Positions 1 to 64,000 of a stretch of DNA of 64,000 nucleotides are shown one piece after another. This stretch comes from Synechocystis sp. LKSZ1. GTDB lineage: Bacteria > Cyanobacteriota > Cyanobacteriia > Cyanobacteriales > Microcystaceae. The position numbers and the translations under genes are program-made. The number at the start of each line of letters is the position of its first letter. The stretch's first letter is position 1. The stretch spans positions 434,001-498,000 of the forward strand of contig NZ_AP031572.1 in NCBI RefSeq assembly GCF_040436315.1, given 5' to 3'. Under the pieces are notes generated by a model. The model was not told the origin of the DNA and did no database searches. It saw nothing but the letters and a program-made list of their open reading frames with translations.

Positions 1-100
1 TTTGATGCTCGGGTGGCCAGCACCGTTGCCAGTGCCGTACTATTGGCAGCACGAGCTGAGGGAATTGCCGCTTGCTAATGACACGATTACGCTAGGCATT

Positions 101-868
101 ATGGGGAAAGTTAATCGGCCGCCACGGTCATCCAATCGTCAAGATACTGGAGAAATTCCCGAGATTCTGCGTGACGGGCCGACGGTCGCCAGCCCAAGCC
201 GAGGGGGGGCGGTCTATGTTTGGTTGATGGGGGTCGCAGGGGCTTTACTTTTAGGCTTAGGCAGTCTGTGGTGGTTCCAATCTCGGCCAGTACCGGTCGT
301 TCAATCAACCCCCTCCCCCCAGGCTAGTCCCCCCCCAGAGAAAATTGATAATATTCTCGGTCATCTTCCCTATGCGGAAGCGCCTGCCCAAGAATTAAAA
401 GTCATTCGTGCCGATGGGCAACTGCGCCTACGGCGGACTGCTGCAGTTCAATTCCTCTCAATGCAAGCCGCCGCTCGGGCCAGCGGGGTAAATTTAGTCC
501 CGCTGTCGGCCTTTCGTTCTATTGAAGAGCAGAATCGCCTATTTTTTACCGTCAAACAACAGCGGAACCAGGCCACCCGTAAACGGGCCGAGGTTAGTGC
601 TCCCCCTGGTTACAGCGAACATCACACGGGTTATGCCCTTGATATTGGGGATGGTAATGTTCCCGCCACCAATCTCCTGGTTACCTTTGAAAAAACCCCA
701 GCCTTCCGATGGCTCCAGGCTAATGCAGCCCGCTATAGTTTTGAGCTTTCCTTTGCCCCCAATAATCCTCAGGGCGTTAGTTATGAACCTTGGCATTGGC
801 GTTACGTGGGAGACCGTCAGAGCCTAGAAACGTTCTACAAGGCCCGTAATCTTCCGAAGGCCCAGTAA
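101..868 (+). CDS. VanY-family D-alanyl-D-alanine carboxypeptidase (M15), membrane-anchored
   Basis: Zinc peptidase expected to trim peptidoglycan stem peptides in the periplasm. From the ATG at 101 it is 255 residues: a short polar N-terminus, one membrane segment at about 37-59, a Pro/Ser linker (63-80), then the catalytic domain. The M15 zinc motif SxHxxGxAxD is present at 172-181 (His174, Asp181), followed by EPWHW at 229-233 supplying the general base Glu and the last His ligand. The frame stays open upstream to the window edge, so a longer product cannot be excluded, but the upstream residues do not resemble a signal peptide. No partner gene is nearby; aat lies downstream on the other strand. 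The family assignment is firm; the exact substrate (D-Ala-D-Ala or D-Ala-D-Lac) is not shown. Confidence 0.88.
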   Translation: MGKVNRPPRSSNRQDTGEIPEILRDGPTVASPSRGGAVYVWLMGVAGALLLGLGSLWWFQSRPVPVVQSTPSPQASPPPEKIDNILGHLPYAEAPAQELKVIRADGQLRLRRTAAVQFLSMQAAARASGVNLVPLSAFRSIEEQNRLFFTVKQQRNQATRKRAEVSAPPGYSEHHTGYALDIGDGNVPATNLLVTFEKTPAFRWLQANAARYSFELSFAPNNPQGVSYEPWHWRYVGDRQSLETFYKARNLPKAQ

Positions 869-1042
869 GTATCTGTTTCGGTTAAGCAACTATAAGCATA
901 GCCAATCAAGTAATGCTTAACCTAACCGTTGTAGTGTCGTGGACTGAAGAAAGGTACTAGTGCTGAGTTCAAAGAGAGTGGCAACGGCTGACTGCACCCC
1001 TTGTGTAGTAGAGCTTCAGAGATTTAGGATGGTCTACTAGGC

Positions 1043-1624
1043 CTACACAAAAGTACGAGGGAGTAGAAGGCTCTGGGCCAATAGCCTCTGGTAATGGGCT
1101 TCGTCGATAACGTAGGCCCCAAAGCGCTCTAGATGGGGGTTTTGCAGCTGGGCATCAAATAGGACAAAACCTCGCTGACGCAGACGCTGAACCAACATCA
1201 CCATGGCCGCCTTGGAGGCCTCGGGAACCGTATAGAACATGGATTCCCCAATAAAGACGCCACCGATGCTAATTCCCAGAATTCCCCCGGCCAGTCGATC
1301 TCCAGCCCAGGCCTCAAAACTATGGGCCCAGCCGAACTGATGGAGCAATTGGTAAATCTCTAAAAGCGCTGGAGAAATCCAGGTACTCTCCCGGCCCGCA
1401 CAGCCCCGACACACCCCGACAAAATCACGGTTAATGGCCAAACTGAAACGGCTTTGATTCAGAACCCGACGCAGGGATTTAGGATAGCGAAAACGATGGT
1501 CTAGGGGAATTAGAGCGTGGGACTGACTGGCATACCATCCCAACTGGCCCTGATCATCCGCCATGAGAAAATAGCCCTGGGCGTAGCCCTGTATAATGGA
1601 TTCAACCCTTGCGCTTAGCTCCAT
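1043..1624 (-). CDS. aat: leucyl/phenylalanyl-tRNA-protein transferase
   Basis: Cytosolic enzyme that moves Leu or Phe from aminoacyl-tRNA to the N-terminus of proteins bearing Arg or Lys, feeding the ClpS/ClpAP N-degron route. The 193-residue protein carries the family signature in the middle (GGILGISIGG, then GESMF, then ASKAAM) and the FDAQLQNPHLERFGA block near the C-terminus. It is shorter than the E. coli enzyme (about 234 residues) because the N-terminal extension is reduced, as in other cyanobacteria. It is divergent from the next gene with only 37 bases between the two start codons, so the promoters must overlap or lie inside the coding regions. Confidence 0.92.
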   Translation of the reverse strand: MELSARVESIIQGYAQGYFLMADDQGQLGWYASQSHALIPLDHRFRYPKSLRRVLNQSRFSLAINRDFVGVCRGCAGRESTWISPALLEIYQLLHQFGWAHSFEAWAGDRLAGGILGISIGGVFIGESMFYTVPEASKAAMVMLVQRLRQRGFVLFDAQLQNPHLERFGAYVIDEAHYQRLLAQSLLLPRTFV

Positions 1625-1661
1625 TGGGTCTTGTTTTCCTTACTGTTCAGTTCTTGCAATT

Positions 1662-1997
1662 ATGGCTGTTGACCCCATTGCTCCCATTACGCTTCCTCCC
1701 CTCCAGGATCCGGCGCAGGAAGGAACTTGGCTCCGGGAAGCGCTTCAGTCTTGGCTTAATAATGAATTTATTCCCGAGGCCATCAATACCATTATTGCGG
1801 AACGGGCCGCCCAAATTTTTGTGCGTCAACGCCTCGAAGGGGAAAATGACCTGGGGTCACTAGTAATTGCCATTGTGACAGAAATGCAGGCCTTTGATTT
1901 TCGGGAAAGTTTCTACAGCGAGTTTGCCATCGCAAATGCCGTTAGTGACCTCATTTTAGAGAGCTTGGGCTACGACCGCTGTTGTGGCCAGTCCTAG
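1662..1997 (+). CDS. conserved cyanobacterial protein of unknown function
   Basis: 111-residue acidic soluble protein from the ATG at 1662; the frame is open further upstream into the aat start region, but Met-Ala-Val-Asp at 1662 is the most likely N-terminus. No signal peptide or membrane segment. The body reads as amphipathic helices (WLREALQSWLNNEF, AINTIIAERAAQIF). I do not recognise a named domain. It uses GGCC-rich codons like the core genes, so it is probably native. It runs divergently from aat and converges with the SH3-domain gene 12 bases downstream. Function unknown. Confidence 0.7.
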   Translation: MAVDPIAPITLPPLQDPAQEGTWLREALQSWLNNEFIPEAINTIIAERAAQIFVRQRLEGENDLGSLVIAIVTEMQAFDFRESFYSEFAIANAVSDLILESLGYDRCCGQS

Positions 1998-2009
1998 ACT
2001 CATCCGGCT

Positions 2010-2486
2010 TTAAAACAGGGCCAAATAATAGGAATTGACCCACCCTTCTCGGCCCGTCACCCGACGATTCGGGCCCTGAACTACGCGCACGTAGGCCCAG
2101 TTGCCCTGTTGTTCTAGAATTTGAACTACATTGCCATTATTCAACCCCGCAATGGCTCGACCATTGGGGCTAGCCCGTAAAGCCAACTGGCCCTGGCGAA
2201 TCCCCGTCACTCGGGCCCGGTTCCCCGTCGCCGCGGCCCCCTGGAAACGAATCTGGCTCTGGTGGATATAGCCACCACCACAGGCATCGGTGTAATACCA
2301 CAGGCCTTCTTTTTGATAGACCGTAATTGAGATCCGACGAGATAAAGTACAAATAATGGCTCCATTGGGAGTATTGCGCACATTGGAAGGGGGGGCAATC
2401 ACAACGGCCGTTGATTGGGCCAGGGCCGGGGCCGCCAGCAAACTCCCAAAGATAGGCACCGCCAAAATGTATCTCAACATAAACAC
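2010..2486 (-). CDS. secreted protein with two bacterial SH3 domains
   Basis: 158-residue protein with a clear signal peptide (hydrophobic segment about 5-20, cleavage after ALA at 21-23) and two SH3b repeats. The first (about 28-80) contains NVRNTPNGAIICTL and ends with GGGYIHQSQI; the second (about 92-157) contains ALRASPNGRAIAGL and ends with GWVNSYYL. Such domains bind peptidoglycan or other cell-envelope polymers. Translation could start at Met1 or Met3. It has its own promoter space (140 bases to prfC, divergent). No catalytic domain is attached, so a structural or targeting role in the periplasm is inferred. Confidence 0.8.
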   Translation of the reverse strand: MFMLRYILAVPIFGSLLAAPALAQSTAVVIAPPSNVRNTPNGAIICTLSRRISITVYQKEGLWYYTDACGGGYIHQSQIRFQGAAATGNRARVTGIRQGQLALRASPNGRAIAGLNNGNVVQILEQQGNWAYVRVVQGPNRRVTGREGWVNSYYLALF

Positions 2487-2626
2487 TCCTGAAGGTAAGA
2501 GAAATAGACATTGCCTAAGCTAGGTCTAGCTTAAACGAGTCTGATTTTCTTTCACCCAACATAAATCGATATAATTATGGATCTCTACTGACGATTCTAG
2601 GCCTGACCTGTCCTAATTTTTAAGCT

Positions 2627-4267
2627 ATGACCAGTGACCTCCTGCGTGAGCTGAGCCAAGCGGTACAGCAACGTCGTAACTTTGCGATTATTTCCCACCC
2701 CGACGCGGGTAAAACGACCCTCACGGAAAAACTTCTGCTCTACGGCGGGGCCATTCACCAAGCGGGATCGGTCAAGGCCCGTCAAGCCCAGCGCAAGGCC
2801 ACCTCTGACTGGATGGAAATGGAACAACAGCGGGGGATTTCCATTACATCTACCGTGCTCCAGTTTGCCTATCAGGATTTTCAGATTAATCTCCTCGATA
2901 CCCCTGGCCACCAGGATTTTAGTGAAGATACCTACCGGACGCTGGCGGCGGCGGACAATGCGGTGATGCTGGTGGATGTGGCCAAGGGCCTAGAACCCCA
3001 AACCCGCAAGCTATTTGAAGTTTGTCGGCTCCGTTCCCTACCCATTTTTACCTTTGTTAATAAGCTAGACCGTCCCGGCCGCAGTCCCCTGGAATTGCTC
3101 GATGAAATTGAACAGGAACTCGACCTGCCCACCTACGCTGTCAACTGGCCCATCGGCATGGGCGACCGCTTTAAAGGCCTGTTCGACCGTCATACCCAAA
3201 AAATTCACCTCTTTGAACGACGGGCCCATGGCAGCCAGGCCGCTTCGGAAACCATCGTCAGCTTAGAAGATCCCGACATTGAAACGATTCTTGAGCCCGA
3301 CCTCTACGCCCAACTGCTAGAGGAACTGGAAATGCTCCAGGAATTGGGGGGAGAATTGGATCTGGCCCAAGTCCATGCCGGTAAGATGACGCCGGTATTC
3401 TTTGGCAGTGCCATGAGTAACTTTGGGGTGCAATTGTTCCTCGATAACTTTTTGCACTACGCCCTCCAGCCGGGTGGCCGCCATTCCTCCCTCGGCGTGC
3501 TAGAGCCGACCTATCCTGAATTTACGGGCTTTGTCTTTAAACTCCAGGCCAATATGGATCCCAAACACCGAGACCGGGTGGCCTTTGTACGGGTTTGTAC
3601 TGGCAAATTCGAGAAGGATATGACCGTCAGCCATGCCCGTACCGGCAAAACCGTCCGTCTTTCCCGGCCCCAAAAGCTCTTTGCCCAAGACCGGGAATCC
3701 ATTGAAGAGGCCTATCCGGGGGATGTGATCGGCTTAAACAATCCTGGGGTCTTTGCCATTGGCGACACTATCTATATCGGTCAAAAACTGGAATACGAAG
3801 GCATTCCCTGCTTTTCCCCAGAACTCTTTGCCTACCTCAAGAATCCCAACCCGTCCAAGTTCAAGCAATTTCAAAAGGGCATTCAACAGTTACGGGAGGA
3901 AGGGGCCATTCAAATTATGTCTTCCCTGGATGAATTTCGTCGGGAACCGATTCTAGCGGCCGTGGGCCAGTTGCAGTTTGAAGTGGTGCAATTCCGTCTG
4001 CTCACCGAGTATGGGGTGGAAACCCAACTGGAACCCCTGGGCTATAGTCTGGCCCGTTGGGTCGCTGGTGGCTGGCCAGCCCTGGAGAAGGCGGGACGCA
4101 TCTTCAATACCCTGACGGTGAAGGACAATTGGGAGCGTCCGGTGCTGCTATTTAAAAATACCTGGAATCTTCAGCAGGTAATAGGGGATCATCCCGATCT
4201 GCAATTAACCGCCGTGGCCCCGGTGGGCTCCGGCCTGCAACCCCTCGCAGTGGCGGGAGGACAATAA
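2627..4267 (+). CDS. prfC: peptide chain release factor 3
   Basis: 546-residue translational GTPase that recycles RF1/RF2 from the ribosome after termination. All G motifs are visible: P-loop HPDAGKTT at 24-31, the switch I block [11 protein letters not shown] at about 68-78, DTPGH at 92-96 and NKLD at 146-149. Length matches the family (about 530-550). The downstream small membrane-protein gene starts one base after the stop codon (TAA then G then ATG), so the two are probably translated from one message. The family assignment is secure; distinction from EF-G rests on length and on the RF3-type C-terminal domain. Confidence 0.95.
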
Positions 4268-4268
4268 G

Positions 4269-4499
4269 ATGCCTCGTCGGCCCTTGAAAATAACGCTTCC
4301 GAAAGGTCGTTCCGGGCCGATTAATGGCAAATTGACTCTGATGTTGTTGGCCATGATTTTAGGCCCTTTGACCCTCTGGGGGACGACCCATTCATTCAAC
4401 CTGACGATGATGGCCCTGAGCACCTTTGCCTTGGCCTATGTCAGCAAGGGCCTGCGTCGTCGGATGGCAACGGGAGGCCAATCCTCTCGACAAAATTAA
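4269..4499 (+). CDS. small basic membrane protein, translationally coupled to prfC
   Basis: 76-residue protein with a basic N-terminus, two hydrophobic stretches (about 22-38 and 44-60) and a basic tail, so it is probably a two-pass inner-membrane protein. It begins one base after the prfC stop. I do not recognise a family. It matters because its 3' part is repeated, still in frame but diverged, at 5794-5946. The changes between the copies are largely synonymous, which suggests the gene is under selection in the lineage that gave the second copy. Confidence 0.65.
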   Translation: MPRRPLKITLPKGRSGPINGKLTLMLLAMILGPLTLWGTTHSFNLTMMALSTFALAYVSKGLRRRMATGGQSSRQN

Positions 4500-4523
4500 T
4501 TTCGTAAACAACCAGAACCAAAA
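4372..4523 (+). repeat. left copy of a direct repeat (3' end of the small membrane-protein gene)
   Basis: These 152 bases, covering the last 42 codons of the 76-residue gene, its stop codon and about 24 bases beyond, recur at 5794-5946 in the same orientation. I count about 20 differences (roughly 87% identity), mostly at third codon positions. The two copies bracket the PIN/PD-(D/E)XK-like gene pair. Confidence 0.9.
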
Positions 4524-4594
4524 TCAAAGCCAAAGCCAGATTAATACTTTAAGAAATTCTAAAAAGTCTACGTTGGCTTCCTAACGACCAAACT

Positions 4595-5218
4595 TTATGC
4601 CCCTGCCTGCTTAGATGGTAATTGTGACTGAACAAAGTTGTATCCATGATCAAATTGTGCAATCATTCGACAGTTAAATTGTTTAAGTTCATCAATGATA
4701 TCTGGACTATCAAAGTCTTTGGAGTTTCGATTTAAAAAGCAAGCCTGCTCTGGCAAATTCTGTCGTAAATGGGTAATAACTGATGCATATACAAGGGCGT
4801 CCTGGGGTGTTAAGTCGTAAGTCGTTTCATAGGAGGCAGCTTCCCTCAATATATTGGCATTGAGTTCAACAATTTCTCCAACATTAAGAAGACGATCGCG
4901 ACATTGAACAAAACGATGCCTTTCTTCCTCGTTACTCTGAATCATCAAGCTAGCAATATCCTGAATGCTCTTGATACGACTGGCATAAGAGGCTGTGCGT
5001 AAAAGCTGACGCAACTCGGCATCCAACGACTGTTGGAGTTCTCGACGGTTTCGTGCTTGGCGGCTCAGTTTCTCATGCGGTTCAGCAAGGCTATAAGCTG
5101 GAACGATAAGCTTTACGTTTCCTACTTCACAAAGTTGTAAAATCTGTTCACAACTTGAACACTGCTCTTGCCCAAAGGTTAGCTCTAGAACAAAGTTTGT
5201 CTCAACATAAATATTCAC
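4595..5218 (-). CDS. PIN-domain protein (VapC-like putative RNase)
   Basis: 207-residue protein with the four acidic positions expected of a PIN nuclease: Glu6 in YVETNFVLE (the usual Asp is replaced by Glu), Glu46, Asp140 in LTPQDALVYASV and Asp168/Asp170 in NSKDFDSPD. It is longer than typical VapC toxins (about 130) owing to a helical insert around residues 50-115. It overlaps the upstream gene by 4 bases (5215-5218), so the two form an operon. Codon use is less GGCC-rich than the neighbours, and the pair is bracketed by a direct repeat. Role inferred: a ribonuclease with a toxin-like function, perhaps held by the partner; no classic antitoxin is visible. Confidence 0.75.
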   Translation of the reverse strand: MNIYVETNFVLELTFGQEQCSSCEQILQLCEVGNVKLIVPAYSLAEPHEKLSRQARNRRELQQSLDAELRQLLRTASYASRIKSIQDIASLMIQSNEEERHRFVQCRDRLLNVGEIVELNANILREAASYETTYDLTPQDALVYASVITHLRQNLPEQACFLNRNSKDFDSPDIIDELKQFNCRMIAQFDHGYNFVQSQLPSKQAGA

Positions 5219-5685
5219 GCAACCGCCTCATACTCAAGTGCTCCTCCAACCAAGGCAGTATAAAGTCCTGACTCAATTAACCATTGTTGGGACGCATCAA
5301 GGCTCTCAGGCAATTGATTAGAATGAATTATTTCTCCAAGCCAAGTGGCAACGATGAGTTCTAGACTTGCTCCACTGATTTGGTCAGCAGTTACACCTGC
5401 CCGCTCCAAGTAGGGTTGAAGAATTGGGGATGCATCAATAGTGTAGGTTGGTTCGCTCTGATCGTGATAAGCCTCCGCCTTAGACCATAGGTAAAATTTA
5501 TCTGGAAAAACCATCAAAAAATATGGAGCTTTCGGAAAAGTTCCATGCGCTAGAATATTTCGACGTAGCTTTGTGGCCCACTCTGGCGATACGTTAGTTT
5601 TGCGCTTGATCTCAACGACAAGCGTTAGTTGACCGTTACGATTATCAACGGACAAGTCCCAACGAGCATTAGGTCTCATACCCAT
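5215..5685 (-). CDS. PD-(D/E)XK-like protein, operon partner of the PIN gene
   Basis: 156-residue protein. Near the N-terminus Asp10 is followed, after a beta-hairpin-like stretch, by the VVEIKRK motif (Glu25-x-Lys27). This is the spacing and context of a PD-(D/E)XK nuclease core, as in restriction-like folds. The remainder is helical with no further motif I recognise. Its stop overlaps the start of the PIN gene, giving a tight two-gene unit read leftwards. It could be the antitoxin or sensor partner of the PIN protein, or a nuclease in its own right. The nuclease reading rests on one short motif and is tentative. Confidence 0.6.
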   Translation of the reverse strand: MGMRPNARWDLSVDNRNGQLTLVVEIKRKTNVSPEWATKLRRNILAHGTFPKAPYFLMVFPDKFYLWSKAEAYHDQSEPTYTIDASPILQPYLERAGVTADQISGASLELIVATWLGEIIHSNQLPESLDASQQWLIESGLYTALVGGALEYEAVA

Positions 5686-5793
5686 AATTTAGATTTGCCT
5701 GCGAAATCGCTACCCACTATTGAAGGCTTATATCATTGTAATGCTAGCTTCCAACCAATGGATTTTCAGGCATGTCCTCATCGAGATCTCATG

Positions 5794-5946
5794 CCCTCTG
5801 GGGGACGACCCATTTGTTCAACCTGACGATGATGGCCTTGAGCACTTTTGCCCTCGCCTATGCCAGCAAGGGCCTACGTCGTCGTATAGCGGCCGGTAGC
5901 CAATCCTCCCGGCAAAATTAATTTTCGTGAACAATCAGAACCAAAC
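5794..5946 (+). pseudogene. right copy of the direct repeat: 3' fragment of a second allele of the 76-residue gene
   Basis: An in-frame but 5'-less copy of the last 42 codons of the gene at 4269-4499, with the same stop codon and a related 3' flank. At least nine codon changes are synonymous (for example Ala-Leu-Ser and Leu-Arg-Arg codons), while a few alter residues (Ser to Leu, Val to Ala, Met to Ile, Thr to Ala, Gly to Ser). The fragment starts abruptly at 5794 with no start codon. The 108 bases before it (5686-5793) hold nothing I recognise. Confidence 0.85.
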
Positions 5947-5952
5947 CTAAAA

Positions 5953-5995
5953 GGTAAGTACATACTCAAAGGGAGTTAATCCCTTAGAACTTACC
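5953..5995 (+). promoter_or_regulatory. nested hairpin abutting the start codon of the dynamin-like gene
   Basis: GGTAAGT at 5953-5959 can pair with ACTTACC at 5989-5995, and within it AAGGGA at 5969-5974 pairs with TCCCTT at 5980-5985. The outer stem ends at the base before the ATG at 5996, and no separate Shine-Dalgarno sequence is visible. Folding would therefore occlude the initiation region. Possible translational control element; function inferred. Confidence 0.5.
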
Positions 5996-8440
5996 ATGAC
6001 TGATTTTTCCCCTCAATGCCAATCACTGAGAGAACAGGTCAATCAACTCCTCGAACTGTTAGCTCAAGAACCCACCCTACGCACCCAGCAGAATATCAGC
6101 ACGATTGAAACCTCCCTGAGCAAGGCCCTTTCACCCCGTTTTGAAATTGTCTTTGCCGGGGCCTTTAGTGCGGGCAAATCAATGCTCATCAATGCACTGT
6201 TAGAAAGAGAACTGCTCTACAGTGCCGAGGGCCATGCCACCGGAACCGAGTGCTACATCGAATATGCTGAACCGAGCCAAGAGCGTGTCGTCCTTACTTT
6301 CCTGAGCGAGACTGAAATTCGAGAACAGGCCCTGGCCCTCTGTCAGCGTCTGCAACTCCGGGGTGATTTTAATATCAATCAACCGGAGGCCATCAAACGC
6401 CTCAATGAGGCCTGCACTAAAATCATTGACGATGAGGGAGGAGAAAGCAAATCCGACCGAGCCAAACAGGCTAAGGCCCTGCTGTTACTATTGGAAGGCT
6501 TTAGCCAAAACCGGGAACGAATCCAGACCCTGGGAAATGCCACCTTCTCGATGGAGCAATTGAACTTTTCCAATCTCAGTGAAGCCGCCAGCTTTGCCCG
6601 CCGGGGGGCCAACAGCGCCGTCCTCAAACGCTTAGATTACTTTTGTCACCATTTCCTCTTAGCCGATGGCAATGTCCTGGTGGATCTACCGGGGATCGAT
6701 GCCCCCGTTAAGAAAGATGCGGAGTTGACCTATCGCAAGATTGAGCACCCTGATACTTCGGCGGTGGTCTGTGTTCTAAAACCGGCGGCGGCGGGCGATA
6801 TGACCACAGAAGAAACGGATTTACTAGAACGAATTCGCAAAAACCCCGGTATTCGGGATCGGGTTTTCTACGTCTTTAACCGCATTGATGAAACCTGGTA
6901 TAACACCCAACTCAGGCAACGACTAGAAAGTTTGATTCAATCCCAGTTTCGAGACAGTGCCCGTGTCTATAAAACCAGTGGTCTGCTCGGTTTCTATGGT
7001 AGTCAAATTAAGCATACCAACGGTGGCAATCGCTTTGGCCTGGACTCCATTTTTGCGGAAAGCGTAAAGGGAATGGGGGGATTAGAGGAAACGCCTCAAT
7101 TTGTCAGTGAGTTTAATAACTACTGTGCCAACTCCGGCAAACTCCTGGCCCGGACAGAATTCAAAGTTTCGGTGAATGGCTACGAAACCCCGAATGAAAA
7201 CTATGTGCGGATTTTAGCAGATTGGGGCCAACCCTTGATCAACCAACTGATCCATGACAGTGGCATTGAAACCTTCCGGGAAGCCATTACGCGCTACCTC
7301 ACGGATGAAAAATACCCTGAACTGTTCACCCATCTGGCCCACGACCTCCAGCCGCTTTGCATCCTGCTCCGCAAATTTTACCTGGACAATTATCGAGAGT
7401 TGGATAGTCAACCTCGGGAAATCGAGGCGATGAAGGTGCAGGAACTCACTCGCTTAAACCAGGAAATTCAGGCCCTGGGGGCGCAGTTCAAAGACTTCAT
7501 TGCGGAGCAAGTCAATAACATCGTGATCAATGCCGATCCTGAATTTGATGAAGATTTCCTGAAGCTCAAGGCCCGCATGATTACCCATCTCGATGAGTTG
7601 ATTAGCACCTTTTCGGTGATAGATGCCTATAGCCGTTCAACTAAGAATCATCCTCGCAATACTATTGCGCCCTTTATCGCTGTTTTAGTCGAGGCTTTGT
7701 ATTACTTAGCCAATAAGCTAGAGGATACATTAATTGCGGGTGTAGAGGTCATTGTCGCCAACTTCTTCCAACGCTTATCTAAACGATTGCGTTCAGCGGA
7801 TTGTTACCGCAATATTTATCGTCTGCTAGGCAATGATGGCGGTATTGAAACTCACTTACAACAGCTCGAAGATCAGGTCAATAAGGCCTTAATTCAAGCG
7901 GCCCGAACCGAATGCGACCGCTACGTGCGGGAAAGTCCTCGTTTTTATGATGAAGGTACATTTTCGATCTATCAATTTCGGCAAACCCTACAACAGGCCA
8001 GCCAAGGCTATGATGCCCAGGCCATGGTGGATGCAGAGCCGGCTATTCGCCAATTACTGAAGCTCGATTTTGAGCCCAAGGTTTTTGATACTGTCCGCAA
8101 ACACTTTCGGCAGACAATTAACAATGGCATAAAAACCCATCTATTACCGATGACCGATAAGCAAGCCGATAATCTACTACAACAGTACGATGTTGCCCGG
8201 GCCTATCTAGAAAAAACCCTAGAGCAAGAAGCAGAGGAAAAAATTGCCCGTAATTCTCGTTTACAGAGTGAAATCAAGCAAAAAATGGATCTCTATGAGC
8301 AGAGCGTCACGGGAATTAATGAATGCTTGAAATCAATGCAGTTGACCTTCCAGTTACCGGGAATTATTGCCTCAGATTTAACGGAAGTAGTTCCTGCGTT
8401 ACCAGAAACTTCTGTTGAAGCAGGAGAATTAGCTGGTTAA
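5996..8440 (+). CDS. bacterial dynamin-like GTPase
   Basis: 814-residue dynamin-family protein. The GTPase domain has the P-loop GAFSAGKS at 55-62, a threonine in the HATGTECYIEY switch region just after it, DLPG near 229 and FNRID near 295. Long helical regions follow, one around 450-520 and another in the last 150 residues. A short hydrophobic patch around 560-585 could be the membrane paddle. The family remodels membranes by GTP-driven assembly. It is preceded by a nested hairpin that ends at the start codon and is followed by a terminator-like hairpin, so it is probably a single-gene unit. It lies between two accessory groups (PIN pair and KGK genes) but uses core-like codons. Confidence 0.85.
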   Translation: MTDFSPQCQSLREQVNQLLELLAQEPTLRTQQNISTIETSLSKALSPRFEIVFAGAFSAGKSMLINALLERELLYSAEGHATGTECYIEYAEPSQERVVLTFLSETEIREQALALCQRLQLRGDFNINQPEAIKRLNEACTKIIDDEGGESKSDRAKQAKALLLLLEGFSQNRERIQTLGNATFSMEQLNFSNLSEAASFARRGANSAVLKRLDYFCHHFLLADGNVLVDLPGIDAPVKKDAELTYRKIEHPDTSAVVCVLKPAAAGDMTTEETDLLERIRKNPGIRDRVFYVFNRIDETWYNTQLRQRLESLIQSQFRDSARVYKTSGLLGFYGSQIKHTNGGNRFGLDSIFAESVKGMGGLEETPQFVSEFNNYCANSGKLLARTEFKVSVNGYETPNENYVRILADWGQPLINQLIHDSGIETFREAITRYLTDEKYPELFTHLAHDLQPLCILLRKFYLDNYRELDSQPREIEAMKVQELTRLNQEIQALGAQFKDFIAEQVNNIVINADPEFDEDFLKLKARMITHLDELISTFSVIDAYSRSTKNHPRNTIAPFIAVLVEALYYLANKLEDTLIAGVEVIVANFFQRLSKRLRSADCYRNIYRLLGNDGGIETHLQQLEDQVNKALIQAARTECDRYVRESPRFYDEGTFSIYQFRQTLQQASQGYDAQAMVDAEPAIRQLLKLDFEPKVFDTVRKHFRQTINNGIKTHLLPMTDKQADNLLQQYDVARAYLEKTLEQEAEEKIARNSRLQSEIKQKMDLYEQSVTGINECLKSMQLTFQLPGIIASDLTEVVPALPETSVEAGELAG

Positions 8441-8462
8441 CTAATTATTTTGTAAACTATGA

Positions 8463-8491
8463 GAGGGTAGCTTGATAGAATAGTTACCCTC
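8463..8491 (+). terminator. terminator-like hairpin after the dynamin-like gene
   Basis: GAGGGTAGCT (8463-8472) pairs with AGTTACCCTC (8482-8491) over ten positions with one G-T pair and a nine-base loop, followed by a T-rich stretch. It sits 23 bases after the stop codon. Confidence 0.6.
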
Positions 8492-8522
8492 TTAATTTCA
8501 GGTTTTATCAAGGTAATCAACT

Positions 8523-8966
8523 ATGGAAATAAAATATGATAGCTATCTTGATAGCTTGCAAGACGATGATATTATTGAACAACCACAGGTGATCGAGCAA
8601 ACGTATGATCATCGCCGTAATGATAAATATCGTAACGAAGTTGTTTACCGAGGTGCATTATTTAAAGCACAAGATGTAAAGCAAAAAATAAGTGGTGTAT
8701 TTACATCACTGATTCCATATCAATTTTCTTGTCGATTGGATGTCAATAATAAAGAGGTCAATGGTTACTTTTATAAGCCGGACAAATTATTTGGTGAAGG
8801 ATTGCAGTGTCGTATTTTAAGGTCTAACTCTGAAGGGTGGAAGTCTGGAAAAATAAAAGTGAATGTAAATATCAGTATTGAGTTTATTCCTGATGAACCT
8901 GAAATAACTGAACCAGAATCGCCTCTAGATGAAATTCGCCGTGAAATTAGCCGATTACAGCAGTAA
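8523..8966 (+). CDS. KGK-domain protein, copy 1
   Basis: 147-residue soluble protein and first of three tandem paralogues. Near the C-terminus it has the W-x-SGKIKV block, a variant of the Lys-Gly-Lys motif that names the cyanobacterial KGK domain. It ends with the acidic EFIPDEPEITEPESP tail followed by LDEIRREI. The N-terminus (KYDSYLDSLQDDDII) resembles that of copy 2. The DNA is AT-rich and lacks GGCC, unlike the dynamin gene upstream. The family has no known biochemical function. A 59-base stretch of its 3' end (8880-8938) is identical to copy 2, so the duplication is recent or the ends are being homogenised by gene conversion. Confidence 0.75.
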   Translation: MEIKYDSYLDSLQDDDIIEQPQVIEQTYDHRRNDKYRNEVVYRGALFKAQDVKQKISGVFTSLIPYQFSCRLDVNNKEVNGYFYKPDKLFGEGLQCRILRSNSEGWKSGKIKVNVNISIEFIPDEPEITEPESPLDEIRREISRLQQ

Positions 8967-8995
8967 TCAATTATTCATATCAGGGAGAATAAGCA

Positions 8996-9364
8996 ATGAA
9001 ACTCGAATATAATGAATATCTTACTAACCTTCAAAATGATGATGTCTTACGACAAGGGGAACAACTCTATCTGATAGAGAGGATCAAGAATGCTTTTGAA
9101 GAATCGTTTGATCAGGATGGTTTACACAGGGTGATCGATCTTTTGCGAAGCAAGGGAATAACCTGGAAATTTTCATCTGTCAATAGCTTATTTGAAGAAG
9201 GTATTGATTGCAAGATTTTAAGAGTTGGTTCTCCAGGATGGCAGTCTGGTAAGTTCAAGGTACATATTTCAGTAGAGTTTATTCCTGATGAACCTGAAAT
9301 AACTGAACCAGAATCGCCTCTAGATGAAATTCGTCGGGAAATTAGTCAATTAAAACAGGAGTAA
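8996..9364 (+). CDS. KGK-domain protein, copy 2
   Basis: 122-residue paralogue of the preceding gene, 29 bases downstream of it in the same direction. It shares the N-terminal motif EYNEYLTNLQNDDVL, the central LFEEGIDCKILRVGSPGW block, SGKFKV in place of KGK, and the identical EPEITEPESP tail. The middle segment present in copy 1 is shorter here. The preceding sequence (cagggagaataagca) offers an AGGGAG ribosome-binding site. AT-rich and GGCC-free. Function unknown. Confidence 0.75.
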   Translation: MKLEYNEYLTNLQNDDVLRQGEQLYLIERIKNAFEESFDQDGLHRVIDLLRSKGITWKFSSVNSLFEEGIDCKILRVGSPGWQSGKFKVHISVEFIPDEPEITEPESPLDEIRREISQLKQE

Positions 9365-9373
9365 TAAACAATT

Positions 9374-9667
9374 ATGAAAAAGCATCAATTTGTAAATCCA
9401 GAAGATGTCATTTCAATAGCTGAGATTGACAAAATAGCAATCAAGCATAAGACATTTACAGTAAAAGAATTTATGCAAAGCTTTCTTCAATATATAGGCA
9501 ATAGTGAGCCAGGGAAAAAGTGGTGCTTTGATGGTGTTGATTGTGAACTTTTAGCTCCTGGTCAACCATGGCGTAAAGGTAAGATCAAGATCACTTTAGA
9601 ATTTATCCCTGAAGAACCCGAATCGCCTCTAGATGAAATCCGGCGTGAAATCCAGGACAAATACTAA
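9374..9667 (+). CDS. KGK-domain protein, copy 3
   Basis: 97-residue paralogue and the shortest of the three, starting 9 bases after copy 2. It keeps CFDGVDCELLAPGQPW, then a true KGK motif (RKGKIKI) and the EFIPEEPESP tail with LDEIRREI, but lacks the EITEP insertion. The N-terminus (VNPEDVISIAEIDKIA) differs from the other two. The HNH gene starts 4 bases after its stop, so all four genes may be one transcript. Function unknown; the size series 147, 122 and 97 suggests domain erosion or specialisation. Confidence 0.75.
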   Translation: MKKHQFVNPEDVISIAEIDKIAIKHKTFTVKEFMQSFLQYIGNSEPGKKWCFDGVDCELLAPGQPWRKGKIKITLEFIPEEPESPLDEIRREIQDKY

Positions 9668-9671
9668 ACCA

Positions 9672-9914
9672 ATGGGCAAAAGTAAACGCATTCCTATTCC
9701 CCCGGCAGTTCGAGATTACGTCTTCCAGCGAGACCAGTACCGTTGCCAAAGTTGTGGCTGTTTTCAGACGGAGGGCCTATTGCAAGTAGATCATATTATT
9801 CCCCTCGCTCAGGGAGGCAGTAATGATTTGAGTAATTTACAAACTCTCTGCCAATCCTGTAATCTCCGCAAAAGTAGTCGTTTAGATCCTCGTTTTCAAC
9901 GTCGCTACAACTGA
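9672..9914 (+). CDS. small HNH endonuclease
   Basis: 80-residue protein made almost entirely of an HNH fold: zinc-type cysteines Cys25/Cys28 and Cys60/Cys63, catalytic Asp40-His41 in VDHIIPLAQGG, and a C-terminal Asn at 64. The ATG at 9672 is preferred over the in-frame ATG at 9633, which would lie inside the previous gene. It follows KGK copy 3 by 4 bases. Proteins of this size and type are common as free-standing nucleases near mobile or accessory DNA. Part of its 5' coding sequence (9677-9692) is repeated exactly at 10187-10202, beyond its 3' end. Confidence 0.85.
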   Translation: MGKSKRIPIPPAVRDYVFQRDQYRCQSCGCFQTEGLLQVDHIIPLAQGGSNDLSNLQTLCQSCNLRKSSRLDPRFQRRYN

Positions 9915-10243
9915 AAGAATTTAGAATTCTGAGAACTAGACCCAAGGCCCTTCAGGGAGAGGATCCGATATTGGTCTTGTAACGATGGATATAGCGCTAA
10001 AATGCTTACTGGGCAAAAATTTAGAGCATTTAGTTATCATTCCCTTGAAAACCTATTTCTGGCAAGAGCCTCAGGTGTCTATCCTTACTTTTGAAGACCA
10101 GTGTTGAACTTAGTGAATCCAGAATCCTCGTTGTTTACGGCGGGGAGTGTCAACTAAAGAGCAGGGCTCACTTCCTCTCTTTTTCCCAAAAGTAAACGCA
10201 TTAGAATAAATTGGAAGACTGTCTATATTGATCAGCCATTGCA
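9915..10243 (+). other. intergenic region between the HNH gene and sufE
   Basis: 329 bases with no gene, RNA or clear terminator that I can recognise. The only structure I find is the 16-base repeat at 10187-10202. The last 50 bases must hold the sufE promoter. Confidence 0.5.
10187..10202 (+). repeat. 16-base exact direct repeat of the HNH gene start
   Basis: The sequence caaaagtaaacgcatt at 9677-9692 (codons 2-7 of the HNH gene) recurs exactly here in the same orientation, 510 bases away, just upstream of sufE. The two copies flank most of the HNH gene. Confidence 0.7.
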
Positions 10244-10690
10244 ATGACTCTCGTTCTCCCCCCTAATCTGGCCAAAATTGTCGAACGCTTCCAGCGCCAC
10301 AGCGCCCCCAAGAAACGCTACGAACAACTCCTCTGGTATGCAAAAAAATTAGAGGCCATGCCTGAAGCGGCTAAGACGCCGGAGAATAAAGTCCAGGGCT
10401 GTGTTTCCCAGGTTTTTATTACCGCTGACCTCACAGACGGTAAAGTCTGGTACCAGGGTGACTCCGATGCCCAACTCGTCAAGGGCCTGGTGGCGCTGCT
10501 GATTCAGGGCCTAAATGGTTTAACGCCAGAGGAAATTAGCCAGATTACACCCAATTTTATTGAAGCCACGGGTCTGCAGGTGAGCCTGACTCCCTCACGG
10601 GCCAACGGTTTTTACAATATTTTTCAGATGATGAAAAAAAAGGCCATTGCCTTTCAACTGGGCCAGAACTTGGCCGATGTGGCTCCCTAA
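10244..10690 (+). CDS. sufE: SufE cysteine desulfuration protein
   Basis: 148-residue sulfur-transfer partner of the cysteine desulfurase SufS in Fe-S cluster assembly. It accepts persulfide sulfur on the conserved Cys53 in KVQGCVSQV and stimulates SufS. The family pattern is complete: N-terminal helix pair with YEQLLWYAKKL, the VQGC loop, then KGLVALLIQGLNGLTPEEI, with a C-terminal helix FYNIFQMMKKKA. The gene ends in a 4-base tail-to-tail overlap with gpsA (stop codons interlocked at 10687-10690). Confidence 0.93.
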   Translation: MTLVLPPNLAKIVERFQRHSAPKKRYEQLLWYAKKLEAMPEAAKTPENKVQGCVSQVFITADLTDGKVWYQGDSDAQLVKGLVALLIQGLNGLTPEEISQITPNFIEATGLQVSLTPSRANGFYNIFQMMKKKAIAFQLGQNLADVAP

Positions 10691-11622
10691 GAAGGGTTAA
10701 ATTCCGCCGTTAGGTCGCGGGCCATCAAATTTTGTACCGCTAAGGCCGGACTCAGTTGGCCCTGGAGTAGGGCCGCGACTTGGGTGGTAATCGGTAAAGA
10801 GAGATGGCGATCCTGGGCAATTTGCATCAGTACTGCGGTGGTGTTCAGGCCCTCTGCGACCCCTTCACTTTCTTGAATGATCTGTTCTAAGGATTTGCCT
10901 TGCCCTAGCTTATAGCCCACTTGGTAGTTGCGAGACAGGGGACTATTGCAGGTCGCCAGCAGGTCGCCCAAGCCCGAGAGGCCAAAAAAGGTTTCTGCTT
11001 TGGCCCCCAACACCGTTCCCACGCGGATCATTTCCGGCAGGGCCCTAGTCAGGAGCGCCGCCTTGGCATTTGTACCCAGGCCTAGTCCATCGCAAACTCC
11101 CGCCGCAATGGCCATCACATTCTTGAGGGTTCCCCCTAGTTCCGTCCCTAGGGGGTCGGTATTGATGTAGACCCGCAATCGTTCCGAGGCAAAAACTTTT
11201 TGCACCGCCAGGGCCGCTTCCCGTTGGGCACTTGCCACTGCTGTGGCCGTGGGTAGGCCGGCTTCAATTTCCTTGGATAAATTTGGCCCGGAGAGAACCA
11301 CCAGGGGATTGTGGGGAAAGGCCTGCTGCCAGAGTTGAGACGGCGTTTGGCGACGAATGGGATCGAGGCCCTTAGTGGCGGTGACGATAATTTGACTGGG
11401 ATCGAGACCCAGCAACTGGAGTTGTTGAATCGTCGGCCAGACCCCCTTCATCGATACAGCGGAAACTAGGATCGTGGCTCCTTCAATCACGTCTGCGAGG
11501 GGTTGAGGGCTATGGCGAGACCAACTCTGGACGGGGTGATGGCTGGCCCGCACCAAATTAGTAAGGGCGGTTCCCCAGCGGCCAGCACCGATAATCGTAA
11601 CGTTAGGTTTAGGATCTGCCAT
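10687..11622 (-). CDS. gpsA: NAD(P)-dependent glycerol-3-phosphate dehydrogenase
   Basis: Reduces dihydroxyacetone phosphate to sn-glycerol-3-phosphate, the backbone precursor for phospholipids and thylakoid lipids. The ATG at 11622 gives 311 residues and puts the Rossmann motif IIGAGRWG at 10-17, right at the N-terminus as expected. A start at 11736 would add 38 residues overlapping the divergent Nudix gene and is unlikely. Other landmarks are VVLSGPNLSKEI (substrate and NAD pocket), LGGTLKNVMAIAAG (catalytic Lys region) and FFGLSGLGDLLATC. It is divergent from the Nudix gene with 51 bases between starts. Confidence 0.93.
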   Translation of the reverse strand: MADPKPNVTIIGAGRWGTALTNLVRASHHPVQSWSRHSPQPLADVIEGATILVSAVSMKGVWPTIQQLQLLGLDPSQIIVTATKGLDPIRRQTPSQLWQQAFPHNPLVVLSGPNLSKEIEAGLPTATAVASAQREAALAVQKVFASERLRVYINTDPLGTELGGTLKNVMAIAAGVCDGLGLGTNAKAALLTRALPEMIRVGTVLGAKAETFFGLSGLGDLLATCNSPLSRNYQVGYKLGQGKSLEQIIQESEGVAEGLNTTAVLMQIAQDRHLSLPITTQVAALLQGQLSPALAVQNLMARDLTAEFNPS

Positions 11623-11673
11623 AGCGGATGGAGTTGATAGGATAGAGTATCCTTGGTCTTGCCTTAAAAAATT

Positions 11674-12108
11674 ATGACATTCCGCAATCCTGCTCCCACG
11701 GTTGATCTCATTATTGAGATGGCCGACCAGCCCCATCGTCCCATTTTGCTAATCGAGCGGAAAAATCCCCCCCATGGTTGGGCTTTGCCCGGCGGTTTTG
11801 TGGACTACGGCGAAAAAGTGGAAGCGGCCGCCCTGCGCGAGGCCCTGGAGGAAATTTCCCTGCCGGTAGAATTAATCGAGCAATTTTATGTGTATTCCGA
11901 CCCCAGCCGAGACCCCCGTCAGCATACCTTGAGCGTGGTTTTTATTGCTACGGCGGTTGGCCTGCCGAAGGCCGCCGATGATGCTCAGAAGGTGGGAATT
12001 TTCGACCTGTGGGAACTGCCCCAGCTATTGTGCTTTGACCACCGGCAAATCCTGCAGGATTATTTGCAGTATCGTTATTACCAGCGTCGGCCCTGTCCGA
12101 GGGCCTGA
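11674..12108 (+). CDS. Nudix hydrolase
   Basis: 144-residue pyrophosphohydrolase with a complete Nudix box: GG followed by the Glu, then REALEE ending in ISL (about residues 41-62 in [20 protein letters not shown]). The box binds divalent metal and cleaves nucleoside diphosphates linked to X. The short form and the GGFVDYGE variant resemble ADP-ribose or NADH-type pyrophosphatases, but the substrate cannot be fixed from sequence. It is divergent from gpsA and followed 58 bases later by a membrane-anchored protein gene. Confidence 0.88.
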
Positions 12109-12166
12109 ACAATAATTCCCTAGTTTGCAGGATTACTTTTCTGCCCCCACGCCCCTAACGGAGAAC

Positions 12167-12574
12167 ATGATGCGAAATTGGTTGTTCATTCTAAGTGGCT
12201 GCCTGGGCCTGGCCCTCCTCTGGCTGGTGGGTTTTAATGTTCCCTGGAAGGCCCTTCCCCCCAAAGTCCAGGATCTCCCTAGCCCTGCTCCCAGTCCGGC
12301 CATGATGGCTAGCGCTGTACCTGAAACCCTGGTTCAAACCGTTATTCAAGACTTGGCAACGACCGCTAAGATTCCGCTGGAGCAGATTAAACTGCGGTCG
12401 GCCCAGCCTCAAACCTGGCCCGATGGTTGTCTGGGTTTAGCCCAACCCGATGAATTCTGTACCCAGGCCCTGGTGTCGGGATGGCATTTAGTGCTGGAGC
12501 AGGGCCAAAAAACCTGGGTTTATCGTACGGATCAGACGGGCAACAATCGACGTTTGGAATCTAGTAGCCCCTAG
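12167..12574 (+). CDS. membrane-anchored cyanobacterial protein of unknown function
   Basis: 135-residue protein from the ATG at 12167 (an in-frame ATG at 12125 would add 14 residues before the signal region). It has an N-terminal hydrophobic segment (about 4-22) and a Pro/Ala linker. The C-terminal domain is marked by WPDGCLGLAQPDEFCTQALV and then WVYRTD, a motif seen at the end of many secreted cyanobacterial proteins. The paired Cys residues could form a disulfide in the periplasm. Its 3' end overlaps that of the cbiG-cobJ gene by 14 bases. Function unknown. Confidence 0.7.
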   Translation: MMRNWLFILSGCLGLALLWLVGFNVPWKALPPKVQDLPSPAPSPAMMASAVPETLVQTVIQDLATTAKIPLEQIKLRSAQPQTWPDGCLGLAQPDEFCTQALVSGWHLVLEQGQKTWVYRTDQTGNNRRLESSSP

Positions 12575-14396
12575 GCGTAATCAACCACCCTTGGAAAGGA
12601 TAGGTTGAGCAATTGCCAATCAAAACAACCGTCAGCATATCAATGGAATGCTCCAGCAAGGTGGCCAGGGTTGTTTTGATAATTTGTTCGTCGGCCCGAT
12701 AGGCGGAACGCACCAGGGCCACGGGGGTATCGGGGGAACGGTGTTGTAGGAAAATCGTTTGGGCCTGGACAATTAACTCACGGCGTTTTTGGGACTGGGG
12801 ATTATAGAGGGCCGTGACGAAATCTGCCTGGGCCGCGGCCTGGAGACGTTGCAGAATTTTTTCCCTAGGGGTCAGCAAATCACTGAGGCTGATGGCGCAG
12901 AAATCGTGCATTAGGGGGGCCCCCACCCGGGCGGCGGCGGCCTGGAGGGCCGTAATTCCTGGAAAGACCTCCACCACAAGGGTTTGGCCATCCCAGTTTT
13001 GTTTTTGCAGTTCTTCAAGGGCTAGACCGGCCATGCCGTAGATGCCGCAATCGCCGGAGGAAACCATAGCCACCTTCAGGCCCCATTGGGCTAGGGCGAC
13101 GGCCCGTTGACAGCGTTGACGCTCCTGGGTAATAGGAAAAGCCTCAACAATTTGGCCGGGTCGCTGGAGGGGTTGGATTAAATCGAGGTAGAGCGAGTAA
13201 CCAATCAGTACATCAGCCTGGCGGATAGCTGTGCGGGCCGCTGGTGTTATTTGGGCCAGGTCTCCCGGCCCTGTACCAATCAACCACAGGGCCCCGTCTC
13301 GACCAATCAATTCCTGCTCTGCTTCGGCAATGGCGATGGTAACGGCTTCCGGGCCGTCTTTAAAGATTTGCTTGGGCACTAACAGTTTAGCTGGCCCATC
13401 GGCCTGGGCGGCGGCTAAGGCGGCAGCTTCGGCCACGCTAGCGGTTCCCACTTCCTGGGCAACAATGGGGGAAGGATTAGGCACCGGAATGGTATTTAAC
13501 TGCTCGGGGGTAAAGGTGTGTAGCGCCAGGCCCTGGCTTTGGCAATAGTCTAATAGGCCCACTTCATCCGCTTTGAGGTCGAGGCTGGCAATCCCGGCCA
13601 GGGCCAGGGGGGCCAACTGATATTGGGTCAAGGTTGCCTGAATGGCCTGGCGAATCAGTTGCACTGAGGTTCCCCGCACACAACCCAGGCCGAGCCACAA
13701 TACTCGGGGATGCCATTGCACCAAAGGTATCTCACTTGCTGGGGCCAAATGGGCGCTGATCCATAGTCGGGCCTGTACCTCCTCCGCCGGAGACTGCCAC
13801 TGAAAAGCATGGTCGGCGGGCAAGGCCCTTTGCCAGAGAGTTGAACCACTGTTTTGCTCCACCAATACTGATTCCTGACGAGCCAACACTGCACTCACCG
13901 CTGTCCAATCACCAGCTCCTCGCCGCCATCCCCAGGGCTGACCCAGAGTGTCAATGGCAGGCATTTGCAGGGCCTGGGCGGCCCCCGTCAGAATGGCCCT
14001 GGCCCCCAGCCAATCCGCCAGGCCTTGGGCCAAACGGTCAGCCCCTCCCTGGTGTCCCCCGCAGAGACTAATCACAAATTGGCCCTGGGGATCCATCACC
14101 ACGACGGCGGGGTCTTTGTCTTTGCTCTGCAATAGGGGTGCAATCAGACGCACCACGGCCCCTGTGGCCAAACAAAAGATCAGGCCCGATGCTTCTGACC
14201 AAACCTGGGGTAGATACTCCCGCAATGAACTTTGGTAACGAATATCATCCTCACAGGCCTCCAACGAGTCGGGTAAATGCAGACTGGCCCCCGTGGCCTG
14301 GCAGAGAGGCCGCAGAATTTGCAGGCTCTGGGGAGTGACGGTGAAGGCCGCTAGGGGCTGAAAGTCAGAAAACAAAGTCGAGGCCATAAGAACCAA
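12561..14396 (-). CDS. cobJ: CbiG-CobJ fusion: cobalt-precorrin-5A hydrolase / precorrin-3B C17-methyltransferase
   Basis: 611-residue bifunctional corrin-ring enzyme. The N-terminal part (about 1-330) is CbiG-like, with the LSGH-like stretch CGGHQGGADRLA and the C-terminal CbiG segment GLGCVRGTS. The C-terminal part (about 366-611) is a SAM-dependent methyltransferase with the GTGPGD nucleotide-binding loop, SSGDCGIYGMAG and LYNPQSQKRR. Together they carry out ring contraction (C17 methylation) and lactone opening in cobalamin or pseudocobalamin synthesis. A later step, cobH, lies at 25.3 kb, so the pathway is scattered. Translation may start at Met1 or Met4. Confidence 0.9.
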   Translation of the reverse strand: MVLMASTLFSDFQPLAAFTVTPQSLQILRPLCQATGASLHLPDSLEACEDDIRYQSSLREYLPQVWSEASGLIFCLATGAVVRLIAPLLQSKDKDPAVVVMDPQGQFVISLCGGHQGGADRLAQGLADWLGARAILTGAAQALQMPAIDTLGQPWGWRRGAGDWTAVSAVLARQESVLVEQNSGSTLWQRALPADHAFQWQSPAEEVQARLWISAHLAPASEIPLVQWHPRVLWLGLGCVRGTSVQLIRQAIQATLTQYQLAPLALAGIASLDLKADEVGLLDYCQSQGLALHTFTPEQLNTIPVPNPSPIVAQEVGTASVAEAAALAAAQADGPAKLLVPKQIFKDGPEAVTIAIAEAEQELIGRDGALWLIGTGPGDLAQITPAARTAIRQADVLIGYSLYLDLIQPLQRPGQIVEAFPITQERQRCQRAVALAQWGLKVAMVSSGDCGIYGMAGLALEELQKQNWDGQTLVVEVFPGITALQAAAARVGAPLMHDFCAISLSDLLTPREKILQRLQAAAQADFVTALYNPQSQKRRELIVQAQTIFLQHRSPDTPVALVRSAYRADEQIIKTTLATLLEHSIDMLTVVLIGNCSTYPFQGWLITPRGY

Positions 14397-14462
14397 GGGA
14401 AAACTTTACTGTATCGGTTTTACCGGGCCGACTCCAGAGGAACTTCGCTAGCATCCGGCCAA

Positions 14463-14490
14463 TAAAAATCCCCCACGATAGCGCAGGGGA
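14463..14490 (-). terminator. Rho-independent terminator after ftsH
   Basis: Read on the minus strand, TCCCC and GGGGGA arms flank a loop of about 12 bases and are followed at once by five T residues. It lies about 40 bases beyond the ftsH stop codon. Confidence 0.65.
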
Positions 14491-14531
14491 TGAGCTAATC
14501 GCCGCTGGGTTAACCCCAGACGACGGAACCC

Positions 14532-16415
14532 TTAGAGTTGAGGAACAAACTGCTCTTTTTCCGGCACAACGGCGTATTCGGCCACAATTTGACGGAATTC
14601 TTCTCCATCAATGGTTTCTTTATCGATCAAGAGATCCACCAGGCGGTCAATCACTTCTCGGTTATCCCGAACGATCTGACGGGCCATCTGGTGGCCTTGC
14701 TCTGCTAAGGCCCGTACTTGGGCATCAATGCGGGTCGCAACTTCTTCAGAATATTCAGCGCGGTTCATCAGACCGCCACCGAGGAATACTTCTCCCCCAG
14801 AACTTTCTAGGGATAGCGGGCCAAGGGGACTCATACCAAAGCGCGTCACCATCTGCCGGGCCATTTCCGTGACCTGTTGTAAATCGCCGCCCGCCCCGGT
14901 AGTGACTTCATCATCACCAAAGACTTCTTCTTCTGCGGCACGACCGCCCATGGCCCCGGCAATGCGGGCCATTAATTGGGCCTTGGTGGTTAACCCTTGC
15001 TCTTCGTTGGGGGTAAACCAGGTCAACCCCTGGGCCTGGCCCCGAGGAATTAGGGTTACTTTTTGCACGGGGTCGTGGTCCTTGAGCAGAGTGCCCACGA
15101 TCGCATGGCCGACTTCGTGGTAGGCAATCAGCCGTTTACTCTTACTGTCCACCAGGGGCGTGCCTTCCATACCAGCCACTACTCGGTCAACGGCATCATC
15201 AATTTCGAGGAGAGTAATGGCTTCCTTGCGACGACGGGCCGTGAGAATGGCCGCTTCGTTGAGGAGATTAGCCAAATCGGCACCGCTAAAACCGGGGGTA
15301 CGACGCGCCACGGATTCGATGGAAACCTCTGGGGCCAATTTTTTGTTGCGGGCATGGACTTCCAAAATCTCCTTGCGGCCTTTGAAATCCGGGGCATCGA
15401 CGATGACTTGGCGGTCAAAGCGGCCGGGACGCATCAGGGCCGAATCTAAGACATCGGGGCGGTTAGTGGCGGCAATAATAATAATGCCCGTATTACCTTC
15501 AAAGCCGTCCATTTCCGTCAGCAGTTGATTGAGGGTCTGTTCCCGTTCATCGTTCCCTCCGCCAATTCCGGCCCCCCGTTGGCGACCGACGGCATCAATT
15601 TCGTCGATAAAGATTAGGCAAGGAGCGTTTTCCTTGGCCTTTTTGAACAGATCTCGCACGCGAGAGGCCCCGACCCCGACAAACATTTCGACAAATTCAG
15701 AGCCAGAAATACTGAAGAAAGGAACCCCGGCTTCGCCGGCAATGGCTTTGGCTAACAGGGTTTTACCTGTTCCAGGAGGGCCTACTAATAGTACCCCTTT
15801 GGGAATTTTGGCCCCGACGGCCGTAAAGCGTTCAGGCTGTTTGAGGAAAGTAACAACTTCTTGGAGTTCTTCCTTGGCTTCGTCGATCCCGGCTACATCA
15901 TCAAACATAATGCCGGTTTTGGCATCCATCTGGAAGCGGGCTTTGGATTTACCAAAGTTCATGGCCTGGCCTGGGCCACCGGGCAAATTATTGGAGCGAC
16001 GGAAGAGGAAAAAGAGGGAACCAATCAGTAGAACCGGGAAGATCAGGTTGCCGAGGAAACCCCAAATCATGCCGTCGTTGCGCACAGGATGAGAATCCAG
16101 ACGGATATTAGCCGACCGAAGTTGGGAAATCAAATCCGGGGCATTGAGGGGGAGATCAACGCGGGAGCGGAGGACACGCCCTACATCGGGGTCGCTCACC
16201 TGGACAATGGCCGTCCGGCCACCTTCGTAGAGGTCAACGCTAACAATCCGATTGGCATCGAGATACTCCAGGAAGCGCCCGTAGGTCATGCGGGTGTTGG
16301 CTGTATTGGCTCCCAAATTATTACTGTTGTTGGCAAAGGCGCCTTGCCAGAAGAAGAAACCCACGACTAGCACGGGTAGTGACCAAAGTAAGACGGTTCT
16401 CCAAGAAAGTTTCAT
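14532..16415 (-). CDS. ftsH: ATP-dependent zinc metalloprotease FtsH (FtsH2 type)
   Basis: 627 residues, identical in length to Synechocystis FtsH2 (slr0228) and near-identical over the AAA domain as I remember it. FtsH2/FtsH3 hexamers in the thylakoid membrane remove photodamaged D1 during photosystem II repair. N-terminal membrane segment at about 6-24, lumenal domain, second segment near 117-138, Walker A GPPGTGK near 207, Walker B IFIDEID near 266, second region of homology [20 protein letters not shown], and the zinc site HEVGH near 420. The 261-base upstream region is shared with the divergent cyclic-nucleotide-domain gene. Assignment to FtsH2 rather than another paralogue rests on recalled sequence. 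Confidence 0.95.
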
Positions 16416-16676
16416 GGTTACTTTTTTAATGAAGGGAATAAGACGCTTGTATATTTTTTTAAGGACTAGTTCAGAAACTTGGCCATGGCAAAGGGGATAA
16501 ACCTAGATGATCTCCTTCCAATTGTCAAGTTCTTTAGCATAGGTTATTCCTAGTCGTGCAAGAATCTTAACTAAATTTAACTTAATTCTCAGAATTCTTG
16601 CAACTGGCTCAAAAGTCGGTAGGATTGGGCCAAGTTTCTGTTTGTCTGCAACGGCCGTCTAAAGCTAAGGAGTCTT

Positions 16677-17057
16677 ATGTCTTATTTGATCGATACGGTA
16701 AAAATCTTTGAAACGGGGAAGGTGCAAACCTATGGCCCTGGAGAAGTAATCTTCCAAACGGGTGAACAGGGTACCGGTATGTACGGCATCCTGGCGGGAG
16801 AGGTCGAAATGCAGGTAGACGGCCAGACCGTTGAAACCCTTACCAGCGGTAATGTTTTTGGTATTGGGGCCATTGTCCACCCCGACCATCTGCGAGCCTC
16901 AACCGCCATCGCCAAAACGAACTGCCAATTGGCCTATATGGATCGAGAACACTTCTTGTTTGCTGTTCAACAAACCCCTATGTTTGCTCTGGAGGTGATG
17001 CGGAGCTATTCCGACCGTTTCCGTCATCTCAAGGCGGCTACCGTGAAAGCATCCTAA
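16677..17057 (+). CDS. single-domain cyclic-nucleotide-binding-fold protein
   Basis: 126-residue protein that is essentially one cNMP-binding beta-roll with no attached DNA-binding or catalytic domain. The phosphate-binding cassette reads FGIGAIVHPDHLRAST. The Arg is kept, but the Glu of the usual FGE that contacts the ribose is replaced by Ile, so cAMP or cGMP binding by the classic mode is doubtful. It may be a sensor or scaffold subunit acting through protein contacts. It is divergent from ftsH and ends in a 4-base stop-codon overlap with rluD. A gene adjacent to ftsH could be co-regulated with it; this is an inference. Confidence 0.8.
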   Translation: MSYLIDTVKIFETGKVQTYGPGEVIFQTGEQGTGMYGILAGEVEMQVDGQTVETLTSGNVFGIGAIVHPDHLRASTAIAKTNCQLAYMDREHFLFAVQQTPMFALEVMRSYSDRFRHLKAATVKAS

Positions 17058-18007
17058 CAGCGTTGGCGCAGAAAGGCCAAGAGCTTCTCAAAATGACCGG
17101 GAAGCGGGGCCAGAGCCGTAATTTCCTGCTGGCTCAGGGGATGTATTAACGTCAGTTGGCGGGCATGCAGGGCCTGGCCGGGCAGATTAACCCCCAGGGA
17201 ACGGCCGGTGCTGTAGAGGGGATCACCCACCAGTGGATGGCCCATTTCCTTACTGTGGACACGAATTTGGTGGGTACGGCCCGTTTCCAAATCGTATTGC
17301 AGGAGGGTGAAGTTACCCAAGCGCTCTAGCACCCGCCAATGGGTAACGGCTTCTCGGCCGCCCTTCTCCGGAGAGACAACCCCCATTTTGAGGCGGTCGC
17401 CGGGATGCCGGCCAATGGGAAGACGAATCGTGCCCGTATTGGTCTTAGGCACGCCATAGACCACGCCCCAGTATTGGCGGCGGGCCGTTTTAGCCTTGAG
17501 CTGGGCTTGCAAGGACTGGAATGCACCGTCGGTTTTAGCCACGACCATGGCCCCTGTGGTGTCCTTATCCAGGCGATGCACAATCCCTGGCCGTTGGATG
17601 CCCCCAATGCCTTCGAGGTTGGGGCAATGGGCCAGAAGCGCATTCACCAAGGTTCCATCGGGGTGGCCGGGAGCAGGATGAACCACGAGACCTGCCGGTT
17701 TATTGAGGATCAGAAGCTGTTCATCCTCGTAGAGAATCTCTAGGGGAATGGCCTGGGCTGTCAGGGCCAGGGGTTCGGCAGGGGGAATGATTACCTGGAG
17801 GTGGTCGCCCCCCTGGAGTTTATGCTGTTTTTCTTGGCAAATAGCCCCATTGAGCCGAACCTGACCCGCTTCAATCAGTCGTTGCAGTCGGGCCCGCGAC
17901 AGGTCGGGGTATTGCTGGGCTAACCAACGGTCTAGGCGGTCTCCCTCTTGCTGGGGCGGGTAATCAATGTCTAGGGTAATCTCGGAAAGAGGTGCGGTAT
18001 CAGCCAT
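17054..18007 (-). CDS. rluD: 23S rRNA pseudouridine synthase, RluD family
   Basis: 317 residues: an S4 RNA-binding domain at about 20-80 (LDRWLAQQYPDLSRARLQRLI) and a RluA/RluD catalytic domain with HRLDKDTTG at 144-152, in which Asp147 is the catalytic nucleophile. It isomerises uridines in helix 69 of 23S rRNA if it is a true RluD; RluC or RluA specificity cannot be excluded. It follows the ABA4-like gene by 9 bases on the same strand, an operon-like spacing. Confidence 0.9.
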   Translation of the reverse strand: MADTAPLSEITLDIDYPPQQEGDRLDRWLAQQYPDLSRARLQRLIEAGQVRLNGAICQEKQHKLQGGDHLQVIIPPAEPLALTAQAIPLEILYEDEQLLILNKPAGLVVHPAPGHPDGTLVNALLAHCPNLEGIGGIQRPGIVHRLDKDTTGAMVVAKTDGAFQSLQAQLKAKTARRQYWGVVYGVPKTNTGTIRLPIGRHPGDRLKMGVVSPEKGGREAVTHWRVLERLGNFTLLQYDLETGRTHQIRVHSKEMGHPLVGDPLYSTGRSLGVNLPGQALHARQLTLIHPLSQQEITALAPLPGHFEKLLAFLRQRC

Positions 18008-18016
18008 GCTCGGTGT

Positions 18017-18475
18017 CTAAGGTGCGGGTTGCTCCTCCGGGGAGGTTACAACAGCCGGGAAAAAGCGCGAGACAATGGCCGCGGTGAGGAAATGGGACAA
18101 GAGACCAAGGGGGCCAGCGAAGAGACACAACAGTAGGGAGTGAATCGTCCAAACCCCGGTTTTTTGGCCCTGTTCGTAAATCCAGCGACCCGCAAATAAA
18201 TCCATGACCAGATAGTGAGTCCAACCCGCCGCCATCACCTTTTCATTGCTAAAGGCCCGAGCAATATCAGCTAAATTGGGACTGGCCAGGGCCTCTGCTG
18301 ACTCAGGACTAAGGGCAAATACGAAAAAGTAGAGATAGACCAGGGCCAAGACAACGAAGGGAATAACCGAGCCCATCAGCCGTTGGGTCCATTGCCAGCG
18401 AGGGAAAAAAATCATCAGGCCCCAGAAGGGCAACACAAAAAGATTAGCCAGGTTGAAGATTAGCTCAGTAGTCAT
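18017..18475 (-). CDS. ABA4-like membrane protein (DUF4281)
   Basis: 152-residue protein with four predicted membrane segments (about 8-24, 34-53, 85-96 and 109-132). The sequence pattern LANLFVLPFWGLMIFFP and WTHYLVMDLFAGRWIYEQGQ matches the ABA4-like family, named for a plant protein needed for neoxanthin formation. Cyanobacterial members have no settled function; a role in carotenoid or pigment handling is a guess from the family. It is upstream of rluD with a 9-base gap. Confidence 0.75.
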   Translation of the reverse strand: MTTELIFNLANLFVLPFWGLMIFFPRWQWTQRLMGSVIPFVVLALVYLYFFVFALSPESAEALASPNLADIARAFSNEKVMAAGWTHYLVMDLFAGRWIYEQGQKTGVWTIHSLLLCLFAGPLGLLSHFLTAAIVSRFFPAVVTSPEEQPAP

Positions 18476-18870
18476 AGGAGGTGGCTTGGGCCAGGATTAC
18501 CGACCCCATCAATGTAACATTCTCTTTACAGGGATGTTAACTTTCTCTCATCATTGGCACTCCTCATCGCCGTCCCTGGGCATGATGGAAAAAGGCATCA
18601 ATGTAACCCCCTTTGGCCCGCTAGCAGGCTCCCCACCGGGGGAAGCGCCCTGTCTTCATTGCCTTGTTCATCTGAACGTTCCCTGACAGTTCCCCCAGCA
18701 AGCGTAATGATTGATACGAGCGCTCCCAAGGAATTCGAGCTAGCCTGGGTGTATCTTTCTCCTCATCCCACTCTTTGTGCTTGTTTCTGAGTCGTTGTCA
18801 TTGTTAGCTGGAGAAAATCTTAAAAAAGTATTAAGATTCCAAAAGAGTCGTCTATTTAGCAGGAGGAAAA
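18476..18870 (+). other. intergenic region upstream of the DUF1815 gene
   Basis: 395 bases between divergent genes. I see a 12-base direct repeat catcaatgtaac (near 18508 and 18598), a GC-rich CCCCACCGGGGG inverted repeat near 18633, and an excellent ribosome-binding site AGGAGG just before the GTG at 18871. No RNA gene recognised. Confidence 0.4.
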
Positions 18871-19230
18871 GTGTTTACCCGATTGGCCCAACAACATCGA
18901 GAATTTGTGCAAGACCTGGTGATGAATCTCCAGGCCCTAGCGACGGTACTAGAAAATCGAGGCTTTCTGGCCTCCTGTTACACCTGCGGTAGTCAACTCA
19001 ACAGTGCTTCGTTCATGGTGAGTTTAGGAGAGAACCACCTGATCCGCTTCCTGGTCTCTGACTACGGTATTACCTGGACAGAAATGCGCGATGACCGGGA
19101 ATTAATGAAATTAGAAGGGGCCGAGGCCATTAGTCAACTGGAAGAACTCGCTAACTTAATCAAAGTACCGGCCCCAGTTTTTACCGGTGCCCAGACGAAG
19201 GCCGACCGTCCCGCCCTCTTGACGGTTTAA
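18871..19230 (+). CDS. DUF1815 cyanobacterial protein
   Basis: 119-residue soluble protein starting with GTG at 18871, chosen because AGGAGG lies 6 bases upstream and the product begins with the family's MFTRLAQQHREFV. It contains CYTCG, LIRFLVSDYGITWTEMRDDRELMKLEGAEAI as landmark stretches (the second split over about residues 56-88). The family is confined to cyanobacteria and has no assigned function. The CxxC pair could bind metal or be redox-active. It stands alone: 395 bases upstream are non-coding and comEC follows 134 bases later. Confidence 0.8.
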   Translation: MFTRLAQQHREFVQDLVMNLQALATVLENRGFLASCYTCGSQLNSASFMVSLGENHLIRFLVSDYGITWTEMRDDRELMKLEGAEAISQLEELANLIKVPAPVFTGAQTKADRPALLTV

Positions 19231-19364
19231 TCCTTTTCATGACTTGTTCTTTCCCTTAGGCAAATTTCTAGGGGCCAGAGGCGTCAATCATCACCAATCG
19301 AGACATAATTTAGCTAGCCGACCGGCGGCTTTTCCTCTGCAATGTTGATGATGATTCCGATGTC

Positions 19365-21491
19365 ATGCTTCTCAATCCTTGGGCGATTATCTGTCTCACC
19401 TACCTAGCGGGATTGCTGTCCACGGCATGGCTCGGTTTATCTCCTGCCCCCAGCCAGTGGATGGGTTTGAGTTTAGGCTGGCTGTTGTTAGCCGGGAGCG
19501 CCGCAATTTTTGGCCCCCGTCGTTGGCCCAGAGGGCCAGGGTCTTTGTTTTGGCTGAGTTTGGCCCTGGTTGCACTCTTGGCGGCGGGTTATCTGCAATG
19601 GCGTCTTCCCCAACCGTCGGCCCAGGATATTAGCCAGGCCCTGCAACCCAAAGCCACAATTCAGCCGACCGTAACAGTGGTGGGTCACCTCCTTGGCCCT
19701 GGTCAGGAAAATGCCCGGGGCGGTCAACAATTTTGGTTAGCGGCGGAACTGGTACAAAAGGAACCGGATCTCCAATTCCGCTCAACGACGGGCCAGTTGT
19801 ATATGACTTTGCCCGCCGCTGTGGCCCAGCAATGGCTTGGCTGTGAAAAAATCCGGGTAACGGGCCAACTCTACCAACCCCGTTCTCCTAAAAATCCCAG
19901 TCAGTTTGATTTCTCTGCCTACCTCCAGCGACGGGGGGTATTTGCGGGTTTGCGGGGCCAAAGGGCCGAGACGGCTGGCCAGGGTTTTTGTTGGCCGGCC
20001 CAGTTGCGCCAGCGCATCGTGCAGGCCCAGAGTCAGGGATTACCCAAGAATACGGCGGGGATTAGCCCCGAGGGCCAATTGCTCAGTTCCATTGTGCTGG
20101 GCCAAAAAGCCGTCAGCCTCCCCTATGGCCTGCGGGCCCTGTTTTCCCAGGTGGGGCTATCTCATCTGCTCGCCGCCTCTGGTTATCAGGTGTCGTTGCT
20201 AGTGGGAACGGTCTTGAGTTGGGGCCAATCCCAGCGGCCCCGCTATCGTTTGGGTTTGGCCCTGGGGATCTTGCTTCTGTACTTGATGCTGACGGGTCTC
20301 CAGCCCTCCGTGGTTCGGGCGGCCCTGCTTTGGCTGGGGGTGATGGTTGCAGTTGTGAATGAACGTAAGCTCAATCCCCTGGGGGCCTTGCTTCTGGTGG
20401 CGACGGCGATGACTCTGGTCAATCCAGTGAGTATTTGGGACTTGGGATTTCAACTGAGTTTTTTGGCCACCTTGGGCATCCTGGTGACGGCCCCCTACCT
20501 CCAGGAGAAATTAGATTTTCTTCCCCCTAAAATTAGTGAGATTATCTCAGTGCCCTTGGCGGCCACCCTCTGGACAACACCCCTGCTCATTGGGCAGTTC
20601 AGCCAATTCTCCTGGGTGGCCATTCCCCTCAATATTATTGTTACGCCGCTGATTGAACTGTTGAGTTTAGGTGGAATGCTCAGTGCCCTGGGGGCCCTCC
20701 TTTGGCCAGGCTTGGGAACCCTGTTGGCTCTGCCCCTGCTCTATCCAACCCAGGCCCTAATGTATCTCGCGGAGATGGGGAGCCAATTTCCCGCTTTAGC
20801 CGTGGGCCGGGTCGCCGGTGGACTGGTCTTACTCCTCTACGGGGCCATGATTTTGGTTTGGCAACATACCCCTTGGCGACGCTACTGGCTAGGGGCCTCC
20901 CTAGGCCTCTGGGCCTTGGTCTTTCTGCCCCTGACCTACCAGCAATTTCTCAGAACCCAAGTCATTGTTTTCCATACACCCCAGCAACCGGTACTCCTGA
21001 TTCAACGACAACAGGCGCTAACTCTGATTACCGATGGCCAAGACCAGACCGAGGCCTTTGTCTTGCAACCGGCCCTGGCCCAAAATGCCCTGAACCAATC
21101 GCCCTGTCGTCTGAGTTCCCAGGAATTGTCCTCGGCCTGTCCTTCGGTGACGTGGCTCAGCCAACAACCCCCGATCCTGGAATTTACCCTGCAACAAAAG
21201 CGGTGGTGGGTTCTTTTAAAACGCTTAGAGGCCAAGGCCCCCATCCCCGCCCTCCCCTCTCGTCCGGATGTTTTAGTCTGGACCGGGAAATTTATGCCCC
21301 AGGCCTGGCTAGAGGCCTTGAACCCGAGAACGGCCATTGCGGTGACAGAGCACGTCAGTCAACGCACCCGTACCATCCTTAAAACTCAGGGAAGTCAACT
21401 TTTGGTAACAGGAGAAATGGGAGCAGTTCTCTGGACGCCGCACCACGGTTTTATGGCTGAGCAGGAACGTTGGCAGGGCCAATCGGACTAG
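19365..21491 (+). CDS. comEC: ComEC/Rec2-type DNA uptake channel
   Basis: 708-residue multi-pass membrane protein. It has hydrophobic segments at the N-terminus, then a soluble DUF4131/OB-like domain (about 95-230), then the competence domain with GLSHLLAASGYQVSLL, a typical ComEC signature, followed by about eight membrane segments to residue 530. Its family moves single-stranded DNA across the inner membrane during natural transformation. The C-terminal 170 residues occupy the place of the metallo-beta-lactamase domain but lack the HxHxDH zinc motif, so this domain is degenerate. comF, another competence-linked gene, lies at 48.1 kb. Ends 4 bases short of dnaN, tail to tail. Confidence 0.9.
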   Translation: MLLNPWAIICLTYLAGLLSTAWLGLSPAPSQWMGLSLGWLLLAGSAAIFGPRRWPRGPGSLFWLSLALVALLAAGYLQWRLPQPSAQDISQALQPKATIQPTVTVVGHLLGPGQENARGGQQFWLAAELVQKEPDLQFRSTTGQLYMTLPAAVAQQWLGCEKIRVTGQLYQPRSPKNPSQFDFSAYLQRRGVFAGLRGQRAETAGQGFCWPAQLRQRIVQAQSQGLPKNTAGISPEGQLLSSIVLGQKAVSLPYGLRALFSQVGLSHLLAASGYQVSLLVGTVLSWGQSQRPRYRLGLALGILLLYLMLTGLQPSVVRAALLWLGVMVAVVNERKLNPLGALLLVATAMTLVNPVSIWDLGFQLSFLATLGILVTAPYLQEKLDFLPPKISEIISVPLAATLWTTPLLIGQFSQFSWVAIPLNIIVTPLIELLSLGGMLSALGALLWPGLGTLLALPLLYPTQALMYLAEMGSQFPALAVGRVAGGLVLLLYGAMILVWQHTPWRRYWLGASLGLWALVFLPLTYQQFLRTQVIVFHTPQQPVLLIQRQQALTLITDGQDQTEAFVLQPALAQNALNQSPCRLSSQELSSACPSVTWLSQQPPILEFTLQQKRWWVLLKRLEAKAPIPALPSRPDVLVWTGKFMPQAWLEALNPRTAIAVTEHVSQRTRTILKTQGSQLLVTGEMGAVLWTPHHGFMAEQERWQGQSD

Positions 21492-21495
21492 CCTG

Positions 21496-22671
21496 TTAGC
21501 GCACAATCTGGACAGGCATCACCAGATAGGTCATTTTTAGGCCTCCCAAGGGAGAAAAAATCACCGGCTGATTGCCTTCATTTAACTGCATCTGGATGTC
21601 ATTACTGGGCAGGGCCTTGAGGCCATCCATTAAATATTTAATGTTGAAGGCAATATCCCCCGCTTCTCCTAAAATATCGGCGGGCAGAGATTCCTGGGCA
21701 TTCCCCAAATCCTGGGCTTCAACGGCTAATTGCAGTTGATTGCTGTCCGGCAAGAGGGAAAATTTCACCAAATTATTTTTTTGATCCGCCAGCACCGACA
21801 CCCGCTCCAAACTACTCAGGAGGCGTTTGCGTTCCATGCTAGCCGTGCGACGAAAACTGCGGGGAATAAGCTGCTGGTAGGCGGGATAGGCCCCCTCCAG
21901 TTTGCGACTGGTCAACCGTTGGTCTCCCAGCTCAAAAATGACTTGGGTATCGTCCACATAGAGGGAAACTAAATCACTATCCTGGCGGGTGGACAAAATC
22001 CGCTCGAGTTCCCGCAGGGCCCGGGCGGGAATCGTGACAGAAAAATCCTCCAAATTACTGCCCTGAACCACCGCTTCGCCATCTTCTGCAGGGATTTGGG
22101 TGGGGGCCTCTACCACGGCAAGGCGGTGGCCATCGGTGGCGGCAAATTCTAAGCTATCGGCAGTGCCTTTGAAATGAACCCCAGTTAATACCTGTTTTGT
22201 ATCATCGGTGCTAGCGGCAAACAGAGCCCCCCGCAGACCTTCATTCAGGGCGGCCACCGGGAGCATCAGGGGCGTTACCGCCTCCACCACGGGTAAATTG
22301 GGATATTCCGTGGCACTCAGGCCCCGCAGTTGAAATCGGCCCGAATCAGAGGTGAGGGTCGCTGTAATGCTATCGCTATCTTCGGTGGTTTCTGCCACTG
22401 CCAGGGTCAAATCTCCCTCCGGCAAACGGGCCACAATCTCGCTGAACAGCTTAGCCGGCAGGGTAACTAGGCCCTCTTCCTGCACATCAGCGGAGAGACT
22501 AGTTTGAATCCCCAAACTTAGATCAAACGCGGTCAGGTAAAGACGGCCCTGCTCGGCATCGGCCCGGAGGAGCACATTGCCCAGGATGGGATGGGAGGGA
22601 CGAGACGAGACGGCCCGGCTAACAAGGGCAAGATTACTGTTAAGGTCGCTCTGGCGGCAAAGGAGTTTCAT
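21496..22671 (-). CDS. dnaN: DNA polymerase III sliding clamp, beta subunit
   Basis: 391-residue ring-forming processivity factor with three clamp domains. The N-terminus MKLLCRQSDLNSNLALVSRAVSSRP and the end LMPVQIVR match the cyanobacterial clamp. FAATDGHRLAVVE marks the second domain and PVIFSPLGG-like residues near the C-terminus form the peptide-binding pocket. In this lineage dnaN is not next to dnaA. I saw no DnaA-box cluster in the 188 bases upstream, so there is no sign of a replication origin here. Confidence 0.95.
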   Translation of the reverse strand: MKLLCRQSDLNSNLALVSRAVSSRPSHPILGNVLLRADAEQGRLYLTAFDLSLGIQTSLSADVQEEGLVTLPAKLFSEIVARLPEGDLTLAVAETTEDSDSITATLTSDSGRFQLRGLSATEYPNLPVVEAVTPLMLPVAALNEGLRGALFAASTDDTKQVLTGVHFKGTADSLEFAATDGHRLAVVEAPTQIPAEDGEAVVQGSNLEDFSVTIPARALRELERILSTRQDSDLVSLYVDDTQVIFELGDQRLTSRKLEGAYPAYQQLIPRSFRRTASMERKRLLSSLERVSVLADQKNNLVKFSLLPDSNQLQLAVEAQDLGNAQESLPADILGEAGDIAFNIKYLMDGLKALPSNDIQMQLNEGNQPVIFSPLGGLKMTYLVMPVQIVR

Positions 22672-22791
22672 GGGATACCCAGGAGAAGAATCGCAATGTG
22701 GTCACAAGGATCGATTATCTTAGCGGGATCCGGCACCTCCCACGAATTGTAAACAAATATTACGATTCTGCCGTCATACGGGCTTGCTGGC

Positions 22792-22820
22792 TTGACAGGA
22801 TAGTGTTGGGTGGTTAAATT
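22792..22820 (+). promoter_or_regulatory. sigma-70-type promoter of the slr0373-like/ycf46 operon
   Basis: A perfect TTGACA (22792-22797), a 17-base spacer and TAAATT (22815-22820, 4 of 6 to consensus) lie 40 bases before the ATG at 22860. The expected start of transcription is near 22827. Confidence 0.5.
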
Positions 22821-22859
22821 AGGCTACTATACCCGTTGGGTAATCTTATCTAAAGTGCT

Positions 22860-23204
22860 ATGCAAGATAAGCAAAAGGTCACACTCTATCTCCCACCGGG
22901 AATCCATCGGCAGTTAAGAATTCGTTCTGCCATTGATGCTGAATCCATGTCAGCTATTGTAGAACGAGCAATTGAGTTCTATCTCAAGCACCCTGAGCAG
23001 GTGGAGGCGGAAAACGTCGCCGCCTACGGGAAAACCCACCAAGTGCATATTTGTCCAGAATGCGATGCCGCCCTGGTCATGCGTGACGGTCAAATGGTTT
23101 CCCTCAAAAATCAGCCCAGTGTCCTCACCGATGAATTTCCCCTGGAAGTTCCCGAAGGTATACCGATACTCGCAGAAGATGACAAGGTCTTGATTCCCTG
23201 CTAG
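22860..23204 (+). CDS. ribbon-helix-helix protein with zinc-ribbon-like CPEC motif (slr0373-like)
   Basis: 114 residues. The N-terminus (KVTLYLPPGIHRQLRIRSAI, then MSAIVERAIEFYLKHP) has the pattern of a ribbon-helix-helix DNA-binding protein. It is followed by HICPECDAAL, a single CxxC pair. In Synechocystis the homologous gene pair slr0373-slr0374 belongs to a stress-responsive operon. Here the neighbour 44 bases downstream is the slr0374 (ycf46) counterpart, supporting the match. A DNA-binding role, perhaps autoregulatory, is inferred. A good -35/-10 pair precedes it. Confidence 0.75.
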   Translation: MQDKQKVTLYLPPGIHRQLRIRSAIDAESMSAIVERAIEFYLKHPEQVEAENVAAYGKTHQVHICPECDAALVMRDGQMVSLKNQPSVLTDEFPLEVPEGIPILAEDDKVLIPC

Positions 23205-23248
23205 GTTCCGGTTTTTTCCCTGTCCTTTCCTCTCCCCCGGTCGATCCC

Positions 23249-24760
23249 ATGAAAGAAGAGCTCAGTATTCTGGTTCAAGCTCAATACCCCTTGATCTACT
23301 TGGTTACGGCTGAGGAAGAGCGGGCAGAGTCAGCCATTGCTAAAATTGCCCAGCAACAGACCCAGCATCAGCGGGTATTTATCTGGACCGTCACCCGCGG
23401 CTTTCAGGAGTATGGCAAGGCCCCTCAGACTACCCAGCATAATACCGTTTCTCCCGAAGCGGCCATCGAGTGGGTTGTCCGCCAGCCAGAAGCAGGAATC
23501 TTCATTTTCAAGGATCTGCATCCGTTCATTTCCTCTCCCGCTGTGACCCGTTGGTTACGGGATGCCATCGCTAGCTTTAAGGGAACAGAAAAGCTTATTC
23601 TGCTCATGTCTCCCTCCCTGGAGATTCCCCTAGAACTGGAAAAGGACATTGTGGTCTTGGATTTTCCGTTGCCAGATCTGCAGGATCTAGATGAGGTGCT
23701 CCGGGGCCAGTTGAATCAGACCCAGGTGAAACGCATTTCCCTAGAGGCCCGGGAAAAACTGCTCAAGGCCACTCTAGGACTAACCAAAGACGAGGCCCAA
23801 AAGGTTTACCGTAAGGCCTACGTCAAAGCCGGCCAGCTGACTGAGCAGGAAGTCGAAATCGTCCTGTCCGAGAAAAAACAACTAATCCGGCGCAATGGCA
23901 TTCTAGAGTTCATCGAAGAGGATGAGACCCTGGCGGCGGTCGGTGGTCTAGAGGAACTCAAGCACTGGTTGACTCAACGCTCCGATGCCTTTACCGAAAA
24001 GGCCCGGGAATACGGTTTACCCCAACCCAAGGGGATGCTGATTCTCGGCGTACCCGGCTGTGGGAAGTCGTTAATTGCCAAAACCACCTCCCGTCTCTGG
24101 GGCCTGCCCCTATTGCGGTTGGATATGGGCCGAGTCTACGACGGCTCCATGGTAGGGCGTTCCGAGGCTAATCTCAGAAATGCCCTGAAAACCGCAGAGT
24201 CCATTTCTCCGGCGATTCTCTTCATTGATGAATTGGACAAGGCCTTTGCTGGTGGTGCAGGCTCTGGAGACTCGGATGGGGGAACCTCTAGCCGCATCTT
24301 TGGTAGCTTTCTGACCTGGATGCAGGAGAAAACCTCGCCGGTGTTTGTCATGGCCACCGCTAACCGAGTGGAACGACTACCAGGGGAATTTCTCCGCAAG
24401 GGCCGCTTTGATGAAATTTTCTTTGTCGATCTGCCCACCGCTGATGAACGCCAGGCTATTTTCCAGATTCATCTGAGCAAGCGTCGTTCGGATATTGGTC
24501 GCTTTGATGTTGCGCAATTAGCTAAGGTCTCCGATGGTTTTTCCGGGGCAGAAATTGAGCAGGCAATTATTGCTGCCATGTACGAGGCCTTTGCCCAAGA
24601 CCGGGAGTTTACCCAACTGGATATTATCGCGGCGATTAAATCGACCCTGCCGCTTTCCCGCACCATGATGGAGCAAGTCACCGCGCTACGAGATTGGGCT
24701 AGACAGCGAGCCCGGACTGCTTCCGCCTCCGTTGCTGAATACCAGCGATTGGAGTTCTAA
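23249..24760 (+). CDS. ycf46: Ycf46-type AAA+ ATPase (slr0374-like)
   Basis: 503-residue AAA+ ATPase conserved in cyanobacteria and in some algal plastid genomes. The N-terminal half (about 1-230) is a Ycf46-specific domain beginning MKEELSILVQAQYPLIYLVT. The AAA module has Walker A GVPGCGKS near 267, Walker B ILFIDELDKAF near 323, the sensor/arginine-finger region ATANRVERLPGEFLRKGRFDE and a helical lid with DGFSGAEIEQAI. Literature on Synechocystis links it to stress and inorganic-carbon responses. It is co-directional with the RHH gene. A hairpin at 24796-24813 separates it from ycf35. Confidence 0.9.
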   Translation: MKEELSILVQAQYPLIYLVTAEEERAESAIAKIAQQQTQHQRVFIWTVTRGFQEYGKAPQTTQHNTVSPEAAIEWVVRQPEAGIFIFKDLHPFISSPAVTRWLRDAIASFKGTEKLILLMSPSLEIPLELEKDIVVLDFPLPDLQDLDEVLRGQLNQTQVKRISLEAREKLLKATLGLTKDEAQKVYRKAYVKAGQLTEQEVEIVLSEKKQLIRRNGILEFIEEDETLAAVGGLEELKHWLTQRSDAFTEKAREYGLPQPKGMLILGVPGCGKSLIAKTTSRLWGLPLLRLDMGRVYDGSMVGRSEANLRNALKTAESISPAILFIDELDKAFAGGAGSGDSDGGTSSRIFGSFLTWMQEKTSPVFVMATANRVERLPGEFLRKGRFDEIFFVDLPTADERQAIFQIHLSKRRSDIGRFDVAQLAKVSDGFSGAEIEQAIIAAMYEAFAQDREFTQLDIIAAIKSTLPLSRTMMEQVTALRDWARQRARTASASVAEYQRLEF

Positions 24761-24795
24761 CAGGCTTTCTTCTGCCCTCGGTAGGAGAAAAAAAC

Positions 24796-24813
24796 ACTAG
24801 CTCTTCGGCTAGT
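24796..24813 (+). other. short perfect hairpin between ycf46 and ycf35
   Basis: ACTAGC (24796-24801) and GCTAGT (24808-24813) enclose a six-base loop containing TTCG. No T-run follows, so it is more likely an RNA-stability or processing element, or chance, than a terminator. Confidence 0.35.
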
Positions 24814-24900
24814 CATACCCAGAGCCGTTGCTTTTAAGACGGCGTGTTCCCACTCTCACTCTGTTGTTGTTGATTGTTATTTATTTGGAGGAAATCCCCC

Positions 24901-25254
24901 ATGTCTCATTTCAGCACTCTGCGGACCAAAATTACCGAAGCCGAAATTCTAAAAGCCTCCCTGGCTGACCTCGGTATCTCGGTAAAAACCGAAGCCGATG
25001 TCCGGGGCTACAATGGCCAACGCCTACGGGCTGATATCGTTGCCGTTCTAGACGGTGAGTACGACCTCGGTTGGTCTCGCAATAGTGATGGTTCTTTTGA
25101 TTTAATCGCTGACCTGTGGGGTGTAGCGAAAAAACACAATCAAACCGAACTGATCAACTCCATCAATCAAAAATACGCTGTCAATAAAACCTTAGCTGAA
25201 GTTAAACAGCGGGGCCTGCAAAATGCCAACGTTAAGTTAGTGGTTCAAAAGTAA
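24901..25254 (+). CDS. ycf35: Ycf35 (DUF1257) protein
   Basis: 117 residues from the ATG at 24901, chosen over an upstream in-frame start because TTTGGAGGAAA gives a strong ribosome-binding site and MSHFSTLRTKI is the family's N-terminus. Small soluble alpha/beta protein with DVRGYNGQRLRADIVAVLDG and YDLGWSRNSDGSFDLIADLWGV-type landmarks (about residues 32-75). Conserved in cyanobacteria and plastids; function unproven. Followed by a strong bidirectional hairpin with a T-run. Confidence 0.88.
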   Translation: MSHFSTLRTKITEAEILKASLADLGISVKTEADVRGYNGQRLRADIVAVLDGEYDLGWSRNSDGSFDLIADLWGVAKKHNQTELINSINQKYAVNKTLAEVKQRGLQNANVKLVVQK

Positions 25255-25278
25255 ATTCTTTCGCGCGTTCCCAAATTT

Positions 25279-25310
25279 GGGGGTTGGCTCCTAGGGGCTA
25301 GCCCCCTTTT
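25279..25310 (+). terminator. terminator between ycf35 and cobH
   Basis: An imperfect GC-rich inverted repeat (GGGGGTTGGCT and GGCTAGCCCCC) followed by TTTT lies 24 bases after the ycf35 stop. It overlaps the last codons of the convergent cobH gene, so it may work for both directions. Confidence 0.65.
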
Positions 25311-25908
25311 CGTGGGCCAACACCAGGAGGGCATTAATAATAGCCGCGGTGACGCTCGACCCCCCCTTACGGCCCTCAATACGAATTTGGGGAATAGAGC
25401 ATTGGGCCAAGGCCTGCTTGGATTCCACGACGGACACAAAACCCACCGGTGCCCCAATCACCAGGGCCGGTAGAGTTGGTGGCCCTTGCTGGAGCCAATC
25501 ACACAGGGCCAAGAGGGCCGTGGGCGCGTTACCAATGGCATAGATGGCCTGGGGATAAGCAGTCAAACAGCGAAGCAGGCCCGTCTCCGTGCAGGTTTTG
25601 CCTGGGTCGGCCTGGGGGGCCAAATCAATGGCTGCAATCACTGGGTTCTGAAAGGTTTTGCTGATCAGGGTTTGAATGCCCTGGCGCACCATGGTGACAT
25701 CGGTAATAATCGGAGTTCCTTGGCGTAGGGCCGCCATGCCAGCAGTAATGGCCGTTGGACTACAGTGGAGCAAATGGAGGAAGTCAAAGTCCGCTGTGCT
25801 GTGGATAATGCGCCGGGCAATGGCGTACTCTGTTGCCGACAGATTATGGGGGCCGACTTCCTGGTCAATTAGGGCAAAACTCTGTTCGAGAATCGGGTGC
25901 TGGAGCAA
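25291..25908 (-). CDS. cobH: precorrin-8X methylmutase
   Basis: 205-residue CobH/CbiC enzyme that moves a methyl group from C11 to C12 to give (cobyrinate) hydrogenobyrinic acid in corrin synthesis. Landmarks are ILEQSFALIDQEVG at the start, RRIIHSTADFDF with the catalytic His, ITDVTMV, IGNAPTALLALC and the C-terminal GRKGGSSVTAAIINALLVLA. The start is TTG at 25908, supported by AAGGAA upstream and by the family N-terminus. It overlaps the 3' end of the glycerol dehydrogenase gene by 40 bases, so it is translated from within that reading frame. Confidence 0.9.
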   Translation of the reverse strand: MLQHPILEQSFALIDQEVGPHNLSATEYAIARRIIHSTADFDFLHLLHCSPTAITAGMAALRQGTPIITDVTMVRQGIQTLISKTFQNPVIAAIDLAPQADPGKTCTETGLLRCLTAYPQAIYAIGNAPTALLALCDWLQQGPPTLPALVIGAPVGFVSVVESKQALAQCSIPQIRIEGRKGGSSVTAAIINALLVLAHEKGASP

Positions 25909-27074
25909 GGAGTTCCTTTTAGTAAACAGACGACTAGGGGGGCCTTGAGGCTGGCCTCGGGTAAAGAAACCGTGGATACCAGGGCGGCCATTAAGACCTC
26001 AGGATTGACGGCAAAGGGCAGACGATGAATATCCGAGCCAGGCTGACAGGTGATTTCGGCGACTTGGCGCAGTTCCCCAAGGGTAATTCCCTTCAGACCC
26101 AGATCCTCTAGGCTCCGGGGCAGGCCCAGGTCACTATAAAATTTCAACAATTGCTGGCGAGCGGTTACGGCCAATTGATTTCCGGCCACCAATTCTTCCA
26201 AGCGGAGTTGCACCAAAATGCCGTAGGCCACTTTTTCCCCATGAAGAATACCGTGGGTCTGGGGTAAATGGGTCAGGCCATTGTGAACGGCATGGGCCGC
26301 GACGGTACGACAGTTGGCCCCGCCAATACCACCAATAATCCCGGCTAGCAATACTGTTGCATCTACTACTTCTCGCCAGACTGGACTGCCGGGGGTCTGG
26401 AGTGCCTCAAGGGATTTCTGGAAGAGGAGGTCCCGTAGAACGCGGGCCTGTTGGACTGCCGCCACGGTGAGGGTATCGCTGGCATGGCCACTGCTGACCG
26501 AGGCTTCGTACCATTTGGCAATGGCGTCGCCAATACCGGCCACCAAGGTGCGGGTCGGCGCCGATTGTACCAGGTCATAGTCGAGAATTAATAACTCAGG
26601 ACAATGGCGCAGGGCCACATCGTATTGGAAGGCCCCCGCTTCACTATAGACATTAGCCAGGGCCGTCCAGGCCGCGCAGGTAGCCCCAGACGTTGGCACG
26701 GTCACAATGGGGAGTTGGCCCTGATGGGCAACCAGTTTAGCCGTATCCAGGGCCTTACCCCCACCGGCCCCTAGAATCAGATCGGCCTGATGTTCAGCAA
26801 TGGCTCGATGCAGGGCCTGGAGGGAGGTTTCACAGCAATCGGGATGGTAGTCAGCCGCAGCCAAGAGGAGGCCCTGATCCTGGGCTAAATGCTCTAGGGC
26901 CGACTGGAGTCGGACAAGGGTTTGAGAACCGGCAATGACCAAGGGGCGCTGGCCTAACCGCCGGATTTCAGCACCTTGCTCCCGGAGAGGGCCACGGATA
27001 ACCAGGCCCGGGGCAATGGTTAGGGGAATGGGAGCGGATACAGAGGGGGCGGGAGGATTCGCTTTTTTGGCCAT
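25869..27074 (-). CDS. gldA: glycerol dehydrogenase-like iron/zinc alcohol dehydrogenase
   Basis: 401-residue member of the GldA group (metal-dependent type III alcohol dehydrogenases). The NAD-binding GAGGGKALDTAK motif lies near residue 103, metal ligands are expected at Asp in GIGDAIAKWYE and at His in HAVHNGLTHL and HGEKVAYG. It oxidises glycerol to dihydroxyacetone if the specificity holds. The C-terminal tail after ASLKAPLVV (KGTPCSSTRFSNRVLP) does not look like family sequence and coincides with the ribosome-binding site and start of cobH, suggesting the original stop was lost and the frame extended. Confidence 0.85.
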   Translation of the reverse strand: MAKKANPPAPSVSAPIPLTIAPGLVIRGPLREQGAEIRRLGQRPLVIAGSQTLVRLQSALEHLAQDQGLLLAAADYHPDCCETSLQALHRAIAEHQADLILGAGGGKALDTAKLVAHQGQLPIVTVPTSGATCAAWTALANVYSEAGAFQYDVALRHCPELLILDYDLVQSAPTRTLVAGIGDAIAKWYEASVSSGHASDTLTVAAVQQARVLRDLLFQKSLEALQTPGSPVWREVVDATVLLAGIIGGIGGANCRTVAAHAVHNGLTHLPQTHGILHGEKVAYGILVQLRLEELVAGNQLAVTARQQLLKFYSDLGLPRSLEDLGLKGITLGELRQVAEITCQPGSDIHRLPFAVNPEVLMAALVSTVSLPEASLKAPLVVCLLKGTPCSSTRFSNRVLP

Positions 27075-27374
27075 CAGGGATTTGCAGGTAAAGAAAAGTC
27101 TTTTCTCAACATAGCAAAAACTCTCTGCACAAATGGCATCATCGCCGGGAAATAGGCTGTCTTGGCCGCAGAAATCTCCCGAAATTCCCTTTAGAATAGT
27201 GTTAGTAGCTACAAATTACGACATTTTTGTAGTACAAGATACAACCTCCGAGCTAAAACAAGTGCCAGGTAGGCCCTTTGAGCGATCTCCCGCCTGAAAA
27301 GGTGTGATGTCGTTCTTCTCTTGCTAGTTTTCCCTTGGCCTGATTGCGTTTTATCCTCACTTCCCCCTAAACCT
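27075..27374 (+). other. intergenic region between gldA and cph2
   Basis: 300 bases between divergent genes. CTACAAA (27209-27215) and TTTGTAG (27226-27232) form a 7-pair hairpin in the cph2 leader. I see no RNA gene and no consensus promoter; it must serve both genes. Confidence 0.4.
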
Positions 27375-30300
27375 ATGACTATCCTCCGCAATCCCCCCGA
27401 AAAGTTTTTGGGTCGTGTTATCAACAAAATTCACAATGCGCTGGATCTGGATGAAACACTGAGGATTATTGTGCAACAAATCCAAGCCTTCCTACGGGTA
27501 GACCGAGTGAAGATCTACCGCTTTGGGGCTGATGGCAGTGGGGAAGTCATTGCTGAAGCGGTGGAGAGGGAGCATTTACCTTCGTTGCTCGGCCTGCATT
27601 TTCCGGCCAGCGATATTCCCAGCAGTGTACGGGAGGAAATCCGTCTCAAACACCAAAGTATTATTGTTGATATTTCGACCCAGCGCCGGACGGTTCATGA
27701 GCTGGATGATGATTTTGCCGGTGTCGTCCCCAGTCCCCCTGGCCCCCGCCATGTGCCGGTAGACCCTTGTCACATTCAATATCTCCTGGCCATGGGGGTT
27801 CTGTCTTCCTTGGTTGTTCCTATCTATTACAAAGATCTGCTCTGGGGCCTGCTAGCTATCCACCACAGCCAGCCCCGCCGTTTTGCCGAGCAGGAATTAG
27901 ATACAGTGGAACTACTGAGTAAGGAAATTACGCTAGCCATTACTCAGTCCATGCTAACTTCGCGGGTGGAACAACAACAGCACCAGGAAGCCATTGTCCA
28001 GCAATTAAACCAGCTTTTGAATCAGGCGACGACGTCCCAATTCTCCTGGCAGGGAGTCCTCACGGCCTGCTTGGAACAAATGTCGGCGGAAGCGGGACTC
28101 CTCTACCTAGGGCCAGACCTGACCGGAGAACCGGGACAGGTTTATCAGACAGGTCTAGAGAGTGACGTAACGAGCTTGATTGAAAACCCCTTTTGGCAGA
28201 CCCTAATGCGGGGAGCCTTATCCCAGGGGGTTAAGCCGGTGGTTTCTCTGGAGTCCCAATCGAGTTGGGAACTACCAGCCTCGGAACGGAGCTACGTCAG
28301 TTACTTTTCCCTCGGGGAATTGGCCAAGCAGGCCGAATGGGAAGCCTGTGCCCCCTACTTTCAAGCAACGGGGATTCAATCTCTGCTCTTTATTCCTTTC
28401 TGTACCCAAGACCAATGGGTGGGATGCTTAGTCCTTTTCCGGCGGGAATATTGTCGAGTTAGGCAATGGGCAGGACGTCAGGACGGAGATGACCGGAATC
28501 TATTGCCACGTTTGTCCTTTGAGGTTTGGGAAGAACAGCAACGCCTCATCCCAAGCTGGACACCAGAAGAACTGAAACTGGGCCAAACCATCGGTACCCA
28601 TTTGTACATGCTGATCACTCAGCAATTCCTCACCCGTTTGATTGACCATCAAACAGCCTACGATTCCCTGACCCAACTACCCAACTGGATTATTTTCAAT
28701 CAGCGCCTGACCCTGGCCCTGTTGGATGCCTTGTACCAAGGGGAAATGCTGGCGGTACTGGTAATTGCCATGGATCGTTTTCGACGCATTAACGAGACCC
28801 TGGGCCATGGGGTCGGAGACTTTTTACTGCAACAGGTGGCCAATCGTCTCCAGTCCGAGTTGGAAGCCTTTGAACCCCATCATCCCCTGCTGTCTCGTTG
28901 GCACGGCGATGGCTTTACCCTGCTGGTGTCTAATTTGTCCTACGCTGATGAAGTGACGGCCATTTGTCGCCGTTTACTTGATAGCTTCCGTCATCCCTTC
29001 TACGTCCAGGGGCAAGTCCTCTACTTGACAGCCAGTGTGGGCGCGAGCCTGGCCCCCTACGATGGCGAAACTGCAGAGGCCCTATTGAAGTTTGCTGAAA
29101 CGGCCCTGTCCCAGGCCAAGTACCAGGGCAAAAATACCTTCCAACTCTATCAGCCCCAGGCCCTGAACGTCCGTCTCAACCATCTCAGTCTAGAAACCGA
29201 CCTCCGTCGGGCCCTCGACAGAAACGAGCTACTACTCTACTACCAGCCCCAGATCGATCTCCAGAGCGGCCGCCTAACCGGTCTAGAAGTGTTGTTACGC
29301 TGGCAACATCCCCAGCTAGGATTTATTTCTCCCACGGAATTTATTCCCCTCGCTGAGGAAATTGGCCTGATTAACGAGATTGGCTACTGGGCGCTATGCA
29401 CTGCCTGTCAACAGTATCAAGACTTACGGCATCAAGGCTTTTCCGACCTCCAATTAGCCATTAACTTGTCAGCTCGTCAGTTCCAGGAAGCCAACTTGGT
29501 GGAGTTGATTTTTAAAGTCCTGCAGGAAACGGGGATGGAACCCCAATATCTAGAATTAGAAATTACCGAAAGTCTGATGATGCAAGACGTGGAAGGAACC
29601 GTCAAGATTTTGCATCAATTGAAGGCGGCTGGTATTCAAGTGGCCATTGATGACTTTGGCACGGGTTATTCCTCCCTGGCAATATTAAAACACTTACCGA
29701 TTCATCGCCTTAAAATTGATAAATCCTTTGTGGATGACCTCTTAGGAGCCAGTCGGGATGCCGCGATTATTCAGTGTGTGATTGGCTTGGGAAAAGGGTT
29801 AAATTTAGCCGTCGTGGCGGAGGGCATTGAAACTGAGAAACAATTACTCCAACTGCGCCAGATGGGCTGTGATGCGGCCCAGGGCTACTTTATCAGCCGT
29901 CCAGTTCCCGCAGAGGCCCTGGCAACCCTCTTGGCCCAGCCACAATTAATTGAGTTTCAAACCAACGAGGCCAAGGCTGTACCCAAGTCCGCCGTTGTTA
30001 CACCGTCCAGCTTGGCCCAGATTAGCCAGGCCCTGACGCAGATTGTGCCGGGACGTACCGATGTCACCCAAAAGCTCCTGGAGTATGCGGCCCTGCAGGA
30101 AGACCTGCGGCAACGCACCCTCCGAGAAAAGATTGTGATGCAGATTGCCCAAAAAATTCGGTCATCGATCAATCTAGATGAGATCCTGACGGCCACCGTG
30201 ACGGAGGTACGCAATTTCCTCGATACCGACCGAGTAATTCTTTACCAATTCAATGAAAAATGGGCCGGTACAGTCGTGGTTGAGGCTCATAACCAGCATT

Positions 30301-31166
30301 GCCGTTCGATTCTTCAGGAAACCATTGATGACCCCTGTTTTAATCATAAGTATATTAGTTTGTATCGTCAGGGCCGGGTACGGGCCATTGCCGATCTGGA
30401 GCAGTCGGATCTAGCTCCCTGTCATCGGGAAACCCTGCAACGCTACCAAGTCCGGGCCAATTTAGTCGTGCCGATTATCTGTGCTGAGCATCTGTGGGGC
30501 CTAATGATCGCCCACCACTGCCGTGGCCCTCGTCCCTGGCACGAACAGGAGATTCAACTGCTAACCGAGTTGGCAACCCAAGCTTCCATCGCCATTCATC
30601 AGGGAGAACTCTACCAACAACTAGCGGCCGCCAACCAACAACTCCAGGAATTGTCAGCGCGGGATGCCCTGACGGGAGTCGGCAATCGCTATCTCTTTGA
30701 TGATTACCTCCAACGGGAATGGCAACGTCTCCTCCGCTCCCAAGACCCCCTGTCCCTTCTCATCTGTGATGTTGACTACTTTAAGAAGTTTAATGATACC
30801 TACGGCCATCCAGCTGGAGACCATGGTTTGAAGCGAGTGGCCGAAACGATTAAAAGCCTCCTCAAACGGCCCTCGGACTTGGTGGCCCGCTACGGGGGGG
30901 AAGAGTTTGCCGTCATTCTGCCCCAGACCCCTCCCGAAGGAGCGCAGTATTTAGCCCAATCGATCTGTGAAGAGGTTCAGGGCCTGGCCCTGCCCCACAG
31001 TCAATCTCCCCTGGGCCGAGTCACCTTGAGCATTGGGGTGGCCACCCTAGTACCCCAGGAGGGTTTATCCCCCAACGATCTACTCCAACAGGCGGATTTG
31101 GCCCTGTACCAAGCCAAGCAGGCGGGCCGTAATCAAGTGATGGTAGCCCCGAGGGCCGACGGTTAA
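27375..31166 (+). CDS. cph2: Cph2-type phytochrome/cyanobacteriochrome with c-di-GMP enzymes
   Basis: 1263 residues from the ATG at 27375, with the Cph2 (sll0821) order GAF1-GAF2-GGDEF-EAL-GAF3-GGDEF. GAF1 has PASDIP near 76 and the bilin-attaching Cys132-His133. GAF2 is at about 220-420. GGDEF1 is degenerate (HGDGF near 510). The EAL domain (about 610-860) has EVL in place of EAL but keeps DDFGTGYSS and VAEGIE, so activity is plausible. GAF3 is a cyanobacteriochrome of DXCF type with Cys988 (DPCF) and Cys1016 (CH). GGDEF2 is intact (GGEEF 1174-1178) with the RxxD inhibitory site at 1165-1168. In Synechocystis the protein controls phototaxis under blue light through c-di-GMP. Its end interlocks with the M48 gene by 4 bases. 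Confidence 0.93.
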   Translation: MTILRNPPEKFLGRVINKIHNALDLDETLRIIVQQIQAFLRVDRVKIYRFGADGSGEVIAEAVEREHLPSLLGLHFPASDIPSSVREEIRLKHQSIIVDISTQRRTVHELDDDFAGVVPSPPGPRHVPVDPCHIQYLLAMGVLSSLVVPIYYKDLLWGLLAIHHSQPRRFAEQELDTVELLSKEITLAITQSMLTSRVEQQQHQEAIVQQLNQLLNQATTSQFSWQGVLTACLEQMSAEAGLLYLGPDLTGEPGQVYQTGLESDVTSLIENPFWQTLMRGALSQGVKPVVSLESQSSWELPASERSYVSYFSLGELAKQAEWEACAPYFQATGIQSLLFIPFCTQDQWVGCLVLFRREYCRVRQWAGRQDGDDRNLLPRLSFEVWEEQQRLIPSWTPEELKLGQTIGTHLYMLITQQFLTRLIDHQTAYDSLTQLPNWIIFNQRLTLALLDALYQGEMLAVLVIAMDRFRRINETLGHGVGDFLLQQVANRLQSELEAFEPHHPLLSRWHGDGFTLLVSNLSYADEVTAICRRLLDSFRHPFYVQGQVLYLTASVGASLAPYDGETAEALLKFAETALSQAKYQGKNTFQLYQPQALNVRLNHLSLETDLRRALDRNELLLYYQPQIDLQSGRLTGLEVLLRWQHPQLGFISPTEFIPLAEEIGLINEIGYWALCTACQQYQDLRHQGFSDLQLAINLSARQFQEANLVELIFKVLQETGMEPQYLELEITESLMMQDVEGTVKILHQLKAAGIQVAIDDFGTGYSSLAILKHLPIHRLKIDKSFVDDLLGASRDAAIIQCVIGLGKGLNLAVVAEGIETEKQLLQLRQMGCDAAQGYFISRPVPAEALATLLAQPQLIEFQTNEAKAVPKSAVVTPSSLAQISQALTQIVPGRTDVTQKLLEYAALQEDLRQRTLREKIVMQIAQKIRSSINLDEILTATVTEVRNFLDTDRVILYQFNEKWAGTVVVEAHNQHCRSILQETIDDPCFNHKYISLYRQGRVRAIADLEQSDLAPCHRETLQRYQVRANLVVPIICAEHLWGLMIAHHCRGPRPWHEQEIQLLTELATQASIAIHQGELYQQLAAANQQLQELSARDALTGVGNRYLFDDYLQREWQRLLRSQDPLSLLICDVDYFKKFNDTYGHPAGDHGLKRVAETIKSLLKRPSDLVARYGGEEFAVILPQTPPEGAQYLAQSICEEVQGLALPHSQSPLGRVTLSIGVATLVPQEGLSPNDLLQQADLALYQAKQAGRNQVMVAPRADG

Positions 31167-32023
31167 CGAAATTGTTGTAACTGGGCCTGGTAGGCGGCGG
31201 GGTCTAGGCCTTCTCCCCGCCTGGCCTGCTGGGGTGTAATGGCCCGTTGCAGGGCCAGAATACGATTATTGGTAAGGGGGTGAGTACTTAAAAACTCAGG
31301 GGCCGCACTACCCCGGCGTTGAAGCTTTTGCATAAAAGTAATCATGCCGAGGGGAGCATAGCCCGCTTGAATTAAATTCCGGAGGCCCAGGGAATCCGCT
31401 TCCAGTTCTGCTTCTCGGCTCATGGGCAGGTTAAAGGCCAACTCTACTCCCAGACGGACAAGGGTACTTTCCTGGAGGCCAGCCGCTGTCATTAATCCCT
31501 GGGACAGGGCCACATCCCGCAGACGATTAACCGCATGGCGGGCGCTGATATGGGCAATTTCGTGGGCCATCACACTGGCTAATTCGGCCTCATTTTCAGC
31601 GGCGGCTACCAGGCCACTATTGACGTAAACAAAACCGCCCATGGTGGCAAAGGCATTGATATTGCGGTCATTGACGACCTGAAAGGTGTAGGGGAGGTCG
31701 GGTCTCGCACTGGTTCGCGCCAAACGTTGGCCAATTTGGTCAATGTAACGATTTAAGGGTTGATTTCGGGCCAAGCGAACCTGGCCCTGCTGGAGCAGTT
31801 GTTGGTTGATTTGTTGCCCCAGGCGGACTTCCTGGCCAGAGGAAAGGTTAGATAATTGCAGTACCTGGACTCCCTGAAAGAGGAGGTCTAACCAGGATTG
31901 GGCCTGGCTGAGTTGAGCAAGACCTAGGCTGAACCCCAGAGCAAGCAGGCTAGCAAGGATGAAGGGTAGCCAGCGTTTTGGAAAAAAGAGGGAGAAAAAA
32001 CGATGGTAACGAGCCATAACCAT
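31163..32023 (-). CDS. M48-family zinc metallopeptidase (BepA/LoiP-like)
   Basis: 286-residue secreted or membrane-tethered protease. An N-terminal hydrophobic segment (about 18-37) ends in an AQA-like cleavage site at 40-42. The catalytic domain has HEIAH at 154-158 and the third zinc ligand Glu in EAELEAD near 205-209. STHPLTNNRI near the C-terminus is typical of the group. Such enzymes clear misfolded outer-membrane or periplasmic proteins; this role is inferred. Met1 or Met3 may start translation. Confidence 0.88.
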   Translation of the reverse strand: MVMARYHRFFSLFFPKRWLPFILASLLALGFSLGLAQLSQAQSWLDLLFQGVQVLQLSNLSSGQEVRLGQQINQQLLQQGQVRLARNQPLNRYIDQIGQRLARTSARPDLPYTFQVVNDRNINAFATMGGFVYVNSGLVAAAENEAELASVMAHEIAHISARHAVNRLRDVALSQGLMTAAGLQESTLVRLGVELAFNLPMSREAELEADSLGLRNLIQAGYAPLGMITFMQKLQRRGSAAPEFLSTHPLTNNRILALQRAITPQQARRGEGLDPAAYQAQLQQFR

Positions 32024-32381
32024 ACTTGAGTTCGACGGAAATCAACATTATTATGAGGTACTCTATTGGAATATAGTTATTTTTACTGATGTCAAAGATC
32101 CTGTAGCTATTTTAGGATATAGGTTGAGAAAAATTTAAGTGCTCCTATACTCTTTTGCATCAGCATAGAATTAATAGGCTGGGCTGCCATCACCTGTACG
32201 TACCAAGGGTATGTCCTATTCTAGAGAACTTTTTACTAGCGTGTCTTCTTATTTTGTCTCCTTATAATACTCGTTTATCGAGAAAAGACAAGAACTTAAT
32301 TATATCGCTTGGCTTTAGTGACTTGGTGTAGAACAGGTAAATAGAAGAAACAAACGCTTTTTGAATTTTGAGATAGATATC
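32024..32381 (+). other. AT-rich intergenic region upstream of the sulfotransferase-like gene
   Basis: 358 bases, markedly AT-rich like the gene that follows. A TATAAT occurs at 32263-32268, without a convincing -35 box. No gene or RNA recognised. Confidence 0.4.
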
Positions 32382-33194
32382 ATGAAACCAGTTCTTGGAA
32401 TAGTCCATCACCTCGCCAAAAGTGGTGGTACTATTATTTGTCGTTGCCTCGGTTGTATGCAGAGTGCTGTGTTACTGAGCGAAGTTCATCCCCTAGTCGA
32501 TGACAAATACGAGGGAATTCTGCTTCACCCTTTAGAACAAGCATATAGCTGGTTTGATTTATTTAGCCAGGAAGAGATCTATATTTTAGAATTTTTGGAA
32601 GCCCAAGCTCCGATCCCTTTTAGTGAAGTCATCTCCCTTATTTATACCAAAGTTCTAGAGAAGCATCAAACTCTCATTTTGCGAGATTGGAATCATTTGG
32701 ATTTTTTAGGTTATCCTTTTCAGCTACCCACAGGACAATTGTCAACCAATATAGCGCTTCAAGCCCATTTTGATTTGTTAGAAATTGCGACTGTTCGTCA
32801 TCCCATTGATCAATGGTTGAGTATGAAAAACTGGACTATTCTAAGCTCAACTAATGTTAATGACTATCTTAAGGGTTATTGGAATTTTCTAAGCTGTTGT
32901 ACAGGGAAAATGCCGATTATCCGCTACGAAGATTTCTGCCAGACTCCACAACAAACGATGCAATTGATGTGCAAACATTTAGACTTGGTCTACGATCAAA
33001 ATTTTATTAATAAGTGGATGAACTATCATTGCATTACGGGCCATGTAGATAATAAAAATCAACATCTAAAAGCCAAAATCTATCCTGATCGATCTCAAAC
33101 ATTAGAACTTTTTCAGAAAAATAAATATTATCAAGAGATCATTGATCAATTGGAGTATGATCACTCACCATCCCATAGGCTGAGTACTGTGTAG
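32382..33194 (+). CDS. sulfotransferase-like protein, AT-rich (probably acquired)
   Basis: 270 residues from the ATG at 32382. Near the N-terminus HHLAKSGGTIICRCL matches the 5'-phosphosulfate (P-loop-like) site of PAPS sulfotransferases. TVRHPIDQWLSMKNW (near 145) matches the 3'-phosphate motif, where Arg-x-Pro and Ser are expected. The middle is divergent, so the acceptor cannot be guessed (polysaccharide or metabolite). Unlike its neighbours it is AT-rich with a single GGCC. Its last 11 codons run into the 3' end of the convergent aldo/keto reductase gene (34-base overlap), as if the original stop had been lost on insertion. Confidence 0.7.
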   Translation: MKPVLGIVHHLAKSGGTIICRCLGCMQSAVLLSEVHPLVDDKYEGILLHPLEQAYSWFDLFSQEEIYILEFLEAQAPIPFSEVISLIYTKVLEKHQTLILRDWNHLDFLGYPFQLPTGQLSTNIALQAHFDLLEIATVRHPIDQWLSMKNWTILSSTNVNDYLKGYWNFLSCCTGKMPIIRYEDFCQTPQQTMQLMCKHLDLVYDQNFINKWMNYHCITGHVDNKNQHLKAKIYPDRSQTLELFQKNKYYQEIIDQLEYDHSPSHRLSTV

Positions 33195-34117
33195 GGACTG
33201 CCTGGCAGGGCCCAAAAATCTCCCGAAACGTAGCGATAGTGGCGGTCTAGCTTGCCGATCTGAGCCATTTGACTATCGGTTAAAACCAGATCAGCGGCCG
33301 CTAGATTTTCTTGAAGGCGTTCTGGGTTGGTGGATTTGGGAATCGTGATCGTTCCCCGTTGCAGGGCCCAGGCCAAAAGCACTTGGGCCGGGCGACAGCC
33401 CTGTTGAGTCGCAATCTCAGTAATCAGAGGGTCAGCCAGTAACTGCGGTTCTACCGCCTGTTTAAAAGAAGCCGACCGGTCGCCGGAACCCAGGGGAGAA
33501 TACCCCGTGAGCAAAATCCCCTGGGCCTGGGCAAAGGCCAGTAGTTTCCGTTGCTGGAGATAGGGATGGAGTTCTACCTGATTGATCTTGGGCCGAATAC
33601 GGGCCAGGGCCAACAGCATTTCTAGTTTTTTTGCACTGAAATTAGAGACGCCAAGATGCCGACACAGGCCCTGATCCACCGCATCTTCTAACGCTTGCCA
33701 GGTGCCCCGCAGAGAGTCTTCGGTAAAGGGCAACAGTTGGTCGCCAGTCTGAGGAAAAGGAATCCCTGGCTGAATCACTACAGGCCAATGAATTAGGTAG
33801 AGATCCAGATAATCCAGACCAAGATCCTGCAAGGTTTTTTTCAAGGCCGGTATGGCGGCCTCTGGATGATGGGCATTACTCCAGAGCTTGGAAGTTATCC
33901 ATAGTTCCTCTCGTTGTACTTGGCCTTGATTAAGCGCTTCTGTCAAAACCTGGCCAATTTCCGTTTCGTTGCCGTAGATAGCCGCACAGTCAATGTGACG
34001 ATAGCCCAGCGCCAAGGCCTGCTTGACTGCCTCGCCGACGACTTGGGGGGCCGACTTCCAGGTTCCTAGGCCCAGGCCCGGAATTTGATCGCCGTTACTT
34101 AAACTGTAGTATTTCAT
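33161..34117 (-). CDS. aldo/keto reductase
   Basis: 318-residue NADPH-dependent (beta/alpha)8-barrel oxidoreductase. The catalytic tetrad is complete: Asp43, Tyr48 (DCAAIYGN), Lys77 (ITSKLW) and His110 (YLIHWPV). The C-terminal cofactor motif TITIPKSTNPERLQENLAA is present. The protein ends GDFWALPGSPYTVLSLWD, usual for xylose-reductase-like members, so this gene, not its overlapping neighbour, has the native end. Substrate unknown; general aldehyde detoxification is the common assumption. Confidence 0.9.
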   Translation of the reverse strand: MKYYSLSNGDQIPGLGLGTWKSAPQVVGEAVKQALALGYRHIDCAAIYGNETEIGQVLTEALNQGQVQREELWITSKLWSNAHHPEAAIPALKKTLQDLGLDYLDLYLIHWPVVIQPGIPFPQTGDQLLPFTEDSLRGTWQALEDAVDQGLCRHLGVSNFSAKKLEMLLALARIRPKINQVELHPYLQQRKLLAFAQAQGILLTGYSPLGSGDRSASFKQAVEPQLLADPLITEIATQQGCRPAQVLLAWALQRGTITIPKSTNPERLQENLAAADLVLTDSQMAQIGKLDRHYRYVSGDFWALPGSPYTVLSLWDGE

Positions 34118-34381
34118 TAATCACTCTCTGCGCCTAACTCCGCCTCTACTGTACCATCACTTTTTTGGAGTTGACTTTAACAACATTCAAGTTTTTCAAT
34201 TGGCAAACCCTTGCCCTATCTATTGATTGGCAGTATTTTTGTAAACTTCTGTAACAGCCTTGTTAAGCTCTATTGCGAGATAGGCCCTAGTTCCGGGATT
34301 GCCTTTCCCCAATGTAAAAAGCCGTGATACCATGCGATCCGTACTTCCTCGCTCTTTAACAAACATTTTAGGAGAAAAGCT

Positions 34382-35605
34382 TTGGTACTACGGGTAGCAG
34401 TTGTCGGAGGAGGCCCCGCTGGTTCTTCCGCAGCCGAAATTTTAGCAAAAGCGGGAATTGAAACCTACCTGTTTGAGCGCAAACTAGACAACGCCAAACC
34501 CTGCGGTGGTGCGATTCCCCTCTGTATGGTCAGTGAGTTTGACCTTCCCCCCGAGATTATTGACCGTCGGGTGCGGAAAATGAAAATGATTTCTCCCTCC
34601 AACATCGAAGTCAACATTGGCCAAACCCTCAAGGACGACGAATACATTGGCATGTGTCGCCGGGAAGTGCTAGACGGCTTTCTCCGCAATCGGGCCGCAG
34701 GCCTCGGGGCCAATCTGATCAATGGCACGGTCTATAAGCTGGATATTCCCAGTGGCCAAACCGATCCCTATACCCTGCACTATGCAGATCACGCCAATGG
34801 TTCGGCCCAGGGAGAAATGAAAACCCTGAAGGTGGATCTGGTGATCGGAGCCGATGGGGCCAACTCCCGTATTGCCAAGGCCATTGATGCCGGGGATTAC
34901 AATTACGCCATTGCTTTCCAAGAGCGTATCCGCCTGCCCGAAGACAAAATGGCCTACTACGAAGACCTGGCGGAAATGTATGTGGGCGATGATGTTTCCC
35001 CCGATTTCTACGCTTGGGTCTTTCCTAAGTACGACCACGTTGCCGTGGGCACCGGCACCATGAAGGTCAACAAGGCCATCATCAAAGACCTCCAGGCCGG
35101 TATTCGGGCCCGGGCCGCCAAGAAATTAGAGGGCGGTGAAATCATTAAAGTAGAAGCCCATCCCATTCCAGAACATCCCCGGCCGCGTCGGGTGGTGGGT
35201 CGAGTGGCCCTGGTTGGCGATGCCGCAGGAACTGTGACCAAATCCTCTGGGGAAGGCATCTACTTTGCCGCGAAATCGGCCCGGATGTGTGCGGAAACCA
35301 TCGTGGCCACCAGCAATAACGGCCAACGTATTCCCACGGAAGCGGATCTGAAAACCTACATTCAACAGTGGGATAAACGCTACGGCATGACCTACCTAGT
35401 ACTGGATATTCTGCAACGGGTTTTCTACCGTACCGATGCCACCCGCGAGGCCTTTGTAGAAATGTGCGCCGACATTGATGTGCAGAAACTCACCTTTGAT
35501 AGCTACCTGTACAAAACCGTCGTCCCGGCTAATCCCTTGGTGCAAATGAAGATTACGGCCAAGACTATTGGCAGTCTGCTCCGGGGTAATGCTCTCGCGC
35601 CTTAA
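34382..35605 (+). CDS. chlP: geranylgeranyl reductase
   Basis: 407-residue flavoprotein that reduces geranylgeranyl groups to phytyl for chlorophyll a, tocopherol and phylloquinone. It matches Synechocystis ChlP (sll1091) almost throughout as recalled. The FAD-binding VVGGGPAGSSAAE lies at 7-19, followed by ERKLDNAKPCGGAIP and the second FAD motif VALVGDAAGTVT near 275. The start is TTG at 34382, chosen because TTAGGAG sits 7 bases upstream and MVLRVAVVG is the conserved N-terminus. A terminator lies 25 bases after the stop. Confidence 0.95.
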   Translation: MVLRVAVVGGGPAGSSAAEILAKAGIETYLFERKLDNAKPCGGAIPLCMVSEFDLPPEIIDRRVRKMKMISPSNIEVNIGQTLKDDEYIGMCRREVLDGFLRNRAAGLGANLINGTVYKLDIPSGQTDPYTLHYADHANGSAQGEMKTLKVDLVIGADGANSRIAKAIDAGDYNYAIAFQERIRLPEDKMAYYEDLAEMYVGDDVSPDFYAWVFPKYDHVAVGTGTMKVNKAIIKDLQAGIRARAAKKLEGGEIIKVEAHPIPEHPRPRRVVGRVALVGDAAGTVTKSSGEGIYFAAKSARMCAETIVATSNNGQRIPTEADLKTYIQQWDKRYGMTYLVLDILQRVFYRTDATREAFVEMCADIDVQKLTFDSYLYKTVVPANPLVQMKITAKTIGSLLRGNALAP

Positions 35606-35630
35606 GACCTTTATTTTTAGCAAGTAAGGA

Positions 35631-35661
35631 AGGGTTGGTTTAGGCCGACCCTTTTTGTTTT
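35631..35661 (+). terminator. Rho-independent terminator of chlP
   Basis: AGGGTTGG (35631-35638) pairs with CCGACCCT (35645-35652) with one G-T pair, followed by TTTTTGTTTT. Confidence 0.8.
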
Positions 35662-35665
35662 GTCT

Positions 35666-35745
35666 ACCCCTCCGCCTACGGCACCTCCCCTTGGTAAGGG
35701 GACAGTGGGGTCATTGGTGTCGTCATGCTTCAGAGATTTGGTATT
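35666..35745 (-). repeat. dispersed hairpin repeat, copy 1 (minus orientation)
   Basis: Read on the minus strand it has the layout taccaaatctctgaagc, then gtgaccccac-like sequence, a CTCCCCTT/AAGGGGAG hairpin core, and ggcggaggggt at the end. Five relatives lie between 50.5 and 55.0 kb. Confidence 0.8.
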
Positions 35746-36072
35746 AGCTCAAGAAAAATAATTTTATCGAAGACAAAAACGGCGCCCCATTACGATGAAA
35801 TTCTTCGATCCGTTTGAATAGTGAGTTAGATCACAAGGAGTGAGTGATGACGATCATGATTTTGGCTTTTTTGTTACATTTCGCAACGCCAGTAAGTTTT
35901 TATACTTAGGATAAAAAGATTGAATTGTAGAAAGATGGGTGTTCTGCTCAATACTTTAGGGCCTAGGGTTTTCTACACTGTTAAATGTAAAAGAAAACAA
36001 AAAGATTCATTCTCTTCACCGGCGAGCGATACAGATTACTACCCATCGGGAATAGAGAAGGAGGCAAAGATT
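35746..36072 (+). other. intergenic leader of the pilin gene
   Basis: 327 bases without a supported gene; a frame open from 35920 upstream of the pilin start gives basic, low-complexity residues and is not considered coding. AAGGAGG lies at the end, 6-8 bases before the pilin ATG at 36073. Promoter not identified. Confidence 0.4.
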
Positions 36073-36624
36073 ATGTTTACAAAATTCAATCGAGTTCTTC
36101 TAGCTTCGGGTTTGGTTCTGACTTCCTTAGTCGGTTTTGGTTCTGCCGCTTTTGCTGAAGGCGCTGGTTCAGGCACGGGTGCAGCTATCGGCGTTTCGCT
36201 TCCAGAAATGAATACTTTGCTATGGACACCTACTAACACGTCAACAAACCCTTTACCGCTTACCATTCATACAGGCGAAGGCTTGGCAAACGGAACGAAA
36301 GTTGGTCAAGTTAATGTTCAGGCGAATCATTCTGGCGGGTTTACAGTTGCGGTAACGTCTACAAATCAAGGAGTATTGATCAAAGGTTCTTCTACCAAAG
36401 CCTACGATAAAATGGCCTACACACTCTACTATGACGGAAGCCCAGTTACACTAGACTCAAGCGGTGTAGGAACAGCTGAAAGTCATAATGAGCTTGTGAC
36501 AGAATGTGCCTCATCGAACGGATGTACACGTGACGTAGGAGTCCAAATTCTACAAGAGCAAGTAGAAGGAAAAGCCTATGGTACTTATACAGATACTCTC
36601 ACTTTTACCTTGACTCAACCATAA
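36073..36624 (+). CDS. putative major pilin of a chaperone-usher pilus
   Basis: 183 residues from the ATG at 36073, preceded by AAGGAGG. A textbook signal peptide (hydrophobic about 8-24) ends in AFA before Glu. The mature part is beta-rich and ends in alternating hydrophobic strands (YTDTLTFTLTQP), as expected for an Ig-like pilin. A Cys pair lies six residues apart (CASSNGC, near 150). It resembles spore-coat-U/sigma-type subunits more than FimA-type. Identification rests mainly on context: a PapD-like chaperone follows directly and an usher lies 2.6 kb downstream. AT-richer than core genes. Confidence 0.65.
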   Translation: MFTKFNRVLLASGLVLTSLVGFGSAAFAEGAGSGTGAAIGVSLPEMNTLLWTPTNTSTNPLPLTIHTGEGLANGTKVGQVNVQANHSGGFTVAVTSTNQGVLIKGSSTKAYDKMAYTLYYDGSPVTLDSSGVGTAESHNELVTECASSNGCTRDVGVQILQEQVEGKAYGTYTDTLTFTLTQP

Positions 36625-36751
36625 CTCAAGATCAACAAATGGATATTCAGTGAAACTTCTTATTCTTCTAAAGAACAGGTGATTATCTAAAATAGGTGAG
36701 TGATAACTTGCTTGGATGAACACCTAGTTCTTACTTTAAAGAGGAAACACC

Positions 36752-37555
36752 ATGGTATCGCCACTCCAAGGCCACCTAGTAAAAATCAATTTCAAAGGTT
36801 TTGCTCTAGCCATCTTAGTAGGTGTTGGAATAAACGTCATTAATCCAGTAAAAAGCTTAGCGACTCCTTCTTTCCAACTTACACCAATGGAGATGCAATT
36901 TACTCCGTCAGGGGGAGGAGTTAATCGTTCCTTTTTAGTTCAAAGTGCAGGAGATAAGCCGATTGCTGTCCAAATTACGATAGTCAAGCGACAAATGGCA
37001 GTTGATGGTGCCGAAGTCCGTACAGATGCCGAGGAAGATTTTATTATTTATCCTCCTCAGATAATTCTCCAGCCTAACCAAACACAATCCGTGAGGGTAA
37101 CGTGGTTAGGAGAATCATCTCCAACGAAAGAACTAGCTTATCGCATTATCGCTGAACAAGTACCTATTGAATCTATTGAAAGTCAGCCAACGGAATCAAA
37201 AACAGAACGTGTCGCTAATATTAAGGTTCTTTTTAAATATGAGGGAACCATTTACATTACCCCTTCCAATGCTTCACCACAAATTATCCTACAGACTGCT
37301 GAGTCTCTGGTAGAAAAGGATCGTACACAGTTAGTTTTGAATTTTGAAAATCAGGGGACAGCTCATCAATTGCTGAATAGTTTAAAAGTAACGCTGACTT
37401 CTAACGACGGAAAAACTGTCACGCTACAAGGCGAACAACTGAAAGGAGTCATTGGTGAGAATATCCTCGCTGGTAATAAACGCCGCTTTGTTCTGCCCTG
37501 GCCTAAAGAATTACCCGTTGGCCCGGTCACTGCCACCTTTGAAACTAGCCCCTAA
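36752..37555 (+). CDS. PapD-like periplasmic pilus chaperone
   Basis: 267-residue protein with an N-terminal membrane/signal segment (about 14-31) and the two Ig-like domains of pilus chaperones. The G1-strand and neighbouring motif is recognisable (FIIYPPQIILQPNQTQSVRVTW, about residues 99-120), as is YRIIAEQVPI at the domain boundary. It should hold pilin subunits by donor-strand complementation and hand them to the usher. It lies 127 bases after the pilin gene in the same direction. Confidence 0.85.
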   Translation: MVSPLQGHLVKINFKGFALAILVGVGINVINPVKSLATPSFQLTPMEMQFTPSGGGVNRSFLVQSAGDKPIAVQITIVKRQMAVDGAEVRTDAEEDFIIYPPQIILQPNQTQSVRVTWLGESSPTKELAYRIIAEQVPIESIESQPTESKTERVANIKVLFKYEGTIYITPSNASPQIILQTAESLVEKDRTQLVLNFENQGTAHQLLNSLKVTLTSNDGKTVTLQGEQLKGVIGENILAGNKRRFVLPWPKELPVGPVTATFETSP

Positions 37556-37616
37556 AACGCCGATTGTGGAGAGATTCTGTGTATAAGGATGCCTCCCCTC
37601 GGCCGGGAGGTGTCCT

Positions 37617-37823
37617 ATGCGCATTCATTCCTTTGTCAAAATTTTCTGTCTGCTAACCATTGTCCTTACACCTGTCATGGCCCTGGCAGAAACCCCGGTT
37701 AATCCATCCTCTGCGCCGGTTTCCCCCAAACCCCTGGTGCTTAAACCCAACGCTACCGAAGGCTATACCCAGAAAATGCGTAAACCTCCGCCAATGGCAA
37801 TGGATATTAGCCAAAAACAATAG
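37617..37823 (+). CDS. small secreted protein in the pilus locus
   Basis: 68-residue product with a clear signal peptide (hydrophobic about 7-22, cleavage after ALA at 22-24) and a Pro-rich, basic mature part of about 44 residues. AGGTGT and a GGGAGG sequence lie upstream of the ATG. It is 61 bases after the chaperone gene and co-directional. No family recognised; it could be a minor pilus component or a chance signal-bearing frame. Confidence 0.45.
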   Translation: MRIHSFVKIFCLLTIVLTPVMALAETPVNPSSAPVSPKPLVLKPNATEGYTQKMRKPPPMAMDISQKQ

Positions 37824-37902
37824 ATCTTGCCTCCAGCCAATCATTTTCGGGAGATGGCAACCCTCAGATAACCTCTCTCGGAACTTTTTTCGATCCCCTT
37901 CC

Positions 37903-38419
37903 CTAATAAAAACAATACCCCCGCCAATGACGGGGATTATTTTCAATATAGGCCGCAATCCGATCATAGGATAAGTCGTCCCGGATCACATGGTCATGAA
38001 ATCTGGCCTGCCAGGCAAAATCAGGATCCAATGGGCGGGCATTTTTTGTCACCACGGATTTGTATCCCCCAATAATGGTTGAAACCGGATTTTTTCCCGG
38101 ATTTTGAAACCGTTTTCGCCCCGTCGTTTCCGTTATTATCGTTGGGGTTATCCAAAATCAATATGCCGTGAATATGGTTTGGCATCACCACGAATTGGTC
38201 TAAAACGACGTTTTTTGCATGATCAATAATTTCATACCAAAATTGTTCGGCTAATTGTCCCACCGGTGATAAAATCATCTGCTGATTAACCACCTTTCCA
38301 AAAAAATGACGACGATCCTTCGTACAAATGGTGATGAAATAGGCCCCATTTCTTCCATAGTCCCAGGATTGCCAACGGGCCGACTCTATACGATATGTTC
38401 CCTTGAATTTTTCCGCCAT
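37903..38419 (-). pseudogene. REP-associated tyrosine transposase (RAYT, Y1/HUH family), frameshifted
   Basis: The intact first part (38419 to about 38060) encodes AYFITICTKDRRHFFG and FVVMPNHIHGILIL, the latter containing the HUH metal motif (HIH). After a run of six A residues near 38085 the frame is broken. Reading in the next frame restores family sequence: STIIGGYKSVVTKNA, FAWQARFHDHVIRDD with the usual YDRIAAYIENNPRHW, ending at the stop at 37903-37905. The combined length of about 172 residues is full size for RAYT. The shift equals one extra base (or two lost), so the gene is probably dead. It interrupts the pilus locus between the small secreted protein and TPR genes. Confidence 0.85.
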
Positions 38420-38423
38420 CCGC

Positions 38424-39146
38424 TCACAATGCCAAATCCGTAATCCGCTCCAAGGCCTCTAGATAACTGGCCCGATCACCTCGATTCAGATAGGATTGAG
38501 CCGCTTGAAAGAGATCCTGTCGTGATCTATCCAACTCGCCTAAACGATAATAGGTCAACCCCCGGTTGTAGATCGCATCAATATAGTCTGGTTTCAATAC
38601 TAAAACGAAATTATAGTCCGCGATGGCCTGCTGATATCGGCCCAACTGAAAATAACTATTCGCCCGATTATAATAGGCCCTGTAGCGATTGGGATCAAAC
38701 AGAATCGCCCGACTAAAATCTTTCACGGCTTGCTCATGATTGCCTTGTTGACTGTAGAGATTACCCCGATTAATATAGGCAGAAACATACTCTTGATCTA
38801 ACTTTAAGGCCTGGCTATAGTCCGCTAGCGCTTGCTCCACTTCTCCTAAGCGATCAAAAGATAGCCCTCGATTATAATAGGCTTCGGCGGAAAGAGGACT
38901 CAGGGCGATGACCTGGGAAAATAAACCCACTGCTAACTGATAATTACCCGCTTCCCCTTGGGATACCCCCTGCTCAAACAATGCTTCTGGATTGGTTTCA
39001 ATAGATGAGGACAGAAGAACAGATTCAGGAGAAGACTGTGCCACGGCCGAGGACAATAAACTGCCAGATCCTCCCTCAATCATCACGGCAAGAACCATGG
39101 TAACAGTAGAGAGTTTCGGTGTTATTATCGTTTTGACTAAATCCAT
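38424..39146 (-). CDS. secreted TPR protein in the pilus locus
   Basis: 240 residues: a signal-like N-terminus (about 12-37, ending AVA before Gln) and five tetratricopeptide repeats from residue 54 on (units such as AEAYYNRGLSFDRLGEVEQA, VSAYINRGNLYSQQGNHEQA). TPR units mediate protein contacts. It lies between the chaperone and usher genes but on the opposite strand, so whether it serves the pilus is open. It starts 73 bases from the usher gene, divergently. The RAYT pseudogene begins 4 bases after its stop. Confidence 0.8.
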   Translation of the reverse strand: MDLVKTIITPKLSTVTMVLAVMIEGGSGSLLSSAVAQSSPESVLLSSSIETNPEALFEQGVSQGEAGNYQLAVGLFSQVIALSPLSAEAYYNRGLSFDRLGEVEQALADYSQALKLDQEYVSAYINRGNLYSQQGNHEQAVKDFSRAILFDPNRYRAYYNRANSYFQLGRYQQAIADYNFVLVLKPDYIDAIYNRGLTYYRLGELDRSRQDLFQAAQSYLNRGDRASYLEALERITDLAL

Positions 39147-39219
39147 TTAGTAATGCATGGGTATTTAATCGAAGACTCGGCTTCAACCTCACTGCCTGGG
39201 TTGAATATGATTGATTATT

Positions 39220-41790
39220 ATGACACCGAAAACGGCGATCTCCCCTATTCTCCTCATTCTAGCCAGCCTTCTTGTTCCAACTCCCGCCCAAGCAGACCTT
39301 CCCCCTAATAGCAATCCCAACCCATCACCCGACATCAATCCCAGCCCCAATCCTGCCCCGACCCCAAGCGACAATACCGATGAGCTGTTTGAGCGCGTTT
39401 TTAAGCGGCCGAAACCAACGGGAGTACAACGGGTTATTGTTCCTTTTTATATTAATGATCTAGAGCAAGGACAAATAGTTATTTTTGTTTCCTTGGGGGG
39501 AAATAATAATCTGCAAATGACGGGGGCCACCCTCTTAAAAAAGATGGCCGAGTATGCCCGTCCCGATATTCAAGCCCGACTGGAAAGCTTAGTCGATCAG
39601 AGTGGTAATTTAACCCTCGCGGCCCTGCAATCTACTGGCCTAAATGCCACCTTTAATGAACAATCCCTAGAATTACGGATTCTTATTCCGCCCAATCTTC
39701 GTAAAACTATTGTCTATGGCTCTGGTAATTCTCGGGTTCCCAAGGAAGCGGCCAATGCCCTACGTCCGAGTAACTTGAGTGCTTTTATTAATCTGCGGGG
39801 AACTCAACTTTATGCTTGGGACGGAGATAGTCAAAATCTGGGGCGACAACCACTCAATCTGGGTTTAGAGGGGGCTATTAATTACCAAGGTTGGGTCTTG
39901 GAAGGGAGCGGCAGTTTTGCAGAACAAAGTAATAATCCGTGGACAAGGGCGGATATTCGTTTAGTCAAAGATGATCCGGATAATGCCATGCGCTATGTCT
40001 TTGGCGATCTGTTTAGTACGATACGGGGTTATCAAAGTTTTGTTCCTTTAGCAGGGGCGGCCATCGTCCGTAATTTTTCCCTTCAGCCCTACCTGACAAC
40101 CCTACCGACCGGACAATTTGATTTTTTTCTAGACCAACCTTCTAAGGTGGAAATTTTTGTCAACGGCCTTCTGCGCCAAACCCTTCAACTCCCCGCAGGG
40201 CCCCAGGATATTCGTGATTTTTCTCTCAATGCGGGTTTGAATAATATCACCCTCAAAATTACCGATAATGTGGGTCAAGTACGAGAGGTCGCTTTTTCTG
40301 CCCCCTTAGCCTACGATCTTCTAGAAGAAGGGTTAAACCAATTTGCCCTTGTTGCTGGCGTTCCTGCCTATACCCAGAACGGAGTGAGAAGTTATGACAC
40401 AACTCGCCCTATTGTGGGTGGCTTTTATCGTCAAGGTATTACCAAAACCTTAACGTTGGGGGGATATCTTCAGGTCGCAGGAGCACAACAGGTAATTGGG
40501 ACAGAAGGAACGTTAGCGACGGACTTCGGCAATATTGGTTGGGATGCGGCGATATCCAATAGTCCCGGTGGTTTCGATCATGCGTTTCGACTGCGCTATC
40601 AATACCTGGCCCTCGGCGGTAATCAGGTTAATTTACCCACCTTTGGGCTAGAAATGGAGTATCTCGGCCCCTATTTTCAGCGCTTCGGTAATCTTAGTAT
40701 TGGGAATCCTTTTAATATTTTCAATAACTCAACCAATAATATTGACTGGAATTTTGGCGCAAATTATGGACAAACCCTATTTGATGGTCTAGGTCTTAAT
40801 CTCAATTTAGGTTATCAAATTGGCAGTTTTGGTCAGCCCAATGCCTACAGAGCAGCGGTCGGTTTAACCCGTAATTTAGGCAATGGCTGGCAGTTAAATC
40901 TCACCCTGAATAATCGTCGAAGCCAGGCGGGAGATCAAGAAACTCAACTGTTGGTTAATCTATTGCAAACGTCTCAATTTCAGTCTCTGACGATTAGAAA
41001 TGGCCTCAGTAGCCAACAGGAACAGGCCAGCGAAATCACCTGGAGTTCCCGCAGTCCCGCTCAATATAATAGTGTTAATACTACCCTGGCTCTTAGAGAG
41101 AATCCCCAACCCAGTTATACTGGCGCACGACTAGGACTGAATTATCGCGGCTTTGTAGCAGATGTTAATCTTAATCATGATTATGACCAATCTCAACAGG
41201 GAACGAATTTAAGCTTTGGCACCGCTCTAGTTTATGCCGATGGACATTTTGGCTGGACACGGCCTGTCACCGATAGTTTTGTTATTGTTTCCCGTAATGA
41301 TAATTTTGCTAACCAATTGGTGGGGGTTAATCCGGGTCTTTATGGATATGTGGCCGAAGCGAGTTCCTTTGGCCCTGCCGTGGTTCCGGATTTGAGTTCT
41401 TATACAGTTACAACCCTGCGGGTCGATGCACCAAATATGCCCTTGGGCTACGACCTCGGGAAAACGGTCTATAGCCTGTTGCCCAGTTATAAAAGTGGAA
41501 CGGTTATTACGGTGGGGACAGAGGCCACGGTCTTTCTGCGGGGAATCCTACAAGATAGCCAAGGTAAACCGATTAGTTTGCAGGCAGGACAGGTGACATC
41601 CCTCAGCGATCCCAGTTGGGAACCCGTCTCGCTTTTTACTAACAAAGTAGGCAGATTTGCACTACTGGGCCTAAAGCCGGGTCGTTATGAGTTAACGCTT
41701 TTTACGACTCCCTCCCAATCTGTTCAGTTTGAGATTCCGGAAAACCAAACTGGAATTTACGATTTAGGCCAATTAACCATTAGAAATTGA
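39220..41790 (+). CDS. outer-membrane usher of a chaperone-usher pilus
   Basis: About 856 residues from the ATG at 39220 (a TTG at 39211 is in frame). Signal peptide at about 1-24 and a Pro/Asn-rich linker, an N-terminal domain with IVPFYINDLEQGQ, then a beta-barrel of the usher/FimD class: NLRGTQLYAWDG, YVFGDLF(S)TIRGYQSF, GQFDFFLDQPSKVEIFVNGLLRQT (plug and barrel landmarks), and a C-terminal carboxypeptidase-like domain (GRFALLGLKPGRYELTLF). It forms the pore through which subunits assemble. It is 859-residue class, normal for ushers. Chaperone-usher systems are uncommon in cyanobacteria, and this one lacks an obvious tip adhesin gene. Confidence 0.88.
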   Translation: MTPKTAISPILLILASLLVPTPAQADLPPNSNPNPSPDINPSPNPAPTPSDNTDELFERVFKRPKPTGVQRVIVPFYINDLEQGQIVIFVSLGGNNNLQMTGATLLKKMAEYARPDIQARLESLVDQSGNLTLAALQSTGLNATFNEQSLELRILIPPNLRKTIVYGSGNSRVPKEAANALRPSNLSAFINLRGTQLYAWDGDSQNLGRQPLNLGLEGAINYQGWVLEGSGSFAEQSNNPWTRADIRLVKDDPDNAMRYVFGDLFSTIRGYQSFVPLAGAAIVRNFSLQPYLTTLPTGQFDFFLDQPSKVEIFVNGLLRQTLQLPAGPQDIRDFSLNAGLNNITLKITDNVGQVREVAFSAPLAYDLLEEGLNQFALVAGVPAYTQNGVRSYDTTRPIVGGFYRQGITKTLTLGGYLQVAGAQQVIGTEGTLATDFGNIGWDAAISNSPGGFDHAFRLRYQYLALGGNQVNLPTFGLEMEYLGPYFQRFGNLSIGNPFNIFNNSTNNIDWNFGANYGQTLFDGLGLNLNLGYQIGSFGQPNAYRAAVGLTRNLGNGWQLNLTLNNRRSQAGDQETQLLVNLLQTSQFQSLTIRNGLSSQQEQASEITWSSRSPAQYNSVNTTLALRENPQPSYTGARLGLNYRGFVADVNLNHDYDQSQQGTNLSFGTALVYADGHFGWTRPVTDSFVIVSRNDNFANQLVGVNPGLYGYVAEASSFGPAVVPDLSSYTVTTLRVDAPNMPLGYDLGKTVYSLLPSYKSGTVITVGTEATVFLRGILQDSQGKPISLQAGQVTSLSDPSWEPVSLFTNKVGRFALLGLKPGRYELTLFTTPSQSVQFEIPENQTGIYDLGQLTIRN

Positions 41791-41875
41791 GCCTGTGCCG
41801 TTGAAATGCTGACTCCAGGGAAGCGATAAAACTCTTCCTTCGTCTAAGGGGCTGTTCCTTAGCGTTTGCAAAGAA

Positions 41876-44497
41876 CTAGACTTTAAGACCTCGATTTTTG
41901 ATCACCGAGATGGCCCGGCTGACGCTTTCCGGAAAAATAACCACCAGGCCTTGTTTTTCTACTGTATTGAGTCCTGTTTCCAGGGCCTCGACTTCCGAGA
42001 GGATGGTTTCGTAGGGTAAATCCGGGCGAGTCTGAACAATACCTTTGGCGATCAGATCCGCCACTTCTCCCGGTTCCCGGCCCCGTTTATCCTCATCTTC
42101 CTTGACAATGATGCGGTCAAAAACCCGTGCCGCGATCTGGCCCAGTTCAATTAAATCTTCATCCCGACGGTCGCCAGGGCCACCAACAACACCTAACCGT
42201 TGGCCCTGCCAATTGCGCACAAACTCCCCAACCGCATTGTAGCCAGCCGGGTTATGGGCATAATCCACCAGGGCATGGTAATCTCCTAGGTTAAATAAAT
42301 TCATGCGGCCAGGGGTCTGCTCCGCCGAGGGCCGGAAGGTGCGAATCCCTTGGCGAATTACTTCAATATCAACCCCATGCACAAAGGCCGCAAGACAGGC
42401 GGCGAGGGCATTGGCAATCATAAAGGGGGCCATGCCGCCCATGGTCATGGGAACCTGGAGGGCCTGTTCAATGCGTAGTGTCCAAGAGCCTTCTAGGATG
42501 GAGAGATAACCATTTTCGTAAACGGCGGCAATACCATCCCGTCGGACATGGTCTTGAATAATGGGATTATCGGGGGTCATGGAGAAATAGGCCACCTTGG
42601 CCTTGATGTTATCGGCCATGGCCGTCACCAGGGGATCATCGGCATTGAGCACCGCATAACCCTGGGCATTAACCACCTCTGCTACCACGCTTTTGACTCG
42701 GGCCATCTGCTCGATGCTATTAATATCCCCCTGCCCCAGATGGTCGGCCGCCACATTGAGCACCACCCCGACATCACAGGTATCAAAGGCCAGGCCGGAG
42801 CGTAAAATGCCGCCCCGTGCTGTTTCTAGTACTGCCACTTCCACCGTCGGGTCTCGCAGGATGATCCCGGCACTGTAGGGCCCAGTATTGTCGCCCTTTT
42901 CTACTAAATATTCATTGATATAAATGGCATCCGTACTGGTATAACCGACTGTTTTGCCGGTTTGTCGGTAGATATGGGCAATCAGGCGCGTTGTGGTGGT
43001 TTTCCCGTTAGTACCGGTAACGGCGAGGATGGGGATGCGGCTGGGGGTACCGGGAGGAAACAGCATATCCAACACCGGCGCCGCCACATTGCGGGGTAGG
43101 CCACGACTGGGGGCCACGTGCATGCGAAAACCGGGAGCGGCATTCACTTCTACAATCACCCCTTCCGTGTCTCGCACGGGTTTGGTGATGTCTGTGGTCA
43201 CCACATCAATGCCGCAAATATCCAGGCCAATCACCTTGGCCACCCGTTCCATCAACCAGACGTTTTCGGGATGAATTTCATCGGTGCGATCCACCGCAAT
43301 ACCCCCAGTACTCAGGTTAGCCGTGGCCCGTAGGTAGGCAATTTCCCCGGATTCCAGCACGGTTTCCAGGCGAAAACCCTGACGCTCTAGAACGTCCAGG
43401 GCCGTTTTGTTGATTACGATTTTGGTAAGGACGTTGTCATGGCCCTCGCCGCGATTGGGGTCTTGGTTAGTTTCTTCGATCAGTTCAGCGATGGTGGAAC
43501 GGCCATTACCGATAACGTGGGCCGGAATGCGCTCGGCCACGGCGACCAATTTGCCATTAATCACCAGAACCCGGTGGTCGCTGCCTTTATAAAAACGTTC
43601 AACGATAATGGAACGGCTTTTGGATTCTTCGCTGGCCAGATCGTAGGCGGCGGTGGCCTGATTCCAATTACGGATATCAATGGTGATGCCGCGGCCGTGA
43701 TTGCCGTCTAGGGGCTTGATCACAATGGGATAACCGCCGACATCGTTAATAGCTTCTTCCAAGTCTTCAAAATATTGGATTGTTGTTCCCTTGGGAACGG
43801 GAATACCCGCATTTTGCAGGATGGTTTTAGTCCCTTCCTTGTCACAGGCCAGCTCAACCCCCAGGATGCTGGAATGGGAACTAAGGGTAGCCTGGATGCG
43901 TTGCTGATAGATCCCATAGCCCAATTGCACCATGGCGCGGGCACTGAGGTGCATCCACGGAATTTGTCGGGCCTCGGCTTCGGTCACAATCGTTTCAGTG
44001 CTAGGCCCTAAAGCCGAATTAGCGTAGAGGTCTCGGAGGTCGGCTAAATCTCGTTCCAACTCCTCGACTGGATAACGTCCCGTTTCCACTAAGGCCTGAC
44101 AGAGGCGGACAGCAGCCCGCCCAGCATAGCGCCCCGCCTGCTCATCGACGTATTCAAAGACAACGTTATAGACCCCTGGGGTCGCCGTTTCCCGCGTACG
44201 CCCAAACCCTGCGGTCATCCCTGCCAATTCCTGTAACTCTAGGGCAATGTGCTCCACAATATGTCCCATGTAGGTGCCCGTCTGTACCCGCTCTAAAAAG
44301 CCCCCCCGGTAGCCCGGTGAACAATAGTGCTCAATCAGAGTGGGGAGGGAAGCCACCAGGCCCTCGTAGAACCCCGGAATTTCATGGGAAGGCTTCTCGG
44401 CTAGGTCTTCTAAATCCAGACGCATCACAATCAACTTGGGGCGTCGAATACTCCAGTAGTTAGGGCCACGTAGGGTGAGGGTTTTTAGGATTTTCAT
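41876..44497 (-). CDS. cphA: cyanophycin synthetase
   Basis: 873 residues, the same length as Synechocystis CphA (slr2002). It polymerises Asp and Arg into multi-L-arginyl-poly-L-aspartate, the nitrogen store, using ATP at two sites. N-terminal CphA domain (LRGPNYWSIRRPKLIVM), ATP-grasp domain with GNHGRGITIDI near 270, and a Mur-ligase-like domain with the P-loop GTNGKTTTT near 494 and HNPAGYNAVGEF near 750. The upstream cphB lies on the same strand with a 178-base gap, matching the known pair. Confidence 0.96.
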   Translation of the reverse strand: MKILKTLTLRGPNYWSIRRPKLIVMRLDLEDLAEKPSHEIPGFYEGLVASLPTLIEHYCSPGYRGGFLERVQTGTYMGHIVEHIALELQELAGMTAGFGRTRETATPGVYNVVFEYVDEQAGRYAGRAAVRLCQALVETGRYPVEELERDLADLRDLYANSALGPSTETIVTEAEARQIPWMHLSARAMVQLGYGIYQQRIQATLSSHSSILGVELACDKEGTKTILQNAGIPVPKGTTIQYFEDLEEAINDVGGYPIVIKPLDGNHGRGITIDIRNWNQATAAYDLASEESKSRSIIVERFYKGSDHRVLVINGKLVAVAERIPAHVIGNGRSTIAELIEETNQDPNRGEGHDNVLTKIVINKTALDVLERQGFRLETVLESGEIAYLRATANLSTGGIAVDRTDEIHPENVWLMERVAKVIGLDICGIDVVTTDITKPVRDTEGVIVEVNAAPGFRMHVAPSRGLPRNVAAPVLDMLFPPGTPSRIPILAVTGTNGKTTTTRLIAHIYRQTGKTVGYTSTDAIYINEYLVEKGDNTGPYSAGIILRDPTVEVAVLETARGGILRSGLAFDTCDVGVVLNVAADHLGQGDINSIEQMARVKSVVAEVVNAQGYAVLNADDPLVTAMADNIKAKVAYFSMTPDNPIIQDHVRRDGIAAVYENGYLSILEGSWTLRIEQALQVPMTMGGMAPFMIANALAACLAAFVHGVDIEVIRQGIRTFRPSAEQTPGRMNLFNLGDYHALVDYAHNPAGYNAVGEFVRNWQGQRLGVVGGPGDRRDEDLIELGQIAARVFDRIIVKEDEDKRGREPGEVADLIAKGIVQTRPDLPYETILSEVEALETGLNTVEKQGLVVIFPESVSRAISVIKNRGLKV

Positions 44498-44675
44498 GGT
44501 TGCTGTGTAGTCAGAATCCGCAGAGAGGAGTAGGAATGCCTTTGCTAGAGAGCCTTTTGCATCGTCATTGTCGAGGGTCGTCTTGCTCAGGAACTGTTTA
44601 TCATGAACATTTCTGGGCTAGTCCTGGGGAGGAAGTCCCTGGCTCGCCGTGGCCGCCCAACCCCTTCATTATTCT

Positions 44676-45533
44676 TTATGATTCACGCTGGGTCATAGGA
44701 CGATGGTACTTTAAATGATAGGCATCTCCCTGGGACAGAATATGAACCCGCAGGTTATGTAAGCTTAAGGGGTTCGCGGCTTCCACCAGACCGGCGTTGG
44801 AATAACTCATTTCCCTTGCGTCAACGAAGGTGACTGTTCCCTGGCCAATGACGCGGACAATGCCGTCTTGTTCAAAGAGAGCGCAGGTATCTTCATCAAT
44901 CCCTAGGCCGAGCAGTTCCGGATGGCCAGACATCGCACTTAACAAGCGGGCCATGCGATTGCGATTGTGAAAATGTTGGTCAACGATAATCTCGGGAATA
45001 ATCCCCAGGCCCAGGGACATATCCACTAGAGACCGATTGGGCCATTCTCCGCTACTGCCCCCCGCAATCATGTGGTGTCCCATAACGGCCGCTCCCGCAC
45101 TGGTTCCTGCTAGGCTAATTTCTCCCTGTTGGGCCCGTTGACGGATACGGTGCATCAACGGCGTATCAGCCAGGAGTTCACAGAGGCGCAGTTGGTCTCC
45201 CCCCGTTAAAAAAACCCCCGTGCATTCCTCCACAAAGGCCTGGAAGTAGGGGTCTTCTCCCTGGGCGCGATCCCGGATATCTAGCACCTTAATCAGTTGG
45301 GTGCCCATGCTATCAAAAATTTGTTGGTAGCGGTCTCCAATCAATACCGGTTCCCGTGAGGCGGAGGGAATAATGGCAATTTTTGCTTCACTGCCCCCAG
45401 ACCGTGCCCAGAATGTCTGTAGGATCTCTCTGCCATTAACTTTATCCTCGGCCCCCCCAATGATCAGGATGGCCGTTTTAGTGGGAAAAGACATGGGATT
45501 ATTGGGGTCTTGGGTTTCTACTTGCAACATCAT
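44676..45533 (-). CDS. cphB: cyanophycinase
   Basis: Serine exopeptidase (S51 family) that releases beta-Asp-Arg dipeptides from cyanophycin. In the 285-residue reading the nucleophile Ser145 lies in LAGTSAGAAV, with FLTGGDQLRL, MIAGGSSGEWPN and DQHFHNRNRM as further active-site blocks. Compared with Synechocystis CphB (about 271 residues), translation may start at Met14 (45494), giving 272. The coding order cphB then cphA suits joint regulation of storage and breakdown. Confidence 0.95.
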   Translation of the reverse strand: MMLQVETQDPNNPMSFPTKTAILIIGGAEDKVNGREILQTFWARSGGSEAKIAIIPSASREPVLIGDRYQQIFDSMGTQLIKVLDIRDRAQGEDPYFQAFVEECTGVFLTGGDQLRLCELLADTPLMHRIRQRAQQGEISLAGTSAGAAVMGHHMIAGGSSGEWPNRSLVDMSLGLGIIPEIIVDQHFHNRNRMARLLSAMSGHPELLGLGIDEDTCALFEQDGIVRVIGQGTVTFVDAREMSYSNAGLVEAANPLSLHNLRVHILSQGDAYHLKYHRPMTQRES

Positions 45534-45793
45534 AATAGGGCAACAGGACAGGAAAACTCCAGGCAGAGCAGTGGATGCAAAGAATGACTGTATAGTAGCC
45601 GGAAGATAAGACGAATTTTATCGAAGTATGGCACGGAAAACTGTGCCCTTTAGAACGGGGTTGACGCTGGGCCTTCACTTCCATTGCTAAAATCCTTGGG
45701 TCTTAGAAACCATGGCTGCCTTCATCAGAGGGATTGAGAACCCAGGCCCCTTGGCTTGAAAAAAAGCCCAAAACTCGCTAAGATGCCACTCCC

Positions 45794-46546
45794 ATGCCGT
45801 CAGCCCTCCAGGATTGCCCCGTGCAGATTGATATTATTACCCTTTTTCCCGATTTTTTTACCTCGCCGTTGCAGTCTGGCCTGCTGGGCAAGGCCTTAGC
45901 CAAGGGCATTGCCGACGTGTCGTTAACAAACCCCCGCGACTTTACCACCGACCGACACCACAAAGTTGATGATGAACCCTACGGCGGGGGGGTTGGCATG
46001 GTTTTAAAGCCCGAACCCATTTTTGCGGCGGTGGAATCCCTGGCGGTTTTACCCCAACGGGAGGTGATTCTGCTCACTCCCCAGGGCCAAACGATGAATC
46101 AGGCTTTGTTTCAGGATCTGGCAACCTACGACCAATTGGTGTTGATCTGCGGCCATTACGAAGGGGTGGATGAGCGGGTTTGCCATCTGGTTACCCGTGA
46201 GGTTTCCCTGGGGGATTTTGTACTGACCTGTGGTGAAATTCCGGCCCTGGCCCTGATCAATGGCGTGATCCGACTGTTACCCGGTACTGTCGGTAAAGAG
46301 GAATCCCTCAAGGCCGAGAGTTTTGAAGCGGGCCTGCTAGACTATCCCCACTACACCCGGCCCGCTAATTTTCGGGGCTGGGAGGTTCCCCCAGTACTTT
46401 TGTCAGGCAATCACCAGGCCATTGCCGAGTGGCGTTATCAGCAACAAAAGCAACGAACCCAACAGCGTCGCCCTGACTTGTGGCAGTGTTGGCTTCAAGC
46501 TTCAAAAACAGCCTCAACCACCGCCCACGATGGTGACAACTTCTAG
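45794..46546 (+). CDS. trmD: tRNA (guanine-N1-)-methyltransferase
   Basis: 250-residue SPOUT-class enzyme that makes m1G37 in tRNA and so prevents frameshifting. Landmarks are IDIITLFPDFF at the start, HKVDDEPYGGGVGMVL, LICGHYEGVDERV, the deep-knot loop LTCGEIPALALINGVIRLLPG, and LDYPHYTRP. A GTG nine codons downstream (QIDIITLF) is a possible alternative start. Its last 33 bases overlap the convergent thiS gene. Confidence 0.95.
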   Translation: MPSALQDCPVQIDIITLFPDFFTSPLQSGLLGKALAKGIADVSLTNPRDFTTDRHHKVDDEPYGGGVGMVLKPEPIFAAVESLAVLPQREVILLTPQGQTMNQALFQDLATYDQLVLICGHYEGVDERVCHLVTREVSLGDFVLTCGEIPALALINGVIRLLPGTVGKEESLKAESFEAGLLDYPHYTRPANFRGWEVPPVLLSGNHQAIAEWRYQQQKQRTQQRRPDLWQCWLQASKTASTTAHDGDNF

Positions 46547-46738
46547 GCGGTCTCCGGCCTGGAGTCGGGTCTGGTTCCAGTACTGGCGATGGAGAATGTC
46601 ACCGTTGTATTCCACTGCAATCAGACGAGAATTAAAACCCTGCTGATGGAGGAAGTCAGGCAGGAGGGTAGATTCTGGACAAAGACAAGGTTCGCCGTTT
46701 ACCCAGAGGGTTATAGAAGCAGGAGAGGAAAGGGACAT
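46514..46738 (-). CDS. thiS: sulfur carrier protein ThiS
   Basis: 74-residue ubiquitin-fold protein. The ITLWVNGEPCLC strand pair, IAVEYNGDILHR and the C-terminal VVTIVGGG match the family; the terminal Gly is adenylated and thiocarboxylated to deliver sulfur for the thiamine thiazole ring. The end here has three Gly rather than two, which would need no processing to expose a terminal Gly. It is 33 bases into the trmD 3' end, tail to tail. No other thi gene is adjacent. Confidence 0.88.
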   Translation of the reverse strand: MSLSSPASITLWVNGEPCLCPESTLLPDFLHQQGFNSRLIAVEYNGDILHRQYWNQTRLQAGDRLEVVTIVGGG

Positions 46739-46747
46739 GGATCACCG

Positions 46748-46873
46748 TCATTGAGATAGGTCAGCGAGGGCCACCAGGGCCTGTTTCCAGATTAGCCAAT
46801 CCCGGTTCCCCTCGGTACACCAGGGCCAGCTAGCTGAAAAATTGCTGGGAAGACGAAATTGATCTACATTAAT
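46748..46873 (-). CDS. possible small protein upstream of thiS (non-standard start)
   Basis: A 41-codon frame ends 9 bases before the thiS start and reads like protein: DQFRLPSNFSASWPWC, then NRDWLIWKQALVALADLSQ. It has core-like GGCC-rich codons. No ATG, GTG or TTG lies in frame; ATT at 46873 is the only start-like codon before an in-frame stop at 46903. Either it uses ATT, or it is the end of a decayed gene, or it is chance. Confidence 0.3.
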   Translation of the reverse strand: MNVDQFRLPSNFSASWPWCTEGNRDWLIWKQALVALADLSQ

Positions 46874-46946
46874 GCGGGAGATGGAAAAGTTGGGTACTGA
46901 CTATTGATCTCCCCTATCGTGTGTTAGTTGCCGAGGCCATTCTGTT

Positions 46947-48074
46947 TTGTTGAAGCGCGTATCCTTGCCCTCTCCCCAAATCATCATTAGCCTCCTCCGT
47001 GACTACGGTCTATGGCTAATTCCCTGTCTGGCCATGGCTACTATTCCCCTAGCATGGCGCTATAGTGCTCAACTGGCCCCTGCCCCTAAACCAGATACCG
47101 CCCTTGCTCCAGTTCCTGCAACCTTACCTCCCCTCAGTACACTGCCCACGCCTTCTAGCCTGCTTCCCCCCGTCCCCCTGGCCGCTAACACCAATCCTCC
47201 CACCAAGAAAACGCCTCCCGTCAGCCAGGCCCAGGCGGCAACCCACACTGTAACCCCAACATCTATCCCCCCTCTACCGTCAGCCCGTCCTCCTGCGGCC
47301 CAGACAGCTCCTGCCCCTCAAGCCGTTGCCCCTCAACCTGCTTACGTCCCGCCTCCCCTAGAAATTCGAGTCGGCATTGCCCGCCAAGTCCCCCAGGTAG
47401 TGGTTAGCACCTCCCAACAGGCCGTCCTCCAGGATCGTAATGGCGGGGCCTTGAACACGGTTCATGCTAACCAGGCCCTGACCGTCCAGGCCAACGGGGC
47501 CAATCTACAAATCGATGGCCAATCCCTTCCGGGTGTTCTCTGGTTGACCCCGGCCCAGGGCAGTTATGTGGCCGTTGGCGATCGTTGGTATCGGGGTCGG
47601 GTACTCCTGGTTTCCAATGGTAATAGCGTAATTGCCGTCAACTACGTTGACCTAGAGCATTACCTCACCAGTGTGGTGGGCAGTGAAATGCACGCCAATG
47701 CTCCCGCCGAGGCCCTCAAGGCCCAGGCCATCGCCGCCCGTTCCTATGCCTTGGTTCACATGATTCGTCCCGCTAGTGATTGGTTTGACCTCGGCGATAA
47801 TCAACGCTGGCAAGTCTATAAAGGCCTGCAAAGTGAGTACAATACCTCCCAACAGGCTGTTCTGGAAACAGCGGGTCAAGTCTTGAGCCATCAAGGGGGC
47901 GTCGTCGAATCCCTCTATGCTGCCACCGATGCCATTGTTGCCTCTGTCCACCAGGGCCGGGGCATGAGTCAACTGGGGGCCTATGACCTGGCTAAACAGG
48001 GCTACAACTACCAACAGATCCTTAATCGCTACTATCCGGGAGTCGGCCTAGCTCGGGTCATCCTCCAGCAATAG
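46947..48074 (+). CDS. SpoIID/LytB-domain protein
   Basis: 375 residues beginning at TTG (46947). Membrane anchor at about 12-30, a long Pro/Ala/Thr-rich linker (35-135), then the SpoIID domain: VNYVDLEHYLTSVVGSEM, ALKAQAIAARSYAL, VYKGLQSEYNTSQQAVLETAGQVL (as separate blocks), and GRGMSQLGAYDLAKQG. The family includes lytic transglycosylases acting on denuded glycan and the amidase enhancer LytB, so a role in cell-wall remodelling is likely. The comF gene starts 2 bases after its stop, indicating co-transcription. Confidence 0.85.
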   Translation: MLKRVSLPSPQIIISLLRDYGLWLIPCLAMATIPLAWRYSAQLAPAPKPDTALAPVPATLPPLSTLPTPSSLLPPVPLAANTNPPTKKTPPVSQAQAATHTVTPTSIPPLPSARPPAAQTAPAPQAVAPQPAYVPPPLEIRVGIARQVPQVVVSTSQQAVLQDRNGGALNTVHANQALTVQANGANLQIDGQSLPGVLWLTPAQGSYVAVGDRWYRGRVLLVSNGNSVIAVNYVDLEHYLTSVVGSEMHANAPAEALKAQAIAARSYALVHMIRPASDWFDLGDNQRWQVYKGLQSEYNTSQQAVLETAGQVLSHQGGVVESLYAATDAIVASVHQGRGMSQLGAYDLAKQGYNYQQILNRYYPGVGLARVILQQ

Positions 48075-48076
48075 GT

Positions 48077-48724
48077 ATGGTCAGCAGTTTTTTCTCTCTG
48101 CTATTTCAACCCACTTGTCCCCTTTGTCAGCGTCGAGCGGCCGCCTTACTCTGTGAAAATTGCCAGGCTCAACTCTACAGTTACCGGTTGGCCCAACCGG
48201 CCCAGGCCTGGTCGGCGGCCTGTCCCCGCTTTATCTGGGGCCAATACGAGGGCAAATTGAAACAGGCCATTGCGGCGCTTAAATATGATCGTCAACCGGC
48301 CCTGGCGGAATGGCTAGGCTTTGAGCTGGCCGAAGCCTGGCTCCAGGCCTTTCCCCAGAGGCCAGGGCCAAAACCCGTCGTCATTCCCATTCCCCTCCAT
48401 CCCCAAAAACTCAAGGAACGGGGCTTTAATCAAGCAGAACTCCTGGCCCGAGCCTTTTGCCGCCTGACCCGCTATCCTCTTCTGGCTCAGGGCCTCCTGC
48501 GAGTAAAAAACACAGCCCCGCTGTTTGACCTCAATCCCCAGGCCCGGCGGGCCATGGTTGCCCAATCCCTACAGCCAGGGCCTAAACTGGAAGCCGTGAC
48601 TCAGCCGGTTCTCCTTATTGATGACATCTATACCACTGGCGCCACCGTCCAAGAAGCCTGTCGGGCCCTGAGCCAAGCCAGCAAAACGTTTTTAGGCTTG
48701 GTTGCTATGGCCTCACCCCCTTAA
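48077..48724 (+). CDS. comF: ComF-type phosphoribosyltransferase-domain protein
   Basis: 215 residues. A zinc-finger-like N-terminus has CPLC (about 14-17) and CENC (26-29). The C-terminal domain has the PRPP-binding loop VLLIDDIYTTGAT near 180 and VIPIPLHPQKLKERGFNQAELLA, the ComF signature. In transformable bacteria ComF assists handling of incoming single-stranded DNA. Here it sits directly after the SpoIID gene and far from comEC. Confidence 0.9.
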   Translation: MVSSFFSLLFQPTCPLCQRRAAALLCENCQAQLYSYRLAQPAQAWSAACPRFIWGQYEGKLKQAIAALKYDRQPALAEWLGFELAEAWLQAFPQRPGPKPVVIPIPLHPQKLKERGFNQAELLARAFCRLTRYPLLAQGLLRVKNTAPLFDLNPQARRAMVAQSLQPGPKLEAVTQPVLLIDDIYTTGATVQEACRALSQASKTFLGLVAMASPP

Positions 48725-48830
48725 GGCCAGATGATAGGAATAATCAGGTATCTTGTATTCAGCAATATCGACAGGGCCAGGTAAATGGGGCAAGATTTCA
48801 ATGGTGACAACAGGGTCTAGGGACGAACCG

Positions 48831-49475
48831 ATGGCGCTCAAGCTTTATTTTCTGCGACATGGCCAGACCGCCTACAGCGAAACGGGCGGTTACTGTGGCA
48901 CCCCTGAAAATGACCCTGGTTTAACCCCTGAGGGGATAGAAATGGCCGAAGCCTTTGCCGAGGCCTATTGTCATCTGCCGTGGCAAGCGGTATATGTCAG
49001 CCCTCTGCAACGGGCCATCCAAACGGCTAAGCCCTTGTGTAACCGTCTGAAGATTACCCCAGAAATCCGGCCAGGCCTGAGGGAAGTCTCCTACGGTGAA
49101 TGGGAAGGATTGCATCCCCGCCAAGTCTATGAGCGCTACCACGATCTTTACATGCAGTGGCTAACCGACCCGGCCTGGAATTCACCACCGGGAGGGGAAC
49201 GGGGAATTGATATTGCCCGGCGTTCCTACCATGTCCTCGAAGAAATTGAAGACCGCTATGCGACGGGGAATGTTCTCCTCGTCTCCCACAAAGCCACTAT
49301 CCGCATCATGCTGTGCCACCTGATGGGCATTGATATTGGCCGCTACCGAGACCGATTTGCCATGCCCGTGGCTGGGATGAGTATTGTTGAATTAGCGTCC
49401 CGTGGCCCTCTCTTTCACGTCATTGCTGACCGCTCCTACCTCAGCCCCTACCTGCGAAGCCTACCCTGTACTTGA
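48831..49475 (+). CDS. histidine phosphatase (phosphoglycerate-mutase-like)
   Basis: 214 residues from the ATG at 48831. RHG with the phospho-accepting His lies at 8-10 (FLRHGQT), the second Arg in SPLQRAIQTA, Glu in REVSYGEWEG, and the second His in VSHKATIRIML near 150. Cyanobacterial members of this type include cofactor-dependent-mutase-like phosphoserine phosphatases, so that activity is possible; mutase activity is not shown. The last 74 bases of the gene are repeated at 50422-50495, beyond a toxin-antitoxin cassette. Confidence 0.85.
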   Translation: MALKLYFLRHGQTAYSETGGYCGTPENDPGLTPEGIEMAEAFAEAYCHLPWQAVYVSPLQRAIQTAKPLCNRLKITPEIRPGLREVSYGEWEGLHPRQVYERYHDLYMQWLTDPAWNSPPGGERGIDIARRSYHVLEEIEDRYATGNVLLVSHKATIRIMLCHLMGIDIGRYRDRFAMPVAGMSIVELASRGPLFHVIADRSYLSPYLRSLPCT

Positions 49476-49497
49476 CCGAGCTTTTAGCTTATCCAGG

Positions 49498-49571
49498 GCC
49501 TTTGATGTACCCGGGATAAAAGGTATTATGATTTCAAGTTTTAAGCCAGAAAATTGGCTCAGGGTTAGTAT
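49498..49571 (+). repeat. inner direct repeat B, left copy
   Basis: These 74 bases align without gaps to 50264-50337 (about 53 matches; both ends conserved: gcctttgatgta and ctcagggttagtat). With the outer pair (49402-49475 and 50422-50495) the order is A-B-cassette-B'-A', all in the same orientation. Confidence 0.65.
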
Positions 49572-49848
49572 AACGGCTAAAGTGAGCCGCAACAGTTGAC
49601 CTTTAACGTTTAACTACGTTTGAGAGGTCGACCCCAACGCAGTGTTAAGCTTCTGTCTTTGGGCGATTTGCATGAGCATCCGAAGTGCTTCATTAACTGA
49701 ATCACTTGTCGGAAATGCTTGAGCAACATCAAGATCTAGCAATACTACATTAGTCCCGGCCCTGTAGCGTTCGACATATTTTCCTCTAACACCACCCTGC
49801 ATTTTGCTAAAGTCGTATTCAGGATGCAATTCGTCTTCTAGTTCTTGG

Positions 49849-50149
<301 letters not shown>

Positions 50150-50263
50150 TCAAGGTTTAAGCTTACCATCAAAGAAGTGCATTGCATTGGATTAACGCAT
50201 TCTATAAGAGCGGCGCTCTCTGAAAAGTTGATGCGACTCTTCATCCGTAGAATTTATTGCACA

Positions 50264-50337
50264 GCCTTTGATGTATCCGAGACAGAAAGAAATATACCTT
50301 TAGACTCAAAACTGGAGAGTTGTCTCAGGGTTAGTAT
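50264..50337 (+). repeat. inner direct repeat B, right copy
   Basis: Diverged partner of 49498-49571 (about 72% identity without gaps), 692 bases from the left copy's end, same orientation. Confidence 0.6.
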
Positions 50338-50421
50338 CATCTAACGAGATTGATCCTAGGAGTCAGTGTTATGCCCATTGGTGTTGCAGAGTTTATGGAA
50401 AACCAGGAAAATCGCTGTCCT

Positions 50422-50495
50422 GTGGTACTCTCTTTCACGTCATTGCTGACCGCTCCTACCTCAGCCCCTACCTGCAAAGCCTACCCTGCACTTAA
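50422..50495 (+). pseudogene. 3' fragment of the histidine phosphatase gene (outer repeat A')
   Basis: 74 bases matching 49402-49475 with 5 differences. The reading frame LFHVIADRSYLSPYL and a stop codon are kept (TAA instead of TGA), with one residue change (Arg to Gln). The sequence before 50422 is not part of the phosphatase gene. Confidence 0.85.
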
Positions 50496-50502
50496 TGCCA
50501 AG

Positions 50503-50577
50503 TTGCTAAAACTCAGTTACATAACTGACCCCACCCGTCCTCCCCTTCGCAAGGGGAGGTGCCGGAGGCGGAGGGGT
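50503..50577 (+). repeat. dispersed hairpin repeat, copy 2
   Basis: Contains the perfect hairpin CCTCCCCTT-cgc-AAGGGGAGG (about 50539-50559) followed by ggcggaggggt, preceded by tgaccccacc. It begins 7 bases after the phosphatase fragment. Confidence 0.85.
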
Positions 50578-50631
50578 AAAAATCTGTAGCTTTAACTTGA
50601 AGAATTGGTATAATCCCGAGGGCAGATGGCG

Positions 50632-51552
50632 CTAGATATCACCTAAGACTTTGAGTAGATCTGCTTTTTTCATTCTGCTGGTTCCAGGGATACCTTTTTC
50701 CTGAGCTAGCTTTCTCAATTGAGTAATAGGAAGTTCATCTAATGATGGTTCAGGCTTGACGAGAGGGGTTGTATAAAAAACCTCTTTGAAACTGTCTAGT
50801 TTTTTGCCTTTTGTAATTCCACACTTTAAGCTCACAACTTCGGTGAGGCTTTCCTGCCAGTATTGACGCTCTGGAACATCCAATTTATCTAAAGCGGTTG
50901 CAATGTTAAGGGTTGGCAGAGGATTATCAGAATGATGGACTAAATACTCCAAGCCTGATTGGATTTCCTCTCGACTAGCAGTGGTTAGGTTGATTGATGG
51001 CTTAAGAACTTTAGGTGGCTCTGCATAAAAGACCTCTTTAAAAATATCTAATTTTTTCCCCTTGGTAATGGCGCATTTCAGACCCGTAATTTCGTTTAGG
51101 CTGGCTTTCCAGGACTGGCGCTGAGGCACATCAATTTTTTCTAAAGCGGTGGCTAAGGTAACGCCAACAAGGGGATTAACGGGCCGACGAATTAAATAAT
51201 CTAGGCCGAGTTTAATTTCTTCGCGGCTAGCCGTCGTCAAATTAATTCTGGGGATTTTCTCCTGGGCCAAGAGTTGAGCGCAATTCTGAGTCGCTTCAGT
51301 ATCATCGGCAATAATGCACCAGACTTTATTAATACCGGCTTCTTCAGCGGCCGCCAAAATGAAAGTATTGGCTATGGCCTGAAAGGATTCTGCGCCAGTT
51401 TGTTTAACAATGACTGGCATCCAATTTCGTCCACCGGCTTCATTAATGGCCTTAGCCGAACTGGTAATCAAAAAGCGATGGGCTTGTGTCGGTTGGCCCG
51501 GTTTAATTTCGTCTAAATAAATATGTAGTAGGGTTCCAATATCTTGTTGCAT
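50632..51552 (-). CDS. ParB-like protein with duplicated KGKK domain and Rho_N-type C-terminus
   Basis: 306 residues. Residues about 10-85 have a ParB/RepB-nuclease-like pattern (INEAGGRNWMPVIVKQ, then FILAAAEEAGINKVWCIIADD). Two copies of a 74-residue unit follow (103-176 and 187-260), each with INLTTASREEI, a central DVP-x-RQ-x-W helix, and ITKGKKLD-x-FKEVFY. The end (270-305, LDELPITQLRKLAQEKGIPG and KKADLL) is a Rho_N/SAP-like helix-extension-helix that binds nucleic acid or partner proteins. It starts on the last base of the ParA-fusion gene, so the two are coupled. I know no characterised protein with this architecture; a partition or defence role is inferred. Confidence 0.75.
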   Translation of the reverse strand: MQQDIGTLLHIYLDEIKPGQPTQAHRFLITSSAKAINEAGGRNWMPVIVKQTGAESFQAIANTFILAAAEEAGINKVWCIIADDTEATQNCAQLLAQEKIPRINLTTASREEIKLGLDYLIRRPVNPLVGVTLATALEKIDVPQRQSWKASLNEITGLKCAITKGKKLDIFKEVFYAEPPKVLKPSINLTTASREEIQSGLEYLVHHSDNPLPTLNIATALDKLDVPERQYWQESLTEVVSLKCGITKGKKLDSFKEVFYTTPLVKPEPSLDELPITQLRKLAQEKGIPGTSRMKKADLLKVLGDI

Positions 51553-52946
51553 TAGATGAAATACTCCTCGACGAATCGTTTATAGGCGACAAAAGCTAAC
51601 TGATTGGTAAGCGCTGCTGGACGACGGGAAAAATGAGCTGAAGAAATATGGGCTATATTGGGCAAATTGAAAATTTCTTCATTTTTTACCATTTCTGTCT
51701 TCTTGGGAAAGAAGAAGGGAGTCAAGTCTATTTTGTCAGATTGCATCACATTGTCAATGATTTTGTTAATCTCTTCCCTCGCTTGCTTTTCTTGAGCCGG
51801 TGTCATTTGCTCCCCATTAAAAAAGATAGGTAAAGGTGTCGGATCAGCTAACTCAGGTGAATAAACACGGCGTTCCTGACCCAGTTGAGGAAGAATGTCC
51901 TTCATCGCCGTAGCGGCATTATTCAGCGATGCTAATCCGTTATGCTTGGATGGCATCAAAACAACATCTGACGCAATAATTGCCTCTTTGGTAAAATAGT
52001 TTGAGCCTGGAGGAGCATCAATTAAAATATAGTCGTATTTATTTTTAACTCTGCTTAGAATTTTTCCAAGCGACCCTTTATAAAGAATTGAGGGCAAAGA
52101 TGAGGGGGGAACTTCCAAAAAACCTTCATCAGCAGGAATGACATCAAAAAAACGATACCATTTACCATCTTTAAGTTTTATTGGATAGGGAGAGATCAGA
52201 TCATCAATTGCATAGTCTTTTGAATTTGAATCTTTAAGAAAGTCTAATAATTTGACTTTTCCTGGTTTAATACCAAGAATCTCTGTCAGATCTTTTTGGT
52301 TGGGATCAAAATCTACAACTAAAACCTTTTTCCCAAATCCGCCCTTGGCAGAGGGAAGCGACAATATTGAAGCTAAATTAATGGTTGTTGTTGTTTTACC
52401 GACACCTCCCTTATTATTGTAGAGAGCGATGACAAGAGAATTACAATTGTTTTCGATGTAGTCTTTGAGTAAATATATTTTTTCATCAATATTCCCGGCA
52501 TTTAATTCAATGTTATTTGTAAAGGGATAAATGACTTTACCATGGCGACGAAAGAGTTGAATACGGTCTGCATTTGTTATAATTCCCCATTTTGCTTGAG
52601 AACAATTGATAGCTTCTGGGTCTAAATATCCTTTTAATTGTCTTACTAAAGATAAGTATTCAGCAGTATTAGGGGAGATATTTTTACTTCGTCTCTTTAG
52701 TTCTACAATCAGAGAAGGAGCTTTTAGAGAGTGAGAAAAATTATCTATGCCATTATTTTTTCGGGCGGCAATATCAACTTTTTGTGCTCCCAAACCAGTT
52801 GGATACTCTTTGACAATCTCACCTCTTTGAAACGTAAAGCCAAAGAGTTTTAGCATCTCTGGAATGACCAAGTGATCAGCAATCATCGGCTCGAGTGCTC
52901 CTGGTGCTAGGTTTAGCCAGGCCTGTTGGAGAGAAGTGTGTGCCAT
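51552..52946 (-). CDS. HsdR-like nuclease domain fused to a ParA ATPase
   Basis: 464 residues from the ATG at 52946 (TTG at 53021 would add 25 unconserved residues). Residues 1-165 resemble the N-terminal nuclease domain of type I restriction subunits: Asp58 in QKVDIA, Glu82-x-Lys84 in LIVELKRR, and Gln103-Tyr107 in RQLKGYL, which fits the QxxxY motif. Residues 172-464 are a ParA/MinD ATPase with the deviant Walker A NKGGVGKTT (178-186), VVDFDPNQ (210-217) and YILIDAPPGSNYFTKEA. DNA from 51601 to 52919 contains no GGCC, whereas core genes are full of it, so the gene is probably acquired. Coupled to the ParB-like gene. Confidence 0.85.
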   Translation of the reverse strand: MAHTSLQQAWLNLAPGALEPMIADHLVIPEMLKLFGFTFQRGEIVKEYPTGLGAQKVDIAARKNNGIDNFSHSLKAPSLIVELKRRSKNISPNTAEYLSLVRQLKGYLDPEAINCSQAKWGIITNADRIQLFRRHGKVIYPFTNNIELNAGNIDEKIYLLKDYIENNCNSLVIALYNNKGGVGKTTTTINLASILSLPSAKGGFGKKVLVVDFDPNQKDLTEILGIKPGKVKLLDFLKDSNSKDYAIDDLISPYPIKLKDGKWYRFFDVIPADEGFLEVPPSSLPSILYKGSLGKILSRVKNKYDYILIDAPPGSNYFTKEAIIASDVVLMPSKHNGLASLNNAATAMKDILPQLGQERRVYSPELADPTPLPIFFNGEQMTPAQEKQAREEINKIIDNVMQSDKIDLTPFFFPKKTEMVKNEEIFNLPNIAHISSAHFSRRPAALTNQLAFVAYKRFVEEYFI

Positions 52947-53304
52947 ACAATGTGATGCGAGGATAGGGGACGGAGAAGAGGAAAGCCGATAGAGCTGAGC
53001 AGGCGGTGTTGCCTGGGCCAAGTGCAGACCGGCATGTTGACTTTACAAACGGGGTGCTTAGGCTCTTGACCCTTGCTAGTATATGGCCCTCATTGATTTT
53101 AGGCAAGCTGAAATGAGCCAATTAAGAGCCGAATGTTGAGCTTGTATAATCCTGGGTTAAGAAAAGGTTTAGTGACCCTTAAGAACAGTTTTTGGGCTTA
53201 GGCCTGTCAAGAATTACCGCTGGACCACTTCCTTACATAGTCTAAAATAATCTTGCCCCCTGGGGCCGATAAAGCTCAGGTAATTTAGAGCGAGGGCATA
53301 ACCT
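52947..53304 (+). other. intergenic region upstream of the nuclease-ParA gene
   Basis: 358 bases. It must hold the promoter of the leftward operon. A TATACT-like hexamer read on the minus strand (near 53078) could be its -10 box, without a clear -35. No gene or RNA recognised. Confidence 0.35.
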
Positions 53305-53462
53305 TGCGGAGTAAGCTAAGTCGTAGCTCAGAACCAGTCAGTAGGATAGTCTACGAAGAAGAGGTCGTTGTTCTAGAAAAATCTGCTGATGGCGAATGGG
53401 TGAAAATCTGGGCCGGGGTTCAGGAAGGCTGGGTTCTGTTGAAAAATTTGGAGAGAATGTGA
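53305..53462 (+). pseudogene. remnant of an SH3-domain gene (C-terminal part)
   Basis: A 52-codon frame, opening at a TTG shortly after an in-frame stop, ends EEEVVVLEKSADGEWVKIW then GVQEGWVLLKNLERM. This is the C-terminal two thirds of a bacterial SH3 domain (the DGEWVKI and EGWV strands). No signal peptide or domain start precedes it. It is probably what is left after deletion of the 5' part; a short functional peptide is less likely. Confidence 0.6.
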
Positions 53463-53740
53463 GTTGGAGTAACTGCCAAGAATTTTGTCGAAAATTATCT
53501 TAAGTTGACAGGCAAACAATATCAATTTTATTGGCTAAAAAATCAACCTCTATGACTCTAATTGTAATTATTTAGACTATACTCAGTGACTCAAGCCCAA
53601 CAAAATGCCCTAATACCAAATCTCTGAGACCTAACTACACAAGTGACCCCACCCATCCTCCCCTTCGCAAGGGGAGGTGCCTGAGAAGCGCGAAGGCGGA
53701 GGGGTGAAGAGCTACAATAGCACCAATAGACGGCATCTCT
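53463..53740 (+). other. intergenic stretch with repeat copy 3
   Basis: 278 bases. Contains a 21-base sequence actcaagcccaacaaaatgcc (53589-53609) that recurs at 54311-54331, and dispersed repeat copy 3. The DUF559 gene follows 35 bases after the repeat. Confidence 0.7.
53614..53705 (+). repeat. dispersed hairpin repeat, copy 3
   Basis: The fullest copy: taccaaatctctgagacc, gtgaccccacccatcctcc, the CTCCCCTT-cgc-AAGGGGAG hairpin, gtgcctgag, ggcggaggggt. It carries a 10-13 base insertion (aagcgcgaa) before the last block, as does copy 4. Confidence 0.88.
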
Positions 53741-54151
53741 ATGACTATAATTTTCAACCAAGCCTCCGAAAAAGAGAAAAGGAGACAGCTACGCCAAAAT
53801 CCAACCAAAGCAGAGAGCATTGTTTGGCAATATTTCAAAGGTAAAAAAATTGCGAACTGTAAATTTCGCCGTCAGTATAGTATTGGGCCGTTTGTTGTAG
53901 ACTTTTATTGCCCAGAACTGAAACTAGCCATTGAAATAGACGGAGAAAGCCATGATAGCCTTGAAGCCCAAGCCTATGACTTGAATAGACAGCAATATAT
54001 CGAAGCTTTTGGTATTAGTTTTTTGCGATTCACCAATCAGCAAATTTATGAAAATGCAGAATCTGTAATGATGAGCATTGTCGATCACGTCAATTATTTA
54101 AGAAAGAAAATGTCCATGCTCCATCATCAGGCATTAGAAAATGAATGCTAG
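53741..54151 (+). CDS. DUF559 (Vsr/restriction-like fold) endonuclease-type protein
   Basis: 136 residues. The RRQLRQNPTKAESIVW start, KFRRQYSIGPFVVDFYC, and AIEIDGESHD match DUF559, a PD-(D/E)XK-type domain related to Vsr mismatch nucleases. Putative active-site residues are Asp54 and Glu65-x-Asp67. Its biological role is not established. The gene is flanked by dispersed repeat copies (3 upstream, 4 and 5 downstream) in the same orientation and by the 21-base repeat, so repeats and gene may travel together. Confidence 0.85.
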   Translation: MTIIFNQASEKEKRRQLRQNPTKAESIVWQYFKGKKIANCKFRRQYSIGPFVVDFYCPELKLAIEIDGESHDSLEAQAYDLNRQQYIEAFGISFLRFTNQQIYENAESVMMSIVDHVNYLRKKMSMLHHQALENEC

Positions 54152-54185
54152 GCCCATCCTGTCCTTATCTTTACTAAGCGATTGC

Positions 54186-54265
54186 TTAGGCCCAACGGTA
54201 CAACCGACCCCTCCCACCCTCCCCTTGGCAAGGGGAGGTGCCTGAGCTGGCGAAGGCGGAGGGGT
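54186..54265 (+). repeat. dispersed hairpin repeat, copy 4
   Basis: Hairpin core CCCTCCCCTT-ggc-AAGGGGAGG (about 54218-54239), then gtgcctgagctggcgaa and ggcggaggggt. The 5' third is more diverged than in copy 3. Confidence 0.82.
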
Positions 54266-54330
54266 AAATCTCTCTGGCCCTGATTGGGAGAATTCGGACT
54301 ATATCCAGTTACTCAAGCCCAACAAAATGC

Positions 54331-54372
54331 CTAACCTCACCTGTCTTCCTAGCTAGCGAAGGCAGAGGGGTG
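54331..54372 (+). repeat. dispersed hairpin repeat, copy 5 (degenerate)
   Basis: Only cctaacctcacctgtc and gcgaaggcagaggggt remain; the hairpin core has been lost. It directly follows the second copy of the 21-base repeat, as copy 3 follows the first. Confidence 0.6.
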
Positions 54373-54456
54373 AATCGGCCTTAAGGCGATGCTTTCAAGT
54401 TGGGTTAAAATCAAGGCAATCGCTGACGCACAGACAATCTTTAGGTTATTTATACT

Positions 54457-54903
54457 ATGTTAGCCTTAGCCAAAACTGACTATGAACAAGACTTTGCGCT
54501 TTGGGTCGAACAAACAGTTGCCTTCCTCAAGGCCAAAGATTATGCGGCGGTAGATTGGCCAAATTTAATTGAGGAGGTAGAAGGGTTGACTCGTAGTGAT
54601 AGACGAGAGCTAGAAAATCGTTTAATTACCCTATTTGAACACGCTCTCAAACGTCGTTATGTGGCCTTGCCGGATTGTTATCGAGGTTGGGAAGTCACCC
54701 TATTGCGCACTCAATACCGACTAAAGCAAATCCTTGATGATTCCCCTAGTTTACGCAATTACTTTCTAGGAATTATGGAAAAGTGTTATCAAAATGCGGC
54801 GAAAAATATACGACGGGAATATGATGCTATTTTGCCGGAGGTCATTCCTTTTGATCAAGAAATTGACAAGTTATTAAACGAAGAATTTTGGCAGTTGCAA
54901 TGA
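54457..54903 (+). CDS. DUF29 protein, copy a
   Basis: 148-residue all-helical soluble protein of the DUF29 family: YEQDFALWVEQTVAFLKAKDY, NLIEEVEGLTRSDRRELENRL and a C-terminal PSLRNYFLGIMEKCYQNAAKN region (each a separate block). The family is abundant in cyanobacteria, often in several copies per genome, and has no assigned function. It resembles the copy at 62.8 kb most (both have the RRYVALPDCYRGWE / KRCYVNLPDCYRGWE block). It lies between dispersed repeats 5 and 6. Confidence 0.85.
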   Translation: MLALAKTDYEQDFALWVEQTVAFLKAKDYAAVDWPNLIEEVEGLTRSDRRELENRLITLFEHALKRRYVALPDCYRGWEVTLLRTQYRLKQILDDSPSLRNYFLGIMEKCYQNAAKNIRREYDAILPEVIPFDQEIDKLLNEEFWQLQ

Positions 54904-54919
54904 TCACCCGCGTGAATTG

Positions 54920-54990
54920 ATGCCAAATCTCTGAAGCCTAGCGACACAGACGACCCCGTCCATCCTCTTCGGTGCCGCAGGCGGAGAGCT
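54920..54990 (+). repeat. dispersed hairpin repeat, copy 6 (core deleted)
   Basis: Begins tgccaaatctctgaagcc and continues gaccccgtccatcctc, then jumps to ggtgccgcaggcggagag. The AAGGGGAGG arm of the hairpin is missing. Confidence 0.75.
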
Positions 54991-55043
54991 GAATCTCTCT
55001 CCCTTATTGAAAAAATTGGGATTAAACTAGGCCTTATCTTTCA

Positions 55044-55538
55044 TTGCGTCTGACCATGCTCCGTTCTCCGTCCTCTCTTTCTCCCCCCCTTAATCTGAGC
55101 GCACTCTACGAACAAGATTACTATGCTTGGCTCCAGGCTACAGCGAAACAATTGAAGGACAATCAACTCCAGGGCCTGGATCGGTTAAATTTGCTCGAAG
55201 AAATTGAAAGCATGGGACGAAGCGAAAAGAATGCCTTAGGGAGCAACCTACAAATCCTTTTAATGCATCTTCTCAAGTATCGCTATCAACCCGAAAAACG
55301 CTCGAATAGCTGGCTATTAACGATTTTTGAGCATCGTGACCGCATCGAAGAGGCCCTAGAACAAAGTCCGAGCCTACAACCCTATCTCAGGGAGATTTTC
55401 CATAAATGTTATGCTAAAGCCCGCCAGAAGGCCGCGCTAGAAACGGGTCTGGCCCTCAACACATTTCCCGCCGAGTCTCCCTTTAGTTTAGACGAGACGT
55501 TAGATGTTGATTTTTTGCCGGAAACCAAAAGTGGTTAG
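55044..55538 (+). CDS. DUF29 protein, copy b
   Basis: 164 residues, DUF29. LYEQDYYAWLQATAKQLKDNQ and LNLLEEIESMGRSEKNALGSNL mark the N-terminal half, PSLQPYLREIFHKCYAKARQKA the C-terminal half. It is closer to the family consensus (GRSEKNAL) than copy a, so the two are old paralogues rather than a fresh tandem duplication. The start may be the ATG eleven codons in (55053, MLRSPSSL...). Function unknown. Confidence 0.85.
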   Translation: MRLTMLRSPSSLSPPLNLSALYEQDYYAWLQATAKQLKDNQLQGLDRLNLLEEIESMGRSEKNALGSNLQILLMHLLKYRYQPEKRSNSWLLTIFEHRDRIEEALEQSPSLQPYLREIFHKCYAKARQKAALETGLALNTFPAESPFSLDETLDVDFLPETKSG

Positions 55539-55559
55539 AAATTTGGCTACTTTTCTGTT

Positions 55560-57302
55560 CTACTGCAATACTTTTTCGAGTTCATGCTGTTGCCAGAGCG
55601 ATTGGTACAAACCCGGTTGCTGTAACAGGGCCTCGTGGGTTCCACTTTGCACAATCTGGCCCTGATCCATGACTAAAATACGGTCAGCCTGGGCGGCGGC
55701 GGACAGTTGATGGGAAATAAAAATAACGGTGTTCTGACGCTGTTGGGCCAGATAGCTCAAAATATGGGTGGCGGTTTGATTATCCACACTGGAGAGGGCA
55801 TCATCCAACACCAGGACAGGGGCCTCTAATACCAAGGCCCGAGCCAGGGCCGTGCGTTGGCGTTGGCCCCCGGACAGGGAAATGCCTCGTTCTCCGACCA
55901 GGGTCTGGTACTGCTGAGGAAAATAATGGATCTCTGAGTCTAGATAGGCCTGCTGGGCCGCCTTGGCGATGGCGTCTCCCTCCAACTGGGGGACACCATA
56001 GCGGATATTATTTTCAATCGTGGTACTGAACAAAAAACTTTCTTGGGGCACAAAGGCGATGGCTCGGCGGAGATCCTCTAGACTGACTTGGGTAATATCT
56101 ACACCATCTAAGAACAATTGGCCGGGGGCAATATCTAAGAGACGAGGTAGGGCATTGGCCAATGTCGATTTCCCGCAACCGATGGGGCCAACAATGGCCA
56201 CCATTTCCCCCGGTTCAATGCAAAAATTAACGTCCTTCAAGGCCCAGGTTTCGCTACCCGGATAACGATAACTGAGGTGAGTCGCCGTGATTTCCCCCAG
56301 CAAGGGTCGGGCCAGGGCCTGAACCGTAGGCACATTCTGAATACGGGGCTGAGCCTGAAAAATAGCCTCCACCCGGTCGATGCTCACTTCTCCCCGCTGG
56401 TAAGCCGTAATGGTAAACCCCAGCAGGGCCGTGGGGAAGACCAAACGCTCCACTAAAATAATCAGGGCAATAAAATCCCCAATACTAATTTCTCCCTTTT
56501 GAATGGCAGCCGTGCCAAAGGCCAGCAGCAGGAGCAAGCTAATGTAGGACAGGCCCTCAATGACCGGAAACAACAAATTACGAGTCTGTACTAGCTTGAG
56601 ATTGGCCTGGAGCAATTTTTGATTTTGACGGCGAAAGGCCTGGCGCTCGTTGTCTTCCTGGGCATAGATTTTAATCAGATTAATGCCGCTCATGTCTTCT
56701 TGGATCAATTCACTGAGATCCGAGAGTTCTTCCTGAACTGCCAACTGGTAATCCCGCAGTTTGCCGCTAAACAGGTTAACAATCTGGAGCATCACCGGAT
56801 AAACCGCGATGGCCATCAGACTGAGGGGAATATGAATGGAGAGCATCGCCGGCAGGGTCAGAGCATAGGCAAAAATGGTATTAATTAAACTCAGCACCGC
56901 AAACCCAACTAAGCGACGAATATTATCCACATCACTGGTGGCCCGATTGATCAGGTCGCCCGAGGTATTTTCACTAAAGTAGGCCGGCTCTAGTTTGAGC
57001 AGATGGCTAAAGATCTGTTGCTTAAGGTTGTACTCTATCTGGCGACCAATCCCAAAAATCGCTAGCCGGGAAATCATCCGAATGGCCCACATCACCGAGG
57101 CCAGGGCCATAATAGCCAGGGCCACGCCGAGCAGTTGGCCCAAATGAAAATTGGCCCCGAGGTCGTCAATGCTATCTCTAATTAAGATTGGGATGTAAAC
57201 CCCGAGGACATTGGCCAATAACAGGGCCACCATCCCGACCCCTAGGGCCTTTTTATGGGGGGATAGATAGGCTAAGAGGCGGCGAAAACGAGATTGGGCC
57301 AT
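55560..57302 (-). CDS. ABC exporter (fused membrane and ATPase domains)
   Basis: 580-residue half-transporter working as a dimer. Six membrane segments lie in residues 1-310. The ATPase domain has Walker A VGPIGCGKST near 373, signature LSGGQRQRTALARAL near 477, Walker B VLVLDDALSSVD and the H-loop FISHQLSA. Such MsbA/McjD-type exporters carry lipids, peptides or drugs; the substrate is unknown. It lies 6 bases after the 2Fe-2S ferredoxin gene on the same strand and near tolC, but a link with TolC, which serves a different class of exporter complex, is only a possibility. Confidence 0.9.
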   Translation of the reverse strand: MAQSRFRRLLAYLSPHKKALGVGMVALLLANVLGVYIPILIRDSIDDLGANFHLGQLLGVALAIMALASVMWAIRMISRLAIFGIGRQIEYNLKQQIFSHLLKLEPAYFSENTSGDLINRATSDVDNIRRLVGFAVLSLINTIFAYALTLPAMLSIHIPLSLMAIAVYPVMLQIVNLFSGKLRDYQLAVQEELSDLSELIQEDMSGINLIKIYAQEDNERQAFRRQNQKLLQANLKLVQTRNLLFPVIEGLSYISLLLLLAFGTAAIQKGEISIGDFIALIILVERLVFPTALLGFTITAYQRGEVSIDRVEAIFQAQPRIQNVPTVQALARPLLGEITATHLSYRYPGSETWALKDVNFCIEPGEMVAIVGPIGCGKSTLANALPRLLDIAPGQLFLDGVDITQVSLEDLRRAIAFVPQESFLFSTTIENNIRYGVPQLEGDAIAKAAQQAYLDSEIHYFPQQYQTLVGERGISLSGGQRQRTALARALVLEAPVLVLDDALSSVDNQTATHILSYLAQQRQNTVIFISHQLSAAAQADRILVMDQGQIVQSGTHEALLQQPGLYQSLWQQHELEKVLQ

Positions 57303-57308
57303 TAGAAA

Positions 57309-57605
57309 CTAGGGCTTGGTGTTGACACTGACGGGCCCATTCACCAGGGTCTGACAGGCCAGGCGATAGGAGTCCGGTTTTTTGCGAAGGACGCGCTGTT
57401 CAAAATCCGTTTTGGGGGATAAATTCTCCATGCCCGCCACGATCTCTACAATACAAGTCCCGCACTGGCCATAGCCACCACAATTCATTAATTTCCCTCT
57501 AAGGGTATAGAGGTCAACTCCATTTTGCAGGGCCTTTTCCCGGAGATTGGCCCCCTGGGCAACAACTACCTCCTTTCCTTCTTTGACAAACGTGATCGTC
57601 ATCAT
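57309..57605 (-). CDS. plant-type [2Fe-2S] ferredoxin
   Basis: 98 residues (Met1 or Met2). The cluster cysteines are in [11 protein letters not shown] (three, with spacing C-x5-C-x2-C) and LACQT (fourth). The first spacing is one residue longer than the common C-x4-C of photosynthetic PetF, so this is a specialised ferredoxin rather than the main electron carrier. The basic tail and [24 protein letters not shown] region are typical of the FdxC/adrenodoxin-side group. It precedes the ABC exporter gene by 6 bases. Confidence 0.88.
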
Positions 57606-57689
57606 CCCTCCTGGTGCTATTGAATGACTGGCGCAATATTAAGAAATTTTACGGGATTCTGCGACGATTCTAGTTTTCTGCTAGAGGAA

Positions 57690-59273
57690 TTAGGGCTGAA
57701 TATCAAACAACTGATTATTGGGTAGGTTGCTCACCGAGCGTTGCAGACGATTGAGAGATTGGTTGTAGCCAATGATGGCCTGGAGAAAACGGCCCCGAGC
57801 GTTGGCCAAGTCCCGCTGGGCATTAATGACATCTGTCTGGGTACCGACCCCTGCTTGGAACCGTAACCGAGCCAGGCGCAGGGCCTCTTCAAAACGGGTG
57901 ACGTTGGTGCGGGTACTGACGATGTTTTCCTTGGTGGAAATGAGGTTGTTGTAGGACTCCTCCACATCGAAGCGGATTTGGTTGCGCTGTTTGGTAAATT
58001 CACTCTGGGCAATGTCCATCTGACGTTCGGCCCGACGAGCTTCGGCAAAGGCCCGGCCACCATCAAAAAAGTCCCAGCGTACTCGGGCAGTAAAGGCGTA
58101 ACCATCGACGACGCCGACGGCGTTATCAAAATTGTCTTGGTAGTCGTAGCTGGCCACAAAATCGACCCGAGGTTTAATGGCCGAGAGGGCAATCTTACGA
58201 TCTTGGTCGCTAATCTCTACCTGGATCAACTGTTGTTCGAGTTCAGCCCGATTTTTATAGGCCTGGACAATGGTGTTTTCAAGGGGAATCGTCCAATTGC
58301 CGGCCTCTTTGATCTCATCGGCAGCCGTTAATTCTACCTGTTGACCAACGTTAAGCAGTTGAGAAATCCGACGGCGGGCATTGCGCTGATCAGCAATAGC
58401 TCGGGTCAGGGCCTCATTAGCGGTGGCTAAATCCCCTTCGGCCCGGAGCACATCAAATCGGGTTCCCAAGCCTGCCTGTTCCAAGAGTCGCGCATCCCGC
58501 AAACTTTGGGCGGCATCTTCCACCGAGGCCTGGGCAATGGCCACCTGGGCATCGGCCCCTTGCAGGGCATAGTAACGATCCGTCACATCAAAGCGAGTTT
58601 GTTCCGAGGTCACTTCAATTTGTAGCCGGCTATTTTGGACTTGCTTTTCGGCCTTTTCAATTTGGGCGCTACGCTCTCCCCCCGTGTAGATGTTGTAGGT
58701 TAATTGCAGTGAGCCAACAGCGTTGGTACTAGTTTCCTTTTGGACGTTGGGCACGATGAAGGGGTTATTTTGGGCATTGATTTGGTTCAGGGCATTATTC
58801 AACTCAATGCCTGGGCTACTTTCACGACTAAAGGAAAAATTAGTACTTAGGGTCGGATAGAGGGCGGCCCTAGCGGCGGTCAAACCAGCCTCTTCTCGCT
58901 CTAGAACAATTCGGGCCTGCTGGAGTTCCGGATTATTTTTCAGGGCCAGTTCAATAGCCTGGTTGAGGGTAATGGCCTGGCGGATATTGGTTTGGACTTC
59001 CTGGGGCTTGGTGGGAAACAGCAGGGGCGTTCCAGCCGGGTTTAGATTGTTGGGGGGGCGGTCTGACGGCAATTGGAGCGTGCTAACGCCAGCCGCCTCT
59101 GGAGAGGACGAATTGGTGGAGGGAACAGTCTGGGCAGGGGAAGACGAATTGGTAGGGGGAACAGTCTGGGCATTGGAAATCAGACCCATCGCTAAGACGC
59201 CACAGAGGCCAGTACCAAGACTCAATAATGCACGAGATAGAGATAGGGAAAACTGGGAGGAAATTGATTTCAT
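57690..59273 (-). CDS. tolC: TolC-family outer-membrane efflux protein
   Basis: 527 residues from the ATG at 59273 (six more from 59291). A signal peptide (about 10-35) precedes a Ser/Thr/Pro linker with an 11-residue tandem repeat (QTVPPTNSSSP, QTVPSTNSSSP). The linker is followed by the duplicated TolC helical barrel: TLNQAIELALKNNPEL, AALYPTLSTNFSFS, GLGTRFDVLRAEGDLATA and VGTQTDVINAQRDLANARG. It forms the outer-membrane tunnel for export of proteins and drugs; in Synechocystis the homologue slr1270 is needed for S-layer secretion and drug resistance. No inner-membrane partner is adjacent. Confidence 0.92.
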   Translation of the reverse strand: MKSISSQFSLSLSRALLSLGTGLCGVLAMGLISNAQTVPPTNSSSPAQTVPSTNSSSPEAAGVSTLQLPSDRPPNNLNPAGTPLLFPTKPQEVQTNIRQAITLNQAIELALKNNPELQQARIVLEREEAGLTAARAALYPTLSTNFSFSRESSPGIELNNALNQINAQNNPFIVPNVQKETSTNAVGSLQLTYNIYTGGERSAQIEKAEKQVQNSRLQIEVTSEQTRFDVTDRYYALQGADAQVAIAQASVEDAAQSLRDARLLEQAGLGTRFDVLRAEGDLATANEALTRAIADQRNARRRISQLLNVGQQVELTAADEIKEAGNWTIPLENTIVQAYKNRAELEQQLIQVEISDQDRKIALSAIKPRVDFVASYDYQDNFDNAVGVVDGYAFTARVRWDFFDGGRAFAEARRAERQMDIAQSEFTKQRNQIRFDVEESYNNLISTKENIVSTRTNVTRFEEALRLARLRFQAGVGTQTDVINAQRDLANARGRFLQAIIGYNQSLNRLQRSVSNLPNNQLFDIQP

Positions 59274-59366
59274 AGGAATTTGTCCAGACAAGTTGTCTCT
59301 TAAGCAAAAATATAAACTAGGGCATCTCCGCTAAATAACTTACCGCATCGGCCCAGGAATGAAAAC

Positions 59367-60938
59367 TTACCCAGGGGCGTAGCAGTGCTGAACCGCACCA
59401 GCACGTCGGGGGTCGCCAACGCCTTCTAGGATCCCGCTGGCGGGGTAACCAACGGCATGAACTCCGCCAAAAAACATATTTTGTTCTCGCCACAGATGCA
59501 CTTGAGTTCCATCTTGAAAGGCTAGGATTTCTAAGACTTCTGGATTTTTTAAAGGTTCCACATTTAGATGATAGTCCTCCCAATGAAGGCGGGATTGAGT
59601 AACGGCTTCGGGCAGGGCCAGACCAAAGTCCAGGTAGTGGGAAATCACCTGCCACAGGGCCGTCCGAATGCGATTCGACCCCCCAGAGCCTAGCACTAAC
59701 TCTGGCCGCTGTTCCCCCAACAGGAGGGTAGGGGCCATCATCGAAGACAACCGTTGGCCCGTCGCCCACTGATGGAAACCATGGGGATTGAGGTCGGCTT
59801 CCCCCAGCATATTGTTGAGCATGATGCCTGTCCCCGGTAGAAAATGAGCCGAGCCTTCGCCATTAGAACTGGTGACACTGGCGGCATTGCCTTCTTGATC
59901 CAGGACACTAATATGAGTTGTACTACCGAGCTTATTACTGGGAAACGGGCCCAACAGGTGGGCCTGGTACTGCTTTAGGAGTTTCTCCGACAAAAAGCGG
60001 GCGGCGATGTCCGATTGATAAATGGCGGGGTCGTAGTGATGATTGCGGGCCTGATTGGTCAAGGCCATGATCTGGCTAAACAGGGCCAGATGCTCGACGC
60101 TTTCTAGACGAATGGTGGTCATATCCACCGCTTCCAGCAACTTGAGAGCAAAGGCGATGAGACTACCGCCAGAACTGGGAGGGGGATTGGTCAGTAACCG
60201 ATGGCCCCGGTAGGTCAGGGCCAGGGGCGGCCGCACCCAGACTTGATAGGTTTGTAAATCCTCTAGGGTTAAATAACCGCCATCGGCCAAACTGGCGACT
60301 AAATGATGAGCTAGATCCCCTTGATAAAATTCCCGTGCCCCCTTCTGGGCCAAGTATTCCAAGGTATTGGCCAAGGCTGGACATCGGCCCGTTTCCCCTG
60401 CTTCTAGCAAGGCCCCCTGGGGAGCATAGATCGCCTGGCCCTCGGCGGTATGGGTCAAAATGGGCTGAAGCAGTCGATAGGTAAAGGCATTAAAGGCATT
60501 GACGGTAAATCCGCGCCGGGCGTAGTCAACCGCCGGTTCAATCAACACCTTAAACGGTAGTCGGCCCAATTGTTGATGCACCGTAAACAGGCCCGCCACC
60601 AGGCCCGGTACGGCAATGGACGCTTTGCCAATGTGAAAGGTCTGCACCGCACCGCCAAAATTCAGATCCACCGGGCCAAAATCTAGGTCAGCAACCGCTT
60701 TTTTGCGCTGGGGGGTTTGGCAAAAAAAGTCAAACAATCGATTTTCCTGGTTTTGACTATGGGCCAGCAGGAAACCGCCACCACCCAAGGACGTGAGGGT
60801 CGATTCCACCACACAGGCCGCCAAGACCGCCGCAATGGCCGCATCAAAGGCATTGCCCCCGGCCTCTAGGATCAAGCGGCCCGCCTCCGCCGTTTGGGGA
60901 TGACCGGCGGCGATAACACCCTGGGTTTTTTGCGCCAT
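59367..60938 (-). CDS. ggt: gamma-glutamyltransferase
   Basis: 523-residue N-terminal-nucleophile enzyme that cleaves or transfers the gamma-glutamyl group of glutathione. N-terminal block [29 protein letters not shown] (about 29-57) and the self-cleavage site before Thr near 338 in [16 protein letters not shown], followed by LNNMLGE and LSSMMAPT substrate loops. No signal peptide is visible, so it is probably cytoplasmic. It is divergent from the kinase gene with about 70 bases between starts. Confidence 0.92.
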
Positions 60939-61009
60939 GATTGTACTTATCCTTGAAGCAATCCTCGTCTTGGGAACTAAAATTAAGCATAGGTCTTATC
61001 CCCAGCGTT

Positions 61010-62719
61010 ATGAGCCAGTGTCTGAATCCTGATTGTTTAACCCTCAATCCGACCACCCATCAATTTTGCCAAAAGTGTGGCAAGGTTCTGCTCCTCAAAG
61101 ACCGCTACCAGGCCATGAAGCTGATTGGTCAGGGGGGCTTTGGGAAAACCTTTTTGGCCATCGACCACGATAAGCCCTCTAAACCTCACTGTGTAATCAA
61201 GCAGTTTTTTCCTCAGCTAGAAGGTTCGGATGGCATGGCTAAAGCCGAGGCCCTATTTGCGGCAGAGGCCCAGCGCCTAGAAGAATTAGGACATCATGAT
61301 CAGATTCCGGCATTGTTGGCTTATTTCACCGTTGAGGGTCGGCAGTACCTCGTTCAGGAATATATCGAAGGGGAAAATTTAGACGAGGAGTTAAAGCGCC
61401 TGGGGACATTTGATGAGGCCAAGATTCGGCAGGTATTACTGGATCTATTGCCGGTATTAGATTTTATCCATCAGCGTCAGGTCATTCATCGGGACATTAA
61501 GCCAGAAAATATTATCCGTCGAGCCTTGGATCAGAAGTTGGTTTTGGTGGACTTTGGAGCAGCGAAACAACTCTCATCAGCTAATCGAGCGAGAACGGGT
61601 ACAGTAATTGGCACAGTGGGCTATGCTTCACCAGAGCAGATGAATGGCAAAGCAGTTAGTTCTAGCGATCTTTATAGTCTGGGCGTCACTTGCTTACATT
61701 TGCTAACCGGTATTGAACCGGGTGAATTATTTGATCTAGAAGAATATCAATGGGACTGGCATAAGTATCTTAAACAACAAGTTATTAGTCATGAAATTAA
61801 ACAAATTCTAGGTAAATTAGTCAATCTGGGAATCAGTAAAAGATATACAGAAGCTATTTTAGTAGTAAACGATCTGCAAGAACGAAAAAGCTCCTCTATC
61901 GGTACAAAAAATGCAACCACCATTCAACCTAAAGGAATAGCCATTTCAACACCAATACAGAAAGCTATTCCTAACTATAATTATGCAAAGTTATATGATA
62001 CTGCATACGCTGAATACAACCTGGGGAATTATCAAGAAGCATGCAGACTAATAAAATTAATGGAAGCTAAATTTTCTGATGATCCCAATATCTTGCTACT
62101 TCATGGTCATATTCTTGTTGGACTTGAAAAATATGATGAAGCCTACAAAAAATATCGGCTAGTTCTATCTTTGAGCAATCGTCAAGATATATTACTGGCT
62201 GCAAGAAAATCAATACAAACAATTGAATCTTTATTGCTTCCAGAAAATAATTCTCAGTCCGTTAACTCCAACCAAGAATCCCAGCTTATTTTAAATAATT
62301 ATCAGCAAGGCAGAAAGAATTTTTCTAGGAAAAAAATTGGCAAATTGATTTTAAAAAATACTGATCTTCCCGACATAAATTTTCATTCATCAGATTTAAG
62401 CTATTCTGATTTTCAAAATTCTAGATTAATCCAGGCAGTATTTGAGAATGCAATTCTAGTTAATGCTAATTTTGGCAATACTAATTTATTTCAATCTAAT
62501 TTTAAAAAAGCAAATCTAGTTAATGCTTCTTTTAAAGGAGCCAATTTACAAGGGGCTGATTTTAGAGGTACTGATGTTACTCATTGTGATTTTACAAATG
62601 CGAATCTTAAAGATGCAAATTTGTGTGGTATTGACCTGAGAAAAGCAAGTATTTCTCTTCGTCAATTGGCCATCGCCAAAACAGATTTAAAAACAGAAAT
62701 ACCTGATATTTCTTTATAA
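61010..62719 (+). CDS. spkB: SpkB-like Ser/Thr protein kinase with pentapeptide repeats
   Basis: 569 residues from the ATG at 61010. A Cys4 motif leads (Cys4, Cys9, Cys20, Cys23), as in Synechocystis SpkB (slr1697), where it links the kinase to oxidative stress. The kinase domain has GQGGFGKTF near 39, the catalytic lysine in CVIKQFFP, HRDIKPENI near 160 and DFGAAKQ near 182. A linker with a TPR-like pair (about 330-400) and about ten pentapeptide repeats (ADLRN-type: ANLVNASFKGANLQGADFRG) finish the protein. The second half (from about 61740) is strikingly more AT-rich than the kinase half. Confidence 0.88.
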   Translation: MSQCLNPDCLTLNPTTHQFCQKCGKVLLLKDRYQAMKLIGQGGFGKTFLAIDHDKPSKPHCVIKQFFPQLEGSDGMAKAEALFAAEAQRLEELGHHDQIPALLAYFTVEGRQYLVQEYIEGENLDEELKRLGTFDEAKIRQVLLDLLPVLDFIHQRQVIHRDIKPENIIRRALDQKLVLVDFGAAKQLSSANRARTGTVIGTVGYASPEQMNGKAVSSSDLYSLGVTCLHLLTGIEPGELFDLEEYQWDWHKYLKQQVISHEIKQILGKLVNLGISKRYTEAILVVNDLQERKSSSIGTKNATTIQPKGIAISTPIQKAIPNYNYAKLYDTAYAEYNLGNYQEACRLIKLMEAKFSDDPNILLLHGHILVGLEKYDEAYKKYRLVLSLSNRQDILLAARKSIQTIESLLLPENNSQSVNSNQESQLILNNYQQGRKNFSRKKIGKLILKNTDLPDINFHSSDLSYSDFQNSRLIQAVFENAILVNANFGNTNLFQSNFKKANLVNASFKGANLQGADFRGTDVTHCDFTNANLKDANLCGIDLRKASISLRQLAIAKTDLKTEIPDISL

Positions 62720-62778
62720 GGCTTGAGAATATTGTATTGAAAAATTAATAAATAAAATTGATTCCTAACCAACCTAAC

Positions 62779-63237
62779 ATGAAGCTAAAAACTAAAGGCG
62801 TACTCTATGAGACCGATTTTGCCTTGTGGATAGAAGAAACCTTAGCGTTATTAAATGCCCGTAACTTTGCCCAACTGGATCTAGAACATCTGATGGAGGA
62901 AATTGAAGCCTTGGGAATCAGCCAACGGAAAGCCGTTGCTAGTTTTCTCGTGCGTCTATTCGAGCATTTACTCAAACGATGCTATGTCAATTTGCCCGAC
63001 TGCTATCGGGGTTGGGAAATCGAAATTCGTAACTTTCGTCGAGAACTGAAACGAGAGTTGAAATACTCCCCCAGTCTCCAACGCTTTATGTTGGACATTT
63101 GGCCCGAATCCTACCAAGAGGCCCTTGGGGCCATGCAAGAAGACTATCCTGAAACGGCTTTTCCCCAAGCTTGTCCCTGGCCCCTCGATAGCGAAGTCCT
63201 ACTGAATCAGGCGTTTTGGCAAGATATTGAGGCCTAA
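62779..63237 (+). CDS. DUF29 protein, copy c
   Basis: 152 residues from the ATG at 62779 (an in-frame TTG at 62758 adds 7). LYETDFALWIEETLALLNARNF, HLMEEIEALGISQRKAVASFL and NLPDCYRGWEIEIRNFRRELK identify DUF29. It resembles copy a (54457-54903) more than copy b. It follows the kinase gene by 59 bases in the same direction. Function unknown. Confidence 0.85.
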   Translation: MKLKTKGVLYETDFALWIEETLALLNARNFAQLDLEHLMEEIEALGISQRKAVASFLVRLFEHLLKRCYVNLPDCYRGWEIEIRNFRRELKRELKYSPSLQRFMLDIWPESYQEALGAMQEDYPETAFPQACPWPLDSEVLLNQAFWQDIEA

Positions 63238-63354
63238 GTAATGGCCCAACCCCCGCCCATCAATGTTACCAGACACGAGGTAAAGCCCTTCTACTAAAAG
63301 AGTAAGTGGTAATACCCATATAGTGGTAGTATTATCTATACAGTGAAGGACAAC

Positions 63355-63447
63355 ATGACAGGCAGCTACATGCTATGGGCTGTTTTCTTTGGAAGCTTTC
63401 TAGGAAGACCATCACAGCGACGATTAGCTTACTCGTATTACCGGTGA
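63355..63447 (+). CDS. possible 30-residue membrane peptide
   Basis: A short frame starts at ATG with AAGGA 6-10 bases upstream: a hydrophobic stretch (MLWAVFFGSFLG) followed by a basic tail (RPSQRRLAYSYYR). The composition fits a single-pass micropeptide, but nothing else supports it, and no known photosystem small subunit matches. Confidence 0.25.
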   Translation: MTGSYMLWAVFFGSFLGRPSQRRLAYSYYR

Positions 63448-63468
63448 TACCCCCCTTTTGAATGAGCG

Positions 63469-64000
63469 ATGAATGAAGGTATGGGTTTAGTGGACATTCA
63501 AGCTATCCTTATCCAGCTACTCAAAACTATTGATTGCGTTCTTTGGATTCACGCTTTAGAGCACAATAAATTAATTTATATTAATCCCGCTTATAATCAA
63601 ATTTGGGGTGAATTCTCTGGCAATTATGAAGAGGCTTTTTCGGTTTATCTAGCTTCGATTCATCCTGAAGATCAAGAGAGTGTTATTCGGGTTTTCAATT
63701 CTCCATTTCAGCAAAATTTAACACATTTTGAATATCGAGTTTTTAATCGAGACGGCAATCTACGTTGGATTCAAACAAAACGCTATCCTATTGCCAATGA
63801 GTCAGGGGCAATCGTTCATGTGGTGGATGTTTCTTATGACATAACAGAGAGAAAAAATTCACAAATTTCTTTGGAAAAATTCAGAAAGCTCTTTGAAAAA
63901 CTATTAGAGGCTGTTCCTGTTGGCATTTTTCAAAATGACGCCCAAGGAAACTGTATTTATATTAATCAAAAAACCTGTGAAATTCTTGATATTACTTTGC
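63469..64000 (+). CDS. PAS-domain sensor protein, N-terminal part (runs off the window)
   Basis: The open frame begins at ATG 63469 and continues past 64000. Residues about 20-125 form a complete PAS/PAC unit (TIDCVLWIHALEHNKLIYINPAY, HPEDQESVIRVF, FEYRVFNRDGNLRWIQTKRYP, VDVSYDITERK). A second PAS begins at about 140 (EKLLEAVPVGIFQNDAQGNC). Such N-termini usually lead to histidine kinases or GGDEF enzymes; the output domain is outside the window. Confidence 0.88.
   Translation, partial: MNEGMGLVDIQAILIQLLKTIDCVLWIHALEHNKLIYINPAYNQIWGEFSGNYEEAFSVYLASIHPEDQESVIRVFNSPFQQNLTHFEYRVFNRDGNLRWIQTKRYPIANESGAIVHVVDVSYDITERKNSQISLEKFRKLFEKLLEAVPVGIFQNDAQGNCIYINQKTCEILDITL

Follow-up and report, generated by a model that had tools for sequence, protein, structure and literature searches.

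Type I partition systems (ParABS) combine a deviant-Walker ATPase, ParA, with the CTPase ParB. Partition ATPases move DNA and other cargo, but they are not known to cut DNA. The two-gene module described here resembles these systems in that a deviant-Walker ParA is encoded first, a partner with a ParB fold is encoded second, and the two genes overlap. However, its ParA has a PD-(D/E)XK nuclease domain in place of the HTH domain or short N-terminus, the partner has neither the GxxR motif nor the ParB HTH, no parS was found, and the module is usually a chromosomal accessory gene. Restriction enzymes are the typical setting of HSDR_N domains, and the nuclease domain is similar to the N-terminal nuclease of HsdR (HSDR_N / HSDR_N_2) in its PD-(D/E)XK core, in the D, ExK and QxxxY motifs and in a conserved W-G-I-I-T-N...Q-L-F hairpin. 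Unlike HsdR of type I restriction, the module has no SF2 helicase motor and no HsdM or HsdS, and its ATP module is ParA. Thus, it does not belong to type I restriction-modification, which is defined by an SF2 translocase together with HsdM and HsdS.

Regulators that have a ParB/sulfiredoxin (Srx) fold and no role in partition (Noc, PadC, DndB and sulfiredoxin), as presented in passages of a survey of this fold (PMC12704722), share with the second protein the N-terminal fold and the fusion to lineage-specific domains, whereas the module's protein has no GxxR P-motif and its partner gene encodes a nuclease-ParA. In the same passages, this motif is a marker of NTP binding, and its R-to-A change served as a negative control. 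The main text of the survey names DUF3850 fusions alone as consistently co-encoded with parA, and the terms "Rho" and "HSDR" are absent from it (PMC12704722). The passages found in this survey and in surveys of BREX do not mention the module. McdAB and other ParA-type positioning systems (PMC6328274, PMC10241942) are also alike, since they are cyanobacterial and pair a ParA with an atypical partner, and McdA is among the fold matches of the first protein; however, the module differs in the ParB fold of its partner and in the nuclease domain fused to its ATPase. Among the main texts of openly accessible articles that were searched, none describes a ParA that is fused to a nuclease and paired with a ParB-fold protein. 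Neither protein is spanned in full by a family of Pfam, NCBIfam, PADLOC or PHROG, and the module is apparently undescribed.

Architecture of the locus and its two proteins

The module lies on the minus strand of a 3.67-Mb cyanobacterial chromosome, in a 64-kb stretch of DNA that was analyzed as a whole (the window). The host belongs to the same family as Microcystis. Its features are as follows.

51552-52946, minus strand: gene A, 464 aa, PD-(D/E)XK nuclease fused to a ParA ATPase
52443-52946, minus strand: A residues 1-168, HsdR_N-type PD-(D/E)XK domain (HSDR_N_2 in relatives, element order in the AlphaFold2 model, residue counts)
51555-52442, minus strand: A residues 169-464, ParA ATPase (AAA_31, E 2.5e-28; Foldseek Soj/ParA/McdA, 1e-14)
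50632-51552, minus strand: gene B, 306 aa, protein with a ParB fold, KGKK units and Rho_N
51259-51552, minus strand: B residues 1-98, ParB/sulfiredoxin-fold domain (ParB_N in 57 of 58 relatives, Foldseek; no GxxR P-motif)
51025-51246, minus strand: B residues 103-176, helical unit 1 (CAITKGKKLDIFKEVFY; AlphaFold2 model and comparison of the units)
50773-50994, minus strand: B residues 187-260, helical unit 2 (49 residues identical to unit 1)
50653-50742, minus strand: B residues 271-300, Rho_N / SAP / HeH-like tail (Rho_N E 5e-8; in 51 of 58 relatives)

The TAA stop codon of A occupies 51552-51554, and the ATG of B begins on its final base (TAATG). An earlier reading, made from the sequence alone (the sequence-only reading), had given these coordinates and this one-base overlap correctly. 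The ATG start of A at 52946 is consistent with the N-termini of its relatives. The same reading had considered the DNA to be free of GGCC and acquired. The former is nearly true of A, which has one GGCC site (0.7/kb vs 12.2/kb in the window), but not of B, which has seven (7.6/kb), all within its first half. Acquisition holds, as it is supported by the low GC content of the module (38–43% vs 50%).

The catalytic set of the nuclease domain consists of E19, D58, E82-L-K84 and Q103-LKG-Y107. Among 53 relatives of A, E19, E82, K84 and Q103 are present in all, D58 in 52 and Y107 in 49; these residues are invariant or nearly so despite about 50% divergence. In a Pfam search, the window copy alone scored below the HSDR_N_2 cut-off. 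This family matched 45 of the 53 relatives (best E 1.9e-8), and A of locus L118 passed the curated cut-off (27.6 vs 25 bits, residues 19-130). For both the nuclease and the ParB assignments, therefore, the proof is carried by the relatives rather than by the window copies. The AlphaFold2 model of A (pLDDT 92.8, pTM 0.91) contains a helix (19-34), strands 44-49, 56-61 and 79-83, a second helix (95-108) and strands 120-124 and 128-135. This is the order of elements in the PD-(D/E)XK core: D58 lies on one strand, E82/K84 on the next, and Q103/Y107 on the helix after them. The domain thus has the D, (D/E)xK and QxxxY residues on an alpha-beta core together with a profile match, as is characteristic of the HSDR_N type. 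However, when the whole A chain was searched with Foldseek, the best 50 matches were all ParA-type folds and none was to the nuclease domain, so the assignment of the nuclease fold is based on profile, motif and order of secondary structure. The dN/dS of the nuclease part (~0.16) equals that of the ParA part (~0.16), so the nuclease domain is maintained. One relative (L097:9837-11216, minus strand) has G in place of D58 and T in place of K84, is otherwise complete and is accompanied by a B gene; judged by these substitutions, it is a natural catalytic-dead module.

The remainder of A has the deviant Walker A motif KGGVGKTT at 179-186, with the signature residues K179 and K184, and the Walker B residue D310, all three kept in 53 of 53 relatives. 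Pfam AAA_31/ParA matched residues 172-339 (E 2.5e-28), Foldseek of the model returned Soj, ParA and McdA at 1e-14, and the best PDB sequence matches were ParA structures of the archaeal plasmid pNOB8. With KGGxGKT(T/S), the signature lysine and the Walker B Asp, this domain is a ParA/MinD deviant-Walker ATPase.

The N-terminal domain of B has the ParB/Srx fold. For the window copy, ParB_N gave a weak score (E 0.064), but it matched nearly all relatives (best E 1.5e-5), with the scores of individually examined B proteins all under Pfam's cut-off, and an AlphaFold2 model (pLDDT 93.8) matched ParB, Noc, PadC and sulfiredoxin in Foldseek at E 6.5e-5 and up. The GxxR P-motif of NTP binding is absent. 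In its place stands an invariant N-x-F (N62 and F64 in 58 of 58 relatives), followed by I, V or A at 65, and no Arg occurs in either register. Similarly, no ParB HTH family, the central domain that reads parS, was among the Pfam matches listed for the 58 relatives of B; helical units are found there instead. Most relatives (225-235 aa) have one unit and Rho_N. Two units with Rho_N were observed in the window copy, in Snowella (L111) and in Hydrocoleum (L112, judged by length), two units without Rho_N in Okeania, Trichodesmium, Microcoleus-type and other B proteins, and one unit without Rho_N in distant plasmid copies. Unit number and tail are therefore variable parts of B. In a profile search the helical unit also resembled BCL10 CARD (E 0.05), which was judged to be chance.

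Much of the sequence-only reading of the two proteins was borne out by these data: the HsdR-like nuclease with D58, E82-x-K84 and Q103-x3-Y107, the deviant Walker A ATPase in the same chain, the ParB-like partner, its two 74-residue repeats (49 of 74 residues identical) and the Rho_N tail. The predicted structure agreed with the nuclease in the order of its elements. The "duplicated KGKK units" are true of the window copy and of few relatives, whereas most relatives have a single unit.

Distribution, replicons and inheritance

An alignment-based scan with B of 84,980 GTDB species genomes yielded 142 loci, of which 80 were kept, and all 80 were cyanobacterial. A single-sequence scan of genome contigs with P0001 gave no match. 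One contig from a viral collection brings the total to 81 loci. In 71 of these, the two genes are adjacent and share a strand, with A first, and in most the genes overlap by 1-4 nt (mainly 4 nt, six with 1 nt); the other 10 loci are mostly contig ends or broken A genes. The module occurs in roughly 9–12% of 386 sampled cyanobacterial genomes (B matched in 52, several via the Rho_N tail alone, and the N-terminus of A in 48), and three further species of the host's genus in this sample do not have it. No homologs of the module were detected in INPHARED phages. The viral-collection contig (L191, IMG/VR) resembles a plasmid; by eye, its genes include a Rad52-like and an ImmA/IrrE-like one.

In complete genomes, the copies are mainly chromosomal and scattered. 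At least six cyanobacterial plasmids also carry the module: unnamed4, unnamed9 and unnamed10 of Nostoc UHCC 0870, pLBA of Leptolyngbya (two strain records), and ABRG53g and pPg_01 of Pseudanabaena. The three Nostoc plasmids also have ParM or ParAB. On ABRG53g (12.6 kb), the module is the sole ParA-type ATPase and is found alongside CyRepA1. No canonical parS was detected in the window, and the upstream regions of relatives contained no iterons or conserved motif, the only shared k-mers being the common HIP1 palindrome. Beyond synteny within genera, no conserved neighboring genes were found; the neighbors are mostly housekeeping genes that change between genera, with no conserved link to repair genes and no HsdM or HsdS among conserved neighbors. 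In PADLOC profiles, 88 families matched 134 neighbor proteins and 56 matched 134 random proteins of sampled carrier genomes, these being counts of families rather than proteins. Since much of this signal was generic (IscS-like, TnpB, kinases) and the counts are at the level of families, we do not claim an enrichment of defense genes, and none was evident in this comparison. The module proteins themselves gave weak P-loop matches alone in PADLOC-DB v2 and do not belong to the anti-phage systems known there. Rfam gave no match.

Both genes are under purifying selection (dN/dS of B, about 0.13), and the nuclease, ParA and B evolve together, with correlations of pairwise distances of 0.83–0.88. 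The tree of A and B is at odds with taxonomy: the window copy is found with Roseofilum and S06, Microcystis copies group with Microcoleus EPA2 and Leptolyngbyaceae, and Nostocales occur in several places. Together with the low GC content, this tree suggests horizontal movement followed by stable inheritance within genera. On these sequence comparisons, the module is conserved, patchy and horizontally mobile, mostly chromosomal and sometimes located on plasmids. Several loci have one gene only. A is intact without a downstream B in five genomes, namely four Thermosynechococcus-like ones (L101, L102, L103 and L109) and L093; an intact catalytic ExK was read directly in all of these except L109, and in three of the five an ABC-type ATPase gene comes next. 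Conversely, 8 of 80 loci combine an intact B with an A that is broken or missing, a count biased by the discovery of loci via B. In MAGs of the lichen symbiont Rhizonema with intact B, A is degraded (L177), absent (L172) or cut by the contig end (L166).

Possible functions

Our tentative preference is that the module is an ATP-gated nuclease complex, made of partition parts, that controls invading or competing DNA. We infer that A cuts DNA, that dimerization upon ATP binding pairs its nucleases, and that B binds both A and DNA. In this scheme, A and B would be translationally coupled subunits of a single complex. With ATP, A would dimerize and grip DNA non-specifically, as suggested by ParA biochemistry, and the dimer would bring a pair of nuclease domains onto a single duplex. 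B may attach to A via its ParB-like fold and to DNA via its tail, which is of the nucleic-acid-binding SAP/HeH type, and might tune the ATPase of A and hence the timing and place of cutting. Because it has no NTP-binding Arg and no parS-binding domain, B is more likely to sense targets or regulate the ATPase than to act as a sliding CTP clamp. It is possible, if somewhat doubtful, that the module is a stand-alone cyanobacterial DNA-interference system in which B is a nucleotide-independent, ParB-like target sensor for the ATP-gated nuclease. Such a mobile cassette would act on plasmids and phage rather than in chromosome segregation. The near-invariant catalytic residues, co-evolution, gene coupling, mobility and low GC content argue for a nuclease complex, and the nuclease class, patchiness, mobility and decay of A beside intact B, with the bias noted above, are consistent with the anti-phage or plasmid interference that the sequence-only reading had also proposed. 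However, the module encodes neither a methylase nor any other self/non-self mark, enrichment of defense genes was not evident, the copy in L097 has lost D58 and K84, and on ABRG53g the module is the sole ParA-type ATPase, as a partition locus would be. On balance, control of foreign or plasmid DNA is more likely than DNA segregation.

The situation on ABRG53g would be expected of a plasmid-derived system for partition or positioning, though an unconventional one. In it, ParA would move B-bound DNA along the nucleoid, and the nuclease domain would serve to bind, nick or resolve the cargo DNA. Gene order, coupling and ParA class match plasmid par operons, the closest PDB sequence matches are also from a plasmid ParA, and the plasmid copies, above all the one beside CyRepA1, would fit. 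Nevertheless, we regard this explanation as unlikely: most copies in complete genomes are chromosomal and scattered, the Nostoc carrier plasmids already have ParM or ParAB, B has no GxxR and no detected ParB HTH, neither canonical parS in the window nor upstream motifs or iterons were found, and the invariant nuclease residues are left unexplained. According to the sequence-only reading, ordinary partition would show itself in homologs that always lie on plasmids together with replication genes and parS sites. This is not the distribution observed, and the module is not a canonical ParABS. It could also be asked whether the nuclease domain is a DNA-binding or assembly part alone in a ParA system that positions cargo, given that type Ia ParA has an HTH domain in the same N-terminal place and that L097 has lost two catalytic residues. 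This is very improbable, as E19, D58, E82, K84 and Q103 are kept in 52-53 of 53 relatives and pure binding would not require them.

A role in genome maintenance, with A and B processing intermediates of recombination or replication in the polyploid chromosomes of cyanobacteria, would agree with the mostly chromosomal location, the stability within genera such as Microcystis and the purifying selection. It is quite unlikely, however, for a module that some 90% of cyanobacteria, close relatives among them, do not have, and that has no conserved link to repair genes and shows signs of horizontal transfer. The sequence-only reading had also suggested addiction, in which A would be a DNA-cutting toxin and B its antitoxin. 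Two overlapping, mobile genes found on plasmids and chromosomes, with several loci retaining a broken A beside intact B, have this appearance. In toxin-antitoxin operons, the antitoxin gene is usually first, whereas here A is first and larger than B, and no toxin family matched. Moreover, a toxin should not be maintained without its antitoxin, but A persists intact in the five genomes in which B, sought at the locus, was not present. A simple toxin-antitoxin pair is therefore disfavored, and we consider it highly unlikely. If the module is indeed an ATP-gated nuclease complex, it would tie plasmid segregation to DNA restriction and represent a new way of gating a nuclease by an ATP switch. With two genes in 2.3 kb the module is small, and it occurs in groups that are tractable (Microcystis and Nostoc relatives).

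Flanking DNA

At lower coordinates than the module, the final 72 nt of a phosphoglycerate-mutase-like ORF (48753-49475), located at 49402-49475, recur 1 kb further on at 50422-50493 with 94% identity, and a second partial repeat is present at 49498-49571 and 50264-50337 (70%). Between the copies of the former lies a small gene pair, BrnA/BrnT-like by eye (49614-49880 and about 49901-50128, both on the minus strand). Its toxin-like ORF stops early, as if frameshifted near the C-terminus, and its 88-aa ORF had no Pfam or NCBIfam match. The repeats flanking this toxin-antitoxin-like pair suggest an insertion that duplicated its target. Another repeat of ~75 nt, around CCTCCCCTTSGCAAGGGGAGG, is present in three copies (50493-50567, 53611-53685 and 54172-54246) that flank the module and a DUF559 gene. 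As just eight exact cores occur in the whole genome, this repeat could be small, mobile and linked to the insertion. The module is immediately preceded, on the opposite strand, by the DUF559 gene (53741-54151, plus strand), which codes for a DUF559 / MTES_1575 endonuclease-like protein (E 3.8e-29).
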